NCBI GenBank assembly: GCA_021730205.1
Contig: CP072533.1
Coordinates: forward strand, 649,380 to 713,379
Length of the DNA stretch: 64,000 bases
From: Candidatus Ruthia sp. Cpac_8_S14
Lineage (GTDB): Bacteria; Pseudomonadota; Gammaproteobacteria; PS1; Pseudothioglobaceae
Direction of reading: 5' to 3'
Under the pieces are notes generated by a model, which saw nothing but the letters and a program-made list of their open reading frames with translations, had not been told where the DNA came from and ran no database searches. The position numbers and the translations under genes were made by a program. Position 1 is the first letter of the stretch. Every line of letters starts with the position of its first letter. Shown one piece after another: positions 1 through 64,000 of this stretch.

Positions 1-2896
1 CAATGCCATAAGCAAGTGGCATTACACCTGCTAAAGTCGTTAATGTTGTTAACACAACAGCGCGCAATCGGTCTTTTGCACCTTGAACAACCCACTCGTA
101 AACACTCATAGTAGATGCAAATTTTGCCTTTAAATAATTCAAATGGGCGACCATCACTAAAGAATCGTTCACAATAACCCCCACTAATGCCAGTGTACCT
201 AATATTGCAAAAAAGCTAAGCGTCTCTCCATGAAGAAAAAAGGCCCAAATAACACCAATAATAGAAAAAGGCACAGCGATTAAGACCAGTATTGGCTGTG
301 AATAAGAATTAAATAACAGGGTTAGTAATAAAAATATGGCAAGAATTGCCATGATAAATGCCTTTTTAAAGCTATCCATTGATTTTTTTGTATCTTTATC
401 GCCACCCTCACTAGTCACTCTAATTGTAGGATACTTGTTAGCTAAATCTAGACGCTTGAGTGCTTGACTAATAACTACACCAGAAGTTGTTATCTCATCA
501 TCAATACTGCCGCTAAGTACGGCTGAACGCTGCCCATTAAAATGATTAAAATTTGGCTCACCCTTAATTTTTCGCAACGAAATAAATTGTTTAAGCGGTA
601 TGGGACGACCTTGGCGATTATTAACCTTTAATAATGCTAAAAAATCCTCTGACTGTTTATCGCTACCCAGATAAATTCTAAAATCAACGTCATCATCACC
701 ATAACGCACGTTAGTGACATTAATGCCCGTAAAAGCTGCCTTTAAATAATCATTAACCGCTGAAAAATCAACATCGAATCTGGCCATTTTTTCAAAATCA
801 ATCACCACCTCAATACGTGTTTGACCTGGTTCATCGTCTCGCTCAATGTTATCTATACCATCAATACTTAATAATATTTTTTCTAAAGTATCAGTAGCAT
901 TCTGACGCTGAATATTGTCACTACCTACCAAATTAATCTCTACATCTTCGCCTTGTGTTGGACCTGGTCTACCTATTGAAAACTTTAATTTTTTTGCAGT
1001 TTTTATGTTCTTAACGCGTGCTTTTAACTGAGCAAGTAAAACTTTAGGTGTTTGCACTCTTGCACTAGATGGTATCAGTTCAATAGTAAACTTAGCCACA
1101 TGAGTAAAATAATGGCCAATATTATTGGTTAATGAATCTAAATCCTCACCCACAACTTCTATAATCATTTCCTCTACTTGTTTGGAAACAAATTCTGTGC
1201 GCTCTAACGAGGTGCCAACAGGCATTTGCAATCTTGCGCTAATACTATCTGCTCCCACTGCAGGGAATTGTACATACTTCATTTGAGTTTTAGCAAAATA
1301 TAAAGTGCCTATCAGGACAAGACTAAAAATAACAACAACACCGTAACGCCATTTCAATACTTTTGTTAAAAAACCTTCAAACCAATCTTCAATACACGTA
1401 AACCATGTCTTGCCTTTGATTTTTCCATCACTACTGGCAAGGTGTGCTGGCAATGCTAAACTAACTTCTAAAAAAGAAAGGGTTAAAGCAAAAATAACTA
1501 CTAAAGGAATGACGTAGATAAATTTACCCATCGTGCCGCCCATTAAAAACATCGAAGAGAAAGCTAGGATCGTGGTCAAAATTGTCGTTATTACAGGTGC
1601 AATGACACGCTTAAATCCACGCACAGCGGACTGATGTCTGTTTTTTCCTAATTGTTTATAATGATCTATACTCTCTGCCACCACAATACTATCATCCACC
1701 ACAATGCCAAGCACTAGAATCATCGCAGCTAGTGAAACAAGATTAATGGTTTCACCTGTTGCACCTAATAAAGCTACTGTGCCCAAAAGAGATATTGGCA
1801 AGCTAATTGATACCCAAAAAGCTGTTTTAAATGATAAAAATAAACCCAATATAACCAATACCAAAAATAAGCCAATTAAGCCATTATTGGTTACGATATT
1901 AAGCCGATTACGAACATGCTTAGACTCATCTGATGAATAGAAAACTTGCAGACTGGTTGGATATTTAGCCCTTAAATTCAACACTTTTTCTTTAACCAAA
2001 TCAACCGTGGTAATTACATCGGCATGCTCTTGTTTACGAATTCTCAGAATAAAACCTTTAGTGCCATTCACGCGAGTAATAGAAGTCTCCTCCTTGTTCC
2101 CATCAACAATGCTTGCAATATCCTTTAGGCGAATAACAGGTCCATCAAATGTTGATTTAATAATCACATCACCTACAGCTTGAATCTCATCAAACTTAGC
2201 CAAAACAACAATGGTTTTTTCATTAATGTCACCATGATTACTACCAACAGTGTAGCGTTTATTGCGCTTTTTAATCGCTTCAATTATTTGGGGTAAGGAC
2301 AGCTTATATTGGTACAGGCTATCAGGATTAACCCTAATTTGAATTTCACGGTCAAGAAAACCTTCTTTAACAACTTTCGACACACCTTCAACCAGTGCTA
2401 AAGAATCAGCCATATCATCAGTAATATCTCTCAATGCTTGATAAGACGAGTCACCACTACTGATGTTAATTTTTAAAATACTTTTGAGTGAATTTTTCTG
2501 ATCAATTACCCAAGGCAAGTCATCCACTTCTTTAGGTAATGATTTAATACGGTTAACTGCATTCCTAATCTTTTGCTTTAACGACTCAATATCACTAATA
2601 TCTTGAGAAAGTGTGACAATAATGCTAGATTTTCCCTCTTTAGAGGTTGATCTGAATTTATTAATCCCTGAAATACCTTTCAGTTCGTCTTCAATTAGAT
2701 TGGTAACATTCTGCTCGACATCTTCAGGAGAGGCACCAGGATAGGTGGTTACAATGCTCATCTCTTCAAAATCTACCGCTGGAAATTTATCTCTTTGAAT
2801 GCCGCTTAATGTCAAAAAACCAAGAGCAATAATGGAAACCGTAAAGACCAGTGCTAGCTTTTTTTGCTTAACAAAAAAAATAAGAATGTTGTTCAT
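1..2896 (-). CDS. RND-family efflux permease, inner-membrane subunit (C-terminus beyond window)
   Basis: The minus frame is open from the ATG at 2896 to the window edge, about 965 codons; the stop lies outside. The product is an AcrB/HAE1-type proton-driven exporter of the inner membrane, normally trimeric and working with a periplasmic adaptor and an outer-membrane channel. After a short cytoplasmic N-terminus comes a first membrane helix, then a porter domain beginning FPAVDFEEMSIVTTYPGAS, which is typical of the family. The membrane core carries GIVVDDSIVVAES, with the paired Asp residues of the proton relay in helix 4. A second core near the window edge reads GVIVNDSLVMV and TTLTTLAGVMPLAYG. 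Substrate cannot be told. No adaptor gene is visible on the 5' side, where bipA follows. Confidence 0.9.
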   Translation of the reverse strand, partial: MNNILIFFVKQKKLALVFTVSIIALGFLTLSGIQRDKFPAVDFEEMSIVTTYPGASPEDVEQNVTNLIEDELKGISGINKFRSTSKEGKSSIIVTLSQDISDIESLKQKIRNAVNRIKSLPKEVDDLPWVIDQKNSLKSILKINISSGDSSYQALRDITDDMADSLALVEGVSKVVKEGFLDREIQIRVNPDSLYQYKLSLPQIIEAIKKRNKRYTVGSNHGDINEKTIVVLAKFDEIQAVGDVIIKSTFDGPVIRLKDIASIVDGNKEETSITRVNGTKGFILRIRKQEHADVITTVDLVKEKVLNLRAKYPTSLQVFYSSDESKHVRNRLNIVTNNGLIGLFLVLVILGLFLSFKTAFWVSISLPISLLGTVALLGATGETINLVSLAAMILVLGIVVDDSIVVAESIDHYKQLGKNRHQSAVRGFKRVIAPVITTILTTILAFSSMFLMGGTMGKFIYVIPLVVIFALTLSFLEVSLALPAHLASSDGKIKGKTWFTCIEDWFEGFLTKVLKWRYGVVVIFSLVLIGTLYFAKTQMKYVQFPAVGADSISARLQMPVGTSLERTEFVSKQVEEMIIEVVGEDLDSLTNNIGHYFTHVAKFTIELIPSSARVQTPKVLLAQLKARVKNIKTAKKLKFSIGRPGPTQGEDVEINLVGSDNIQRQNATDTLEKILLSIDGIDNIERDDEPGQTRIEVVIDFEKMARFDVDFSAVNDYLKAAFTGINVTNVRYGDDDVDFRIYLGSDKQSEDFLALLKVNNRQGRPIPLKQFISLRKIKGEPNFNHFNGQRSAVLSGSIDDEITTSGVVISQALKRLDLANKYPTIRVTSEGGDKDTKKSMDSFKKAFIMAILAIFLLLTLLFNSYSQPILVLIAVPFSIIGVIWAFFLHGETLSFFAILGTLALVGVIVNDSLVMVAHLNYLKAKFASTMSVYEWVVQGAKDRLRAVVLTTLTTLAGVMPLAYGI

Positions 2897-2974
2897 AAAC
2901 CTTTAATCAAAAAAAACATAGCAGCAGTATACCATTAGCACTGGTATTGATAACAAGCAAGCAAAAGCTACCTT

Positions 2975-4792
2975 TTATTTAGGTTTTACGCGCACCCTTT
3001 TGCGTTCATTCTCTGTTAATAAACGCTTGCGAATACGGATATTATGAGGTGTTACTTCTACCAACTCATCATCATCAATAAATTCTAACGCTTGTTCTAA
3101 ATCAAGTTTAATGGCAGGTGTTAGTGATACGGCTTCGTCAGTACCTGATGCACGTACATTGGTCAATTGCTTACCTTTCGTAACATTAATCACTAAATCT
3201 TTATCACGTGTATGAATGCCAACTACCATGCCTTCGTAAATATCGGTGTTGTGTTCTACAAAAAATTTACCACTTTTTTGTAAGTTAAAAATAGCATAAG
3301 CAACTGCTTGCCCTTGGTTCATTGAAATCAAAGAGCCATTAGAACGCTGACCAATTTCCCCCTGTTTTTGAGGTTTATAAGCATCAAAGGTTGAATTCAT
3401 CAGACCTGTGCCTGTCGTTGCTGTTAAAAATTCTGTTCTAAAGCCAATCAAACCACGTGCAGGAATATTAAAGTCCAGCTTTACTCTGCCATTGTCATTT
3501 GGCATCATGTTAGTTAGCTCAGCCTTACGTTCGCCTAACTTTTCCATCACAGTACCTTGATGTTGGCTCTCTACATCAACACTTAAATCTTCAAATGGCT
3601 CGCAAATCATACCATTAATTTCTCTTAAAATGACTTGTGGACGTCCTACTGCCAACTCAAAACCCTCTCTACGCATGGTTTCAATTAAAATTGACAGGTG
3701 CAATTCACCACGACCTGAAACAATAAATTCAGATGGATCGGTTGTGTTTTCAATTCGAAGTGCAACATTGTAAATGAGCTCTTTATCTAAGCGGTCACGA
3801 ATATTTCGTGAGGTGATAAACTTACCATCTTGCCCAGCAAATGGAGAGTCATTCACGCGAAATGCCATAGAAACGGTTGGCTCGTCTACACTCAAAGGCG
3901 GCAACGCTTCAATAGTTCCAGGAACGCAAATTGTATCTGAAATTGAAATACCTTCGATGCCAGTAATGGCGATAATATTGCCTGCTTGTGCACTATCTGT
4001 ATCAATCTTTTCTAAACCAAGAAAACCTTGAAGGTTTGCAATTTTAGCTTTGCGTTCATTGCCTTGTGTGTCAACCACCACAACTTGCATATTTTTCTTA
4101 ATTGTGCCACGTGTAATGCGACCAATAGCAATTGCCCCAATAAATGAGGAATAATCAAGTGCAGTGACTTGCATTTGTAAAGGCGCATCAATATCAACTT
4201 CTGGCGCTTTAACGTGTTTTATAATGGTTTCAAACATGGGTGTCATATCACCTGAACGCACATCATCTTTTAATGAGGCATAGCCATTAATACTTGAAGC
4301 ATAAATAATTGGGAAATCTAATTGTTCGTCAGTTGCACCCAGTTGGTCAAATAAATCAAACATTTGGTCAATTACCCAATCGGGGCGTGCTGCATCTTTG
4401 TCAATTTTATTAATCACTACAATTGGGTTTAAGCCTTGGTCAAAGGCTTTTTTCGTCACAAAGCGTGTTTGTGGCATTGGGCCTTCTTGTGCATCTACAA
4501 GCAAAAGCACACTATCAACCATAGACAGTACACGCTCTACTTCACCACCAAAATCAGCATGGCCTGGCGTGTCTACAATATTGATATGATAATCATGCCA
4601 TTTAATCGCAGTATTTTTACTAGAAATAGTAATGCCACGCTCCTTTTCAAGATCATTTGAATCCATCATTCGATCAGTTGATTCAAAGCGCTCATCAAAC
4701 GTTTGCGATTGCTCAAGTAATTTATCAATCAAAGTTGTCTTACCGTGGTCAACGTGGGCAATAATGGCAATGTTTCTTAGTTTAGTGTTCAT
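2975..4792 (-). CDS. typA: Ribosome-associated translational GTPase BipA/TypA
   Basis: BipA is an EF-G-like GTPase that binds the ribosome and helps 50S assembly and stress adaptation. G1 is AHVDHGKT at about residues 12-19, followed by the switch region [14 protein letters not shown] (G3) and NKID (G4). EF-Tu-like domain II, the EF-G III/V-like domains and the BipA-specific C-terminus follow; the total of 605 residues is normal for the family. I start at the ATG at 4792 because [18 protein letters not shown] matches the usual BipA start; the frame can be extended five codons to a TTG at 4807 but nothing supports that. It is transcribed away from rlmE, with about 70 bases between the two starts. 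Confidence 0.96.
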
Positions 4793-4864
4793 GCGGGGGT
4801 AGGTCAATGCAAAAAAGACATTATTATCCCGTAAAATACCCCTCCAATATTAGGAATTATTGAT

Positions 4865-5488
4865 ATGGCAAAAAAGGGCAGTTCAGGACGTTGGATGAGT
4901 GAACATCTAAGTGATGAGTTTGTTAAAAAGGCACAAAAGGCAGGCTATCGCTCTCGCGCTGTTTACAAACTTATAGAAATGATTGATAAAGATAAATTTA
5001 TCAAATCGGGGGATAAAGTGTTTGATTTTGGTGCTGCCCCTGGTGGTTGGAGCCAAGTGGCAATAAAAACTGTGGGCAAATCTGGTCAAGTTATTGCTAG
5101 TGATATATTGGACATAAAGCCCATTGGTGGGGTTGATTTTTTACGTGGTGACTTCACTGGGGATAGTGTTTATAAAGCGCTTTTAGATATTACTATGAGT
5201 AAAAAAATTGATGTTGTTTTAAGCGATATGGCACCTAATATGAGCGGCCAACTCTCAGTTGATATTCCTAAATCTATGTACTTATGTGAATTGGCACTAG
5301 ATATGGCAATTAAAACCTTAACACCTTCAGGCTATTTCTTTGTCAAAGTCTTTCAAGGAGATGGGTTTGACGAGTTTGTTAAGTCGTGTCGATCTTCTTT
5401 CTCTTCTGTTACCATCCGCAAACCAAAAGCCTCAAGAGCAAGGTCTAAAGAGGTGTACTTGCTTGCAAATAAATTAAAATCAACCTGA
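4865..5488 (+). CDS. rlmE: 23S rRNA (uridine-2552-2'-O)-methyltransferase RlmE/FtsJ
   Basis: RlmE methylates the ribose of U2552 in the 23S A loop during late 50S assembly, using S-adenosylmethionine. The 207-residue protein matches the usual length of about 208. The SAM pocket is [13 protein letters not shown] (about residues 55-67). The K-D-K catalytic residues are visible as the N-terminal [18 protein letters not shown] (Asp) and FFVKVFQG (Lys), followed by SKEVYLLA near the C-terminus. It is followed by the polyprenyl synthase gene after about 60 bases. In many bacteria rlmE sits next to ftsH; that is not the case here. Confidence 0.95.
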
Positions 5489-5549
5489 GGTAATACAAGT
5501 ATTGGTTTTTCTAATAACCCATATACCGCTCACGTGTAAAATAACTGCC

Positions 5550-6521
5550 ATGAAAAGTTTAAGCGATATTCAATCCCTTTTAAAGTTAGATTTACAAAGA
5601 ACAGACGAAATACTCATTAATCGTTTAAGTTCAAATGTTGCTTTGATTAATCAAATGAGTCATCATATTATTCACGCTGGTGGCAAACGCTTGCGTCCAC
5701 TGCTATTATTACTTTGTGCGCGTGCAACTGAATATCAAGGTACATACCACTACCTTATGGCAGTAGTGATAGAGTTAATTCACACCGCCACTTTATTGCA
5801 TGATGATATTGTTGATGAGTCTATAACGCGTCGAGGAAAAGACACCGTTAATGAAATTTGGGGCAATGCCCCTAGTGTTTTAGTGGGTGATTTTTTGTAT
5901 TCTCGTGCTTTTGAAATGATGGTTGAGCCTAATTCAATGTCCATTATGCGTATTCTTTCTAAAACCACTAATAGTATTGCTGAAGGTGAAGTATTACAAT
6001 TATTAAATTGCCAGAATACTGAGTTGACTGAAGCTGAATATTACGCAGTGATTGAGCGAAAAACGGCGTGTTTATTCCAAGCAGCCGCTCAAATTGGTGG
6101 GCTACTATCAGGTGTTGATAAAGCCCAAGAATCTGCATTAAAAGACTATGGGTTACATCTTGGTAACGCTTTCCAGATTATTGACGATGTGCTTGATTAT
6201 GAGTCAAATTCAAAAATCATAGGTAAGAAAGTGGGTGATGATTTAAGTGAGGGGAAAGCCACGTTACCTATGATTTACGCACTTTCCCATACTTCCGGTG
6301 ATGATAGGAAACTTCTAGAAGACTCTATTAACCAAGCAGATAATTCCAAAATAGCACAAGTGATTAAAATTCTGCAATCTGTCAAAGCCTTTAACTATAC
6401 TCGCAATCAAGCACACAAATCAACCCAACTTGCCAAACAATCGCTCAAGCTAATACCTAACTCAGATTATAAAGAGGCATTGATTTTATTGTGCAATCTT
6501 TCCTTACAACGCCAGTCATAA
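5550..6521 (+). CDS. ispB: Octaprenyl (polyprenyl) diphosphate synthase
   Basis: This trans-prenyltransferase extends farnesyl diphosphate with isopentenyl diphosphate to make the side chain of ubiquinone. The first Asp-rich motif is LLHDDIVDES (DDIVD at 85-89) and the second is IIDDVLDYES (about 213); the substrate-binding GGKRLRP lies at 44-50. I chose the ATG at 5550 (MKSLSDIQSL) because it gives the family's normal length of 323 residues. An upstream in-frame non-ATG start at 5502 would add a 16-residue tail unlike any homologue. It ends four bases before the dinG start, suggesting an operon. Chain length (C40 or another) cannot be read from the sequence. Confidence 0.93.
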   Translation: MKSLSDIQSLLKLDLQRTDEILINRLSSNVALINQMSHHIIHAGGKRLRPLLLLLCARATEYQGTYHYLMAVVIELIHTATLLHDDIVDESITRRGKDTVNEIWGNAPSVLVGDFLYSRAFEMMVEPNSMSIMRILSKTTNSIAEGEVLQLLNCQNTELTEAEYYAVIERKTACLFQAAAQIGGLLSGVDKAQESALKDYGLHLGNAFQIIDDVLDYESNSKIIGKKVGDDLSEGKATLPMIYALSHTSGDDRKLLEDSINQADNSKIAQVIKILQSVKAFNYTRNQAHKSTQLAKQSLKLIPNSDYKEALILLCNLSLQRQS

Positions 6522-6525
6522 AATC

Positions 6526-8580
6526 ATGCTTTCAAATGAGTTAAAAGCTCAAATCCGCCAGTCATTTATGAGCTTAAAAAAAGACATGGATGGCTTTAAA
6601 GTACGCCAAACACAAAACAAAATGATTGCTGAAATCTCTAAAACTTTATCAGGAGAATACAAAGGCAACAATATTCTATGTGTTGAAGCGCCCACAGGTA
6701 CAGGGAAAACGTTTGCTTACTTACTTGGCAGTATTCCTATCGTTAAAGCCAATAAAAAAAAACTGATTATCTCTAGTGCTAATGTTACCTTGCAAGAACA
6801 ATTACTTTTTAAAGATATGCCACAAGCACAAAAATATTGTTGCGTTGATTTTGAGTATGTCTTGGTCAAGGGGCGTTCGCGTTACGTTTGTGTTCGTAAT
6901 TTAATTAATGTGTGTGAAGATAACACGAGTGATAATTCTTTATTTGAATCAATACCGCTATTTGACAATCCACCAGGAGAATATCAATTAGAACAACTCA
7001 GTGAGATGTTAAATGATTACTCAACTAAGAAATGGAATGGAGAAATCGATGATTTAATGCGCGCGCCAGATCATTCTATTTGGCAAAAAATAGCTTGCAA
7101 TCGTTTTACTTGTACAGCAAAAAGCTGTGAGTTTTATCAAGACTGCGCTTTTTTTAAAGCCAGACGGCAAATTACCAAAGCAGATGTTATTGTCGCTAAT
7201 CATGATTTGGTTTTGGCTGACCTTAGCACAGGAAATACTGTGCTACCTAATGTTAGCGAATCAATCTTTATCTTTGACGAGGCACACCACTTAAATTCAA
7301 AGGCATTGTCGCACTTTTCATTAACCACCAGCACTGAGTTTATCAAAATCAGCGTTAGACAAACCAAAGTAGTTAGTGAGCAATTATGCAAAATCAGCAA
7401 ACAAGATGTGCCTAATATTAACATCAAACAAATTGATGATTATCTGACTGATTTAATTCGACTGTTAAAACAACTAGAATTTAATGATAATATTTATTTG
7501 TTCAACCAAGGTGTTGTTGATGAACCTATCAAACAAATAAGTGAAAATATTCTAACACTTATTGGCACTGTTCAAACCAAATTCACGCTTTTAAAAGAAT
7601 CTTGGAGCAACTATTTAAAAATAACAACCATAGATAAAAGCATTAGTGATTCTATTAGTAATGCAGCTGTTGAATGTGAACAGCATTTACTTAGTATTAT
7701 TACTTTGTTTTCATCTTTCTTGCAAAAAGATGAGCCAAATAAAGCGCCATATTCACGCTGGGTCGAAAAAAGCACACTCGCAAATAAAAAAACCAGCTAC
7801 TTGCTTAATAGTGCGCAAACCGATGTTTCAAAAAATCTAGATCAGCTTATTTGGTCAAAAATTTCAGGTGCTATTCTTACTTCAGCCACGCTAACATCAT
7901 TCGGTAGTTTTGAACGTTTAAACAAACAATTAGGGCTACTAAGAGATGAAAACCAATATTTACGCCTACCTTCACCTTTTGTGTTTAACCAAGTAGATTT
8001 CATCGTTGCCAAGCTTAAAGCCAACCCAACTCAAGTATATGAGCACACACAAGAAGTAGCATCACAACTACTTAAACGGCTGGATAACAATGAAGGTTCA
8101 TTGGTACTATTTGCCTCTAATAAACAAATGCAAATAGTGGCAGATTTGGTAAAAAAAAAGCTAGATTGTACTTTATTTGTTCAAGGCGAATATCCCAAAA
8201 AGCATATCCTAGAAAAACACATTGATTTGCGCAAACAAGGCAAGGGCGGTGTTATTTTTGGACTGGATAGTTTTGCTGAAGGAGTGGATTTAAAAGGTGA
8301 CAACCTTACCCATGTTGTCATTGCCAAATTGCGCTTTAGTGTACCCACTTCACCCATTGATAAAACATTAGCCACTTATCTTGAATCACAAAATCGAAAT
8401 CCTTTTATGGAAATATCTCTACCCGATGCATCGCTTAAACTCATTCAAGCTTGTGGTCGCTTGATTCGCACAGAAATTGATACAGGAAAAATCACCATTT
8501 TTGACAATCGCTTGGTTTCTAAATTTTATGGCAAACAACTACTAAACGCCTTGCCAAACTACAATATTATAGTGGAGTAA
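6526..8580 (+). CDS. dinG: DinG-type Fe-S ATP-dependent DNA helicase
   Basis: This is a superfamily 2 helicase of the XPD/DinG class (684 residues; E. coli DinG has about 716) that unwinds 5'-tailed duplexes, R-loops and D-loops. Walker A is APTGTGKT at 55-62 and the DEAH box is FDEAHH at about residue 249. The Fe-S cluster Cys residues are present: one in SRYVCVRN and a set in CNRFTCTAKSCEFYQDC. Motif VI is QACGRLIRTEID near the C-terminus. E. coli YoaA is a close alternative, but the length and Cys spacing fit DinG well. It is the last gene of the rlmE-ispB-dinG run and is convergent with trkH, 14 bases away. Confidence 0.9.
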   Translation: MLSNELKAQIRQSFMSLKKDMDGFKVRQTQNKMIAEISKTLSGEYKGNNILCVEAPTGTGKTFAYLLGSIPIVKANKKKLIISSANVTLQEQLLFKDMPQAQKYCCVDFEYVLVKGRSRYVCVRNLINVCEDNTSDNSLFESIPLFDNPPGEYQLEQLSEMLNDYSTKKWNGEIDDLMRAPDHSIWQKIACNRFTCTAKSCEFYQDCAFFKARRQITKADVIVANHDLVLADLSTGNTVLPNVSESIFIFDEAHHLNSKALSHFSLTTSTEFIKISVRQTKVVSEQLCKISKQDVPNINIKQIDDYLTDLIRLLKQLEFNDNIYLFNQGVVDEPIKQISENILTLIGTVQTKFTLLKESWSNYLKITTIDKSISDSISNAAVECEQHLLSIITLFSSFLQKDEPNKAPYSRWVEKSTLANKKTSYLLNSAQTDVSKNLDQLIWSKISGAILTSATLTSFGSFERLNKQLGLLRDENQYLRLPSPFVFNQVDFIVAKLKANPTQVYEHTQEVASQLLKRLDNNEGSLVLFASNKQMQIVADLVKKKLDCTLFVQGEYPKKHILEKHIDLRKQGKGGVIFGLDSFAEGVDLKGDNLTHVVIAKLRFSVPTSPIDKTLATYLESQNRNPFMEISLPDASLKLIQACGRLIRTEIDTGKITIFDNRLVSKFYGKQLLNALPNYNIIVE

Positions 8581-8594
8581 CTTTTACAGTGTAT

Positions 8595-10043
8595 TTAAAA
8601 ATACCAAAAAGCCTTATGTAACAAAGCCATTAAGGTTAATATTTCTAGTCGTCCTAATAACATTGAAAAACTTAGAATCCATTTTGCTGTATCGCTAATA
8701 TTGCCATAATTAGCAGCAACATCACCCAAACCTGGACCTAAGTTATTAATAGACGCTGCAGTTGCTGAAAACGCACTCACTTGCTCAAGACCAGTAAACA
8801 TCAACATCAACATAATCATAACAAAGGTGATTATATATAGAGAGAGAAACCCCCAAACTGACACTAAGGTATTCTCAGGAACACTTTTTTGATTAAGCTT
8901 GATGTTGATTTGTGCATTAGGATGAATAAATTTTTTAATCTCTTTCATGGCTAATTTAAACATTAATAATATTCTAACAACTTTAATACCACCACCTGTA
9001 GAGCCAGCACAAGCACCAACAAAACTACCAAAAATTAAAAACACAGGTAGCACGAATGGCCATAATGAGAAATCTGTACTGACAAAGCCTGTAGTAGTCA
9101 TAATGGAAATACTTTGAAATACGCCATGTCTAATCGCCTCTTCGATAGTTTGATAGTAGCCTTTATCAAACAAATAACTTGATAGCAATAAAACTGATGT
9201 ACTTAAAATTAACAAATAGGCTTTAAATTCAGAGTCTTTCAAATAAATAAATATATTGCGTTTGCGCCAAACAAGAAAATGTAGTGAAAAATTAATACCT
9301 GCCAATAGCATAAAGACCATTGCCACTAACTCGATTGCATAAGAATTAAAATAGCCAATTGATGCATCATGAGTAGAAAAACCACCGATAGCAACCGTTG
9401 CATAACTATGTCCAATTGCATCAAATCCATCCATACCCGCAAAGTAGTAACCCAATGCACAAACAACTGTCAAGCTAATATAAATTTTCCATAGTGCTTT
9501 GGCAGTTTGAGCTAACTTTGGCGTGAGTCTTTCTTTAGAAATACCGCTTGATTCTGCGTGGTAAAGCTCCATACCACCAACCCCTAACATGGGTAAGATA
9601 GCAACTGCTAAAACAATAATACCCATGCCACCCAGCCATTGAAGTTGCTGACGATAATACAACAGTGCTTTAGGTAAATCATCTAGCCCAGAAAGTACTG
9701 TTGCACCTGTGGTTGTCAGCCCTGACATGGATTCAAAAAATGCATCACTAAAGGGCATATCCAAAGAAGTTGATAATAAAAATGGCGTGGTCGCAAATAA
9801 GGATAAAACAAACCAAAAACTCACCACTACTAGCACGCCTTCACGAATCCTAAAATCTTTTGTTGATTTTCTAAAAGGCAACCATAAAACAAAACCACTT
9901 AACAATGTTAAAGAAAAAGCGGCGAAAAAAGATGAGGCTTCGTTTTGAGCATAAACAAGGTCAACAACAATGGGTGGTAATTGCGTTAAACTAAATACCA
10001 TTAACAATAAGCCAATGGTTTTAAAAACAATACTAAATTGCAT
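8595..10043 (-). CDS. trkH: Trk potassium uptake channel subunit TrkH
   Basis: TrkH is the membrane pore of the Trk potassium uptake system. The 482-residue protein is hydrophobic throughout with about ten membrane segments arranged as four M1-P-M2 repeats. Selectivity-filter regions are recognisable in GLTTTGATVLSG, ATVAIGGFSTHD, TTTGFVSTDFS and INNLGPGLGDVA, and the loop GACAGSTGGGIKV is typical of the TrkH/KtrB superfamily. It follows trkA after 12 bases, so both channel parts are probably made from one message together with ntrYX. The start at 10043 gives a standard N-terminus. Confidence 0.95.
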   Translation of the reverse strand: MQFSIVFKTIGLLLMVFSLTQLPPIVVDLVYAQNEASSFFAAFSLTLLSGFVLWLPFRKSTKDFRIREGVLVVVSFWFVLSLFATTPFLLSTSLDMPFSDAFFESMSGLTTTGATVLSGLDDLPKALLYYRQQLQWLGGMGIIVLAVAILPMLGVGGMELYHAESSGISKERLTPKLAQTAKALWKIYISLTVVCALGYYFAGMDGFDAIGHSYATVAIGGFSTHDASIGYFNSYAIELVAMVFMLLAGINFSLHFLVWRKRNIFIYLKDSEFKAYLLILSTSVLLLSSYLFDKGYYQTIEEAIRHGVFQSISIMTTTGFVSTDFSLWPFVLPVFLIFGSFVGACAGSTGGGIKVVRILLMFKLAMKEIKKFIHPNAQINIKLNQKSVPENTLVSVWGFLSLYIITFVMIMLMLMFTGLEQVSAFSATAASINNLGPGLGDVAANYGNISDTAKWILSFSMLLGRLEILTLMALLHKAFWYF

Positions 10044-10055
10044 TCTTAATAATCA

Positions 10056-11429
10056 TTAATCAAAATACCCTTCAAACAACTCTTCCACTTCATGAATTTT
10101 ACTCACATCAGTTAATACCAACAACACATGATCTCCTTCCTTGATAACTAAAGTGCGCGACCCCATAATAACCTCATGATTTCTAACAACTGAACCTACG
10201 ACCACACCATCTGGTAAATTGATTTGCTCAATGGTTTTACCCACAACATCTGAATGATGTTTATCACCATGCACAATAACCTCAATTGCCTCTGACTTGC
10301 CTTGGCGCAATGAGTACACCATCATAGTGTCACCCTTGCGAATATGTGCTAAAATTCCACTCACTGTAATTTGGTCGGGCGATATGACCATATCCACATC
10401 TTCACTTTGCTTGGCTAAATCTTCATAGACATTGCGCTTAACCAAAGCAATTGTTTTATGTGCGCCTAAGCGTTTGGCTAAGATTGAAACGATAACATTA
10501 ATTTCATCAGAGTCCGTTAGGGCTAAAAATAAATCTGTACTTTCAATACCCTCTTCTAACAATAATTCCTCGTCAGAGGCATTGCCTAAAAGTACTAATG
10601 TATTATTAAGCTCATCAGCAATTTTACTAACACGCTCTTTACTCATCTCAACAATACGAACATGATGATCCTTTTCTAAGAACTTTGCCAAATTAAGACC
10701 AATACGTCCACCGCCCGCAATAATAATATTTCTATAAGGTTTATCTTCACGCCTGAATTGCTTTATCACTCTAGAAATACTGGCCTTTTTGGTCATGAAA
10801 TAAACTCGATCGCCATCACGAATGACTGTTTCTCCTGATGCAGGAATGGCCTTACCATTGCGATACAAACTAACAATGCGCACCCGTGTCTTTGGCAAAT
10901 GTTCATGTAAATCTTTAATAGGATGCCCTACAATTGGTGTGCCTGCATAAGCTCTAGTTTCTACCAATTGAACCAGCCCATTTTCAAATTCAAACACCTG
11001 CTCAGCGCCTGGCTCTTCAACCACACGCTTAATATAATTAGTCACCAATTCTTCAGGTGTAATAATAAAATCAATTGGAATGGCATTAGGTGAAAATAAC
11101 TCCTTTCTATGCAAGTACTCAGCGGTGCGTATACGCGCTACTTTTTTCTCTACTTGATACAAAGTGTGTGCCATCTGGCAAGCCAACATATTGCCTTCAT
11201 CTGACCGCGTTACCGCAATGATCATATCCATGTTCTTAATATCTGCCTCCTCTAGAACATTAGGATATGAAGCATGACCACACACGGTTTTAACATCTAA
11301 ATGACGTTGTAAGTTTGATAAATTAGACTCATCTTTATCAATAATGGTAATATCATTATCATTATCTGAGCCTAAATATTTGGCTAATGTTGCACCAACT
11401 TGTCCTCCACCTAAAATTAAGATTTTCAT
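10056..11429 (-). CDS. trkA: Trk system NAD-binding regulatory subunit TrkA
   Basis: TrkA is the cytoplasmic RCK ring that gates TrkH in response to nucleotides. It is a tandem protein: an RCK_N Rossmann domain starting ILGGGQVGATLAKYLG, an RCK_C domain, then a second RCK_N starting IIAGGGRIGLNLAKFL (about residue 230) and a second RCK_C. The total of 457 residues equals E. coli TrkA (458). It lies between the ntrX-like gene, six bases upstream, and trkH, 12 bases downstream, on the same strand. Confidence 0.96.
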   Translation of the reverse strand: MKILILGGGQVGATLAKYLGSDNDNDITIIDKDESNLSNLQRHLDVKTVCGHASYPNVLEEADIKNMDMIIAVTRSDEGNMLACQMAHTLYQVEKKVARIRTAEYLHRKELFSPNAIPIDFIITPEELVTNYIKRVVEEPGAEQVFEFENGLVQLVETRAYAGTPIVGHPIKDLHEHLPKTRVRIVSLYRNGKAIPASGETVIRDGDRVYFMTKKASISRVIKQFRREDKPYRNIIIAGGGRIGLNLAKFLEKDHHVRIVEMSKERVSKIADELNNTLVLLGNASDEELLLEEGIESTDLFLALTDSDEINVIVSILAKRLGAHKTIALVKRNVYEDLAKQSEDVDMVISPDQITVSGILAHIRKGDTMMVYSLRQGKSEAIEVIVHGDKHHSDVVGKTIEQINLPDGVVVGSVVRNHEVIMGSRTLVIKEGDHVLLVLTDVSKIHEVEELFEGYFD

Positions 11430-11435
11430 ACTATT

Positions 11436-12011
11436 TTATTTTTTATCAATACCTAAATCTTTTAACTTACGATATAAAGTGGTTCTTTCTAATCCTGCAA
11501 GTGTTGCAACTTTGGCAATATTATGATTGTTCTCTTGTAAGTGGTGATTGAAATATTGTACCTCAAAAATATTTCTCGCTTCTTTAAGTGGTGCATTAAA
11601 TTCAATACCACTAATAGTATGTTCAGATTTCTCTAGTACTTGTTCAGATAGAATCTTACGCACCAATGGCAAAATATCATGCAGTGGTTTTTTCAAAAAA
11701 TCAACCGCGCCTAGTTTAATTGCCCTGACCACATCTTGATGTTCTGCATGACCAGACATCATTACAATCGGTGTAGAAAAACCAGCCTGAGTCCATTCTT
11801 CTAACAACGACATACCATCCTGTCCAGGCATCCAAACATCCATCATAACCAAGTCAAAAATTTGATCTTTTATAATGGTTTTGGCTTGGTTGGCATTAAC
11901 CGCAAGAACCACATAGTAATTAACATCTTCCAGTGTATCCATCATCGTTTCTGCATTAATATTTTCATCATCAATAATAAGAATTCTACCAATGGCTAGT
12001 GTGTCATCCAT
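11436..12011 (-). CDS. ntrX: NtrX-like response regulator lacking the sigma-54 AAA+ domain
   Basis: The protein has a receiver domain (acidic pair D14-D15, phospho-acceptor D58 in MMDVWMPGQDG, Ser in VMMSGH, Lys in FLKKPL) and then, after a linker of about 40 residues, a Fis-type helix-turn-helix ending NIAKVATLAGLERTTLYRKL. Both ends resemble NtrX, and the partner kinase NtrY is directly upstream. NtrX is normally about 450 residues with a central sigma-54-activating ATPase (GAFTGA loop); here that whole domain is missing and the protein is 191 residues. The frame is intact, so it may still bind DNA as a phosphorylation-dependent regulator but cannot remodel sigma-54 polymerase. RegA/PrrA proteins share the REC-Fis layout but have different signature sequences and context. 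Confidence 0.85.
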   Translation of the reverse strand: MDDTLAIGRILIIDDENINAETMMDTLEDVNYYVVLAVNANQAKTIIKDQIFDLVMMDVWMPGQDGMSLLEEWTQAGFSTPIVMMSGHAEHQDVVRAIKLGAVDFLKKPLHDILPLVRKILSEQVLEKSEHTISGIEFNAPLKEARNIFEVQYFNHHLQENNHNIAKVATLAGLERTTLYRKLKDLGIDKK

Positions 12012-12023
12012 AATCCTTTCCTT

Positions 12024-14186
12024 TTATTTATTACAATTAAACTCAATGGTAATCATAGCGCCATGCGGCTTAACATTGCTAGCAAATATTTCACCCTCAT
12101 GCTGCTTAATAATATTTTGCACAATCGCCATCCCTAAACCACTACCCTTAATTTTAGTCGTTACATAAGGCTCAAACACTCTATCAAGTACATACTTGTC
12201 AAAACCATCGCCATCATCTGTGATACTTAAACGCGCAATGGCTTGTTTTGGTAAATATTCTGTTGTGATTTTAACGTTTAAATCACGCCCGTCAATCATT
12301 GCTTCACTGGCATTTTTCACTAAATTAATCAACACTCTAGAAATACTATGGCTATCTAAAAGTAGCAGTGGAATACCAGCAGACAAATCAAAATCAATAC
12401 TCATATTGCTTATGTCGTCATAAAGTGCGATAGATTGCTTAATTAACGCGTTCAAATTACAAGGCTTCCTTTCAATTTGAGGTGTATTAGCATAGTCAGA
12501 AAATGCGCTCACCATGGTGTCCATGGATTGAACTTGGTGAATGATGGTATTTGTAGTTTTATCAATAACCTCTAAATCTTTGCCCTCTAAAGAACCCATA
12601 AATCGATTTCTAAGACGCTGAGCAGATAATAAAATGGGCGTTAGTGGATTTTTAATTTCGTGTGCCATGCGCTTTGCCACTTCCCCCCAAGCAGCTTTCT
12701 TCTGAGCCCTGTTTAATTTCGAGATGTCCTTAATCACAATGACAAAACCCAAGGTTTCATTGTCATTTTTAAGTGCCGCACCTTGGCACGATAATAACAA
12801 ATGTTGACTAGCCAAAGTAATTTCAATCTCTTCACTCCATTCGCTTTTATCTCGTTTAAATTTATCTTGTGTCATTAAAAACAGAGGTTCTAAATTTGAA
12901 TAGCGATTAACAATAGTGTTACATTTTTTACCAATGAATAGTTTTTCATCTTTAATGCCTAACATTGTACCAATCACTGGATTAATGAGACGTATCTTCC
13001 TATTTTGATCAAGCGCAATCACGCCATAAGAATATTTAAGAATCGTTTCCAAATACAAATTGTGCGTATCTAAACCCTCACGAGATGCCTTGATTTGTCT
13101 AGACATAGTATTAAATTGCTCAATCAAACTACGCACATCTTCACTTTCTTTTTGTTTAGCAATACGTACATCATAATTACCTTTGGCAATTTCTTGCGTG
13201 GCGATGGATAAATTATTCAGTGGTTTCATTAGCCGTTCAATCATACGAAAAACCACCATAAGTACACTAAGTATTGCTAGTAACACAGTGGATGAAAAAT
13301 CAATCATAAAACGTTTTTGAGTGATTGAAGTATTAATTTCGAATTTAATGTTTTGCGCTGCACTAGCAAATCCTCTAACTTGTGACAAAAACCCTAAAAG
13401 CCCTGGATCAGTTGCATACACCACATCAACCACAAACAAATCTTGATTTGATATGCTTGAAAGATAACGCGTTGACATTTTTACTTGAATAACATTTGCA
13501 GTCTCATCTTCGTTAATCGTACGCGGCTGTGTATCTGGCAATGGCTGCTCTTCAATCGCCATACAATTAGTCACATCTGCTGTTTTAGCAACCACCTCTT
13601 CTTGAGCATTTAACAATGTAATTTGACAAGCCCAGCCTTTATCAATTAAGCCATCAAGAAATATCTGCATACTTTGTGCATAATTTTTAGCATCTTTTTG
13701 GAAACTACCAAAGGAAGTAATTAAAGTTAGCAATCTTTTTGTTTGTTCAGTATAACGCTCATCTCTGATTTTTTGCACACCACTATATAAACCATTAACT
13801 TGCTGAATAAAGTTTTGACTAAAAATATTAAACGCTTTTTCTGAATCTTTAACGTTGTTTTGAATCGTCTGGAATGAAAATATATAAAAGGACAATACAG
13901 GTACAATCACCAAAACCGGCACAATTTTAACAAAAGACCAAGTAAATTTAGAGCCTACAATATCGCCTTTAACATCACGCTTAAGGCGTAATACATCCGC
14001 ATAAATATAATAAATAGCAACCAAACTCATGATGATATTAAACCCAACTAAATACCCCCACCAGTGTGCAATAAAATCAGGGTTAAGCCCTAAATAAAAC
14101 GTGCCAGAAATAGACAGTAAAAAAACAAACACCCAAACCCATGCAGGTGGTGTCTTTTTTAAACTTAAATATTGACTAAAAATCAT
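12024..14186 (-). CDS. ntrY: NtrY-type sensor histidine kinase
   Basis: This membrane kinase of 720 residues is paired with the NtrX-like regulator 12 bases downstream. Three or four N-terminal membrane helices surround a periplasmic sensor segment; then come a HAMP linker, a PAS domain (about 375-490), a HisKA domain with phospho-acceptor His at about 509 in MAHEIKNPLTP, and a HATPase_c domain with the N box NLVKNASEAM and the G boxes DDGDGF and GSGLGMAIV. All catalytic motifs are intact. In other bacteria NtrYX responds to nitrogen or redox state; coupling to trkAH in one operon is a known gammaproteobacterial arrangement. Confidence 0.92.
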   Translation of the reverse strand: MIFSQYLSLKKTPPAWVWVFVFLLSISGTFYLGLNPDFIAHWWGYLVGFNIIMSLVAIYYIYADVLRLKRDVKGDIVGSKFTWSFVKIVPVLVIVPVLSFYIFSFQTIQNNVKDSEKAFNIFSQNFIQQVNGLYSGVQKIRDERYTEQTKRLLTLITSFGSFQKDAKNYAQSMQIFLDGLIDKGWACQITLLNAQEEVVAKTADVTNCMAIEEQPLPDTQPRTINEDETANVIQVKMSTRYLSSISNQDLFVVDVVYATDPGLLGFLSQVRGFASAAQNIKFEINTSITQKRFMIDFSSTVLLAILSVLMVVFRMIERLMKPLNNLSIATQEIAKGNYDVRIAKQKESEDVRSLIEQFNTMSRQIKASREGLDTHNLYLETILKYSYGVIALDQNRKIRLINPVIGTMLGIKDEKLFIGKKCNTIVNRYSNLEPLFLMTQDKFKRDKSEWSEEIEITLASQHLLLSCQGAALKNDNETLGFVIVIKDISKLNRAQKKAAWGEVAKRMAHEIKNPLTPILLSAQRLRNRFMGSLEGKDLEVIDKTTNTIIHQVQSMDTMVSAFSDYANTPQIERKPCNLNALIKQSIALYDDISNMSIDFDLSAGIPLLLLDSHSISRVLINLVKNASEAMIDGRDLNVKITTEYLPKQAIARLSITDDGDGFDKYVLDRVFEPYVTTKIKGSGLGMAIVQNIIKQHEGEIFASNVKPHGAMITIEFNCNK

Positions 14187-14250
14187 AGAAAGTAATACAG
14201 ATGATCATAATTTTTTAAGCAATTATCACATAAAAAAATAAATATCTGTA

Positions 14251-14275
14251 CAAGTTGTTCATTAAATACAACTTG
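14251..14275. repeat. Small inverted repeat upstream of the decayed exported-protein gene
   Basis: Eight-base arms CAAGTTGT and ACAACTTG are separated by nine AT-rich bases. The repeat lies in the divergent region between ntrY and the pseudogene that starts at 14337. It could be an operator for either side, but no regulator can be assigned. Confidence 0.35.
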
Positions 14276-14336
14276 AATAACTTGGTCTATCATTTAAGGT
14301 AGAGAAAAAATACTTTCAAATAATAAGGAGCACCCA

Positions 14337-15090
14337 ATGTCACAAAATCTAGCAACAAGCACGTTCAAAAATATCCCCAAGCTCTTTAGTTTCTAAATCG
14401 CTTTCTAAGTACCCCGAGTTTCTCTAACCTCTAAATCCTTTAAATCCAGTTTCTTTGTACTTGCTCTTTTTAGTCTTTTATTCTCCATTGACGCACAAGC
14501 CACTGATACTTTCGATAAATCCACTTACCTAGATCTAAACACTGAGTACAATCAAACCGTTGTTAACAAAAAAAACCACCTTACTCAAAGAAGAGAGCAG
14601 CACACTACGCAACGCCCTAGGCTCTACAAACTCGGACAATGTTGGTGAAAACCAAGGCAATCGCTAATAATACCGAAGAAGTCTTAGCAGATTATGATAC
14701 CCAACTGTCTGGACAAGCCCCTTATCTATCTTGGGTAACATATTAAAGGCAGCCATTACTTCTGGGACGCTAAAGTTAGCAACCAATCAGTTTTTGATTT
14801 GGACAAGAAGACAACAACACAAGCAGTAAAAGCTATGGCAACGAGTAACTCACCAATTTTTCCATTGATGATAAGCTTTTTAAAGCCAGTAGTAAAATGA
14901 ACTTAAGCGAATTTGGGTAGAACACTCTAACAAAATTCGCACCGAAAGGTTGATGGTAGTGGCAATGTGGTTGATGGTGGTCGCAGGTGGTATTACCTAT
15001 TACCTAGAGTATTGTCACCATTAGCAGCCAAAACCTAGACTGCTGAAAATATGAAACATGCAGTTACTACTGGCAATGCTTAGAGTTAGG
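14337..15090 (+). pseudogene. Decayed gene for an exported protein of unknown family
   Basis: A good ribosome binding site (AAGGAG) precedes ATG 14337, but the frame stops after 19 codons. Continuing in shifted frames gives a typical signal peptide (FFVLALFSLLFSIDAQA, about 14455-14510), then readable pieces such as TYLDLNTEYNQTVVN, TTLLKEESSTLRNALGS, NTEEVLADYDTQLSGQ, FWDAKVSNQSVFDLDKK and LTNFSIDDKLFKASSKMNL. Each is in a different frame from its neighbour, separated by stops. At least one shift falls in an A8 run near 14565. The pieces read as one secreted or outer-membrane protein of roughly 230 residues. I do not recognise the family. A terminator directly follows, so the old transcription unit is still outlined. 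Confidence 0.75.
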
Positions 15091-15091
15091 C

Positions 15092-15122
15092 ATGACTCAG
15101 CGAAGCTGGGTCATCTTTTTTT
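15092..15122 (+). terminator. Rho-independent terminator
   Basis: The ten-base arms ATGACTCAGC and GCTGGGTCAT (one G-T pair) enclose the loop GAA, and a run of seven T follows from 15116. It sits just after the decayed exported-protein gene and reads on the plus strand. Confidence 0.85.
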
Positions 15123-15399
15123 ATAAATTTAATAGGAGGTTATTTAATTAAAGAATATTTTATTATCACAATCTTAATGAGACATAAGATAGTTGCCCAG
15201 CGTTGTTTAATTTAAGGATTAAGCAAGAGAGGCTTTTTAAATCCAAACATCCTCTAAATACCATTTGAGATAAGTATTTACGCAGTTGTGACCCCATGCT
15301 AAATTTCAAAGTCTTTGTAATATTGGAAAGATCCTTATGTCTTGAATGTAGTTAAAAAATTTATACTCTTAAGACTAATCATATAAAACCAATTTATAA

Positions 15400-15912
15400 T
15401 TTGGTGAATGAATGGTCTTATCGGTATAAAATACAACAAATGATTCAAATACAACTAAGTCAATTTTTATTTTATAGCCCTAACATCAAAAAACGCATGG
15501 AAAAACGTCAAAGGATTTTCTCGTTTAGCCAAAAAAAACACATCGTCTTGCCGCGCAATTAGCCATGTTTAGAGAGTACCAGGCTTATTCATAAGAACAA
15601 ACCTAGAAAATGGATAATGAGTGATGATAAATTAATCAATTATACGCTCAAAAAAAGCCATTGCCTTTTGACATAAGAACTACATTTAATGAATTTTTAG
15701 TCAGCAATGAACAGCTGGATGGGGCTGAAATTATTGTTAATAAGCAGCACACACTACCAACAAAAACTGAAAAAGCAAAGAAAAATGAATTACAAAAACT
15801 GGTACAAAATATAGCAAGTCAGTATAGTCTAGATGATAAAATCATTACCAGTGGTAAATCATTATTGAGTTTTATTCGTGGTGACCGCTCAGTTATTTTT
15901 TTAACAAGTTAG
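15400..15912 (+). pseudogene. rnd: Ribonuclease D remnant (C-terminal half)
   Basis: Pieces in several frames line up in the order expected for RNase D after its exonuclease domain: AWKNVKGFSRLAKK (from 15495), LAAQLAMFREYQAYS, NKPRKWIMSDDKLINYTLKK, and then an open stretch of 83 codons from 15661 (PFDIRTTFNEFLVSNEQL to the stop at 15912) corresponding to the second HRDC domain. Frameshifts lie near the A8 run at about 15533 and near 15655. The N-terminal DEDD nuclease domain is not recognisable upstream, although 15180-15400 may hold even more worn parts of it. RNase D trims tRNA 3' ends and is dispensable in E. coli, so loss is plausible. ppa follows 32 bases on. Confidence 0.72.
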
Positions 15913-15944
15913 TACTTTAATCTTTTAAAAGAGGGACTAGAAGA

Positions 15945-16475
15945 ATGCAAAATAGTTTAAAACCAGTCTCAGCAGGCAATATACCTGATGAAGTCAATGT
16001 TATTATTGAGATTCCAGCAAATTCATCACCCATTAAGTATGAAATTGACAAGGAAACAGGCGCCATGTTTGTAGATCGCTTTATCTCAACACCTATGTTC
16101 TACCCTTGCAATTACGGTTTTGTACCAGAAACATTAGCAGATGACGGCGACCCAGCCGATGTCTTGGTGATTACCCCTTATCCATTAATCCATGATAGCG
16201 TTATTACAGTTCGCCCAATTGCTGTTTTACGTATGACTGATGAAGCAGGAAAAGATTCAAAAATTTTAGCCGTACCTACTGATAAATTATGTAAATCTTA
16301 TCATAATATCAAATGTATTGATGATGTCGGCGTTACTCTTAAAAATCAAATCGAGCACTTTTTTACTTACTATAAGGACCTTGAAGAAGGCAAGTGGGTG
16401 AAAATTGATGGTTGGGGTGATTCTGTTAAAGCCAGAAAAGAGCTCCAAGACTCTTTTAACGCCTATCATCAATAA
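15945..16475 (+). CDS. ppa: Inorganic pyrophosphatase (family I)
   Basis: This cytoplasmic enzyme hydrolyses pyrophosphate to two phosphates with Mg2+, pulling biosynthetic reactions forward. The 176 residues match E. coli Ppa. Signature elements are [26 protein letters not shown] and the metal-binding [10 protein letters not shown] with its three Asp residues. The C-terminus [12 protein letters not shown] is typical. A purine-rich site (AGAGGGAC) precedes the ATG. The 3' end overlaps the beginning of rsmD. Confidence 0.97.
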
Positions 16476-17034
16476 TTCTTTCCAAGTTGTATCAGGTGAA
16501 TATCGAGGCAGAAAATTTAACTTTCCCGATATGCCCAGTTTAAGACCCACATCAGGAAAAATTCGAGAAACCTTATTTAATTGGATTCAATTTGAATCAT
16601 ACAACAAAACTTATCTAGATTTGTTTACTGGCAGTGGAGGCTTAAGTTTTGAAGCACTGTCCCGTGGCGCTAAACAAGTCATTAGCATTGAAAAAGACTT
16701 CAATGTCTATCAAAATTTAAAAAAAAATCAAGCCTTGTTAAAAACAAACAAAATAAGTATTCTTAATCAAGATGCACTAAGTTTCTTATCTGAAAAGAGC
16801 GCACAAACTTTTGATTTTGTTTTTTTAGATCCACCTTTTAATAAAAATTATCTGCCAAAAACTTTAAAAGCGCTTTCAAAAGGTAATTTTGTTACTTCAA
16901 ATACAAAAATCTATATAGAATCTGAATTTAAAATTTTCAAAAATGAAGCGACTGAATGGTTATTAACAAACATTCGAATTAATAAACAAAAACACATAGG
17001 GCAAGTGCATTATTGCCTAATAATTCTATTATAG
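16408..17034 (+). CDS. rsmD: 16S rRNA (guanine-966-N2)-methyltransferase RsmD
   Basis: RsmD methylates G966 of 16S rRNA in the assembled small subunit. The start [30 protein letters not shown], the SAM motif [20 protein letters not shown] and the catalytic FLDPPF (DPPF in place of NPPY) identify it. The homologous region begins only at about 16470, yet there is no ATG, GTG or TTG there in frame. The nearest in-frame starts are GTG 16417 and ATG 16408, inside ppa, giving about 20 extra residues and a 68-base overlap. An ATT or ATC start after the ppa stop is the alternative. Function is clear; the true start is not. Confidence 0.88.
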
Positions 17035-17057
17035 AACCTTAACTGAACGACCTTATT

Positions 17058-17534
17058 ATGAAAAAAATTGCAATTTATCCTGGCTCGTTTGATCCAATTA
17101 CTAATGGTCACATTGACTTAATTAAACGAGCCAGTAAATTATTCGATGAAATTATTATTGGCATTACTCAAAATAGTAAAAAAAAAGCTTTTTTAAGTAT
17201 TGATGACAGGGTCAACATAATCAATACTGCACTTAAAAATATTAGCAACATTAAAGTATTAAGCTTTAACACACTATTGGTTGACTTTGCAGCCAAGCAA
17301 AACGCACAAGTGATTTTACGTGGACTACGTGCTGTTAGTGACTTTAAATACGAATTTCAACTCTCAGGCATGAACAAACATCTTAATCCCAACATTGAAA
17401 CTCTATTTATGACACCTGCCGAACAGTACGCCAATATATCTTCTTCTTTAGTAAGAGAAATTCTAGTATTGGAGGGTGATATTAGTGTTTTTGTACCTGC
17501 ATCAGTAGAGGCGTTACTCAAACAGCGCTTATAA
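17058..17534 (+). CDS. coaD: Phosphopantetheine adenylyltransferase
   Basis: CoaD transfers AMP from ATP to 4'-phosphopantetheine, the fourth step of coenzyme A synthesis. The nucleotidyltransferase motif is YPGSFDPITNGHIDLI at 8-23, and the second signature is ISSSLVREI near the C-terminus. At 158 residues it matches E. coli CoaD. rsmD-coaD is a common gene pair; only 23 bases separate them here. Confidence 0.97.
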   Translation: MKKIAIYPGSFDPITNGHIDLIKRASKLFDEIIIGITQNSKKKAFLSIDDRVNIINTALKNISNIKVLSFNTLLVDFAAKQNAQVILRGLRAVSDFKYEFQLSGMNKHLNPNIETLFMTPAEQYANISSSLVREILVLEGDISVFVPASVEALLKQRL

Positions 17535-17551
17535 AATTTTTACCATTAATC

Positions 17552-17580
17552 CTTGAAAAAAAAACGCCCATCCCTATATA
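17552..17580 (+). promoter_or_regulatory. Candidate sigma-32 (heat-shock) promoter of dnaK
   Basis: CTTGAAA at 17552-17558, a 13-base spacer and CCCTATATA at 17572-17580 match the RpoH consensus (CTTGAAA, 11-16 bases, CCCCATNTA) at all but one position. A start site would fall around 17587, leaving a 5' leader of about 25 bases with AAGGAG before the dnaK ATG. The imperfect hairpin ACGCCC/GGGCGT at 17564-17586 overlaps it; no T run follows, so I do not call it a terminator. Confidence 0.75.
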
Positions 17581-17610
17581 GGGCGTATATTAAATACTAA
17601 GGAGTAAAAC

Positions 17611-19518
17611 ATGTCAAAGATTATTGGTATTGACTTAGGCACAACCAATTCATGCGTGGCCATTATGGATGGCGGTAGCGTTAAAATCATTGAGAATTCT
17701 GAAGGTGATCGCACCACGCCATCTATTATCGCTTATCCAAAAGATTCTGAAGAGGTTCTGGTTGGTCAACCAGCAAAACGACAAGCGGTCACTAATCCTA
17801 AAAATACACTATACGCAATTAAGCGTTTAATTGGTCGTCGTTTTGATGAAGATGCTGTACAAAAAGACATCAATCTTGTGCCTTATAAAATTGTCAAAGC
17901 TGACAATGGTGATGCTTGGGTTGAAGTTAAAGGCAAAAAAATGGCCGCCCCTGAAATTTCAGCAAAAGTCATTGATAAAATGAAAAAAACTGCTGAAGAT
18001 TATTTAGGCGAAGAAGTCACTGAGGCGGTGATCACAGTGCCTGCTTATTTCAACGACTCACAACGTCAAGCAACTAAAGATGCTGGCAAAATTGCAGGCC
18101 TTAATGTTAAGCGCATTATCAATGAGCCAACTGCGGCAGCATTGGCTTATGGTGTTGATAAAGTTAAAGGTGATAAAGTTGTCGCTGTCTATGACTTAGG
18201 CGGTGGTACATTTGACGTATCTATCATTGAAATGGAAGATATTGATGGTGAAAAACACTTTGAAGTGCTTTCTACCAATGGTGATACTTTCCTAGGTGGT
18301 GAAGATTTCGACCAACGTATTATTAGCTATTTAGTGGATGAATTCAAAAAAGACCAAGGTGTTGATTTAACCAATGACCCTATGGCACTACAGCGCTTAA
18401 AAGAAGCAGCTGAAAAAGCCAAAATTGAGTTATCTTCTTCTGAGCAAACCGAAGTTAACTTGCCTTACGTTACTGCAGATGCTACGGGCCCTAAACATCT
18501 TAATATTAAAATCACTCGTGCTAAGTTAGAATCATTGGTTGAAGACCTACTCAAACGCACTATTGATCCATGCAAAACTGCACTTAAAGATGTAGATTTA
18601 TCTGCAAGTGATATTGATGAAGTTATCTTAGTGGGTGGTCAAACACGTATGCCTAAAGTCACAAAAACGGTACAAGACTTCTTTGGTAAGGAGCCTAAAA
18701 AAGATGTCAACCCTGACGAAGCAGTAGCAATGGGCGCTGCGATTCAAGCGGGTGTATTAGGTGGTGATGTTAAAGATGTGTTGTTACTAGACGTAACGCC
18801 ATTATCTCTAGGTATTGAAACCATGGGCGGTATTATGACCAAACTAATTGAGAAGAATACAACCATCCCTACTAATGCAAGCCAAATTTTTTCAACCGCA
18901 GCTGATAATCAATCTGCAGTAACTGTACATGTATTGCAAGGTGAGCGTGATATGGCTAGTGCTAATAAATCATTAGGTCAATTCAATCTTAAGGGTATTC
19001 CAAATGCGCCCAAAGGTCAACCTCAAGTCGAAGTAACATTCGATATTAATTCTGATGGTATTTTGGATGTATCTGCTAAAGACAAAAATACTGGTAAAGA
19101 GCAATCAATCACCATTAAAGCCTCATCTGGTTTAAGTGATGAAGAGGTTGAAAAAATGATTAAAGACGCTGAAGCACATGTCGATAAGGATAAGAAATTC
19201 CAAGAATTAGTTACCAGTAAAAACATGGCGGATTCCTTAATACACTCAACCAAGCAAACGTTAGAAGAGCTAAAAGATGAAGTTTCTAATGATGAAAAAT
19301 CAGCGATTGAAAAGGCCATTACCGAGCTTGAAAAAGCCATTAAAGACGATGACAAAGAAGCCATTGATGCCAAGGTTCAAACTTTAAGTGAAAAGGCACA
19401 ACCATTAGCTGAAAAAGCACAAACCAAAGCAGGTGCTGAAAACACTTCACAAGAAGAATCAAACGCTGATGACGATGTGGTTGATGCTGATTTTGAAGAG
19501 GTTAAAGACGATAAATAA
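17611..19518 (+). CDS. dnaK: Chaperone DnaK (Hsp70)
   Basis: This ATP-driven chaperone binds exposed hydrophobic peptides and works with DnaJ, encoded next, and GrpE, which is not in this window. The nucleotide-binding domain starts [14 protein letters not shown] and includes [14 protein letters not shown] and the hinge-side [12 protein letters not shown]. The substrate domain and helical lid follow. The C-terminal tail is acidic and ends EEVKDDK, an EEVD-like end. At 635 residues it is normal. A heat-shock-type promoter lies just upstream and a terminator separates it from dnaJ. Confidence 0.98.
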
Positions 19519-19544
19519 AAAGTTAAAAACTTTAACTACTAAAG

Positions 19545-19578
19545 CCCTCCCTAAGAGAGCACTTGAGGAGGGTTTTTT
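19545..19578 (+). terminator. Rho-independent terminator between dnaK and dnaJ
   Basis: CCCTCC (19545-19550) pairs with GGAGGG (19567-19572) and a run of six T follows. It probably attenuates rather than blocks transcription into dnaJ, since dnaJ begins 16 bases later without an evident promoter of its own. This would keep DnaK above DnaJ. Confidence 0.8.
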
Positions 19579-19593
19579 AATAATAAGGCAAAC

Positions 19594-21974
<2,381 letters not shown>

Positions 21975-22009
21975 ATTCATCGCTTTGTATAACAAGTTAA
22001 CATAACTGA

Positions 22010-23256
22010 TTGGAATCACTCTCAACTTCTTGGCTTAGTATAATCCTTTTTGGACTAATACTAAGTTCTGCATTTTTCTCTAGTGCTGAAACTTCAATGA
22101 TGGCAATTAATCGCTATCGTCTGAAAGTCTTAAGCAAAAATAACAAAAATGCAAAACGTACTGAGTATTTACTTAATGATTTGGATCATCTGATTGGTAC
22201 AATTCTATTGAGCAACAATTTTGTTAATATTTTTGCTTCTAGTATTGCAACCATATTAGCCATTAAACTGTGGGGAGGGGGCTCAATTGTGTTAGCTTCT
22301 TTGGCATTAACTTTCATTATCTTGGTTTTTGCAGAAACAACCCCTAAAACATTTGCCGCTAAAAATCCTGAAAAAATTGCCCTGCCAGCCTCAATTATCA
22401 TTGCAGCGTTAATCAAGTTGTTTAAGCCTTTTGTTTGGCTGATTGCTCAATTATCAAAGATGATATTAGCATTATTTGGTATGAAAAATGAACCATATAA
22501 CCACCTTATTAGCTCAGAAGAGTTAAGAATGGTGGTTAGTGATGCAAAGCCCGTTATTGCTTCTAATTATCAAAAAATGTTGCTTAATATTATTGACTTA
22601 GAAAAAGTTAAAGTTGAAGATATTATGATTCCTAGACACGAGCTAATCAGTATTGATATTAACAAGCCTGATGAAATTTTAAAACAATTTGAACGTATAC
22701 AGCACACCAGATTACTCACTTATGATACATCAAGTGATAATATTACTGGCGTATTGCACATGCGTGATATCGTAAATTTATACGCCAAGGGTAATTTTAG
22801 TATTGACAATGCATTAGCACTGGTTCGCACGCCTTATTTTGTGCCAGAAGGTACCAGCCTTGCTCATCAATTAGCACATTTTCAAAAAAAAAAAGACGAC
22901 TAGGTTTGGTTGTAGATGAATATGGAGAAGTGCGTGGCATGATTGTATTAGAAGACATTTTAGAGGAAATTGTAGGGAAATTCACCTCAAACCAAAATGA
23001 AAGCATTGATGAGGTTACCAAGCAAAAAGATGGCAGTTACTTGGTCGATTCTAGAATCAGCATACGAGAATTAAACAATTTATTGCAATTAAATTTATCC
23101 GTTACTAAGGCAAAAACGCTAAATGGCTTAATTTTAGAAACATTGCAAAGCATTCCTAAACGTGATGTTAGTTTAAAAATTGACAATATGTTGATTGAAA
23201 TTATGCAAATTTCTGAGCAAACTATTAAGTTGGTTAAACTAACTAAATTAGACTAG
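22010..23256 (+). pseudogene. CorB/YfjD-type CBS-domain membrane protein, split by a poly(A) frameshift
   Basis: Two consecutive frames together encode a CNNM/CorC-family protein implicated in Mg2+/Co2+ efflux. The first (22010-22903, TTG start) has the DUF21 membrane domain (FFSSAETSMMAINRYRLKVL, LIGTILLSNNFVNIF) and the first CBS motif. The second (from 22904) carries GLVVDEYGEVRGMIVLEDIL and the CorC_HlyC C-terminus. The break falls in a run of 11 A at 22884-22894; 9 or 12 A would restore one frame of about 415 residues. Polymerase slippage on such a tract could make some full-length protein, so this may be a leaky gene rather than a dead one. A sequencing error in the homopolymer is also possible. 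Confidence 0.85.
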
Positions 23257-24060
23257 AGCCTGCCCCATTCTAACCACCTCAGCTTTCTTTAAGGAAAATT
23301 TATTGGCTTGATTTGGCATCAGCATAATCACAGTTGAACCCATATTAAACCGACCCAGTTCTTGACCTTTTTTAAGGCTTATGCTTTCATTCGAATAATC
23401 AAAATGTTGGATTTGTTTTTGATAAGGTGGATTAATTTGACCATGCCATACAGTTTGCATTGAACCTACAAAAATAGCACCTACTAAAACAAACGCACAC
23501 AAACCAAATTCAGTCTCAAAATAGCACACAGTACGCTCATTCCTAGCAAATAACCCATCCAAATTTTCAGCAGTGGTTTGATTCACTGAAAATAAATCAC
23601 CTGGAATATAGCTCATTGAGATTAGTTTGCCATCATAAGGCATATGAATGCGATGATAATCTTTAGGTGATAAATAAATAGTGGTAAAAAAACCCGTCTT
23701 AAATTCAACACTTCTAACATCATTACCCAGTAACTGCCCAACGCTATACCTATGGTTTTTAGCTTGAATAATTTGAGTGTTATTAATACTGCCAACTTTC
23801 GATATTTTGCCATCAACAGGGCAAACAATCAAGCTGTCAGCAATTTTTCTAACATTTGGTTTTAATGCTCTAGTAAAAAAATCATTGAAATGTTGATAAT
23901 CTTCAATATTTTCGCGCACTGCTTCGGATAAATTAACCTGATAAGACCTCACAAACCAAGCAATAAATCTATCTTTCAGCCAAACATTTTTAATGCGTGC
24001 AAAACGAAACATTAGCTTTGAGAGCCAATGCTGAGGGATAACATACTGCCACCAAATCAT
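23248..24060 (-). CDS. psd: Phosphatidylserine decarboxylase proenzyme
   Basis: This enzyme makes phosphatidylethanolamine from phosphatidylserine at the inner membrane. It self-cleaves at a Gly-Ser bond to form the pyruvoyl cofactor. The cleavage site here reads GRFNMGSTVIML (Ser at about 242): MGST in place of the usual LGST, a conservative change. Other family blocks are CPVDGKISKVG, LSPKDYHRIHMP and VGAIFVGSMQTVW. At 270 residues it is close to family size. Its 3' end overlaps the end of the CorB-like gene by nine bases, in convergent orientation. Confidence 0.95.
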   Translation of the reverse strand: MIWWQYVIPQHWLSKLMFRFARIKNVWLKDRFIAWFVRSYQVNLSEAVRENIEDYQHFNDFFTRALKPNVRKIADSLIVCPVDGKISKVGSINNTQIIQAKNHRYSVGQLLGNDVRSVEFKTGFFTTIYLSPKDYHRIHMPYDGKLISMSYIPGDLFSVNQTTAENLDGLFARNERTVCYFETEFGLCAFVLVGAIFVGSMQTVWHGQINPPYQKQIQHFDYSNESISLKKGQELGRFNMGSTVIMLMPNQANKFSLKKAEVVRMGQALV

Positions 24061-24065
24061 ATTTT

Positions 24066-25748
24066 TTATATCAGTTTAGATTGAATAAATGACAAAGCAT
24101 CGTCAAATGTCACTTCTATTTTATCTGACTTATTTCTAGCCTTGTATTCCACATTGCCATTATCAGCATGAGTATCACTAATCACCATTCTGTGTGGAAT
24201 GCCAAGTAGTTCAGAATCAGCAAACATAATGCCAGCACGTTCTTTTCTATCATCTAGCAGGACTTCAATACCTACCCCAATAAACTGCTGATAAAGTTTA
24301 TCAGCCAATGCCTTCACACGAGTGGATTTATTATAATTAATGGGCACAATAATGATTTGAAAAGGCGCAATCGCTTGAGGAAATATAATCCCTTTGTCAT
24401 CATAATTTTGCTCAATAGAAGCTGCAATAATACGCGTCACACCAATGCCATAACAACCCATTGTGGTTGTAACTGCTTTACCAGACTCTCCAATAACATT
24501 GGCTTTCATGGTACTAGAATACTTGGTACCCAGCTGAAAAATATGCCCTACCTCAATACCACGTTTAATCATTAATTTTCCTTTACCATCTGGAGAATTA
24601 TCTCCTTCTACAGCATTGCGTAAATCGGCATCAACAAATTCAATATCCTGCCAATTAGCACCCATTAAATGATAATCCCACTCGTTAGCACCACAAATAA
24701 AATCACACAATGCACTGGCTGAATAATCAACAATCAAATCAATATCTAAATCTTTAATGCCTATAAAGCCTTTCTTTAAATCTAAATTCTTAATTTCATC
24801 ATCTGTTGCAAACTCAAAATCACCAAACAAGTTATGGATTTTGATTTCATTTAATTCATGGTCGCCACGTAATGCTAAAGCTTTAAAACTATTTTTGGTT
24901 TTAATAATTAAAGTTTTAACGCAACTTGACTCTTTAACATTCAAAAACTCTGCAACATTCTTAATGCTGGTCTGTTTTTTAGTCAGTATCCTTTCTTCGG
25001 TGGTTATAGATTGACAAGTTTTTTTTTGTTTTGAAAAAGCGACTTTTTCAATATTAGCCGCATAATCTGACCCATCTGAGAAACAAATGGCACCTTCTCC
25101 ACTTTCTGCCAATACATGAAATTCATGCGAAGCATCTCCGCCAATTGAGCCAGAGTCTGCCAAAACTACGCAATAATCAAGACCCAATCGGTCAAAAATA
25201 TTTGAGTAAGTTTGATGCATTGCATCATAGGTTTGTTGTAAAGAAGCTTGGTCAAGATGAAACGAATAGGCGTCTTTCATGATAAATTCGCGCGAACGCA
25301 TCACCCCAAAACGAGGACGGATTTCATCCCTAAATTTAGTTTGAATTTGATAAAAATTCATGGGTAGTTGTTTATAACTACGCAAATATTGAGCAGCCAA
25401 ATGCGTAATGACTTCTTCATGCGTTGGCCCTAGACAAAATTCACGCTGGTGACGATCAGCAAAACATAACAACTCAGCGCCATATTTATCCCATCTGCCA
25501 GAAGTTTGCCAAAGTTCTGCAGGCTGAACAACAGGCATAAGCACTTCTTGGGCGCCTGATTTGTTCATCTCCTGTCGAATAATGTTTTCAACTTTGTGCA
25601 ATACTCTTACACCCATTGGCAAGTATGAGTACAAACCCGATGCCAATTTAGAAATAAGTCCTGCTCGAATCATGAGCTGATGCGAGATAATTTTCGCATC
25701 ATTTGGCACTTCTTTTTGAGTCGGGATTAAAAGCTTCATTGTTTTCAT
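24066..25748 (-). CDS. proS: Prolyl-tRNA synthetase
   Basis: This class II synthetase charges tRNA-Pro. Motif 1 (KSGAQEVLMPVVQPAELW), motif 2 (FRDEIRPRFGVMRSREF) and motif 3 (YGIGVTRIIAA) are present, with the bacterial-type insertion editing domain between motifs 2 and 3 (about 225-400) and the C-terminal anticodon-binding domain. The 560 residues compare with 572 in E. coli. The start at 25748 gives the standard N-terminus MKLLIPTQKE about four residues in. psd follows after five bases. Confidence 0.96.
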   Translation of the reverse strand: MKTMKLLIPTQKEVPNDAKIISHQLMIRAGLISKLASGLYSYLPMGVRVLHKVENIIRQEMNKSGAQEVLMPVVQPAELWQTSGRWDKYGAELLCFADRHQREFCLGPTHEEVITHLAAQYLRSYKQLPMNFYQIQTKFRDEIRPRFGVMRSREFIMKDAYSFHLDQASLQQTYDAMHQTYSNIFDRLGLDYCVVLADSGSIGGDASHEFHVLAESGEGAICFSDGSDYAANIEKVAFSKQKKTCQSITTEERILTKKQTSIKNVAEFLNVKESSCVKTLIIKTKNSFKALALRGDHELNEIKIHNLFGDFEFATDDEIKNLDLKKGFIGIKDLDIDLIVDYSASALCDFICGANEWDYHLMGANWQDIEFVDADLRNAVEGDNSPDGKGKLMIKRGIEVGHIFQLGTKYSSTMKANVIGESGKAVTTTMGCYGIGVTRIIAASIEQNYDDKGIIFPQAIAPFQIIIVPINYNKSTRVKALADKLYQQFIGVGIEVLLDDRKERAGIMFADSELLGIPHRMVISDTHADNGNVEYKARNKSDKIEVTFDDALSFIQSKLI

Positions 25749-25783
25749 TTATAATAAGTAAGAAAAAATATTCAATTTTACCT

Positions 25784-26413
25784 ATGCCCGATATTCAAAC
25801 ACTTTTAATTTGGACAATTCCCATACTATTTGCAATCACTGTACATGAAACAGCACATGGCTGGGTTGCCTCAAAACTAGGGGATCATAGTGCTAGAATG
25901 ATGGGTAGACTTACCCTTAACCCTATCAAGCATATTGACCCAGTTGGCACTATTTTAGTGCCTGCATTTTTATATTTCACCTCAGGGTTTATTTTTGGCT
26001 GGGCCAAGCCCGTACCTGTTAATTTTAATGCACTTAGATCACCTAAAAAAGACATGCTTTGGGTGGCGATTGCTGGACCTGTGTCAAATTTCATTATGGC
26101 AATTTCATGGCTAATAATCATTTTACTGGCAGTTAATATCGGCTCCCAATTTCTAATTGATATGGGACAAGTTGGCATTCAAATTAACTTGATATTAGCA
26201 GTGCTTAATCTATTGCCTTTGCCACCACTTGATGGTGGTCGTGTTGTAAGTTCATTACTACCAAGAAAACTATCTTATCAATATGACCAATTGGAACCTT
26301 ATGGTTTGTATATTTTGTTGGGTTTGTTGTTTTTAGGCGTGTTCCAATGGGTTGTCTTTCCCACTGTTAAAATCATCCAGCAGTTTATGTTTAGCGTTAC
26401 TGGTCTCATTTAA
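25784..26413 (+). CDS. Site-2 protease family (M50) membrane metallopeptidase
   Basis: This small polytopic zinc metalloprotease is of the short M50 group found in many proteobacteria, distinct from RseP. The zinc motif HETAH lies at residues 21-25 in the first membrane helix, and the second ligand site is NLLPLPPLDGGRV. I start at ATG 25784 (MPDIQTLLIW, 209 residues). Extending the frame upstream to 25703 would overlap the proS 5' end and add an unrelated hydrophilic tail. Substrate is unknown. It is divergent from proS with 35 bases between the starts. Confidence 0.88.
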   Translation: MPDIQTLLIWTIPILFAITVHETAHGWVASKLGDHSARMMGRLTLNPIKHIDPVGTILVPAFLYFTSGFIFGWAKPVPVNFNALRSPKKDMLWVAIAGPVSNFIMAISWLIIILLAVNIGSQFLIDMGQVGIQINLILAVLNLLPLPPLDGGRVVSSLLPRKLSYQYDQLEPYGLYILLGLLFLGVFQWVVFPTVKIIQQFMFSVTGLI

Positions 26414-26795
26414 AAAGAACTTACTTGCAACCCTTGCGCCCAATAAGGTACTTCATAAGTGTAAGATTCCATGTCTTGATGAATCTTCAAAGGGCCTGCT
26501 TAATAAATCAAACAAAATTTTTATCTCCGTATACTCTTTGTTGTCTTCTGCCTCTCAAATTGCCACCTCTGCTAAGTAATTACGTAGCATATAATTAGGA
26601 TTTACGTTATTCATCATGCTAATTATATTCTTGAGATACACGCTTATTATACAACTTAATTCAATCATTAAAATCAGTGTCGATAACTAATTTATCAACA
26701 TCAGACAACTGTCTTAATGAATTGGTGTGGTTGTTTTAATGGCTGGGTAGCGCGCCATTATACCTGAGAAAAAATCACGACTCAGTGTGGCACAA
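26410..26795 (-). pseudogene. selO: SelO/YdiU (protein AMPylase) C-terminal remnant
   Basis: On the minus strand the pieces TLSRDFFSGIMARYPAIKTT, LRQLSDVDKLVIDTDFND, MNNVNPNYMLRNYLAEVAI, EYTEIKILFDLLSRPFEDSS and YEVPYWAQGLQVSSF appear in order, interrupted by stops and frame changes. The block NPxYxLRNYLA, then a rLLxxLxxPF helix and a terminal V-S-S, is the hallmark end of SelO pseudokinases, which AMPylate proteins in redox stress. The first 350 or so residues are gone; gatB now begins where the upstream part should be. Confidence 0.8.
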
Positions 26796-26807
26796 TTTAG
26801 CACCTTT

Positions 26808-28238
26808 TTAAGACAACTTATTCCTAAGCAGTTCGTTAACTTGTTTAGGATTGGCCTTGCCAGCAGTAAGCTTCATGATTTGACCGACAAAAAAGTCCAA
26901 AATCTTATCATTGCCCGATTTAAACTGAGTCACTTGTGGTACATTATTAGCAATCACCTGTTCTACAATTGCCTCAATTTCATCTGTGTCCGTCATTTGT
27001 TTTAAGCCTTTGGCTTGAATGATTTCATCTGCATTATCTTCGCTATCCCACATAGCTTTAAACACATCTTTGGCGGTTTTTCCAGAAATGGTACCATCAC
27101 TAATACGACTGATTAATAATGACAAGGCTTGTGCAGTAATGGGTGAGTTTTGGATGTCAATTTTATGCTTGTTTAAAGAAGCTGATAATTCACCCATAAC
27201 CCAGTTGGCACAAAGCTTAACATTGCTAGCATGGTGCTCAAGCATGATTTCAAGATAGTCAGCCAAAGGTCTTTGCAAGGTAAGCATATCTGCATCATAG
27301 TTACTCAAGCCCAATTCTGCAACAAACCTTGCTTTTTTTTGAGCAGGCAATTCTGGTAAGGTTTGTCTGATTTTTTCTAATAACTCATCAGAAATTTCAA
27401 CAGGCAGTAAATCTGGGTCTGGAAAATAGCGATAATCATTGGCTTCTTCTTTTGAACGCATAGAGCGAGTTTCATGCTTTTCCGAATCATACAAACGAGT
27501 CTCTTGCACAACTTTATCACCTTCTTCAAGAATATCCTGTTGACGCTCGACTTCAAGATTAATCGCACGTTCCAAAAATTTAAATGAGTTGATGTTTTTT
27601 AACTCTGCACGCATGCCAAGCTCTTTTTGTCCTTTGGAACGAATAGAAACGTTCGCATCACAACGAAATGAACCTTCTTGCATATTTCCATCACAAATAT
27701 CAATATATTGAACCAAGGTATAAATTTTTTTAGCATACGCTACTGCTTCTTTAGCGCTGCGCATATCAGGCTCGGAGACAATTTCAAGTAGTGGTGTGCC
27801 TGCACGGTTTAAGTCAATCGTAGTATCATCATCAAACATATCGTGTATAGACTTTCCTGCATCTTCCTCCAAATGCGCACGTGTAATACCGACTACTTTA
27901 GTTTGATCACTAAGGGTGATTTCAATCTTACCTTCGCCCACGATAGGCCGATTCATTTGTGAAATTTGATAGCCTTTTGGCAAATCTGGATAAAAATAGT
28001 TCTTTCTGTCAAATATATTACGCTGATTAATATGTGCATTAATCGCCACACCAAATTTAATTGCCTTATTAACAGCCTCAACATTAAGCACAGGCAAAAC
28101 ACCTGGCAGTCCTAAATCAACAGCGCAAGCCTGTGAATTAGGCTTTTGACCATACTGAGTTGAGGCAGCTGAGAAAATCTTAGATTTGGTGTTTAATTGC
28201 ACATGAATTTCCAAGCCAATGACTGTTTCCCATTCCAT
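26808..28238 (-). CDS. gatB: Aspartyl/glutamyl-tRNA amidotransferase subunit B
   Basis: GatB is the kinase/tRNA-binding subunit of GatCAB, which converts misacylated Glu-tRNA-Gln or Asp-tRNA-Asn to the amide. The N-terminus [20 protein letters not shown], the zinc/active-site region and [15 protein letters not shown] are diagnostic; the helical and YqeY-like tail domains follow, ending [12 protein letters not shown]. The length of 476 is normal. It is the third gene of gatC-gatA-gatB, two bases after gatA. Confidence 0.97.
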
Positions 28239-28239
28239 G

Positions 28240-29691
28240 CTAGTACTCCTGTGGCGTTTTTAAATGCCAGTCAGTTTGCAATTGGAATTGGTGCGCGATA
28301 TTAAGAAGCCTAGACTCTGACCAGTAGTTTCCAATGATTTGTAACCCTACTGGTAAATTTTGTGCAAAACCTGCTGGAATACTCATACCTGGCAAGCCTG
28401 CTAGGTTAGCACTGAGTGTATAAATATCTGCTAAATACATAGAAACAGGGTTTTTAACTGAGCCTAAATCAAATGCAGTTGTGGGGGAAACTGGCCCCAT
28501 AATCACATCAACTTGCTCAAATACTTTTTTAAAATCATCGCTAATCAAATGGCGTACTTTTTGCGCCTTAAGATAATAAGCGTCATAATAGCCTACTGAT
28601 AAAGCGTAAGCACCAATCATAATACGACGCTTAACTTCTTCACCAAAGCCTTCTGAACGCGAACGCAAATATAAATCCTCTAAGTTTTTTGCATCTTTAG
28701 TACGATATCCATATCTAATACCATCTAGGCGTGATAAATTTGATGAACATTCACAAGGTGCAACAATATAATAAGCAGGAATGGCATAGGCTGAATTAGG
28801 TAACGACACTTCTTTAACAATCGCGCCCATGACTTCAAACTCTTTAACAGCAAGCATAATATTACTAGCCACTTCATCATCCAAGCCAGATGAAAAAAAT
28901 TCCTTTGGCAATCCAATGATTAAGCCTTTAATTGAATCATTAAGATTGCTCGTATAATCTGGCACTTTTTGTTCAGCACTGGTTGAATCTTTTTCGTCAA
29001 ATCCAGCCATAACATTTAACACAATGGCTGCGTCTTGCGCTGTTTTAGTCATCGGTCCTGCTTGATCAAGACTTGATGCATAAGCAATCATGCCATATCT
29101 TGATATTCGACCATAAGTAGGTTTAAGGCCTGTAATGCCACATAAGCTTGCAGGTTGACGAATAGAGCCACCTGTATCTGTACCTGTGGCAAAACAGCTT
29201 AATCCTCCTGCAACACTTGCCGCCGAACCGCCTGATGAGCCACCTGGTATTTTTAAGCGGTTCCACGGATTTTTGACCGCGCCATAAAACGAGTTTTCAT
29301 TGCTAGAACCCATGGCAAACTCATCCATATTAGTTTTACCCAACATGACTAAATCTGCTTGATTAAGCTTCTGACTTACCGTTGCATCATAAGGCGATAC
29401 AAAAGTATCTAACATTTTAGAGCCTGCTGAGGTTTTAACACCCTTGGTACAAAAGATATCTTTATGGGCGTATGGAATGCCCGTCAATATGCTTGCATTG
29501 CCTAAAGCAATTTTGTCATCTGCCACTTGAGCTTGCGCTAATGCTAATTCATCAGTTACTGTAATAAAAGCATTTAGGTCTGATTGATTAATGCGATTTA
29601 AATAGTATTGCATTAATTCAACACAAGAAAAATTTTTATCTTTAAGGCCTTGTGACAGTTCAACAATGGTTTTTGTGTGCATATTATTCAA
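28240..29691 (-). CDS. gatA: Aspartyl/glutamyl-tRNA amidotransferase subunit A
   Basis: GatA is the amidase subunit, releasing ammonia from glutamine for the GatB site. The amidase-signature Ser-cisSer-Lys triad is visible: Lys in PYAHKDIFC, the cis-Ser in the glycine/serine-rich [14 protein letters not shown], and the nucleophile in [13 protein letters not shown]. The protein has 483 residues and ends WHLKTPQEY. Its start overlaps the gatC stop by eight bases. Confidence 0.97.
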
Positions 29692-29971
29692 TAACGGTAG
29701 GCACTAGATAGTAGCCATTGCTGGTTTTTGGCGCAATTGATTGAAACAATGCTGATTGGTCTTTTTCAGTAACAACATCTTCTCTAAGACGTTGAAACAT
29801 GTGCAATGGGTGCGACATTGGCTCAATACCATCAGTCTCAATATTAGCCAATTGCTCGACTAAACTAAAAATAGCATTTAAATCTTGTGTATTGTCTTTA
29901 AGTTGCGCTTCATTTAGTGACAAACGCGCGAGGTAAGCAATTTGACTTACTTGTTTTTCAGATAATGACAC
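29684..29971 (-). CDS. gatC: Aspartyl/glutamyl-tRNA amidotransferase subunit C
   Basis: This 95-residue structural subunit wraps around GatA and GatB. It has the family features [16 protein letters not shown], a central helix, and [19 protein letters not shown], the normal Pro-rich loop. It is the first gat gene and overlaps gatA, which supports coupled translation. Confidence 0.95.
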
Positions 29972-29973
29972 AA

Positions 29974-30570
29974 CTACAACATTGGAATGTTATTAAAAAT
30001 CCTAAGTGGCTTAGAAAATAAAGAGCGCAAAATGTTTAAATCACGCTGCATCCACTGCATAGACTCTTGCATGATTGCCATGTTTTTATTCATCTCTTCC
30101 ATATTAACGAGCATTAACTCTAAAGAATCCATTTTCAGGCTTACTTGCGTTAAATCTGTTGAAATAGAATCTAAATTATCAAGCTTGCTGGCAATAATGT
30201 TCATATTTTTATTGACTCGATGAAAGTCTTCTTGCATATAAGCCACAGAGGTAGTCATTTGCCCAACATTATTTGATAGGCTATTAATGCTTTTAACCAT
30301 AGATGACATATTGCCACCCATATCTGGGTCCATTGAGTTGGCCAAACGTGTCATATCTGAGGTAATTGAATAAATAACAACAAAAAATCCCATAACAATA
30401 GCGCCAAATACTGCAAGTGCTGGTAGAAAAAACTTTTCAAACTTAGTATCAGTACGTCGATCTGCGTGTTCTTCAACACTTTCAAGCATTTTTTCCAAAT
30501 CAGAAATACTAGAAGTAATCATCACTTCATCATCTTCAACCTTAGGGCTCTTTTTATTTTTATCCGTCAT
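29974..30570 (-). CDS. Unknown single-pass membrane protein with a long coiled coil
   Basis: This 198-residue protein has a charged cytoplasmic N-terminus, one membrane helix (FFLPALAVFGAIVMGFFVVI, about 47-66) and a long Met/Asn-rich region with heptad-like spacing (about 70-185, for example MNIIASKLDNLDSISTDL) likely to form a coiled coil. It resembles in layout, not sequence, methyl-accepting or membrane-anchored adaptor proteins. It sits two bases upstream of gatC and six bases downstream of aroB, so it is co-transcribed with housekeeping genes. I do not recognise a named family. Confidence 0.8.
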   Translation of the reverse strand: MTDKNKKSPKVEDDEVMITSSISDLEKMLESVEEHADRRTDTKFEKFFLPALAVFGAIVMGFFVVIYSITSDMTRLANSMDPDMGGNMSSMVKSINSLSNNVGQMTTSVAYMQEDFHRVNKNMNIIASKLDNLDSISTDLTQVSLKMDSLELMLVNMEEMNKNMAIMQESMQWMQRDLNILRSLFSKPLRIFNNIPML

Positions 30571-30576
30571 ATTATC

Positions 30577-31656
30577 TTATTGGCAAAATTCATTAATTAC
30601 TTGGTTTAAAAGTTGATTTTTATAATCATCGCAAACAAAAGCACGACCTAACTCTTTTAATAAAACCAGACGTATATTACCATTAATCACTTTCTTATCA
30701 ACTGACATTGCTTTCAAAAAAGCAGCAGTACTGATTTTACCAATAATAGAGATGGGCAAATTGGCTTTTTCTAATAAATCTTGAACTTGGGCAACTTGAT
30801 TGCTAGACAAATATCCTTCAAGCTGAGATAGCTTTACTGCCATTAACATGCCCACTGAAATTGCCTCACCATGCAAGAAAGTACCATAACCAAGCGTATT
30901 TTCAATCGCATGGCCAAAAGTGTGCCCAAAGTTCAACAAAGCGCGCTTGCCCATTTCCAACTCATCTTGAGCAACGATATTGGCTTTATGTTGACAAGAG
31001 TGATAAATTATTTCAGCCATTAAAGACTTATCTCTATTCGTTAAATCTTTAATATTTTCTTGCAAAAAATTAAAGAAGTTTAAATGACCTAATAAACCAT
31101 ATTTAATCACCTCAGCCATACCTGCTGAGTATTGCTGATTATCCAAAGTATCAAGCGTATCTATATCAATCAGTACGCATTTTGGCTGATGAAAAGCCCC
31201 AATCATGTTCTTACCAAGTGCGTGATTAACACCCGTTTTCCCGCCCACACTAGAATCAACTTGAGATAATAACGTGGTGGGAATTTGAATAAAATTAACC
31301 GCACGCTGATAGCTAGCCGCTGCAAACCCTGTCATATCACCCACCACACCACCACCAAGGGCAATTAATGTGCAACTACGATCAAATTTATTCTCAAGTA
31401 GTGCGCTGAAAATACAATTAAGCATATCAAGTGTCTTATATTTTTCACCATCTGGCAAAATTACTTGTGCAAGTTCAAATGATGAAAGCAAATTTTGCAC
31501 CTTCTTAAGATACAAAGGTGCCACTGCGGTATTAGTAACAATCATAACTTGCTTGCCACTAATATGTTTTGTTAATAGTTCACCTTCTGACAATAAATCT
31601 TGTCCAATGTATATGGGGTAAGATTTTTCTTGCAAATCAAGGTTAAGTGTCTTCAT
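30577..31656 (-). CDS. aroB: 3-dehydroquinate synthase
   Basis: AroB is the second enzyme of the shikimate pathway, an NAD- and metal-dependent cyclase. Visible are the NAD-binding DGEKYKTL, GGGVVGDMTGFAAASYQRAV, TTLLSQVDSSVGGKTGVNH and the metal His residues in LNFGHTFGHAIE and LHGEAISVGM. The 359 residues match E. coli AroB (362). Its ATG abuts the ileS stop codon. Confidence 0.97.
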   Translation of the reverse strand: MKTLNLDLQEKSYPIYIGQDLLSEGELLTKHISGKQVMIVTNTAVAPLYLKKVQNLLSSFELAQVILPDGEKYKTLDMLNCIFSALLENKFDRSCTLIALGGGVVGDMTGFAAASYQRAVNFIQIPTTLLSQVDSSVGGKTGVNHALGKNMIGAFHQPKCVLIDIDTLDTLDNQQYSAGMAEVIKYGLLGHLNFFNFLQENIKDLTNRDKSLMAEIIYHSCQHKANIVAQDELEMGKRALLNFGHTFGHAIENTLGYGTFLHGEAISVGMLMAVKLSQLEGYLSSNQVAQVQDLLEKANLPISIIGKISTAAFLKAMSVDKKVINGNIRLVLLKELGRAFVCDDYKNQLLNQVINEFCQ

Positions 31657-34425
31657 TTAAGAAAATTTCCTTACTTCACCATCACCATCTACATTCTCAA
31701 CACAACGACCACAAAGTTCTGGGTGTTTGGCATTATTACCCACATCTTCTCTATGATGCCAACAACGTACACACTTTTCATGTTTTGATTTGCTCACTTT
31801 AATAAATACACCCTCCATCGCCTTAATACAATCATCATTTTTCTCATTAAGTGTATGAATCCTAACATAAGAAGTAATGAAAACAAATCTTAGTTCATCA
31901 TCTAATTGACTAAGCGCGCTAAAAATATCAAGTTCACAATAAATATCAACCTCTGCCTCAAGCGAAGAGCCAATTATCTTTTCACTACGCATACTTTCCA
32001 TTTGTTTGCGGATAAACGGACTAATTTTACGTGTGATATCAATGGCTTTATTTTCATAGTTGAGTGTTAAATCTTCATACCAAGATGCTAAAAAAATACT
32101 GGTTTTTTTTTCACTCGGCATATTTTGCCAAATTTCTTCAGCTGTGAATGATAAAATCGGAGCTAACCAGCGTACCATTGCCTCAGTAATATGATGCAAT
32201 GCACTTTGCGCACTTCTTCTGGTTAAAGAGTCTGCTTGCGTGGTATATTGCCTGTCTTTAATAACATCAAGATAAAAACTACCAAGGTCATTGCTGCAAA
32301 AATTTAAAACCAATTGAACCACATGATGAAAATTATATTGTTCATATGCTTTGATAATTTGAGCCTGTAAATGAGCAGTTTTAGCAACAATCCATTTATC
32401 TAAATCTAGCATCTGTTTATTGTCAAGCAAATGCTCAACAGGATCAAAACCTTGCATATTCGCCAACATAAAACGTATGGTGTTACGAATACGGCGATAC
32501 GAATCAGCGGATCGTTTTAAAATCTCATCACTAACTGTCATTTCGCCTATGCAATCTGTACTGGCAATCCACAAACGTAGAACATCAGCACCTAAGTTAT
32601 TGACTACTTTTTGGGGGCTTATCACATTACCAAATGATTTAGACATTTTCTTTCCATCTTTATTAACAACAAAACCATGAGTTAATACGTTTTTGTAAGG
32701 CGCTTTATCATTAATAGCGACCGAGGAAATAAGTGATGACTGAAACCAGCCTCGGTGTTGGTCTGAACCTTCTAAGTATAAATCAGCCACATCAGACAGT
32801 TCTTTTCTTGCCTTTAGCACGGCAAAATGACTCACGCCTGAGTCAAACCAAACATCAAGTGTATCCATGGTTTTGTCATAATCACTCGCATCATCGCCAA
32901 TAAAATCTTGGGCATTAGATTCAAACCAAGCTTCAATGCCACTTTTCTCAATCTTATTTGAAATTTCTTTGAACAGTTCTTGAGTTCTTGGGTGTAATTC
33001 ACCCGTTTGCTTATGCACAAACAAAGTAATTGGTACACCCCAAAATCTCTGACGAGAAATACACCAATCAGGACGGTTACCCACCATTAGTTCAATACGT
33101 TTTTTACCCCAATCTGGCATCCAGTGTACTTTTGAAATTTCCTCATTAACTGTATCTCTAAGACCATTTAGCTGCATAGAAATAAACCACTGAGGGGTCG
33201 CTCTAAAAATAACAGGCGTTTTATGTCGCCAACAGTGTGGGTAAGAATGCATTAGTGATTCATGCTTAACCAATGTATTAGCCTGCTTAAGAATTTCAAT
33301 CACACTGACATTGGCTTTAAAAATAAACTGGCCACCTAAAAGTTCAGTCTCTTCAAAAAAAACACCTTTAGTATCTACTGGACACTCAACAGGTAGATTA
33401 TATTTTAATCCCACAATAAAATCTTCTTGACCATGTGCAGGTGCAGTATGTACTGCACCTGTGCCAGCATCAGTTGTTACATGCTCGCCTAGAATAATTG
33501 GCACTTGCTTATCGTAAAACGGATGTTTTACTTTTAATCCTTCTAGTTCACTACCAGAAAAAGTCTGTTTGCTAATAGTAGCCTCAAAAGCATAACGACT
33601 AATTAAATTTTCTGCCAAAACTTGAGCAAGCAATAAATATTCACTACCAATATCAACTAACACATAATCTAGTTCCGGATGGAGTGCTACAGCTTCATTA
33701 GCAGGCAATGTCCAAGGCGTTGTTGTCCAAGTAACAACTGAAACTGGCATATTTACATTAAAAATTGAATTATCAATAATTCTAAATTTAATGTCAATCG
33801 CCTCTGATTGTTTATCTTTATACTCAACTTCTGCCTCTGCTAAAGCAGAACCACACTCAGTACACCAATGCACAGGTTTATAGCCTTTAGATACATGACC
33901 ATTTTCAACAATCCGACCTAGAGCGCGAACAATATCAGCCTCATATTGAAAGTCTTTGGTTAAATATGGATTGTCCCAATCACTCAGAATACCTAAACGT
34001 TGAAAATCTTGTTTTTGCTTGGTTACTTGTTGGTCGGCATATTTTCTACATTCTGCTCTAAACGTATTAGCATCAATTTTAATGCCTACTTTGCCATGTT
34101 TCTTTTCAACATTAAGCTCAATTGGCAAACCGTGACAATCCCAACCTGGGACATACGGCGCATCAAAACCTGACAAAGATTTTGATTTAACAATCATGTC
34201 TTTTAAAACCTTATTAACTGCATGACCAATATGAATATCGCCATTTGCATAAGGAGGGCCGTCGTGTAAAACAAATTTTGGTTTGCCTTTGTTTTGATTA
34301 CGAATTTGTTTATAAAGTCCATCATCTTGCCATTTTTTAAAAAATCCGCCTTCACGATTGGCAAGGTTTGCCTTCATGGCGAATTGGGTGGTTGGAAGGT
34401 TTAAACTGGATTTATAATTAGACAT
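31657..34425 (-). CDS. ileS: Isoleucyl-tRNA synthetase
   Basis: This class I synthetase with post-transfer editing has 922 residues. It has the HIGH motif ([18 protein letters not shown]), a CP1 editing domain ([14 protein letters not shown] and the [14 protein letters not shown] loop), KMSKSFGN, and a C-terminal zinc knuckle with paired Cys ([12 protein letters not shown] and CGRCV). In many gammaproteobacteria lspA follows ileS; here aroB does. A -10 like TATAAT on the minus strand (34458-34463) lies 33 bases upstream of the start. Confidence 0.97.
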
Positions 34426-34803
34426 TAATACTTAAAGAAATAAAGATTAAAAGTGCAATTATACGTGATAGCACTGGATTTTAAAAACGATAATCCATCG
34501 CTAAAAGATAAAAAGGACTATTCTTTAACCCGATAAAAAATTCAAGTACACGAACAAAACAACACTAAACGGTGAAAATCATAACACCTAAAATACCGTC
34601 TGTATTTAAAATTTATTAATTGGCATGTGTTCTTTTTAATTGAATAATAAGGCCATTCCTACCACAAGCTTAAAAACACAAAAATATTTGAATAATTTGT
34701 TTAAAACTAGGGCTTGGTTTTAAAAATTTTCATAAAAGAGAACAATAAAAATGAGACAATTGCCAAGCCAACCATCAATAAACTCATATAAAAAATAAAG
34801 TTA
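34426..34803. other. Intergenic region with ileS promoter and one doubtful mini-ORF
   Basis: These 378 bases hold a minus-strand TATAAT at 34458-34463 that may drive ileS, with only a weak -35. A small inverted repeat lies at 34700-34724 (TTTAAAAC and GTTTTAAA). A minus-strand ORF of 26 codons (34787 to 34707) encodes a single hydrophobic helix, MSLLMVGLAIVSFLLFSFMK; it could be a tiny membrane protein or the worn end of a lost gene. No RNA gene is recognisable. Other gammaproteobacteria usually carry murJ or ribF here, and nothing convincing of either remains. Confidence 0.4.
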
Positions 34804-35532
34804 TTATCGCTCTACAGCATCAAGTAATAACTTCACTTGCCCAGGTTTTAAATAATCATATTGATTGGCTTTAAGATTATCAGGCAGACGAATCTCACCA
34901 AAACGAATACGGATAAGGCGTGATACCTTAAACCCTAATATCTCCCATAAACGCTTCACCTCATGCTTCCTCCCCTCTTTAAGTACAACTTTATACCAAC
35001 GATTAGCGCCCTGACCGCCACCAAATGTTATTTGGTTAAACTTAGCAAAACCGTCATCAAGCACAATACCTTGAGTCATTTTTTTTAAATCCTTACTCTC
35101 AATCTGACCTAATATCCTAACCGCATATTCTCTATCAATTTGCGAGCTAGGATGCATGAGCTTGTTAGCTAAATCGCCATTATTCGTAAAAAGTAATAGA
35201 CCAGAAGTGTTCAAATCAAGGCGCCCCACCATAACCCAGCGCGACTCTTTAGGCAATAAACTATAAACACTTTTTCGCCCTTTATCATCTGAATTAGAAC
35301 AAATAACGCCTGCTTGCTTGTTCAAAATAATAACTTTCGTTTCTTGCTCAAGATAGCGATTTAAATCAATTTTCCGCCCATCAATCTTAACACGATCCGT
35401 TATTCCAGCCTTATCACCAATACTGGCGGTTTTGTTATTAACCTCAATACGCCCCTGCTCAATTAAACGCTCTGCCCAACGACGAGAACCATAGCCTGCA
35501 CTAGCAATAAGTTTTTGTAATCTTTCAGTCAT
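34804..35532 (-). CDS. rluB: 23S rRNA pseudouridine-2605 synthase RluB
   Basis: RluB isomerises U2605 of 23S rRNA. An N-terminal S4 domain (RLQKLIASAGYGSRRWAERL) is followed by a RsuA/RluB-type catalytic domain with Asp in VMVGRLDLNTSGLLLFTN and the C-terminal blocks LKEGRKHEVKRLWEILG and LIRIRFGEIRLPDNL. The 242 residues are somewhat short against E. coli RluB (291), which has a long disordered tail. RluE/RluF are less likely, given the S4 domain and motif form. Confidence 0.9.
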   Translation of the reverse strand: MTERLQKLIASAGYGSRRWAERLIEQGRIEVNNKTASIGDKAGITDRVKIDGRKIDLNRYLEQETKVIILNKQAGVICSNSDDKGRKSVYSLLPKESRWVMVGRLDLNTSGLLLFTNNGDLANKLMHPSSQIDREYAVRILGQIESKDLKKMTQGIVLDDGFAKFNQITFGGGQGANRWYKVVLKEGRKHEVKRLWEILGFKVSRLIRIRFGEIRLPDNLKANQYDYLKPGQVKLLLDAVER

Positions 35533-35547
35533 TTAAGATATCGATAA

Positions 35548-35865
35548 ATTTTTCAAACTCTATATACAAATTCTAATTTTTATTTTACTCTCTAAGACGC
35601 GTAATAAAAGGTTCAGATTGTTTATAAATAGCAATAATCATTGATTCTTGAGATTTTTTTAATCATCTCAATATCATAAATATCAGCAGCAACACACCAG
35701 CATTGATATTTTCATAATAATTAAGTAAATTCCTAATTGCGATAGCCTCTCTTCTTGCAAATGAGTTGAATTTGCATAAATTGTAACATCATCTTCTCCG
35801 CTATTATGGATATGTCTTAGGATTCTCATGCCAGACTTTAAAAAATTATCTTCCAAGTCTTTCAT
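35548..35865 (-). pseudogene. Unrecognised decayed gene between trpS and rluB
   Basis: An open stretch of 60 codons (35865 to 35683) begins MKDLEDNFLKSGMRILRHIH and continues NSGEDDVTIYANSTHLQEER. Changing frame near 35700 continues into a hydrophobic helix (AGVLLLIFMILR) and a charged tail ending FITRLRE. This looks like a small protein with one C-terminal membrane helix broken by a frameshift. I do not recognise it. Elsewhere scpA and scpB often occupy the trpS-rluB interval, but the residues here do not resemble them. Confidence 0.45.
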
Positions 35866-35875
35866 TAATAAAGAA

Positions 35876-35911
35876 ATGGTTTGTCTTTTTTTGATGGTTT
35901 GTCTTTATTTT
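35876..35911. repeat. Two-copy 18-base tandem repeat
   Basis: ATGGTTTGTCTTT followed by a T-rich spacer occurs twice in direct tandem (35876 and 35894) with one mismatch in the tail. It lies in non-coding DNA upstream of the decayed ORF at 35865. The remainder of the interval up to trpS (35912-36063) holds nothing I can recognise. Confidence 0.6.
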
Positions 35912-36063
35912 TTTAATTGAAATTTACAACGAAAACAGCCACTATTAAAGTGCCTGTTGTGTGATTTGAAAAATTATTTGATTACTCAAGTCCGTTTGAC
36001 ACTTCTTGTAAAATAATCATTATTTTCTCCTTTCTAAACGTGCTATGAATAGGTAAATAATTA

Positions 36064-37263
36064 TTAATAATTAATGTTCATCGCTTCTCGTACCTCCATC
36101 ATGGTTTCTTTTGCAACACTTCTAGCTTTTTCAGAGCCCTCAAAAATAATTTGCTTAATAAGCCCTGGGTCTATCTGGTATTTAGCAATGCGCTCTTGTA
36201 TAGGTGCTAATTCCTCTTCAATGGCATTAATAACAGGCTGTTTACATTCTAAACAACCCATTTTCGCCTTAGTACAGCCTTCCACTACCCAACTACAAGT
36301 TGATTTATTTGAATACACTTCGTGTAGTTGCCATACTGGGCATTTTTGTGGATTGCCTACATTGGTCAGTTTGATTCTAGCAGGGTCAGTTGGCATGTGC
36401 TTAATCTTGGCTTGTATTTGTTCGGCAGTGTCTCGCAAGGAAATCGTATTACCATAAGATTTACTCATTTTATGACCATCCAGCCCTGGCATTTTTGAAG
36501 CTTTTGTTAATAATGATTCAGGTTCAGGCAAGATAATCCTGCCCACGCCTTCAATATAACCTAAAAGCCGTTCTCTGTCACCCAGAGTAATATTTTGTTG
36601 TTGCTGTAACAGAGCTTGCGCCTTTATTAAAGTCTCATCAACGCCTGTTTCTTGGTAGGCTTTACGCAATGAGCGGTACGATTTAGCTTGTTTCTTACCC
36701 ATTTTACTAATGGCAATTTCAGCCTTTTCTTCAAAATCAACTTCACGACCATAAAGATAATTAAAACGCCTAGCCACTTCACGTGTCAGCTCAATATGCG
36801 CCACCTGATCTTCACCGACTGGTACAAGCCCTGCTTTATAAATTAATATGTCTGCACTTTGCAATAAAGGGTAACCCAAAAATCCATAAGTTGTTAAATC
36901 TTTAGTGTTTAATTTAAACTGTTGATCCTTATATGAAGGCACACGCTCCAGCCAACTTAAAGGCGTTGACATGGAAAGCAATAAGTGTAGTTCTGCATGC
37001 TCAGGCACTTTAGATTGTACAAAAATTGTTGAAGTATTTGGATTAATACCTACGGCTAACCAATCAACCACCATTTCCATGATGTTAGTATTCAAATCTA
37101 TCTTATCTGAATAATGCGTAGTAAATGCGTGCCAATCAGCCACAAAAAAATAAGAATCATATTCATTTTGTAACGCTAGCCAATTTTTCAAAACGCCGTG
37201 ATAATGGCCTAAATGAAGCTGGCCTGTAGGTCGCATGCCTGATAAAATTCGTCTGTCTTGCAT
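36064..37263 (-). CDS. trpS: Tryptophanyl-tRNA synthetase
   Basis: This class I synthetase charges tRNA-Trp. It has RILSGMRPTGQLHLGHYHG (HIGH-like, about 5-23), the Trp pocket, GLVPVGEDQVAHIELTREV and the KMSKS loop GHKMSKSYGN. The 399 residues exceed the 334 of E. coli; the extra part is a C-terminal-side insertion (about 300-360) containing Cys pairs (CSWVVEGCTKAKMGCLECK), as in the longer TrpRS of some gammaproteobacteria. Whether those Cys bind metal is not known from the sequence. Confidence 0.95.
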   Translation of the reverse strand: MQDRRILSGMRPTGQLHLGHYHGVLKNWLALQNEYDSYFFVADWHAFTTHYSDKIDLNTNIMEMVVDWLAVGINPNTSTIFVQSKVPEHAELHLLLSMSTPLSWLERVPSYKDQQFKLNTKDLTTYGFLGYPLLQSADILIYKAGLVPVGEDQVAHIELTREVARRFNYLYGREVDFEEKAEIAISKMGKKQAKSYRSLRKAYQETGVDETLIKAQALLQQQQNITLGDRERLLGYIEGVGRIILPEPESLLTKASKMPGLDGHKMSKSYGNTISLRDTAEQIQAKIKHMPTDPARIKLTNVGNPQKCPVWQLHEVYSNKSTCSWVVEGCTKAKMGCLECKQPVINAIEEELAPIQERIAKYQIDPGLIKQIIFEGSEKARSVAKETMMEVREAMNINY

Positions 37264-37281
37264 ATAAATTAAATGAGCGAA

Positions 37282-37989
37282 TTATACCAAAGCTGAATGC
37301 AACGCTTTATATGTTTGGGCGTAGCTATACAAGCCTTCTAGCACTAAATTTTGATGAAGTTTAACCTGATGATGAAGTTTTAATGCAATTATCTTAGCAT
37401 CACCACCTGTTAGTAAAACAATTAAATCACTATAATTATTCAAATATTGCTCAATTTGTGCATTAATAGCGCCTATCATCATCTGGCTTGTACCAACTAA
37501 CCAACCTTCTTGGGTGTTATTTGTAGTCAAACCTAAAGATAGTTGTTGATCACCGCTAGAAAATTGAGCAAAACTATGTCTTAATGCACTCAAACCAGGC
37601 ATAATAAGCCCTCCTTGATGTTTGCCATTAGCTAATACTAAGTCAAAAGTCAGCGCAGTACCTGCATCAATAATTAGCAAATTTTGTTTGGAATAACGTT
37701 CAATACTAGCTAGCATTGCCAACCAACGGTCAGAGCCCAATGTAGACAGAATTTGATAGCCACATTCTAAAGATTTAAACATACGCTCAATCTTAACAAA
37801 ATGCGCATTATTAAGCTCGTCTAATATATGACAATCACCCACACAACTAACAAAAATTTTATCTGCTTTTGGTAATTTAGTTATATTGAATTCTTTGATA
37901 AGTGCTGAATTAGTTTCATCATTCAAGCGCCATTTGATAGCAGTATTACCAATATCAACTAATAAGCATGGCTCAGACTGGTACATCAA
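37282..37989 (-). CDS. coaX: Type III pantothenate kinase
   Basis: CoaX phosphorylates pantothenate, the first step of coenzyme A synthesis, with an ASKHA fold and a monovalent cation requirement. Visible motifs are the P-loop-like LLVDIGNTAIKW (about 9-20), GSDRWLAMLA, LIIDAGTALTFDLV with the catalytic Asp, and GGLIMPGLSALRHSF. At 235 residues it is typical. Together with coaD it covers two CoA steps within the window. Its start overlaps the nhaD stop by 17 bases. Confidence 0.93.
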   Translation of the reverse strand: MMYQSEPCLLVDIGNTAIKWRLNDETNSALIKEFNITKLPKADKIFVSCVGDCHILDELNNAHFVKIERMFKSLECGYQILSTLGSDRWLAMLASIERYSKQNLLIIDAGTALTFDLVLANGKHQGGLIMPGLSALRHSFAQFSSGDQQLSLGLTTNNTQEGWLVGTSQMMIGAINAQIEQYLNNYSDLIVLLTGGDAKIIALKLHHQVKLHQNLVLEGLYSYAQTYKALHSALV

Positions 37990-39349
37990 ATAAAGCGCCG
38001 TTCATTAATAGATGCGCACCAATACTTGCACCATAACCCAGTGCAATCACGCCCGTCCACCTAAGATGTGAGCTAAACGTATAAAGCCCTTTTGATTGGC
38101 CCATTAATGCCACACCTGCAGCAGAGCCCACTGAAAACAAACTACCACCCACCCCTATTGTGAGTGTTACTAATAACCATTGACCTAATGACATATCAGG
38201 ATTCATGCTTAATACTGCAAACATCACTGGGATATTATCGACAATGGCAGACAACACGCCCACCAAAATATTGGCATAAGTTGCCCCTAAAGATAAATAC
38301 ATGATCTCAGAAGTGAGTGCCAAATAACCCATAAAACTTAATCCGCCAACACTTAAAATCACCCCAAAGAAGAATAACAAAGTATCCCACTCTGCATTTG
38401 CTACTTTTTTAAACACATCAAATCCATCTTGTTGCAATTTACATTCAGATTTTCTGATAAAGTAAGCAACAATCATAAGATAACTCAAACCCGTCATCAT
38501 GCCCATTGCTGGTGGTAAATGTAAGAAATTATGAAAACTAACTGCGGTAATAATGGTAATAATAAAGAGAATAACAATAGTAATACCGCCCAATTTAATA
38601 TCAACTTTACTTTGGCCGCCCGTGGCGGCTACCTCGTTTTTAATAGAAAAATGCATGATAGCGGCTGGCACGATAAAATTAATCAATGATGGTACTAGCA
38701 AACTAAAAAATTGCGAAAACTCAACAATGCCCTTTTGCCATACCATAAGCGTGGTAATATCACCAAATGGACTAAACGCACCACCTGCATTGGCAGCCAC
38801 AACAATATTAATAAAAGCAATGGATACAAAACGTGGGTTACTTGCACCTACTGCTAACACGACTGCACCCATAATAAGTGCTGTGGTTAAATTATCAGCA
38901 ATTGGCGAGATAAAGAAAGCCAAAAACCCTGTCAGCCAAAAAAGTTGTCTAAAAGTTAAGCCTTTATTAACCAGCCAAACTTTAAGCGCTCTAAATATTT
39001 GTCTTTCACGCATGGCCTCAATATAAGTCATTGCCACTAATAAGAATAAAAACAACTCTGAATATTCTAATATATTATGTCTAAGCGCTACTTCAGCAGA
39101 ATGTGGCAAACCTTGACTGGCGTAGACCCAGCCAATCAACCCCCAAATAACACCTGCCACCAAGATAACAGGTTTGGATTTTTTAAAATGAGTAAATTCT
39201 TCCACCATTACCAGAATATAAGCCAACACAAACAACACAAGTGCTATATAACCTACCCAATGACTGGTTAGATCTAAGGTTGTAAGCGGCTCGCTAGTTG
39301 CAAAAGCGCTCACGGGTAAAAGTGTTAATAACTTTAATAACTTAATCAT
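37973..39349 (-). CDS. nhaD: NhaD-type Na+/H+ antiporter
   Basis: This inner-membrane antiporter of the ion-transporter superfamily, common in marine and alkaliphilic bacteria, exports Na+ or Li+ for H+. About twelve membrane helices run through 458 residues after an N-terminal signal-like segment (LLKLLTLLPVSAFA). Family blocks are FFISPIADNLTTALIMG, VAANAGGAFSPFGDITTLMVW, VGVLSAIVDNIPVMFAVL and GVGGSLFSVGSAAGVALMGQ. It overlaps ygfZ by eight bases. It points to sodium stress, in line with a marine habitat. Confidence 0.95.
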   Translation of the reverse strand: MIKLLKLLTLLPVSAFATSEPLTTLDLTSHWVGYIALVLFVLAYILVMVEEFTHFKKSKPVILVAGVIWGLIGWVYASQGLPHSAEVALRHNILEYSELFLFLLVAMTYIEAMRERQIFRALKVWLVNKGLTFRQLFWLTGFLAFFISPIADNLTTALIMGAVVLAVGASNPRFVSIAFINIVVAANAGGAFSPFGDITTLMVWQKGIVEFSQFFSLLVPSLINFIVPAAIMHFSIKNEVAATGGQSKVDIKLGGITIVILFIITIITAVSFHNFLHLPPAMGMMTGLSYLMIVAYFIRKSECKLQQDGFDVFKKVANAEWDTLLFFFGVILSVGGLSFMGYLALTSEIMYLSLGATYANILVGVLSAIVDNIPVMFAVLSMNPDMSLGQWLLVTLTIGVGGSLFSVGSAAGVALMGQSKGLYTFSSHLRWTGVIALGYGASIGAHLLMNGALFDVPV

Positions 39350-40007
39350 TTTTAATCCTTATTAATTTAGCGTCGTTGCATGTAATTTCGCTATCTTGAT
39401 ACTTGACCTCAATCGTTGCTAAATACTCTATTAATTTGCCAGCTGGTTTTACACAACGCACCACAATGCCTGATGCTTTTGCTGATTTTGAGCCAAGTGC
39501 AATCAATTTGTCACCCACGTTAAGCACTTGTTCACATTCAAATAACCGCATAAAACGCTTTGGCTTACCTAAGTAATGCAAACGTGCAATCACTTCTTGC
39601 CCAGGATAACAGCCCTTTGAAAAACTAACCCCAACTTCATCAATGTCTAAATTTAACTCTTGTGGAACAAATTTTTCACTAGTTATTAGATACACTTCAG
39701 GATGTTTCATCACATCAATCGGTGGATTGGTATTTAAAGTGGCTTGTTTTATTTCAACATTTGCCATTAATATAAACGTATTAAGACGCTTTAGTACCTT
39801 ATTCTGCAAATTATCAGGAAAATTCAAATAAAAATTACCTTTAACTTTGGTAACCCAAAATAAAGCAATTATCTTACCCTGATGCTGACAATAAGCATTT
39901 AACTGCCACTCATTCTCTCCAATAGAAGCAATATTATTACTCAACTGTCCTTGCAGAAAACTCTGTGCATCTGCCCCATTTATTTTTAAAGTTACTCTAT
40001 CTTTCAT
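39342..40007 (-). CDS. ygfZ: Folate-binding YgfZ/GcvT-fold protein, short form
   Basis: YgfZ uses tetrahydrofolate and supports Fe-S cluster enzymes such as MiaB. The diagnostic motif KGCYPGQEVIARLHYLGKP is intact at about 130-148, and the N-terminus VTLKINGADAQSFLQGQLSNN matches. The protein has 221 residues against about 326 in E. coli; the loss is from the middle and C-terminal regions. The motif-bearing core is complete enough to suggest function. The start codon lies immediately beside a 33-base inverted repeat, and no Shine-Dalgarno sequence is visible. Confidence 0.85.
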   Translation of the reverse strand: MKDRVTLKINGADAQSFLQGQLSNNIASIGENEWQLNAYCQHQGKIIALFWVTKVKGNFYLNFPDNLQNKVLKRLNTFILMANVEIKQATLNTNPPIDVMKHPEVYLITSEKFVPQELNLDIDEVGVSFSKGCYPGQEVIARLHYLGKPKRFMRLFECEQVLNVGDKLIALGSKSAKASGIVVRCVKPAGKLIEYLATIEVKYQDSEITCNDAKLIRIKND

Positions 40008-40089
40008 GGTTTTTTATTTTTTAAATTTAAAACTTAACTGCTCGAATTTTATCAGACAGTTAAGTTTTAAATTTAAAAAATAAAAAACC
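40008..40089. repeat. 33-base perfect inverted repeat abutting the ygfZ start
   Basis: The left arm is 40008-40040 and the right arm 40057-40089; they are perfect reverse complements around a 16-base loop. The outer parts are runs of T and A, while the inner stem AAACTTAACTG is mixed. The left arm begins at the base next to the ygfZ ATG, so the ygfZ leader would fold into this stem up to the start codon. Seven bases of the right arm are shared with the adjoining terminator stem, so the two structures compete. Confidence 0.9.
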
Positions 40090-40119
40090 CTTAGTCTTAA
40101 AATAAGACTAAGGGTTTTT
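40083..40119 (-). terminator. Strong bidirectional terminator of the porin gene
   Basis: Seventeen-base arms (40083-40099 and 40103-40119) form a perfect stem containing CCCTTAGTCTTA with a three-base loop. On the minus strand it is followed by T runs (TTTTTTATTTTTT). It lies 53 bases past the porin stop. Confidence 0.92.
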
Positions 40120-40122
40120 AAC

Positions 40123-40154
40123 TTTAACTTAAATTCTTATAAATTTAAGTTAAA
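40123..40154. repeat. Third inverted repeat 3' of the porin gene
   Basis: Thirteen-base arms TTTAACTTAAATT and AATTTAAGTTAAA surround six bases. It is AT-only apart from one C-G pair, so it is a weak RNA stem. It lies between the porin stop codon (40172) and the strong terminator and may be a secondary mRNA-end structure. Confidence 0.75.
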
Positions 40155-40171
40155 CTTTTGCAACTTTAAGC

Positions 40172-41206
40172 TTAGAACTTAACATCAAGTCTAAGACCTG
40201 TGTTAGTGGCATTAAAATTTTCAACATCAAAACCAGAAAGCTTAGCAATGTTAACTGTTAAAGTAGCGCCACTTAAAGGACGACTAACAATTAACTCTGA
40301 ACTTGTTACTTTATCACTAACACCGTAAGTGTCTCTAGTAAATATAGCCTTAACTGTATTACCTGCTAACTTAGTACTAACTGCAACACCTAAGATTTTA
40401 GTAAAGTCACCAACATTAGCAACAGCTGTTGCTGTACCACCACGAGCAGCTGTACCAATTAACATAGAACCTAATGGTGCTAAGTTGTTATTAGCAGAAC
40501 TAATATATATAGCATCGTTTTTGATTTGTGCCACATCCCACTTAAAGTTATTTACTTTACCACCAGCATGAATTAAAGTTGTGTCGTTATTAATATCTGT
40601 TTTGTCGTTCCATTGTTCAACTCCAACTGAAATATCGTTAAATGTACCTTTAAGAGTTAAATCTGTAAAGTCTTTAGGATCGTGTACTAAACCAACTGTA
40701 ATCGGACCAATTTTACCAGAAACACTTATATTAGTTGTATCATGAGCATTACTATTAGAAGCGTCAGCAGTAAACATGCCGAACTTCCAACCACCAACTT
40801 CAGTTGATGCAGAAAATGCATTTGCTTTGCTTCTACCTAAAGAGCGTGCACCTAAACCAATTGTATCCCAGTAGTCACCAGCTTTAATACTAACAGGACC
40901 TGCTTTTGTTGTAATATATAGACTATCCACATGAAGGCCTTTATTGTTATCCATTTCCGCAGGTAATTCATCTACACGAGTTTGACTACCATTACGAATA
41001 ACTGCAGTAATTTTAGTATCACCAGCAGCAGAAGAGCCAACTACTTTTAAACGAACGCGTTGGTTATCGTTATTCTTATTCTCATCAAGTGATCCAACTC
41101 TTTGTGAAGCAAAAGATATATAAGCATCACCTGTAATTGAAATGTCCGCTGTAGCAGCTACTGACATTGTTGCTGCAACAGCAGCAATTAATAATTGTTT
41201 TTTCAT
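40172..41206 (-). CDS. Porin-like outer-membrane beta-barrel protein
   Basis: The signal peptide MKKQLLIAAVAATMSVAATA is followed by a mature protein starting DISITGDAYISF, rich in alternating hydrophobic residues and Gly/Asn/Thr turns. It ends LRLDVKF; a terminal Phe is the BAM recognition signal. I start at ATG 41206, which has GGAG eight bases upstream; the frame extends 15 codons to a TTG with no site. The 344-residue size fits a 16-strand general porin. A near-consensus sigma-70 promoter and strong terminator suggest it is abundant, possibly the major outer-membrane protein. Substrate cannot be inferred. Confidence 0.85.
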   Translation of the reverse strand: MKKQLLIAAVAATMSVAATADISITGDAYISFASQRVGSLDENKNNDNQRVRLKVVGSSAAGDTKITAVIRNGSQTRVDELPAEMDNNKGLHVDSLYITTKAGPVSIKAGDYWDTIGLGARSLGRSKANAFSASTEVGGWKFGMFTADASNSNAHDTTNISVSGKIGPITVGLVHDPKDFTDLTLKGTFNDISVGVEQWNDKTDINNDTTLIHAGGKVNNFKWDVAQIKNDAIYISSANNNLAPLGSMLIGTAARGGTATAVANVGDFTKILGVAVSTKLAGNTVKAIFTRDTYGVSDKVTSSELIVSRPLSGATLTVNIAKLSGFDVENFNATNTGLRLDVKF

Positions 41207-41295
41207 TTTTTGTCTCCAAAATTTAAAAGTTATACCAAAAGAAATTTCCAATCTTTTAGCTTTCGTTACTTTGCATTACTACAAAGATGTGATAA

Positions 41296-41323
41296 ATTAT
41301 ACGCATTTGTTTTTAACAGTCAA
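41296..41323 (-). promoter_or_regulatory. Sigma-70 promoter of the porin gene
   Basis: Read on the minus strand: TTGACT (41323-41318), a 16-base spacer and TATAAT (41301-41296). This is near consensus and places the start site about 80 bases before the porin ATG. The rest of the interval up to 41453 is AT-rich DNA without a recognisable feature. Confidence 0.85.
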
Positions 41324-41453
41324 GTTTTTTTGTAAAAAAGATACAAAAATTGTAAAAATACTACAAAAATATGAATTTTATTTGTCTTAAAGTGCTTTAA
41401 ATCTTTCTGTAACTAGACTTAAATTCGCTTTGTTAAAAATACAACATTAAGTT

Positions 41454-41485
41454 AAAACTAAGGAAGTCTTACCCTCCTTAGTTTT
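41454..41485 (-). terminator. Terminator-like hairpin downstream of the 55-residue ORF
   Basis: Eleven-base arms AAAACTAAGGA and TCCTTAGTTTT enclose ten bases. On the minus strand it begins eight bases after the stop codon of the small ORF, and the trailing T run is only four long. Confidence 0.7.
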
Positions 41486-41493
41486 AATCTAGG

Positions 41494-41661
41494 TTACAAT
41501 TTACCAAAAATCATGCTTAATAAACTAAACGTATCGCTTGCAATATATAATCCAGTTGTTAATAATTCAATACGGGTCAATCTTCTGTCTTGATTAGAAA
41601 TTGCTTCTGCTGCATTTTTTACCTTTTGCTCGTCTGCACCTTGCTGAAATAAGCTCTTCAT
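41494..41661 (-). CDS. Small unknown protein, 55 residues
   Basis: The ORF runs from ATG 41661 to TAA 41494 and encodes MKSLFQQGADEQKVKNAAEA, then a charged stretch (SNQDRRLTRIELL) and a more hydrophobic end (TTGLYIASDTFSLLSMIF). It is framed by terminator hairpins on both sides, supporting an independent gene. Its start overlaps the stop of an 11-codon reading frame (from ATG 41693, MTDEYNDNRSL) as ATGA. Either that is a translationally coupled leader, or a one-base indel has split a gene of about 66 residues. I do not recognise the family. Confidence 0.6.
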   Translation of the reverse strand: MKSLFQQGADEQKVKNAAEAISNQDRRLTRIELLTTGLYIASDTFSLLSMIFGKL

Positions 41662-41722
41662 AAACTTCGGTTATCATTGTACTCATCTGTCATTTTCTTT
41701 AAATCTTTTCATTTAGAATTAT

Positions 41723-41756
41723 AACAAAAAACCGAGGCAAGCTCCGGTTTTTTGTT
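41723..41756 (-). terminator. Rho-independent terminator of the PuuD-like gene
   Basis: Arms AACAAAAAACCG and CGGTTTTTTGTT enclose a GC-rich centre. On the minus strand it lies 17 bases after the stop codon at 41773. The A and T runs on both sides make it work in either direction. Confidence 0.88.
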
Positions 41757-41772
41757 AGTTCTAAGATTTATT

Positions 41773-42360
41773 CTAGTGCCATGCAAGCATGGTTAATAAC
41801 ATTGGAATGGATAAAATAACATTAACACTTGATGCCAATGCTGCATTTTTTTTTGCCATTGCAATTTCTTCTGAAGTTGCCTCTTTCATGCCTAAAATCT
41901 TTTGCTGATTTGGCCAAATGATGAACCAAACATTAAATGCCATTATGGTGCCCATCCATGTGCCGATACCGATAACTTGATAACCTTGTGCAAAGGTAAA
42001 TGCGCCAATAATACCGTTCACACCACGAGATTGTAGTACTAATAATATCAAACCTAAAATCCAAGTAGTTACTGCTGCCATGCGAAACCACAATAAAGCA
42101 CGAGGCGCAATATATTTGCTAATGGCTGCTGGACCAGGACCATCAGTGTCGGTCAGCGCTTGATCCACACCTGGCACTTGAACAAAGTTAAAGTAATAAA
42201 GCAAACCAATCCAAACAATACCTGCCAATACATGTAGCCACACACTAAAAGCATAATGCTGATTAATAATGGCATCCATGCCTACCAAATAAACCACAAT
42301 CGCAGTAGTAATAAAACCAAGCGCTATTTTACACTGAACCAAATTGATACGATTAAACAT
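41773..42360 (-). CDS. PuuD/urate-oxidase-N-domain membrane protein
   Basis: The protein has about 195 residues and five to six membrane helices with the conserved blocks WLHVLAGIVWIGLLYYFNFV, PRALLWFRMAAVTTWILG and GTWMGTIMAFNVWFIIWPNQ. These match the membrane domain of bacterial urate hydroxylase PuuD. In this short form the C-terminal cytochrome c domain is absent and the function is unproven; the conserved His and Trp residues suggest haem. I start at ATG 42360, preceded by GGAGAG; an in-frame ATG at 42372 overlaps that site. It has its own terminator, so it is monocistronic. Confidence 0.8.
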   Translation of the reverse strand: MFNRINLVQCKIALGFITTAIVVYLVGMDAIINQHYAFSVWLHVLAGIVWIGLLYYFNFVQVPGVDQALTDTDGPGPAAISKYIAPRALLWFRMAAVTTWILGLILLVLQSRGVNGIIGAFTFAQGYQVIGIGTWMGTIMAFNVWFIIWPNQQKILGMKEATSEEIAMAKKNAALASSVNVILSIPMLLTMLAWH

Positions 42361-42439
42361 ATTTCTCTCCATAGCTATTAAAGTTGATTATTATAATAAG
42401 GTATTTTTCTTGATGTATATTATTTTTTAACCTTTTTAT

Positions 42440-43185
42440 ATGTCTGAACTTCCAGAAGTTGAAATCACTAAGCGTGGATTTATCCCTTCAATTATCAGTC
42501 AAAAAGTGAATCGAGTAATACTACATCGAGAAAATTTACGTTGGGCTTATACCTAAATACTTGATAACAACATTGGCTAATAAAAAAAATTAATACAATT
42601 GAGCGTCGTGGTAAATACTTATTAATTAGATTTGAGGGTTTTAGAGGTACGTTAATTATTCATTTAGGTACGAGTGGCTCAATTAAGATGGTTGATATTA
42701 AAACACCGCTACTCAAGAATGAACATTTTGAATTGCAATTTAATAAAAGTATAAATATGCGCTTGAATGACCCGAGGCGTTTTGGTGCAGTACTGTTTTC
42801 AAAAGATGGCTCGCACAAATTACTAAATTCATTAGGGATTAAGCCTTTGGAAGCGGCATTTAATGATGGATATTTATATCAAAAATCACGAAATAAACAG
42901 CAAAATATCAAGGCCTTTATTATGGATAGAAAAATCGTGGTTGGTGTGGGTAATATCTATGCTTGTGAGAGTTTGTTTATGGCAAATATTAATCCGCAAT
43001 GTAAAACAGGTGACATAACCTTACAAGATTTTTCTCAAGTTGATGGCAATCTTGAGTATTTCACACAGAATTTGTCTGTGTATGGTTGTGAAAATAAAAC
43101 ATGCCATCTTTGCAAGGGTAAAATAACTAGAATTATACAAAACCAAACGATTCCACATTCTATTGTAAAAAAATGTCAGACTTAG
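42440..43185 (+). pseudogene. mutM: Formamidopyrimidine-DNA glycosylase, broken
   Basis: MutM excises 8-oxoguanine. The true start at 42440 encodes SELPEVEITKRG, with the catalytic Glu and a Ser where Pro-2 is expected. The frame breaks near 42550 (after LRWAY), continues as IPKYLITTLANKK, breaks again at the A8 run near 42586, and then runs open to 43185 (IERRGKYLLIRFEGFRGTLI, MRLNDPRRFGAVLF, GVGNIYACE). The C-terminal zinc finger keeps TCHLC but has HSIVKKCQ where two Cys are expected, so one ligand is lost. Translation from the internal ATG 42688 would lack the catalytic N-terminus. Confidence 0.88.
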
Positions 43186-43580
43186 ATACGTCACAAGAAC
43201 TATTTCAAACAAATTGCTCAACCAACTCTGAGCCATTTGCACTGCAAAATTTAGGTAACTATATGACGCCAGAATTTAGTGAAAATTGCATTGTCATTAT
43301 TGACCCTGGTATGCAAATCCATAATCATGCTTACGCTATTGTACGTTTTGATGATGAGCTATATTTTCGCCAGTACATTGAGCGCGGTTCAAATAAATTT
43401 TTAGTCTGTTTAAATATCCAACATGATGACATTGAACTCAAAGAAGGGTTTGAAGTCGTGGGCTGTGTGGTGCAGCAAAAACAGCGCAAACAAAAACCAC
43501 GGCATTATTACCATCTTAATCCATTTACTAAGGAAATGGATTTTTACGCAAGTGGCAAACTTAAAGATAACAAAGAATAA
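43173..43580 (+). CDS. S24/LexA-fold protein without catalytic Ser-Lys
   Basis: The 135-residue protein has the fold signature of S24 peptidases (LexA/UmuD/phage repressor C-domain): MTPEFSENCIVIIDPG, a YAIVRFDDELYFRQY strand pair, and FEVVGCVVQQ. There is no DNA-binding domain. Aligned with LexA, the nucleophile position in G-x-S-M is Tyr-30 (LGNYMTPEF) and the general-base Lys position about 36 residues on is Arg-66. So self-cleavage is not expected and the domain may only bind partners. The start overlaps the end of mutM by 13 bases. A function for this gene is not known to me. Confidence 0.7.
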   Translation: MSDLDTSQELFQTNCSTNSEPFALQNLGNYMTPEFSENCIVIIDPGMQIHNHAYAIVRFDDELYFRQYIERGSNKFLVCLNIQHDDIELKEGFEVVGCVVQQKQRKQKPRHYYHLNPFTKEMDFYASGKLKDNKE

Positions 43581-43789
43581 TAACCAAGGAAAAGAAAATA
43601 CACTTAACATTTAGCATTGTTATGTCATTGTCTATGGTTAATGCCATGTTTTTCATGTTACTTGTCTTAATATTGGCTGGATCGAGTAAACCATTGACAA
43701 ATGGTTATTTAATTTTACTGTTGCTTAGGTTGTTACCTTTTCACTATTGTATATTTCTCCGCCCATATTTAAAATTATTATTAAATCAC

Positions 43790-44498
43790 TATCCAAATAA
43801 GATGCGCTACTCTGCCTGAATTTATACCGTCTCGTTGATAGGAAAAATAATCTTTTTCCTATCAACGGTGCATTGGTTTCCACCACTGATTGTCTTAATC
43901 CCTAAATTATTAAGAATAATGTGTGCAGCTTGAAGACCTCTAAATGGTATTTTTCACTTGTTTGAGTGAGTGCTATACTCAATTTTTTATCTTTGGTAAT
44001 AAATTGTTCAAACACTTCCTTATCTACTTCAAGGTTTTTTGATAGAATTACTGCACCAAAATGTATTAATAAATCATACTCGTTAAACTGGATGATAAAC
44101 GACCCGATCACGCCGTTTAAAGTTCCTTACCAACCCGCAATGTGAGCAATGCCCGACTTATGCGCCCGATTGATTAAAGGCAAAAATTGGCAAACAATCT
44201 GCTCTCATCACCATGTAAACCACACCTTTTTCACAAATAATAACGGTATTCCCTTCACAACCATTAGACTGAACATCTAAGCAAATATTAAAATGCGTTT
44301 GATTCAGCCATTTTGGCGTGTTGGATAAGTCAAAATACGGCATCAGTAGTTTACGACTATGAATAACAGTATCAGGAATGTCGCCTATGTGCGTTGCGAG
44401 ATTAAAATTATCATAATGACCAGCACTCCGCCATCTTCTAGATATCTCGGGGTTGAAAACAACCTAACACCACTTGGAAAGTTTGGCTTAGTTTGCAT
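43790..44498 (-). pseudogene. pgeF: Polyphenol-oxidase/laccase-fold protein PgeF (YfiH), broken
   Basis: PgeF edits wrong amino acids out of peptidoglycan precursors. ATG 44498 overlaps the rluD stop, the usual rluD-yfiH order. The pieces in order are KPNFPSGVRLFSTPRY, NFNLATHIGDIPDTVIHSRK, WLNQTHFNICLDVQSNGCEG, MRADCLPIFAFNQSG, HFGAVILSKNLEVDKEVFEQ, KTISGGNQCTVDRKK and FSYQRDGINSGRVAHLIW. They lie in different frames with stops, notably near 44400, 44150 and 43900. The metal ligand Cys in ADCLP survives, but AGWRG is unreadable. A 15-base perfect inverted repeat (43833-43847/43853-43867) lies in the C-terminal coding part and is probably incidental. Confidence 0.85.
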
Positions 44499-45450
44499 CA
44501 AATTTAACTAATACTTGCAATAAATTTTGCATGTCTTGCGGCAATGGTGCTTTCCATGACATTAATTCACCAGATGTTGGGTGCGTGAGGGTGAGTTTTT
44601 TGGCATGAAGGGCATGACGACTGAATTTTTTAAGTGCGTTTTTTAATTGCTCGTCTGCTTTTTTGGGAAAGCGAATTTTACCACCATACATCGGATCAGC
44701 AATTAGCGGATATCCAATAAATGATAGGTGTACTCGAATTTGATGAGTGCGTCCTGTTTCTAAAATTGCTTTAACGTGAGTGTGGTGTGCAAAACGCTCA
44801 ATAACGCGATAATAAGTAAATGCACCTTTGCCGCCCTCAACCACTGCTTGTCTAATTCTATCTTTAGGGTCACGCCCTATTGGTTCATCAACCGTACCGC
44901 CAGAAATCATATGACCATAGACAATAGCTGAATATTCTCGTGAAATACTATGGGTTTGTAATCGCTCGGTTAAATACTTTTGTGCATATTCACTGCGTGC
45001 AACAACCATCAATCCTGAAGTGTTTTTATCCAAGCGATGAACAATGCCAGCTCGGTCAAGATTGGCTAAAGATGAATCGTAATGTAATAATGCATTAGCA
45101 AGTGTTCCTGCCCAATTGCTTGCACCAGGGTGTGTTACTAAGCCTACTGGCTTATTAATAATAATAATCGCTTCATCTTCATACACCACGTCAATGGCAA
45201 TATCTTCTGCCAACCATGCGTTGGTTTTTTCAATTTTTATTGATAAGACAACCACTTCACCACCTAAGACTTTCTCCTTAGGTTTAAAAGTTTTATGATG
45301 AATTAGGGCGTTGCCAGATCCTATCCATTGGGTGATTTTAGCACGTGAATAGTTAGGCAACATTTGCGCCATTGCAGCATCAATACGCTGACCAATGAAT
45401 CGATTTGGGATAATAATACTTAACAAACTCATAACAATATTAGTACTCAT
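44488..45450 (-). CDS. rluD: 23S rRNA pseudouridine-1911/1915/1917 synthase RluD
   Basis: RluD makes three pseudouridines in helix 69 of 23S rRNA, important for ribosome assembly and termination. An S4 domain at the N-terminus (YSRAKITQWIGSGNALIHH) is followed by the catalytic domain with Asp in GIVHRLDKNTSGLMVVA, and RTHQIRVHLSFIGYPLIADPMYGG. At 320 residues it is normal. An in-frame ATG at 45432 is an alternative start. Its end overlaps the broken pgeF. Confidence 0.94.
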   Translation of the reverse strand: MSTNIVMSLLSIIIPNRFIGQRIDAAMAQMLPNYSRAKITQWIGSGNALIHHKTFKPKEKVLGGEVVVLSIKIEKTNAWLAEDIAIDVVYEDEAIIIINKPVGLVTHPGASNWAGTLANALLHYDSSLANLDRAGIVHRLDKNTSGLMVVARSEYAQKYLTERLQTHSISREYSAIVYGHMISGGTVDEPIGRDPKDRIRQAVVEGGKGAFTYYRVIERFAHHTHVKAILETGRTHQIRVHLSFIGYPLIADPMYGGKIRFPKKADEQLKNALKKFSRHALHAKKLTLTHPTSGELMSWKAPLPQDMQNLLQVLVKFDAN

Positions 45451-45462
45451 GTGAACATAAAA

Positions 45463-45540
45463 TGGCGTCGCGTAAGAGATTTGAACTCCTGTTACTAGGA
45501 TGAAATCCTAGGGTCCTCAGCCAGACTAGACGAACGCGAC
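45463..45540 (-). tRNA. tRNA-Glu (anticodon TTC), CCA encoded
   Basis: A full cloverleaf can be drawn: acceptor GTCGCGT with ACGCGAC, anticodon stem CTAGG/CCTAG with loop ATTTCAT (TTC), T arm AGGAG-TTCAAAT-CTCTT, discriminator G and encoded CCA. The D loop is two bases longer than in the neighbour at 45652. The U11-A24 and U13-G22 pairs expected for GluRS recognition are present. It lies 12 bases upstream of rluD on the same strand. Confidence 0.93.
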
Positions 45541-45606
45541 GAAGGTACTTTACTTTAATTGAGAACTTTAGGTAAATAAACTAAATATTTTACAAACAGA
45601 CAAAAA

Positions 45607-45641
45607 AAATGGCATGGCTTTTTTCAAAAACCATGCCATTT
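45607..45641 (-). terminator. Terminator between the two tRNA-Glu genes
   Basis: Perfect arms AAATGGCATGG and CCATGCCATTT enclose a 13-base A/T-rich loop that can extend the stem. On the minus strand a run of eight T follows (45609-45602). It ends the tRNA-Ala/tRNA-Glu unit, so the tRNA-Glu at 45463 must have its own promoter or rely on read-through. Confidence 0.88.
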
Positions 45642-45651
45642 GTTAATATAG

Positions 45652-45723
45652 CATCGCCTAGGAGAATCGAACTCCTCTTACCAGAATGAAAGCCTGGGGT
45701 CCTAACCGATAGACGAAGGCGAC
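45652..45723 (-). tRNA. tRNA-Glu (anticodon TTC), CCA not encoded
   Basis: Acceptor GTCGCCT pairs with AGGCGAT, including a G1-U72 wobble; the anticodon stem CCAGG/TCTGG has loop CTTTCAT (TTC); the T arm is GAGGAGTTCGATTCTCC. After discriminator G the genome reads CTA where CCA is expected, so the end must be supplied by the CCA-adding enzyme. It differs at many positions from the other tRNA-Glu. It is co-oriented with tRNA-Ala 20 bases upstream. Confidence 0.9.
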
Positions 45724-45743
45724 ATAACGTTTTCTTTTGCTTA

Positions 45744-45819
45744 TGGTGGAGCTAAGCGGAATCGAACCGCTGACCCCGACACTGCCAGTGTCGTGCTCTC
45801 CCAGCTGAGCTATAGCCCC
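45744..45819 (-). tRNA. tRNA-Ala (anticodon GGC)
   Basis: Acceptor GGGGCTA pairs with TAGCTCC, with one wobble pair inside the stem; the G3-U70 identity pair must be checked by folding. The D arm is GCTCAGCTGGGAGAGC, the anticodon stem CGACA/TGTCG with loop CTGGCAG (GGC), and the T arm AGCGG-TTCGATT-CCGCT. CCA is encoded. It is first in a unit with tRNA-Glu (45652-45723). Confidence 0.94.
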
Positions 45820-45911
45820 GAAACACCACCAAATTACTGACTTGTCAGCAAAAAATGTAAATTATAATCTCTAAGTTGAATTAGTCAAGACATAATTGGT
45901 AAAATAATGAC

Positions 45912-46634
45912 ATGGACATACGAACTTTTAAAGAAAAAACTTACACACTAGAAATACTCTACCACATCGGCGCTTTAGAAGACTCCATTCACTTTGTCTT
46001 TGACCGTAGCACAAAAACCTGTGCTATTATTGACCCAGCATGGGACGCACCCTTGTTTATTCAGCGAATACATGATAAAGGTTACACGCTCACTGATATT
46101 TGGTTAACCCATTGGCACTTTGACCATACCAATGCCGTTGATGAAATTGTAAAAGCGACAGGTGCTAAAATAACAGTGGGTGTTAATGAAGCGCCCTATT
46201 TGCAAATTGACAGTCTACCTGAAACAGTTGAAAACAACGACATTGTTTTTATCGGCAATACAGCAGCTAAAATTATCAACACACCAGGACACAGCGCTGG
46301 TGGTATTTGTTATTTGTTAGATGGGCATATTATTGCTGGTGATACTTTGTTTGTTTATGGGGCAGGGCATTGTTCATTGCCTGGTGGCAATATTAACGAA
46401 TTGTTTCATTCCATGCAAAAACTCAAACGTATTGATGATGATGTAATGCTACATTGTGGGCATGACTACGGCGCAAAAGTTAACACAACAATGGGTGAAC
46501 AAAAACAAGGGAATGCTTTTTTATTGCTTGATAACGAGGCCGATTTTGTTAATTATGTTAACGGTATGCAACAAGGAAAAATCCCTTATCCTAAAGATGC
46601 GCTAACTCAAGCAGAAATTAAGGCTATGTTATGA
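45912..46634 (+). CDS. Metallo-beta-lactamase-fold hydrolase (glyoxalase II-like)
   Basis: This binuclear metal hydrolase has 240 residues. The HxHxDH motif is THWHFDHTN (about 77-85); further ligands lie in NTPGHSAGGICYLL, IIAGDTLFVYGAGHCSLPGG and LHCGHDYG. The layout matches glyoxalase II or persulfide dioxygenase-like MBL proteins; the exact substrate (S-lactoylglutathione, glutathione persulfide or another thioester) cannot be fixed by reading. It is followed by nadD after a few bases. Confidence 0.85.
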   Translation: MDIRTFKEKTYTLEILYHIGALEDSIHFVFDRSTKTCAIIDPAWDAPLFIQRIHDKGYTLTDIWLTHWHFDHTNAVDEIVKATGAKITVGVNEAPYLQIDSLPETVENNDIVFIGNTAAKIINTPGHSAGGICYLLDGHIIAGDTLFVYGAGHCSLPGGNINELFHSMQKLKRIDDDVMLHCGHDYGAKVNTTMGEQKQGNAFLLLDNEADFVNYVNGMQQGKIPYPKDALTQAEIKAML

Positions 46635-46670
46635 GTATTGAAAAAGGGTCTAAGTTTTAAATTGTTTAAA

Positions 46671-47270
46671 ATGATTGGCTTTTTTGGTGGCTCGTTTGAT
46701 CCGGTTCATTATGGGCATTTAAAAAACGCCGCTCAGCTTAAAGCTGAGCTTGGATTATCAAAATTATTTTTAATGCCTTGCGCTGAACCTGTACATAAAG
46801 AACAACTCAGTTTTAGTGTCAATCAGCGTATGGATATGTTGCACTTGGCCGTTGAAGAATTTAACACGCTCTCAATAGATGCTAGAGAAATTGAGAAAAA
46901 TAGAGGCTCCTACACCATTGACTCGCTCAAACAGATTCAATCAGAACATCAAAATGATTCTATTTGTTTAATCATGGGGATGGATAGTTTTAACACGCTA
47001 AACAGTTGGAAAGAATATCAAAATTTTTACCAAAATTGCCACCTAGTGGTTATTGCTAGATCTGGTGCTTTAATACGTCAAGAAAAATATGGTTTTAAAT
47101 TAACCAGTGTGATTAATGATTTAACAAAACAAAAGACTGGGTTTGTTTTTTTTGCAAATAATCAAATGCTTGATATTTCTTCAAGCGCTATTCACGGTAA
47201 AATAAGCAGCCACGAAAACTTATCTAGGCTATTGCCAGAATCTATTATTGATTATATTAATACCTCATGA
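46671..47270 (+). CDS. nadD: Nicotinate-nucleotide adenylyltransferase
   Basis: NadD forms deamido-NAD from nicotinate mononucleotide and ATP. MIGFFGGSFDPVHYGHLKNA carries the nucleotidyltransferase motif, the substrate loop is MGMDSFNTLNSWKEYQ, and the second signature is DISSSAIHGKISS. I start at ATG 46671 because the motif begins four residues later, as in homologues; the frame extends 11 codons to a TTG. The protein has 199 residues. It overlaps rsfS by four bases (ATGA). Confidence 0.95.
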   Translation: MIGFFGGSFDPVHYGHLKNAAQLKAELGLSKLFLMPCAEPVHKEQLSFSVNQRMDMLHLAVEEFNTLSIDAREIEKNRGSYTIDSLKQIQSEHQNDSICLIMGMDSFNTLNSWKEYQNFYQNCHLVVIARSGALIRQEKYGFKLTSVINDLTKQKTGFVFFANNQMLDISSSAIHGKISSHENLSRLLPESIIDYINTS

Positions 47271-47599
47271 ATTTAGAACAACAATTAAAGACCGTTACTG
47301 ATACCATTGAAGAATTAAAAGGTGAAGACATCGTCACCTTAAAAATTTTAGAACAAAATGCTGATATTGAGGCCATTGTTATTGCCACAGGTCGATCCGT
47401 TCAACATATGCGCAGTATCGCCAATAATCTTAAAATTGAGGCTAAGCGCCTTAATATGAAAATGTTGGGTATTGAAGGCACTGAGACTGGGCATTGGGTG
47501 TTAATAGACTTGGTAGAAGTTGTGGTTCATATTATGACGGAAAAAACCAGAGAATTTTATAAATTAGAAAAACTTTGGTCAGGATTGGAGAACACTTGA
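47267..47599 (+). CDS. rsfS: Ribosomal silencing factor RsfS
   Basis: RsfS binds uL14 on the 50S subunit and blocks subunit joining when nutrients are low. The 110-residue protein includes the conserved blocks EDIVTLKILEQNADIEAIVI, ATGRSVQHMRSIANNL and GIEGTETGHWVLIDLVEVVV. The nadD-rsfS-rlmH order is the normal gammaproteobacterial cluster, and the remains of rlmH follow here. Confidence 0.95.
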   Translation: MNLEQQLKTVTDTIEELKGEDIVTLKILEQNADIEAIVIATGRSVQHMRSIANNLKIEAKRLNMKMLGIEGTETGHWVLIDLVEVVVHIMTEKTREFYKLEKLWSGLENT

Positions 47600-47601
47600 A
47601 T

Positions 47602-47727
47602 ATGCAAACAAACCTAATTGTAATTGATAAAAAAATGCCAAACTGGATACAAACAAGCGTTCATCATTATCAAAAGCAATTAACCTTATCACAGATAATA
47701 ATACAACAATCAATCGAGGAATTATGA
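47602..47727 (+). pseudogene. rlmH: RlmH remnant (N-terminal stub)
   Basis: Two bases after rsfS an ORF of 41 codons starts MQTNLIVIDKKMPNWIQTSV and continues HHYQKQL, matching the first 27 or so residues of RlmH (usual form: beta strand, KMPxWV, then a tyrosine-containing helix). The remaining residues are unrelated and the ORF ends overlapping the next start codon. The SAM-binding knot that makes up most of the 155-residue protein is absent. RlmH methylates pseudouridine 1915 in 23S rRNA helix 69, which RluD (intact here) makes. Confidence 0.82.
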
Positions 47728-48383
47728 AACTAGAACTAATCAGCTTTAAACTTTGTCCATTTGCGCAGCGCGCCATTATTTTTCTAAATAAACAAAAACT
47801 TGATTTTGAATTAAACCACATCAATCCAATGAACCCGCCTGATTGGTTTAAGCAAATTTCCCCAACTGGACAAGTGCCCTTATTAAAAGCAGATGGGAGA
47901 ATTATCTTTGAGTCTTCCGTGATTATTGAATTTGCTAATGATATTAGCAAAACCAATCTACACCCTAGCAACCCTATTCAAAAAGCTGAAAATCGTTCAT
48001 GGATTCAATTTTCATCAACCCTATTTGACGATCTATTTGGTGTAGTAACGAGCGATGAGAAAAAATTCCGTATATCAAAAAAATCTTTGTTTGACAAACT
48101 GGCCAAAGTTGAAGTTGTTAAAAATAATGCTAAGTTTTTTAATGGTGATAATTTTTCAATCATCGATGCCGCCTTTGCACCAATATTCATGCGCCTAAGC
48201 TGGATTAATGAGTTTACCAATAATATTTTATCACTTGATGATTTCAAACATCTAAGTGCATGGAGTAAAGAGCTGTTGCAAGTAGATGTGGTTAAAAGTT
48301 CAGTGGTTGAAGGACTGGATGATGCTTATTACTCTAACATTGAAGCGCGTGAAGGTCACCTATCAACCCTACTTATTGACTAA
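47724..48383 (+). CDS. sspA: SspA-like glutathione S-transferase-fold protein
   Basis: A thioredoxin-like N-domain (LISFKLCPFAQRAIIFLNKQ, cis-Pro in TGQVPLL, and FESSVIIEFAND) is followed by an all-helical GST C-domain; the total is 219 residues. It could be stringent starvation protein A, which binds RNA polymerase, or a true glutathione transferase. The Cys-Pro motif and lack of an obvious Tyr/Ser nucleophile leave this open. It now takes the place of the lost rlmH body, with an ATGA overlap. Confidence 0.72.
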   Translation: MKLELISFKLCPFAQRAIIFLNKQKLDFELNHINPMNPPDWFKQISPTGQVPLLKADGRIIFESSVIIEFANDISKTNLHPSNPIQKAENRSWIQFSSTLFDDLFGVVTSDEKKFRISKKSLFDKLAKVEVVKNNAKFFNGDNFSIIDAAFAPIFMRLSWINEFTNNILSLDDFKHLSAWSKELLQVDVVKSSVVEGLDDAYYSNIEAREGHLSTLLID

Positions 48384-48399
48384 AGCCTTCCAAATGAGT

Positions 48400-48747
48400 T
48401 TAGAGAATGGACAAAACATTTTCAGGTGGACGACCGATAACAACGCCTTTGTTTGTTCTTACAATGGGTCGTTCAATTAATTTTGGGGTTTTGACCATAG
48501 CACTAACTAATTGATTTTCAGTTAAAGCTTTATGATCTAGACCCTGTTCTTTGTATTCAGGCTCGTCTTTGCGCATGAGTAATCTGGCTTCAAGGTTCAA
48601 ATCGGTTAATAATTGCTTGAGTTCGCTACTAGTGGGTGGATTTTCTAAATATTTAATTATTTCAAAATCAACATTTTTTTGTTCTAAAATAGCTAACGTT
48701 GTTCTTGATTTAGAACATCTTGGATTGTGATAAATGATTGTACTCAT
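48400..48747 (-). CDS. ArsC-family reductase
   Basis: The 115-residue glutaredoxin-dependent reductase fold starts at ATG 48747 (MSTIIYHNPRCSKSRTTLAI) with Cys-11 as the predicted nucleophile, and has NPPTSSELKQLL, LLMRKDEPEYKE and the C-terminal ERPIVRTNKGVVIGRPPENV. The motifs fit the ArsC/YfgD group; YfgD-like proteins are often of unknown substrate, and no arsenic genes lie nearby. The ORF extends 18 codons upstream to 48801, but that part overlaps the divergent thioredoxin gene. Confidence 0.88.
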   Translation of the reverse strand: MSTIIYHNPRCSKSRTTLAILEQKNVDFEIIKYLENPPTSSELKQLLTDLNLEARLLMRKDEPEYKEQGLDHKALTENQLVSAMVKTPKLIERPIVRTNKGVVIGRPPENVLSIL

Positions 48748-48759
48748 GACTAAATAAAT

Positions 48760-49335
48760 ATGACAAAAAATTTCATTATACCCACAAGGCGCACATCTCA
48801 ATTAGGCAATAAAATTGTCAAATTTGGTTTTATATGCTCGCTATTTTTTGCTTTAAATATTGCTCAGGCAATCAGCATTGATGACATTGTCAAACCTGCT
48901 AATGATATGTGGCAAGAGGAGAGAAAAATCAAAGTGCCTGATTTTTCTCTAACCGACCTTAATGGCAATATACATACCAATAAATCTACTCAGGGTAAAT
49001 ACTTAATGGTTAATTTTTGGGCAACTTGGTGTCCGCCTTGCTTAAAAGAAATTCCAACTTTTGTTGAATTCTATGAAAAAAATAAAGATAAGGTTCTTAT
49101 TCTAGGGCTTGATTATGAGCAAGCTGATAGAGCAGCTATTATTGAATTTACTGATATATCTATGGTTAATTACCCCATCATCCTTTTTGATGATAAAAAC
49201 GGCGCTCAATTTACAAAATTTGGTGAAGTGTTTGGCATGCCAACGACTTATATTTATGGAGAAAATGGCAATTTGGTTGATTATCACATGGGTGAAATGG
49301 ATATGCTGGCTTTAGAAAAAGTTATCTCAAAGTAG
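48760..49335 (+). CDS. TlpA-like periplasmic thioredoxin-family protein
   Basis: The 191-residue protein has an N-terminal hydrophobic segment (FGFICSLFFALNIAQA, about 22-37) that looks like a cleavable or anchoring signal, then an AhpC/TSA-type thioredoxin domain with NFWATWCPPCLKEIP (Cys-91 and Cys-94) and cis-Pro in GMPTTYIYGENG. Proteins of this type reduce periplasmic disulfides, often for cytochrome c maturation or copper-site assembly. Its end overlaps the end of epmB by nine bases in convergent orientation. Confidence 0.85.
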   Translation: MTKNFIIPTRRTSQLGNKIVKFGFICSLFFALNIAQAISIDDIVKPANDMWQEERKIKVPDFSLTDLNGNIHTNKSTQGKYLMVNFWATWCPPCLKEIPTFVEFYEKNKDKVLILGLDYEQADRAAIIEFTDISMVNYPIILFDDKNGAQFTKFGEVFGMPTTYIYGENGNLVDYHMGEMDMLALEKVISK

Positions 49336-50274
49336 CCAATCTTTAAAATAGTTGCCGTTATCACGCACCAACCTAGGCACCAAATATCCGCTTAAGTTGT
49401 TTTTTAATTGCTGATGTAGTTGAATGGCATAATCATCTTTAACTAAAAAATCTTGCGCGCCCTGCACTTTGTCCAACATGTGTAAATAATAAGGGAATAT
49501 GCCCAAATCAAATAATTTCAAACAAAGCTCTGTCAGTTCTTCTATTGAATCATTCACACCTTTTAATAATACTGATTGATTGAGCAAGGTAACATCGCTC
49601 AGCTTGGTGATCTTTTGTGCAAATTGAGCAGACAACTCTTGTGCATGGTTTGTGTGTAACACCATGACAACATTTAATCTTGATTGGCTAAGCATATCCG
49701 CTAATTTGTTAGTTATTCTATTAGGTGTCACAACAGCACTACGCGTGTGAATGCGTAGTGTTTTTATGTGTGCAATATTTGCAATATTATCAATCAATAC
49801 ACTAAGTTTATCGCCACTCAAACTCAGCGGGTCACCGCCACTTAATATCACTTCATTAATTTTTGTATTATTAACAATATAATTTTGTATTTCATTCCAA
49901 TTACTAACAGCATCGTGTTCAGCATAGTTAAAGTTTTGCCTAAAACAATATTGACAATGAATGGCGCAAACTTGTGAAGCAATTAATAATACTCTATTTG
50001 GATATTTATGAATAAGTCCAGCCACAGGGGAATACTTTTCATCTTCTAGTGGCGACAAACTAAAACTTGCGCTTTTTGATAAAACTTTAGCACTGATGAC
50101 TTGTTTTAGCAAGGGGTCATTTTTATTGTTTTTATCAATCAGTTGTGCAAATTCTAAGGGGATTTTAATGGGAAAAGTTTGGTCTTTAAATGCCTTTGTT
50201 TTGAAAAAATCGTTACTTTGATTGGCGCCTTTAAGCGCATATCTTGCATGGTATTGCCAATTATTTTCCATCAT
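49327..50274 (-). CDS. epmB: EF-P beta-lysylation protein EpmB (lysine 2,3-aminomutase-like)
   Basis: EpmB converts L-alpha-lysine to beta-lysine for attachment to elongation factor P by EpmA. It is a radical-SAM enzyme of 315 residues with the cluster motif CAIHCQYCFR (about 105-114), EVILSGGDPLSL, TLRIHTRSAVVTPNRIT and a PLP-binding region near LNQSVLLKGVNDS. The family-typical C-terminus ends LVPRLVRDNGNYFKDWLL. EF-P and EpmA are not in the window. Confidence 0.93.
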   Translation of the reverse strand: MMENNWQYHARYALKGANQSNDFFKTKAFKDQTFPIKIPLEFAQLIDKNNKNDPLLKQVISAKVLSKSASFSLSPLEDEKYSPVAGLIHKYPNRVLLIASQVCAIHCQYCFRQNFNYAEHDAVSNWNEIQNYIVNNTKINEVILSGGDPLSLSGDKLSVLIDNIANIAHIKTLRIHTRSAVVTPNRITNKLADMLSQSRLNVVMVLHTNHAQELSAQFAQKITKLSDVTLLNQSVLLKGVNDSIEELTELCLKLFDLGIFPYYLHMLDKVQGAQDFLVKDDYAIQLHQQLKNNLSGYLVPRLVRDNGNYFKDWLL

Positions 50275-50285
50275 GATTAACGCAT

Positions 50286-50309
50286 AAAAAACCCGATAAC
50301 GGGATTTTT
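50286..50309 (-). terminator. Rho-independent terminator of the RMF-like gene
   Basis: CCCG and CGGG pair across ATAA, extended on both sides by A and T runs. On the minus strand it lies 23 bases past the stop codon at 50332 and ends in a run of six T. Confidence 0.85.
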
Positions 50310-50331
50310 CTTATAAGATTCTTTTAAACAT

Positions 50332-50517
50332 CTAGCAGAAGTTTGTAAAGTTAGTGTCTATGTGCTCTTTGCCATCTTCATAGCCTGATTCCCACTCGTC
50401 AGTAATTCTTTGCTCTTCAATTTCAGGATTATTTAAAAAACCTGCAACCCAGCCTTGAATATAATTATCGTTTACGCCCATTTCTTCCATTTTTTTAACG
50501 CCTTCATAATAAGTCAT
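50332..50517 (-). CDS. Small protein with ribosome-modulation-factor-like pattern
   Basis: The 61-residue, strongly acidic protein starts MTYYEGVKKMEEMGVNDNYI. It has a good ribosome binding site (AAGGAG, eight bases upstream) and its own terminator. The spacing QGWVAGFLNNP, about ten residues, then WESGYEDGKE resembles the RMF arrangement (GYxAGxxG, CPY, WxxGWxEA) that dimerises resting ribosomes. However, RMF is basic and this is acidic, so the link is tentative. Otherwise the function is unknown. Confidence 0.75.
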   Translation of the reverse strand: MTYYEGVKKMEEMGVNDNYIQGWVAGFLNNPEIEEQRITDEWESGYEDGKEHIDTNFTNFC

Positions 50518-50633
50518 TACTGATACTCCTTAATAGTGTTTATAATTTTGTTTACTTACATCAACTCATCTTTCAATTAATATAAGAGAAAGGTAATATT
50601 ATAACCATTTAATCCCATAAGACAAGAAAAGAA

Positions 50634-52799
50634 ATGAATTTATCTGAAATAACGAATGGCCTAAACGACAAACAATGCCAATCAGTCATACTCAATAATG
50701 AAAAAAATGTTTTAATACTAGCAGGTGCAGGCAGTGGCAAGACCAGAGTTCTAACCCGTAGAATTGCCTATTTAATCACACAAAAAAATATTCGCATTAA
50801 TGCCATTCTAGCGGTTACTTTTACCAATAAAGCTGCTGTTGAAATGCGCGGAAAGTTAAGTATTCTATTAAGGCGTCCTATTCAAAGTATGTGGGTGGGA
50901 ACATTTCATGGCTTGGCACACCGATTATTGCGCACTCATTATGAAAAAGCTAGGTTGACTTCTGGTTTTCAAATCCTAGATGCACAAGACCAATTTTGCA
51001 TTGTCAAACGTTTAATGAAAGAAAATAACATTGACGAATCTAAGCTTCCCATTAAAAAAGTGCAATGGTTTATTAACAATCAAAAAGACGAAGGTATTCG
51101 CGCACAAAACATTGATCCTGGTTATAACTATTTTGTTAAAAAAAATCTTGAAGTGTTTGAACTTTATGAGGCACACTGTCAAATAAATGACTTAATTGAT
51201 TTTGCAGAACTACTGATACGTAGTTATGAGTTATTAAAAAATAACACGGATTTGCTTAATCATTATCAAGCGCGCTTTGAGCATATTTTAGTGGATGAGT
51301 TTCAAGACACCAATACGGTGCAATATAAATGGATTAAATTATTGTTTAGTGGCAATAATAGAGTATTTTGTGTGGGTGATGACGACCAATCTATTTATAG
51401 CTGGCGCGGGGCAAAAATTGAAAATATCACCAAACTATGCACAGATTTTGCTCCCATTGAAACCATCCACTTAGAACAAAATTATCGTTCAACTGGTAAT
51501 ATTCTAAACGCTTCTAACGCCTTAATTGCCCATAACACCAATCGCATGGGCAAATCTCTTTGGACTAATGCTAGCAATGGTGAATTGATTGATATTTATG
51601 AAGCACGAACTGAAACAGATGAGGCAGATTATGTCATCAGCAGTATTCAAAAATTGATCACTGATAATGCATCACCTAGTGATTGTGCCATTTTATATCG
51701 GTCTAATGCTCAATCTCGCATCTTTGAAGAAGCGCTAATAAAATACAACATTCCTTATATTATCTATGGTGGTTTAAGGTTTTTAGAGCGTGCTGAGATT
51801 AAAGATGCTTTAAGCTATCTGCGTTTGATAGAAAATTCAGCTGACAATGTTGCCTTTGAGCGTGTGGTTAATTCTCCAACTCGCGGTATTGGCAATGTAA
51901 CGGTTGAAAAAATACGCACATTTGCACAAGACAACCACACCAGTCTTTTTCAAGCAGCCATACAAATATCATCCACCCTACCAACTCGTTCTGCCAACGC
52001 ATTAAATGGATTTACCAAGCTAATTGAGAAAATGATAGATGAGACAAAGTACCTAGGTTTATCTGAAAAAGTAGCCAATTTGCTTAACACATCAGGATTA
52101 ATGGCGCATTATTCTAATGATAAAACTGATAAAGCTGGTAGCAAGAAAGAAAATCTAAAAGAGTTAATCACCGCAGCGCAACAATATAACCATGAACAAG
52201 ATAGCGAGATGAATGAAGTGCTAGGATTTATCTCTTTAGCATCGCTAGATTCTAGTGGCGATACCAATGCACTTATTAACCAAAATATACAACTCATGAC
52301 CATACATTCAGCCAAAGGGCTAGAGTTTCCCTATGTATTTTTGGTGGGCATGGAAGAGGATTTGTTTCCTTCCAGACAAAGCAAGGATGAACCACATTTA
52401 ATGGATGAAGAAAGACGGTTGTGCTACGTGGGCATGACTCGCGTTATAAAAAAATTATCACTTTCTTATGCCATTAAACGCTTTTTGCACGGAGAATCCT
52501 TATACCCTTGTCCTTCACGTTTTTTAGACGAAATTCCAAGTGAATATTTAAATAAAATTAAAGCTAAATTTAGTGCAACAAAACAAAATTATAATGCTGA
52601 TAATACTTTTAATCAAAATATCACACTCAAATCTGATGGCCAATTATCCATCGGTACTTCAGTTAAACATGCCAAATTTGGATTAGGAACAGTGTTGAAC
52701 TTCGAAGGTCAAGGTGATTCTGCCAGGATACAAATAAAATTTAAGCAAGTGGGCACAAAATGGCTGATTAGTTCGTATGCAAATTTAGAATTTGTATAA
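50634..52799 (+). CDS. uvrD: UvrD-type DNA helicase II
   Basis: This superfamily 1A 3'-5' helicase of 721 residues acts in nucleotide excision and mismatch repair. Walker A is LAGAGSGKTRVL (about 30-41), with VDEFQDTNTVQY (motif II), GDDDQSIYSWRGA (III), LEQNYRS (IV), MTIHSAKGLEFPYVFLVGME (V) and ERRLCYVGMTR (VI). The C-terminal Tudor-like domain (GTSVKHAKFGLGTVLNFEGQ) indicates UvrD/PcrA, not Rep. It is the only apparently complete repair gene here besides the DinG helicase. Confidence 0.95.
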   Translation: MNLSEITNGLNDKQCQSVILNNEKNVLILAGAGSGKTRVLTRRIAYLITQKNIRINAILAVTFTNKAAVEMRGKLSILLRRPIQSMWVGTFHGLAHRLLRTHYEKARLTSGFQILDAQDQFCIVKRLMKENNIDESKLPIKKVQWFINNQKDEGIRAQNIDPGYNYFVKKNLEVFELYEAHCQINDLIDFAELLIRSYELLKNNTDLLNHYQARFEHILVDEFQDTNTVQYKWIKLLFSGNNRVFCVGDDDQSIYSWRGAKIENITKLCTDFAPIETIHLEQNYRSTGNILNASNALIAHNTNRMGKSLWTNASNGELIDIYEARTETDEADYVISSIQKLITDNASPSDCAILYRSNAQSRIFEEALIKYNIPYIIYGGLRFLERAEIKDALSYLRLIENSADNVAFERVVNSPTRGIGNVTVEKIRTFAQDNHTSLFQAAIQISSTLPTRSANALNGFTKLIEKMIDETKYLGLSEKVANLLNTSGLMAHYSNDKTDKAGSKKENLKELITAAQQYNHEQDSEMNEVLGFISLASLDSSGDTNALINQNIQLMTIHSAKGLEFPYVFLVGMEEDLFPSRQSKDEPHLMDEERRLCYVGMTRVIKKLSLSYAIKRFLHGESLYPCPSRFLDEIPSEYLNKIKAKFSATKQNYNADNTFNQNITLKSDGQLSIGTSVKHAKFGLGTVLNFEGQGDSARIQIKFKQVGTKWLISSYANLEFV

Positions 52800-52866
52800 A
52801 CCCGTCTCGCATAATAAAATTATACTGTAATATCATACAAGTATTACATGTCACACTTAGGAGTAC

Positions 52867-53082
52867 ATTATACTATCAGTCAGACTAAATAAAAACACCC
52901 AAGTCAAATTAACGAAACTTGCAGAAAATAACCAAACGCCCTAAAAGTTTTTTTGTCAAAGAGGCGCTGAATAGAGCAACCTAGATGATATACTAGGTTG
53001 CCATCAAGCACAACAACGTTCACAAGACAAGAATCGCAATCTAATCAGTATAGATGAGTTAGAAAAATCACTTGGTTTATAA
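52867..53082 (+). pseudogene. RelB/RHH-type antitoxin remnant
   Basis: The pieces ILSVRLNKNTQVKLTKLAENN, SFFVKEALNRA, LDDILGCHQAQQRSQDKN and ISIDELEKSLGL match a ribbon-helix-helix antitoxin (SVRL strand, two helices, then a terminal ELEKxLGL helix). They are split by stops near 52943 and 52980, and the start codon is lost. A six-base inverted repeat GTAATA/TATTAC just upstream may be the old operator. It overlaps the toxin remnant that follows. Confidence 0.78.
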
Positions 53083-53297
53083 ACTACTATTTGATGATAA
53101 AGTTGTCAAAGAGCTTAAAAGATTGATAAACACCAACAGAAAAAATACTACATGCCATCAGAACCAAACTTACCAATAATTCGAACTTGGGTAAGAGACT
53201 GGTAGGTGAGTTATCACCCTACTTTAGAATACGTATAGGCAGTTATCGGGTTATTTACAAGATTAAACACCGAAAAGAGGTTTATCGAAAGTCTTAA
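53078..53297 (+). pseudogene. RelE/ParE-type toxin remnant
   Basis: YKLLFDDKVVKELKRLINTN is followed, one frame away near 53140, by KKILHAIRTKLTNNSNLGKR, LVGELSPYFRIRIGSYRVIY and KIKHRKEVYRKS. The core GELSPYFRIRIGSYRVIYKI is diagnostic of RelE-superfamily toxins. Only one frame change is needed to restore about 72 codons, so inactivation looks recent relative to the antitoxin. Confidence 0.83.
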
Positions 53298-53581
53298 TTT
53301 AAAGTTTTCTTTAAATCATCAATTGAAAAACTTTGCACAGTTTTTTCATCAGTGTAAACAGGTTTCATCCTAGTATGAGAGCCTGAGGATTTTTCAATGG
53401 CAATTTGTCTACTGATTACAATATCTAAACAATCAGTTATCATTTTTTGTGTTGCTTGACTAAGCGGGTGCTTTAATCCTGATTGAATGGTCATGGTGTC
53501 TCTAGCAACAGCAATAAGGGTTTTTCTGACTGCACCTAGAAGCCTAATTTCAAAATTTTGTGTATTGTCATTATTGTTCAT
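53294..53581 (-). CDS. Small conserved-type hypothetical protein
   Basis: The 95-residue hydrophilic protein (NFEIRLLGAVRKTLIAVARD, LKHPLSQATQKMITDCLDIV) has predicted helices and no signal peptide. It overlaps the nagZ stop by four bases (ATGA), so it is translated with nagZ. I do not recognise a functional family. Its 3' end overlaps that of the toxin remnant by four bases. Confidence 0.75.
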   Translation of the reverse strand: MNNNDNTQNFEIRLLGAVRKTLIAVARDTMTIQSGLKHPLSQATQKMITDCLDIVISRQIAIEKSSGSHTRMKPVYTDEKTVQSFSIDDLKKTLN

Positions 53582-54558
53582 AATAAATCTCTAATGATTG
53601 TTAAATGTTGCTGATGGTTGATTTTATCGGATTTAAACCCATAAAAGCCTTGCATTGATTGTAATTTCTCACTCACATCCCAATTCTTGTCAATTATTTG
53701 CGTGACCAACTCAGGATGATTGCATATAAGCACCATGTCGCAACCACTATCCAATGATGTTTTTACTCTATCGGTTATATCTTTAATAAAATGTGCACCC
53801 TGCATAGATAAATCATCACTAAAAATAACACCCTTAAATTTGAGTTGATTTTGCAAAATATCTTTAATCCACTTAGAGGAGAACCCTGCTGGTTTGTCGT
53901 CTACTTGAGTATAAACAACATGAGCAGGCATGAGCGCATCAAGTCCATGATTAATTAACCCCTGAAAGGGTTCCATATCTTGTAATAAATCACTCATTGG
54001 CCTGTCATCTGTTGGCAAGTCAAGGTGTGAATCTGCAGTGACAAATCCATGCCCTGGAAAATGCTTACCAACACATTTCATACCTGCTTTGTGCATGCCA
54101 TTAATTAAACTGTCTGCTAATTTTACAATCACATCAGAGTTAGAATGAAAAGCTCTGTCACCAATCACTTGGGAAGTGTCATAATTAACATCCAACACAG
54201 GTGCAAAAGAAAAATCCACACCAATGGTTAACAATTCATACGCCAAGACAAACCCACAAGAAAATGTTTTATCTATCGCTATATTTGGATTTTTATCATA
54301 CAACGCACCTAACTTTGCCATGGCTGGTAAGTGGGTAAATCCAGTTTGAAAACGTTGCACTCGCCCACCTTCGTGATCAACAGCAATCAACAAGTTTTTA
54401 TTAACTTGGCGAATGTCTTTAATTAACAAAGTTACTTGTTCAATAGATTTAAAATTACGCCCAAACAAAATAACACCACCAATAGAGGGTTTAATCAATT
54501 GTTGTTTTTCTTGTGTGGTCAATGCCAATCCTGACACATCCATCATAATAGGGCCCAT
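53578..54558 (-). CDS. nagZ: Beta-N-acetylhexosaminidase NagZ
   Basis: This cytosolic family-3 glycosidase removes GlcNAc from anhydro-muropeptides imported by AmpG, encoded just upstream. The substrate-binding CVGKHFPGHGFVTADSHLDL holds the K-H-(F/I)-P-G-H motif and the mobile loop His, and the catalytic Asp is in FKGVIFSDDLSMQG. GPIMMDVSGLALTTQEKQQL is the usual start. The protein has 326 residues. The nagZ and ampG coding sequences touch end to start. Confidence 0.95.
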   Translation of the reverse strand: MGPIMMDVSGLALTTQEKQQLIKPSIGGVILFGRNFKSIEQVTLLIKDIRQVNKNLLIAVDHEGGRVQRFQTGFTHLPAMAKLGALYDKNPNIAIDKTFSCGFVLAYELLTIGVDFSFAPVLDVNYDTSQVIGDRAFHSNSDVIVKLADSLINGMHKAGMKCVGKHFPGHGFVTADSHLDLPTDDRPMSDLLQDMEPFQGLINHGLDALMPAHVVYTQVDDKPAGFSSKWIKDILQNQLKFKGVIFSDDLSMQGAHFIKDITDRVKTSLDSGCDMVLICNHPELVTQIIDKNWDVSEKLQSMQGFYGFKSDKINHQQHLTIIRDLL

Positions 54559-55859
54559 TATATAAATAAATGTTTAAATTTTTTGCCAATCCAAAATAGC
54601 ATAACAAGGCTAGGAATGACCATGAGTACCGTAATGGCAAAAAATACCACCCATTCGCCACCAAAAGCAACGACCCAGCTTCTACCTTCTAACTTATCTA
54701 CCAACAAGCCGCTGCTACTAGCAAATAAAGTCTTGCCCAAATTACCCATAGAAGACATTAAAGCGTATTGTGTGGCAGTGTAAGTTTTATTAACCAAATA
54801 GGAAATGAATGCCACAAATGCCACGGTTGAAAAGGCGGAAGTGAAATTATCTAAAAATATGGTTAATACTAAAAACCCCTTATCTGCCCCAATTATTGCT
54901 AAGTAGCCATACATCAAATTAGTCGCTGCCATTGATACGCTACCAATAACCAAGCCCTTAAAAAGTCCAAAACGAATGCTAACAAAACTTGCAATGATTG
55001 AGAAAATAATGGTAAAAGTTGAACCTAGAAGTTTTGAATAGGTAGCTATATCAGTCTTAGAAAAACCGATATCATCATAAAAAACCAATGACATTTTTCC
55101 AAGAAACGCTTCGCCAATTTTAAAAAACATAATGAACAGTAAAATTAAAATAGCCGTTGCGCCAAAACGGTTAAAGAAATCTTTAAGTGGGCTAAAGAAA
55201 GTTTCGCTTAGCCATTGTTCTGGCGTGTCAGTGCTTGTTTGACTTGAATGCGCCTCCTTTGGCATGAGTAGCGTTGTTAGCATAAAGCCTAGCACAAAAA
55301 AACTCATGACAAAATACACCATTGACCAATTGTTAGAATAATCTGCTAAGTAGAGTGAGAATGCACCCAAAAAGCCAAAGCCAAACCACCAGCCACTTGT
55401 TGAAGCGGCGGCGGCGGCGGCAATTTTTCCATCCTTATTTTCGCTAATTATTTCAATGCGATAAGCATCAATAACAATGTCTTGAGTAGCTGAGGTGATG
55501 GCAATTAATAATGCGAGTAGCGACACCCAAACGATACTTATTTTAGGGTCTGTCCATGATATGGCGATGATTAAAAAAAACAATAAGACTTGTAAAAGTA
55601 GCAACCAACTGCGTCTAAGACCAAGTGTTTTTAAAAATGGGATTTTAACCCTATCAAGCAATGGCGCCCACAACCAATTGATAGAATAAACGAAAAAAAT
55701 TGAGCCAAAAAAACCAATTGCCGTGCGTGTTAATCCGGTATCTTTAAGCCATAAAGTCATGGCTGAGCCGATAATCACCCACGGGAAACCACTGGCAACG
55801 CCATTTAAAAAGATAAACAACATACGTTTATCCAAATAGATATTTAATATCTTATTCAC
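54558..55859 (-). CDS. ampG: Muropeptide permease AmpG (MFS)
   Basis: This 12-helix major-facilitator protein of 433 residues imports GlcNAc-anhydro-muropeptides. Characteristic stretches are FLNGVASGFPWVIIGSAMTL, TRTAIGFFGSIF, SATQDIVIDAYRIEI, and YTATQYALMSSMGNLG near the C-terminus. The pairing with nagZ supports a peptidoglycan-recycling role. It abuts the rhodanese gene. Confidence 0.92.
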   Translation of the reverse strand: MNKILNIYLDKRMLFIFLNGVASGFPWVIIGSAMTLWLKDTGLTRTAIGFFGSIFFVYSINWLWAPLLDRVKIPFLKTLGLRRSWLLLLQVLLFFLIIAISWTDPKISIVWVSLLALLIAITSATQDIVIDAYRIEIISENKDGKIAAAAAASTSGWWFGFGFLGAFSLYLADYSNNWSMVYFVMSFFVLGFMLTTLLMPKEAHSSQTSTDTPEQWLSETFFSPLKDFFNRFGATAILILLFIMFFKIGEAFLGKMSLVFYDDIGFSKTDIATYSKLLGSTFTIIFSIIASFVSIRFGLFKGLVIGSVSMAATNLMYGYLAIIGADKGFLVLTIFLDNFTSAFSTVAFVAFISYLVNKTYTATQYALMSSMGNLGKTLFASSSGLLVDKLEGRSWVVAFGGEWVVFFAITVLMVIPSLVMLFWIGKKFKHLFI

Positions 55860-56273
55860 CTAACATTGCAACCAAGGCATGCCATTATGACGCCAACCAT
55901 TTAAATTGCCTCGTTGATCATTTTCATCAAGATCCCCTTCAAAGCCACTAACGATATGCGCCACATTAGTAAAGCCATACTCAATTAAGCATTTTCCTGC
56001 ATCATTTGAACGATAACCACTACGACAAATTAAAATAATCTCACGCTCTAAAAAGTTATTTTTATCGCCAATAAAACGTTTAATAGCGGCAATAAATTCA
56101 TCCTCATTAGGCTCCCAATCAGGGTCATCAAGCCAAGGTACAAAAATACATTCAACAGGTCTGCCAACAAATTTATTTTCTGCCTCACAACGCACGTCAA
56201 TCAAAATTGAATTCTGATTGATTTGCAAACGTTCGAAGGCTTTCTTTGGCAGGTATTGTATTAACTGATTCAT
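55860..56273 (-). CDS. Rhodanese-domain protein
   Basis: This is a 137-residue single rhodanese domain. The active-site loop ILICRSGYRSNDAGKCL has the sulfur-carrying Cys at about 91; ILIDVRCEAENKFVGRP and the C-terminal GDLDENDQRGNLNGWRHNG are typical of the proteobacterial type with a GW tail. It is cytoplasmic and may relay persulfide sulfur. Its start overlaps the stop of the broken transpeptidase gene (ATGA). Confidence 0.9.
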   Translation of the reverse strand: MNQLIQYLPKKAFERLQINQNSILIDVRCEAENKFVGRPVECIFVPWLDDPDWEPNEDEFIAAIKRFIGDKNNFLEREIILICRSGYRSNDAGKCLIEYGFTNVAHIVSGFEGDLDENDQRGNLNGWRHNGMPWLQC

Positions 56274-56738
56274 CGCTCAATTATAGCAATATCTTCCCCT
56301 GTGTGAACCCTTTCAAATAATTCAATAATATCTTGATTTCGCATGCGAATACAGCCTTTTGACTTAGGAAGGCCCATCACAAATTCATCGAGTGAGCCGA
56401 ACCGTGAATATAAATTATAGTGCTCATGCGTATCTTTAATTATGTTCTTCAACCCCATTAAGCCATAAGATTCGAGTTAATATCCAATCTTTATCGGCTT
56501 GTTCATTAAATAATTGTTCTGAATAAATCTCACCTGTTGGCATTCTGGCAATAAATACAGTGCCTAATTCTACATTATCGCCAATTCTTTTTACTGATTT
56601 TAATCGTCCAGTTGAGGTACAAAATGAACCTTCCGCCTTGCCCATACTGTTGATTAAACTTGAAATTGGATAAGGTTTTTGCAAGACGTTATCTTGATAA
56701 TAGTCCAAAGTTTAGGTACTGATATTGATGTTTATCAT
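56270..56738 (-). pseudogene. L,D-transpeptidase (YkuD domain), broken
   Basis: From ATG 56738, overlapping the rlmD stop, the frame reads MINISIST-like residues, then a TAA. It continues as TLDYYQDNVLQKPYPISS, EGSFCTSTGRL, GTVFIARMPTGEIYSE and DWILTRILWLNGVEEHN, then a frame change to STIIYIHGSAH and another to FVMGLPKSKGCIRMRNQDII. The catalytic H-G and S-x-G-C-I-R-M elements are all recognisable but in three frames. Intact, this would be a short YkuD protein of about 155 residues that forms 3-3 crosslinks or tethers lipoprotein. Confidence 0.87.
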
Positions 56739-58051
56739 CGAGTGAATAAAGCAATGGATTCTACATGAGCAGTTTGAGGAAACATATCCATCACCCCTGC
56801 AGTTTCAAGCGAAAATCCAAACTCAATTAACTTGAGCGTATCGCGTGCTAACGTTGCAGGATTACAGGACACATATACCAACCTTTTAACACCTAATTTA
56901 GGCAGTAACTCTACAATTTCAACCGCACCAGATCTAGCTGGGTCAATGAGCGCCTTGTTGTAAGTCTTTCCTCTAAACCACTCAAAATCTGCCACTTCTT
57001 TAAATAAATCTGCTTTATAAAAATCAACGTTGGTAATGTTGTTGTTTTGTGCATTATACTTTGCCCTTTCAATCAATCCTAAATCACCTTCAATACCCAA
57101 CACATGTTTAGCATATCTTGCAATTGGCAAGGTAAAGTTACCCAGACCGCAGAATAAATCAATCACCTCATCAGACTCATTAAGTTCAAGTAATTCTAGT
57201 GCCAAATCAACCATTTGTTGGTTAAGTTTAAAGTTCACCTGAACAAAATCAGTGGATAAAAATTCCATGACAATATCATGATTAGAATGTGAATACGTTA
57301 GTACAACAGGCTGGTCTAACGGCTTAACACTGTCTAAACCACCACTCTGAGTATAAAAAGTGATGTTCAGTTCTTGGGCACAATCTGCTAATATTTGCTC
57401 ATCTTTTGCACTTAAAGGCTCAAGGTGTCTTAAAGTAAGCACTGTATTATTCTCAGCAATCGCCACTTCAAACTGTGTAATATTGGACTTAATACTAAGC
57501 TTTTCAATACAATCAGCAAGCACTTCAAGATGTTCGCCTATGGACGGATGCAAAACCTCACAGCGACTCATATTGGTGATAAATGAAGATTTTTTTTCTC
57601 TAAATCCAACCAATACTTTGTTTTTTTTAGCCACATATCGAATACCTAATCTAGCTTTGCGCCGATAACCCCAACTTTGAACTTGAAGCGGCTCTAGCCA
57701 AGCCTTTGGCTCAACTTTTGCCTGACTGGCAAACGCATCTTTTAGCCAATCACCCTTAACCTGTATTTGATCTTCACTAGATAAATGTTGAAACGAACAA
57801 CCACCGCAAATACCAAATACGTCACATTTAGGTGTGATTCGATTATCCGTAGGCTTTAATATCTGTCTAACATCAGCCTCTTCAAATTTAGCACGTGAAA
57901 ATGTGCGATTAGCAATCACAAGCTCACCTGGTAATGCCCCGCTCACAAAAATAACCTTATCTTCAAAACGTGCAATCCCTCGCCCTTCATGGGAAAGCGA
58001 CTCTATGTTTAACTCGTAAGTTTTAGTTTTTGGTTTTCTTCTTCTACCCAT
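56735..58051 (-). CDS. rlmD: 23S rRNA (uracil-1939-C5)-methyltransferase RlmD
   Basis: RlmD makes m5U1939 using SAM and an Fe-S cluster. After an N-terminal basic stretch and TRAM domain, the cluster Cys are seen in PKCDVFGICGGCSFQHL plus a fourth in MSRCEVLHP. The SAM site is VIDLFCGLGNFTLPIARYAK. The catalytic Cys is in LVYVSCNPATLARD and the base Glu in AHVESIALF. The 438 residues match E. coli RlmD (433). Confidence 0.95.
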   Translation of the reverse strand: MGRRRKPKTKTYELNIESLSHEGRGIARFEDKVIFVSGALPGELVIANRTFSRAKFEEADVRQILKPTDNRITPKCDVFGICGGCSFQHLSSEDQIQVKGDWLKDAFASQAKVEPKAWLEPLQVQSWGYRRKARLGIRYVAKKNKVLVGFREKKSSFITNMSRCEVLHPSIGEHLEVLADCIEKLSIKSNITQFEVAIAENNTVLTLRHLEPLSAKDEQILADCAQELNITFYTQSGGLDSVKPLDQPVVLTYSHSNHDIVMEFLSTDFVQVNFKLNQQMVDLALELLELNESDEVIDLFCGLGNFTLPIARYAKHVLGIEGDLGLIERAKYNAQNNNITNVDFYKADLFKEVADFEWFRGKTYNKALIDPARSGAVEIVELLPKLGVKRLVYVSCNPATLARDTLKLIEFGFSLETAGVMDMFPQTAHVESIALFTR

Positions 58052-58070
58052 AGATGTTTGTATAAATTAA

Positions 58071-59201
58071 TTAAGTCTGATTATCCAATAATTCAACCCA
58101 ATGTTTAACAGGGATTTTTATCTGTTTTTGCAGATGCATTAAACAGCCAATATTTGCGGTTACAATCATTTGTGGGTTGGTTACTTGTAAATGTTTGAGC
58201 TTGTTAGCTCTTAATTGTTGTGATAATTTTGGCTGAAAAATAGAATACGTGCCTGCAGAGCCACAACATAAATGTGAATCAACAACAGGCATTTGCTGAT
58301 AACCCAGTGAATTCAAAATAGAATCAACCAGTCCACCTAATTGCTGACCATGTTGCAATGTACAAGGCTCATGATAAGAAATATCAACTTTTTCTAAATT
58401 AAGCTGGCTTAAATCTTGGTCAGCTAAAAACTCAGCAATATCTTTGGTTTTATTAATAATGAGTTGCGCTTTTTGATAATAAGGGTCTAATGCTTCAAAC
58501 ATAGATGTGTACTCTTTAACCATTAATCCACAACCACTGGCACTAGAAATAATTACCTCAGTCTCAACTTTAAGCCAAGTGTCAATATTTTGCTTGATTT
58601 TAGCCAAAGCGTCGTGACTAGCACTTAAATGTTGGTCAATCGCCCCACAACACTGTTTTTGCGGGGTTTCTATAGTTTCATAGCCTAATTTTGCTAAAAT
58701 ATTTTTAATACTGTGGTTAATATTAGGTGCAAGCATAGGCTGCACACAGCCACCTAACAACAAAACTTTGCCTATTTTTACAATGGGTTTAATGGATTTT
58801 CCTTTGACTTGAGAATGCCTAAAAATAAACCCAATTGAATTAAATAAAATAGGAGTGGTTAAGAATTGACGAACAAAGTATCGATACACTTTTTGCCAAA
58901 GTGGACGTTTTTGCTCTATAAATTCACGCCCAATATCCGTTAATTGAGCGTATTCCACACCTGATGGACAAGTGGTTTCACATGACCTACACGTTAAACA
59001 ACGATCCAAATGAATAATACTTTGTTTAGAAAAGTGATGATTCTCCAAGGCTGATTTAATCAAATAAATACGCCCACGGGGTGAATCCAATTCATCACCT
59101 AATAATTGATAAGTCGGGCAAGTGGCTAGGCAAAATCCACAATGGACACATTTTCTGATAATGTCATTAGCTTTAAGATTTTGAATGTCGATGGTTTGCA
59201 T
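58071..59201 (-). CDS. glcF: Glycolate oxidase iron-sulfur subunit GlcF
   Basis: GlcF passes electrons from the flavin subunits to the quinone pool. Two [4Fe-4S] motifs are present (CVHCGFCLATCPTYQ at about 16-30 and CLTCRSCETTCPSGVEYAQL at about 68-87), and two CCG-type domains (KQCCGAIDQHL and SHLCCGSAGTYSIF). The 376 residues compare with 407 in E. coli. It is the last gene of glcD-glcE-glcF, whose stops and starts touch. Confidence 0.93.
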   Translation of the reverse strand: MQTIDIQNLKANDIIRKCVHCGFCLATCPTYQLLGDELDSPRGRIYLIKSALENHHFSKQSIIHLDRCLTCRSCETTCPSGVEYAQLTDIGREFIEQKRPLWQKVYRYFVRQFLTTPILFNSIGFIFRHSQVKGKSIKPIVKIGKVLLLGGCVQPMLAPNINHSIKNILAKLGYETIETPQKQCCGAIDQHLSASHDALAKIKQNIDTWLKVETEVIISSASGCGLMVKEYTSMFEALDPYYQKAQLIINKTKDIAEFLADQDLSQLNLEKVDISYHEPCTLQHGQQLGGLVDSILNSLGYQQMPVVDSHLCCGSAGTYSIFQPKLSQQLRANKLKHLQVTNPQMIVTANIGCLMHLQKQIKIPVKHWVELLDNQT

Positions 59202-59734
59202 TAGTTAAAAATGCCCCTAGGGTCAAACACTTGTTTTAATTTTTGCTCAATTTGTTGGTGCAACTGTGAGGTGATTGCTCGTTTAATGGGCGCTGATAAT
59301 TGAGTCATATAAGAGATTGGCATGACCTTAAAACTAATTTGTGTAATTATAGCCAACTTGCCTTTTGAGCCAACCAATAAACGTGCCACGTCATAGCCTG
59401 CTACATTTTTCATCACCTGAGCACCAAAGTTTAAATATTCTCCAGTGCCATCAATAATTTTCACACCTAATACGCAATCTGATAAATCCTGAGCACCTTG
59501 CGCATAAGCAGCACCAATGCTCATATCAGCCGTTTTTATAAAAAACGGTAGCGTTTGGTTATACTTAGCTAATTGAATTTGAATGTCATTAATTTTGGTG
59601 CCAGCTTTAATTGTAATGATCAGCTCTTCTGGAAAATATTCAATTACACCTGTATACGCCAACCATTCACTATTAATGTGTAGGTTATTAGTATCTTTAA
59701 TCAGTTGTTGTAATTGATTAATTCGATTTGACAT
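59201..59734 (-). CDS. glcE: Glycolate oxidase FAD-binding subunit GlcE, internally deleted
   Basis: GlcE is normally about 350 residues. Here 177 residues keep part of the FAD-binding domain (GVIEYFPEELIITIKAGTKI, CVLGVKIIDGTGEYLNFGA, QVMKNVAGYDVARLLVGSKG, LAIITQISFKVMP) and jump directly to the C-terminal end (LHQQIEQKLKQVFDPRGIFN). About 170 residues of the substrate/cap half are gone, and the G-G-G-S/K flavin loop at the N-terminus is also missing. The frame and tight spacing to glcD and glcF are kept. It may serve as a residual structural subunit or be a non-functional in-frame relic. Confidence 0.83.
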   Translation of the reverse strand: MSNRINQLQQLIKDTNNLHINSEWLAYTGVIEYFPEELIITIKAGTKINDIQIQLAKYNQTLPFFIKTADMSIGAAYAQGAQDLSDCVLGVKIIDGTGEYLNFGAQVMKNVAGYDVARLLVGSKGKLAIITQISFKVMPISYMTQLSAPIKRAITSQLHQQIEQKLKQVFDPRGIFN

Positions 59735-61161
59735 TAAAAGCGCTCCAATTTAGTATGAGGCAATTTGCCATGATGCACATGCATCGCACCTAATTCTGCA
59801 CAGCGATGTAATTCTGGCACGGCCTTTCCAGGATTGAGCAAAGATTTAGGGTCAAATACAGCTTTAATTTTGTGAAAAATTGCTAATTCTTTTGCATTGA
59901 ATTGATGACACATGGCATTTAACTTCTCAACACCCACACCATGTTCCCCTGTGATAGTACCGCCCATATCTACGCTGAGTTTTAAAATTTTGGTACCGAA
60001 TTCTTCCACTTTTTCTAATTCGCCCTCTATATTTACATCGTACAAAATAAGTGGGTGTAAATTACCATCACCCGCATGGAAAACATTGGCGACTCTGAGT
60101 TGGTATTTCTTGCTCAGCTCGTTAATTTTTTCCAACATATCTGCCAAATGTCGCCTTGGAATTGTTCCATCCATACAATAATAATCAGGAGACAATCTAC
60201 CCACTGCAGGAAAAGCAGACTTACGTCCTTTCCAAAAATTGAGTCGTTCTTCTTCACTTTCAGATACTTTCAAAGTCGATGCACCTGATAAGACTTCTAA
60301 TACGCTATCAAGTTCTGCTTGCACTTGCGTCTGCGTGCCATCAAGCTCGCAAAGTAATAACGCCTTGGCATCTAGCGGATAACCAACTTTAGCAAACTCT
60401 TCAGCCGCTTCAATAGCAAAACTATCCATCATTTCTAACCCAGCAGGAATAATGCCAGCCTTAATAATATCAGCTACTACATTGGCACAATCTCGAACAG
60501 AATCAAATCCTGCCATCACCACTCTAGCAAGAACAGGTGTTGGTGTAAGTTTAACTGTAACTTCAGTAATAATATCCAACAAACCCTCTGAACCATTCAT
60601 CAGTGCCAATAGCCCTAATCCATCATCTTGGCGAGACAGTATTAACTCATCACCATCAATGGTTAGCATTTTAATTGCCTCAACATTATGCACTGTTAAT
60701 CCATATTTTAAGCAATGCACACCACCAGAATTTTCAGCAACATTTCCGCCAATCGTACAAGCAATTTGGCTTGATGGATCAGGCGCATAATAAAGGCCGT
60801 GCTGTCTCACTGCCTCACTAATGGCAATATTCTTTACACCTGGCTCAACCACAGCCAGCTGGTTTTCCACATCAATTGATTTCACTTGATTTAACTTAGA
60901 CAAACCCAATACAACTGAATTTTCAAGCGGCATCGCCCCACCCGCCAAACCCGTCCCCGCACCCCGTGTTACCACTGGCGTGTTATTGTCCTTACAAATT
61001 TTCAATACTTGCTTAATTTGCGCAATATTTTCTGGCAATACTACTGCCAAAGGCTTTTGCCTGTACACACTTAAACCGTCACACTCAAACGGACGAGTGT
61101 TTTCCTTGCCCGTAAGGACAATACCCTTAAGTTGTTTTAAAAGTTGCTGTATGACTTCCAT
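59734..61161 (-). CDS. glcD: Glycolate oxidase subunit GlcD (FAD-linked)
   Basis: GlcD is the catalytic flavin subunit oxidising glycolate to glyoxylate. The 475-residue protein has the PCMH FAD domain (TPVVTRGAGTGLAGGAMPLE, YAPDPSSQIACTIGGNVAEN, GGVHCLKYGLT) and the oxidase C-domain (DYYCMDGTIPRRHLADML, VANVFHAGDGNLHPLILYD, GGTITGEHGVGVEKLNAM), ending in FDPKSLLNPGK. All expected motifs are complete. With the aminotransferase at 61646 it completes glycolate to glycine. Confidence 0.94.
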   Translation of the reverse strand: MEVIQQLLKQLKGIVLTGKENTRPFECDGLSVYRQKPLAVVLPENIAQIKQVLKICKDNNTPVVTRGAGTGLAGGAMPLENSVVLGLSKLNQVKSIDVENQLAVVEPGVKNIAISEAVRQHGLYYAPDPSSQIACTIGGNVAENSGGVHCLKYGLTVHNVEAIKMLTIDGDELILSRQDDGLGLLALMNGSEGLLDIITEVTVKLTPTPVLARVVMAGFDSVRDCANVVADIIKAGIIPAGLEMMDSFAIEAAEEFAKVGYPLDAKALLLCELDGTQTQVQAELDSVLEVLSGASTLKVSESEEERLNFWKGRKSAFPAVGRLSPDYYCMDGTIPRRHLADMLEKINELSKKYQLRVANVFHAGDGNLHPLILYDVNIEGELEKVEEFGTKILKLSVDMGGTITGEHGVGVEKLNAMCHQFNAKELAIFHKIKAVFDPKSLLNPGKAVPELHRCAELGAMHVHHGKLPHTKLERF

Positions 61162-61225
61162 TAATCAAATCTGCTTTCTGTTCAAATAAGCAAATTGTTA
61201 TTAACTATCGGCAATATTTTTATGT

Positions 61226-61444
61226 TCATTTGATCTTATTGCATATTTGTTGTTTACCTTTCTCCCAGTCCATAGGAAGCTGACTACCGCCTACATATAC
61301 ATATTGTTGTTCGCGTGAATTTAAAACAGACTCATGCCAGTTGGACGATTCAAACGAACTATATTGACACAAGTCATTCCAAAGTACCTCCATAGTAGAT
61401 AACTTCTCTGCCATTATCATATCTTTATGTGGTATTGTAATCAT
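61226..61444 (-). CDS. Orphan antitoxin-like protein (putative addiction module component family)
   Basis: The 72-residue protein contains AEKLSTMEVLWNDLCQ, SNWHESVLNSREQQYVYV and MDWEKGKQQICNKI. The pattern of an N-terminal LxxxExLWxxL helix, then WHxxVLxxRE and DWExxK, is that of the small addiction-module component family (TIGR02574-like) that pairs with a RelE/ParE toxin. No toxin lies downstream (glcD starts 64 bases on) or upstream. The short palindrome ATATCT/AGATAT at 61477-61490 may be an operator. Confidence 0.72.
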   Translation of the reverse strand: MITIPHKDMIMAEKLSTMEVLWNDLCQYSSFESSNWHESVLNSREQQYVYVGGSQLPMDWEKGKQQICNKIK

Positions 61445-61645
61445 ATTATTTTTCCCAATTAATTGTAAAAATCATTTATATCTTGAGATATCATTGTCTA
61501 CTTATTCCTATTTTCTGAAGGTGGATTCAATGTTCGCATAATAATCATCTGTAATACCCTCAGATAAAACAAGCGATAATTCATAAATAATTGACATCTG
61601 AGCCATTATAATGGTTTTTTTATTTATTTTAATCCTGATAGTGTT
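61445..61645. other. Intergenic region between antitoxin-like gene and aminotransferase
   Basis: It contains the palindrome at 61477-61490 upstream of the antitoxin-like gene and a minus-strand ORF of 32 codons (61606 to 61508, MAQMSIIYELSLVLSEGITD) of unknown meaning. A plus-strand TATAAT at 61607-61612 lies 34 bases before the aminotransferase start, but its TTGACA is only ten bases away, so the promoter assignment is weak. Confidence 0.4.
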
Positions 61646-62761
61646 ATGCAATCATTTAATCCGCCAGTAAGAATACTCATGGGGCCGGGTCCTTCTGATG
61701 TACATCCAAGAATTTTATCCGCTATGGCAAGACCTACTATTGGACATCTTGATCCTGCTTTTGTGGGCATGATGGATGAAATCAAGGAGGGCCTAAGAAT
61801 CATCTTTAAAACTGAAAATGAGTTAACCATGCCTGTATCAGCACCTGGTTCAGCTGGGATGGAAGCTTGCTTTGCCAACTTGGTTGAGCCTGGCGATAAG
61901 GTGATTGTTTGTATTAATGGTGTGTTTGGTATGCGCATGAAAGAAAATGTGACTCGTTTGGGAGGCGAGGCAATTACTCTTGAAGATAGTTGGGGCGAGG
62001 CAGTTAGTGCTGATAAGTTAGAAGAAACCCTAAAAAACAACCCAGATGTTGTTATTGTTGCTTTTGTACATGCTGAAACCTCAACGGGCGCACAATCTGA
62101 CGCTAAAGTCTTATGCAAAATTGCACACCAGTATGATTGTATTACTATTGTTGATGCTGTTACTTCTTTAGCTGGCACTGAGTTACGTGTTGATGAATGG
62201 GAAATTGATGCGATTTATTCAGGCACACAAAAATGTTTGTCCGCCATGCCAGGTATTTCGCCTATTAGTTTTAGTGAGCGCGCTATTAAAAAACTTAACA
62301 CACGAAAAACATTGGTTAACAGTTGGTTTTTGGACCTTAACTTAGTGATGGGGTACTGGAGTAAAGGCGCTAAACGCACCTATCATCACACTGCACCTGT
62401 TAATACGCTATATGGCTTACACGAGTCATTAGTAATGATATTGGAAGAGGGTGTTGAAAACTCTTGGACACGTCATCAAAGAAACCATGAACTATTAAGA
62501 GATGGTTTGGAGGCAATGGGTATTAACTTCTTAGTGAATAAAAAAGACCGTTTGCCACAATTAAATTCTGTGTTTATCCCTGAAGGTGTTGATGACGCAC
62601 AAGTTCGCTCTACTCTACTTAATGATTACAACCTTGAAATTGGTGCAGGTCTTGGTGCTTATGCTGGCAAAGTTTGGCGTATTGGTTTAATGGGTTATAC
62701 CTCAAGAAAAGAAAACATCGTTTTATGCCTATCAGCGCTTAAAGAAATTTTAGATAAATAA
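61646..62761 (+). CDS. Class V aminotransferase (serine/alanine-glyoxylate type)
   Basis: This PLP enzyme of 371 residues has the alanine-glyoxylate/serine-pyruvate aminotransferase layout. It starts PPVRILMGPGPSDVHPRIL and has GHLDPAFVGMMDEIKEGLR, SAPGSAGMEACFANLVEPGD, the PLP Asp in ITIVDAVTSLAG, and the Schiff-base Lys in YSGTQKCLSAMPG. It most likely converts glyoxylate from GlcDEF to glycine using serine or alanine. It lies 480 bases from glcD on the opposite strand. Exact amino donor cannot be read from sequence. Confidence 0.9.
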   Translation: MQSFNPPVRILMGPGPSDVHPRILSAMARPTIGHLDPAFVGMMDEIKEGLRIIFKTENELTMPVSAPGSAGMEACFANLVEPGDKVIVCINGVFGMRMKENVTRLGGEAITLEDSWGEAVSADKLEETLKNNPDVVIVAFVHAETSTGAQSDAKVLCKIAHQYDCITIVDAVTSLAGTELRVDEWEIDAIYSGTQKCLSAMPGISPISFSERAIKKLNTRKTLVNSWFLDLNLVMGYWSKGAKRTYHHTAPVNTLYGLHESLVMILEEGVENSWTRHQRNHELLRDGLEAMGINFLVNKKDRLPQLNSVFIPEGVDDAQVRSTLLNDYNLEIGAGLGAYAGKVWRIGLMGYTSRKENIVLCLSALKEILDK

Positions 62762-62822
62762 ATATAGTTAACAAATCATGCCAACTGAGCAACTAACGCA
62801 TCGGTTGAATTAAGTACGTCAT

Positions 62823-63338
62823 CGCCTAAAAAGAAGGGCAATACTTCTTTACTGATATTAAAGAATAAGGGATTTCTATATGAGTTAAGTAGAAAAGAAT
62901 TGACAATACCAGGAAACTTAACCCAAGAAAAATTCAAAAAGATGGCAGTTCGAAATTATGAGCGCTGGTTTGGTATTGAAAGTGGATCTTACAAACAATA
63001 TAAACATACCTTAAATGACAAGAGTTTAAATATAACAGCTTTTGATTTACACCAAGCTACAGAACATTACTACTCTTGCCTTTTTTTAGTGCTTATTCAA
63101 TATAAGTTTTATTCTCACTACAACAATTTGGTTCATGGCAGTCCATCAAAATGAAGTATTAATTGATATCTTCCCACAAGATAACAAGTTTAAGCGTCGT
63201 TGACCTCAGTTGCTTAAACAAGCTTCGGAGCACTATAAAATCACAGAAGAAGAATTAAACTATTTAAGTGAAAAAGTGACTTACTTGCAAACTTTAACCA
63301 GACGGCTTTGTGAGGAAAAGGTTAAGTCATTTGGTTAA
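62823..63338 (+). pseudogene. Nucleotidyltransferase-HEPN (MNT/HEPN) protein remnant
   Basis: From about 62823 the pieces EGQYFFTDIKE, GFLYELSRKELTIPGNLTQE, KFKKMAVRNYERWFGIESGS, AFDLHQATEHYYSCLFLVLI, then in a shifted frame LIDIFPQDNKFKRR and PQLLKQASEHYKITEEELNY, ending RLCEEKVKSFG, follow the order of a single-chain nucleotidyltransferase-plus-HEPN protein. The end of the MNT domain and the whole HEPN domain are recognisable. AFxLHQATEHxYH is the HEPN hallmark. Stops and a frameshift (near 63150) break it, and the catalytic GSxxRG region is not visible. It is a degraded toxin-antitoxin type gene. Confidence 0.78.
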
Positions 63339-63400
63339 CTCATATATCTATCAAATTTTTATGATAATATGATAAATAAACCAAGCGTAGATTATTTTTG

Positions 63401-63643
<243 letters not shown>

Positions 63644-63752
63644 CTAGTCTATTGTAACAATAAATTTAAACCAAATTTTACCGTGTTGTTGATATCTTTT
63701 ATATTCAGTTTTTAGGTATCATAATTATTTTTTTATCAATCATATTATTGAC

Positions 63753-64000
63753 ATGATATATCGATTACTATTACTATTAACATTGATTATTTCATTACCA
63801 TCACAAGCCAAATTAGAAGAGGGTTTATACGCCAATTTACACACAAATCAAGGGGATATTACTGTCAAACTTGAGTTTGAAAGAACACCACTAACCGTGA
63901 TTAATTTTGTGGGTTTAGCGCAAGGCAGAAAGCATTCAAATATTCAAATCGGAAAACTTTTTTATAATGGCTTAAAGTTTCACCGAGTGATTGATAATTT
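63753..64000 (+). CDS. Periplasmic cyclophilin-type peptidyl-prolyl isomerase (C-terminus beyond window)
   Basis: The open frame starts at ATG 63753 with a signal peptide ([20 protein letters not shown]), then the cyclophilin start [33 protein letters not shown] and [13 protein letters not shown]. The arginine in FHRVI is the conserved catalytic one. It continues past the window edge. It would speed proline isomerisation during periplasmic protein folding. Confidence 0.92.

Follow-up and report, generated by a model that had tools for sequence, protein, structure and literature searches.

A family-wide form of the response regulator NtrX without the AAA+ domain in Thioglobaceae

The ntrY-ntrX-trkA-trkH locus

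The window, which means the whole 64-kb stretch of DNA that was analyzed, belongs to a clam-symbiont genome of one contig (1.18 Mb) and holds a conserved cluster of ntrY, ntrX, trkA, and trkH (Table 1). The nearest named relatives place this genome with Ruthia, Ruthturnera, and Vesicomyosocius, the symbionts of vesicomyid clams. The ntrX reading frame starts with ATG, contains no internal stops, and encodes 191 amino acids, in which Pfam recognizes a receiver domain (Response_reg, residues 10-111, 8.1e-25) and a Fis-type helix-turn-helix (HTH_8, residues 155-185, 5.5e-7) with no match, to AAA+ or any other family, between them. The adjoining NtrY is intact, and its HisKA phospho-acceptor motif reads HEIKN. 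The predicted model of the short NtrX (mean pLDDT 83) likewise consists of two ordered domains, joined by a linker of low confidence. The AAA+ domain with a GAFTGA loop by which sigma-54 enhancer-binding proteins are recognized is absent from the protein.

Table 1 Positions of the genes and other features of the ntrYX-trkAH region in the window
Feature	Position	Strand	Description
trkH	8595..10043	(-)	last gene of the conserved cluster
trkA	10056..11429	(-)	six bases downstream of ntrX; ancestral neighbor
short ntrX	11436..12011	(-)	receiver aa 8-120, linker about 18 aa, Fis-type HTH aa 139-188
ntrY	12024..14186	(-)	sensor histidine kinase (TM, HAMP, PAS, HisKA, HATPase_c); upstream partner
extended -10-like element, TGTGATAAT	14222..14230	(-)	upstream of ntrY; sequence conservation only
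decayed stretch	14231-15912		between ntrY and the next genes
rnd remnant	15661-15912	(+)	C-terminal part of ribonuclease D, 46% identity to rnd of locus L024

Judging from its locus, receiver, and HTH, the product is NtrX, which bears out the identification made in the first-pass annotation, just as the reading frame and the Pfam searches confirm its description of a 191-residue receiver-plus-Fis protein without AAA+ beside an intact kinase. Receiver residues D15, D58, S86, and K108 are invariant among 18 aligned family members, and the NtrX family NF051870 is the best NCBIfam match of all 18. The score of the protein from the window, 106 bits over the receiver only, lies below the cut-off of 600 bits, which is also missed by full-length gammaproteobacterial NtrX. 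Brucella NtrX (5m7n) is the best PDB sequence match and is also among the matches in a fold comparison made with the receiver part only. The dN/dS check that had been proposed for the remaining domains gave 0.05-0.14 for the whole gene and 0.00-0.09 for the HTH against close symbionts, that is, purifying selection in both the receiver and the HTH, the latter being the most constrained part, and a loose linker. Because of these low values, and because the protein is kept throughout the family, the short gene is not regarded as noise.

Nearly all members of the family have an extended -10-like element facing ntrY, and its counterpart in the window, TGTGATAAT, is a candidate sigma-70 promoter for ntrY. 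Upstream of this element, a dyad, TTGTTG-N8-CAACAA, is found family-wide in the rnd-ntrY intergenic region, for example at about 3735-3822 of locus L008. Genomes have about one such site each, further sites being near the control level, and the dyad decays or is lost in clam symbionts without rnd. We do not claim it as an NtrX operator; it may instead belong with rnd, a gene that other members of the family retain intact and in divergent orientation to ntrY.

Origin of the short form

Thioglobaceae, as the name is used here, comprises SUP05, Thioglobus, and the thiotrophic symbionts of mussels and clams, and is the sole family of its order among the genomes searched. A scan that returned 61 loci, from clam symbionts, mussel symbionts, and free-living SUP05/Thioglobus, showed that nearly all of them encode a complete short NtrX, 184-197 residues long, and that the gene order is ntrY-ntrX-trkA-trkH wherever the contig extends far enough. 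A search of 83 Thioglobaceae genomes with A1, a profile built from the short NtrX, detected this form in 77, including all 49 genomes that are at least 90% complete and all 11 genera, free-living SUP05 among them; all matches except one partial match lie in frames of about 190-230 codons and span no fewer than 185 of the 191 positions. The short NtrX is, therefore, an old, family-wide form and not a product of symbiont decay.

In other Gammaproteobacteria, the ntrY-ntrX-trkA locus encodes an NtrX of 450-460 (about 455) amino acids, with ntrY upstream and trkA downstream in most of the full-length loci inspected. Identity between the short and full-length proteins is roughly 35-50% in the receiver and 40-63% in the HTH, and in the joint alignment the long proteins have 260-264 additional residues opposite residue 128 of the 191-residue protein. 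Because the locus is shared and both ends of the short protein match full-length NtrX, a receiver-Fis gene ancestral in the class is unlikely. The in-frame deletion of about 260 residues that had been proposed is, on this alignment, well supported as an in-place loss of the AAA+ domain at the base of Thioglobaceae, and loss before the radiation of the family is the simplest account. The proposal that the operon retains a special link to potassium is not supported because ntrY-ntrX-trkA is the general, ancestral gammaproteobacterial arrangement (PMC13001219); in Bordetella, trkAH is not needed for persistence (PMC13001219).

What was lost was probably not the machinery of a sigma-54 activator. 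The sigma-54-contacting loop motif GAFTGA is present in none of 62 distinct long NtrX proteins of Gammaproteobacteria and in none of the 16 long Burkholderiales NtrX inspected, and Caulobacter NtrX has likewise been reported to lack it (PMC10274813); the motif does occur elsewhere in Thioglobaceae, namely in 12 of 18 loci of other activators, among them those near rpoN. Because the long gammaproteobacterial proteins lack GAFTGA, the ancestral NtrX of the class was probably already independent of sigma-54, so that the deletion is unlikely to have converted an enhancer-binding activator, as the first-pass annotation had it; sigma-54 activation had probably gone first. The long proteins of Gammaproteobacteria mostly have a P-loop-like motif (47 of 62), which is missing from all 16 of those from Burkholderiales. 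These differing counts, together with a 302-residue NtrX whose middle is partly deleted (L284, genome G494), indicate that decay of the AAA+ domain is graded.

NtrX proteins without AAA+ are already known from betaproteobacteria, e.g., PlrR of Bordetella (PMC13001219), and we encountered them in the order of genome G279, which was taken as Burkholderiales from its plrP-NtrY-short-NtrX locus. About 30 of the 150 genomes of that order, from ten families, match the short form along the full query, most of the remaining genomes match in frames of more than 410 codons, and the short proteins are nested among long ones. L284 comes from this order, as does a 193-residue NtrX with a short linker (L283, genome G475). 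The existence of these proteins raises the possibility that Thioglobaceae received a short gene by horizontal transfer from a betaproteobacterium whose NtrX was of the PlrR type, rather than losing the domain in place. When two Burkholderiales short forms were the only ones included, a single origin was indeed not rejected (p 0.33 and 0.90, for separate trees of receiver plus HTH or of NtrY). These smaller data sets were superseded by a joint tree built from receiver, HTH, and NtrY, in which Burkholderiales is represented by 14 short and 16 long rows. Thioglobaceae fall there with the other gammaproteobacteria, apart from Burkholderiales, and an AU test rejects a single clade of the short forms of both groups (p-AU 0.0009). 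The short/long state changes six times on this tree, where Thioglobaceae sit on a very long branch (2.43 changes per column). The two short forms also differ in the linker, which is about 20 residues in Thioglobaceae versus 50-90 residues, often rich in Ala/Pro, in Burkholderiales, and in the recognition helix, which reads ERTTLYRK in 65 of 66 Thioglobaceae proteins and mostly ERTHLYRK elsewhere, suggesting a shift in DNA preference in the former. Moreover, plrP (DUF4390) gave no match in the three Thioglobaceae genomes searched for it (G000, G040, and G044), and the gene upstream of ntrY in the examined loci of the family is rnd or its remnant, not rsmB or plrP. We therefore consider horizontal acquisition improbable. 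Given the outcome with the smaller data sets and the length of the branch, a separate origin of the Thioglobaceae form is likely, not certain.

Distribution of rpoN and the absence of the AAA+ domain

The first-pass annotation proposed that an in-frame deletion, perhaps after the loss of rpoN, turned an enhancer-binding activator into a simple regulator, which would amount to a lineage-specific event in a reduced symbiont. The genome does fit such a scenario: it has no match to Sigma54_DBD in its 1.18 Mb, its three matches to the activator domain PF00158 are all weak (21-32 bits), and its NtrX has no AAA+. In the 64-kb window, three one-mismatch sites for the sigma-54 promoter consensus were counted versus 1.8 expected. 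A recent or symbiont-specific deletion is, however, refuted because free-living relatives and all 11 Thioglobaceae genomes with clear rpoN (G043, G044, G049-G052, G054, G058, G060, G063, and G066) share the short architecture, the very finding that the annotation had named as its refutation; together with the want of GAFTGA in the full-length proteins of the class and the coexistence of rpoN and short NtrX in Burkholderiales, this leaves the lineage-specific account with very little probability.

Across genomes, absence of the AAA+ domain does not follow that of rpoN. Two Burkholderiales genomes (G173 and G279) carry a short NtrX together with rpoN, and G118 has a full-length NtrX with no rpoN found, so that rpoN loss as the cause of AAA+ loss is unsupported. 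Among 46 gammaproteobacteria without an rpoN match, G166 alone gave another receiver-plus-HTH match of the short-NtrX kind. This receiver regulator of 198 residues, whose end is weakly Fis-like, is encoded directly after rpoC and away from ntrY (5017-5613 of L183), in a genome that has plrP.

Sigma-54 factor matches above the curated cut-off were obtained in 12 Thioglobaceae genomes, of which G079 holds only small pieces. The genes examined are of two types. Type A is clustered with a kinase and an activator of its own (G043 and G054), in G043 also with a molybdopterin oxidoreductase, and its product falls outside 28 gammaproteobacterial RpoN proteins in a tree; vertical inheritance of type A is unlikely, given this accessory setting and tree position. 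Type B lies inside NiFe-hydrogenase clusters (G051 and G063). Our inference is that the ancestor of Thioglobaceae had no rpoN and that the gene was re-acquired later. As rpoN was probably absent from that ancestor, its loss possibly contributed to fixation of the short form in the family.

Several other regulators of the family were noted in passing. The type B genes (L178 in G051 and L182 in G063) appear to be operon-private sigma-54 genes in a family mostly without rpoN, and the G051 cluster also holds a GAFTGA activator; the different sigma-54 genes at L179 (G043), the one beside the oxidoreductase, and L181 (G054) adjoin a kinase and a GSFTGA activator. Five Thioglobaceae genomes, none with an rpoN match, encode a second regulator of receiver-AAA+-HTH architecture, without GAFTGA and with its own kinase (L078, L079, and L081-L083). 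No rpoN was found in G015, which is 99% complete; this genome encodes two activators (L069 and L086), whose motifs read GSFSGA and GAFTGA.

Proposed mode of action and comparison with known systems

Taken together, we put at roughly 80% the probability that the gene encodes the NtrX of an NtrYX system that lost its AAA+ domain completely in the common ancestor of Thioglobaceae and now serves as a simple phospho-dependent regulator of sigma-70 promoters. A role as a simple phospho-dependent DNA-binding regulator, which the first-pass annotation had also suggested, is most likely. NtrY would phosphorylate D58, and the phosphorylated receiver would dimerize and present paired Fis-type HTHs to DNA; the protein would activate or repress sigma-70 promoters in the ordinary manner, without hydrolyzing ATP. 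The loss would have been tolerated since the loop that contacts sigma-54 had already disappeared from the AAA+ domain of gammaproteobacterial NtrX. In a broader proposal, to which we give slightly better than even odds, NtrX is independent of sigma-54 throughout beta- and gammaproteobacteria, and its AAA+ domain, dispensable once GAFTGA was lost, has been decaying through loss of the P-loop and partial to full deletion and has been removed independently several times, the order of Thioglobaceae being one fixed end point with a shifted DNA-recognition helix.

Two other views of the protein seem very unlikely. It might be a redox regulator of the RegA/PrrA/ActR type, natively composed of a receiver and a Fis-type HTH and merely located beside NtrY; the gross architecture is alike, and an unnamed 184-residue response regulator (PDB 3rqi) aligns with residues 9-184. 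Its best family match is, however, NtrX in 18 of 18 cases, Brucella NtrX gives the best sequence match in the PDB, and the protein shares with full-length NtrX both the ntrY-ntrX-trkA locus and an HTH that is 40-63% similar. Nor is the short NtrX likely to be a phosphate sink or antagonist for NtrY devoid of transcriptional function, as the HTH is its most constrained part and the recognition helix is nearly invariant.

The default NtrYX regulator can now be named for the SUP05/Thioglobus clade, which is often encountered in oxygen-minimum waters and in vent symbioses; we found no description of its NtrX in the literature searched. The proteins compared here form a natural graded series, from AAA+ without GAFTGA through degenerate AAA+ to none, which shows a sigma-54 activator family turning into plain DNA-binding regulators, and they correct the idea that reduced symbionts drop the AAA+ domain upon losing rpoN.

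The domain set of the short NtrX agrees with that of the RegA/PrrA/ActR redox regulators, which consist of a receiver and a Fis-type HTH in about 180-190 amino acids, and by analogy it probably works like them; those regulators differ in kinase partner (RegB), locus, and best-matching family. The full-length, NF051870-like NtrX of Gammaproteobacteria has the same locus, receiver, and Fis HTH, and differs by the central AAA+ domain of ~260 residues, itself without GAFTGA in all 62 proteins. A precedent for the proposed mode of action is provided by NtrC of Rhodobacter capsulatus and of Caulobacter, which lack GAFTGA, act at sigma-70 promoters, and are uncoupled from sigma-54 (PMC10274813), but they retain an AAA+ domain for which ATP binding matters, in contrast with the short NtrX. 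The closest parallel is PlrR of Bordetella and other betaproteobacteria, in which an NtrX-family receiver is likewise joined to a DNA-binding domain without AAA+ and whose gene likewise lies downstream of that for a HEIKN NtrY-type kinase and upstream of trkA-trkH (PMC13001219); PlrR is set apart by its longer linker, its ERTHLYRK helix, and the plrP gene that precedes its locus. An NtrX without AAA+ is thus already known in Bordetella and its kin, and the Thioglobaceae protein is a further case, probably of separate origin.
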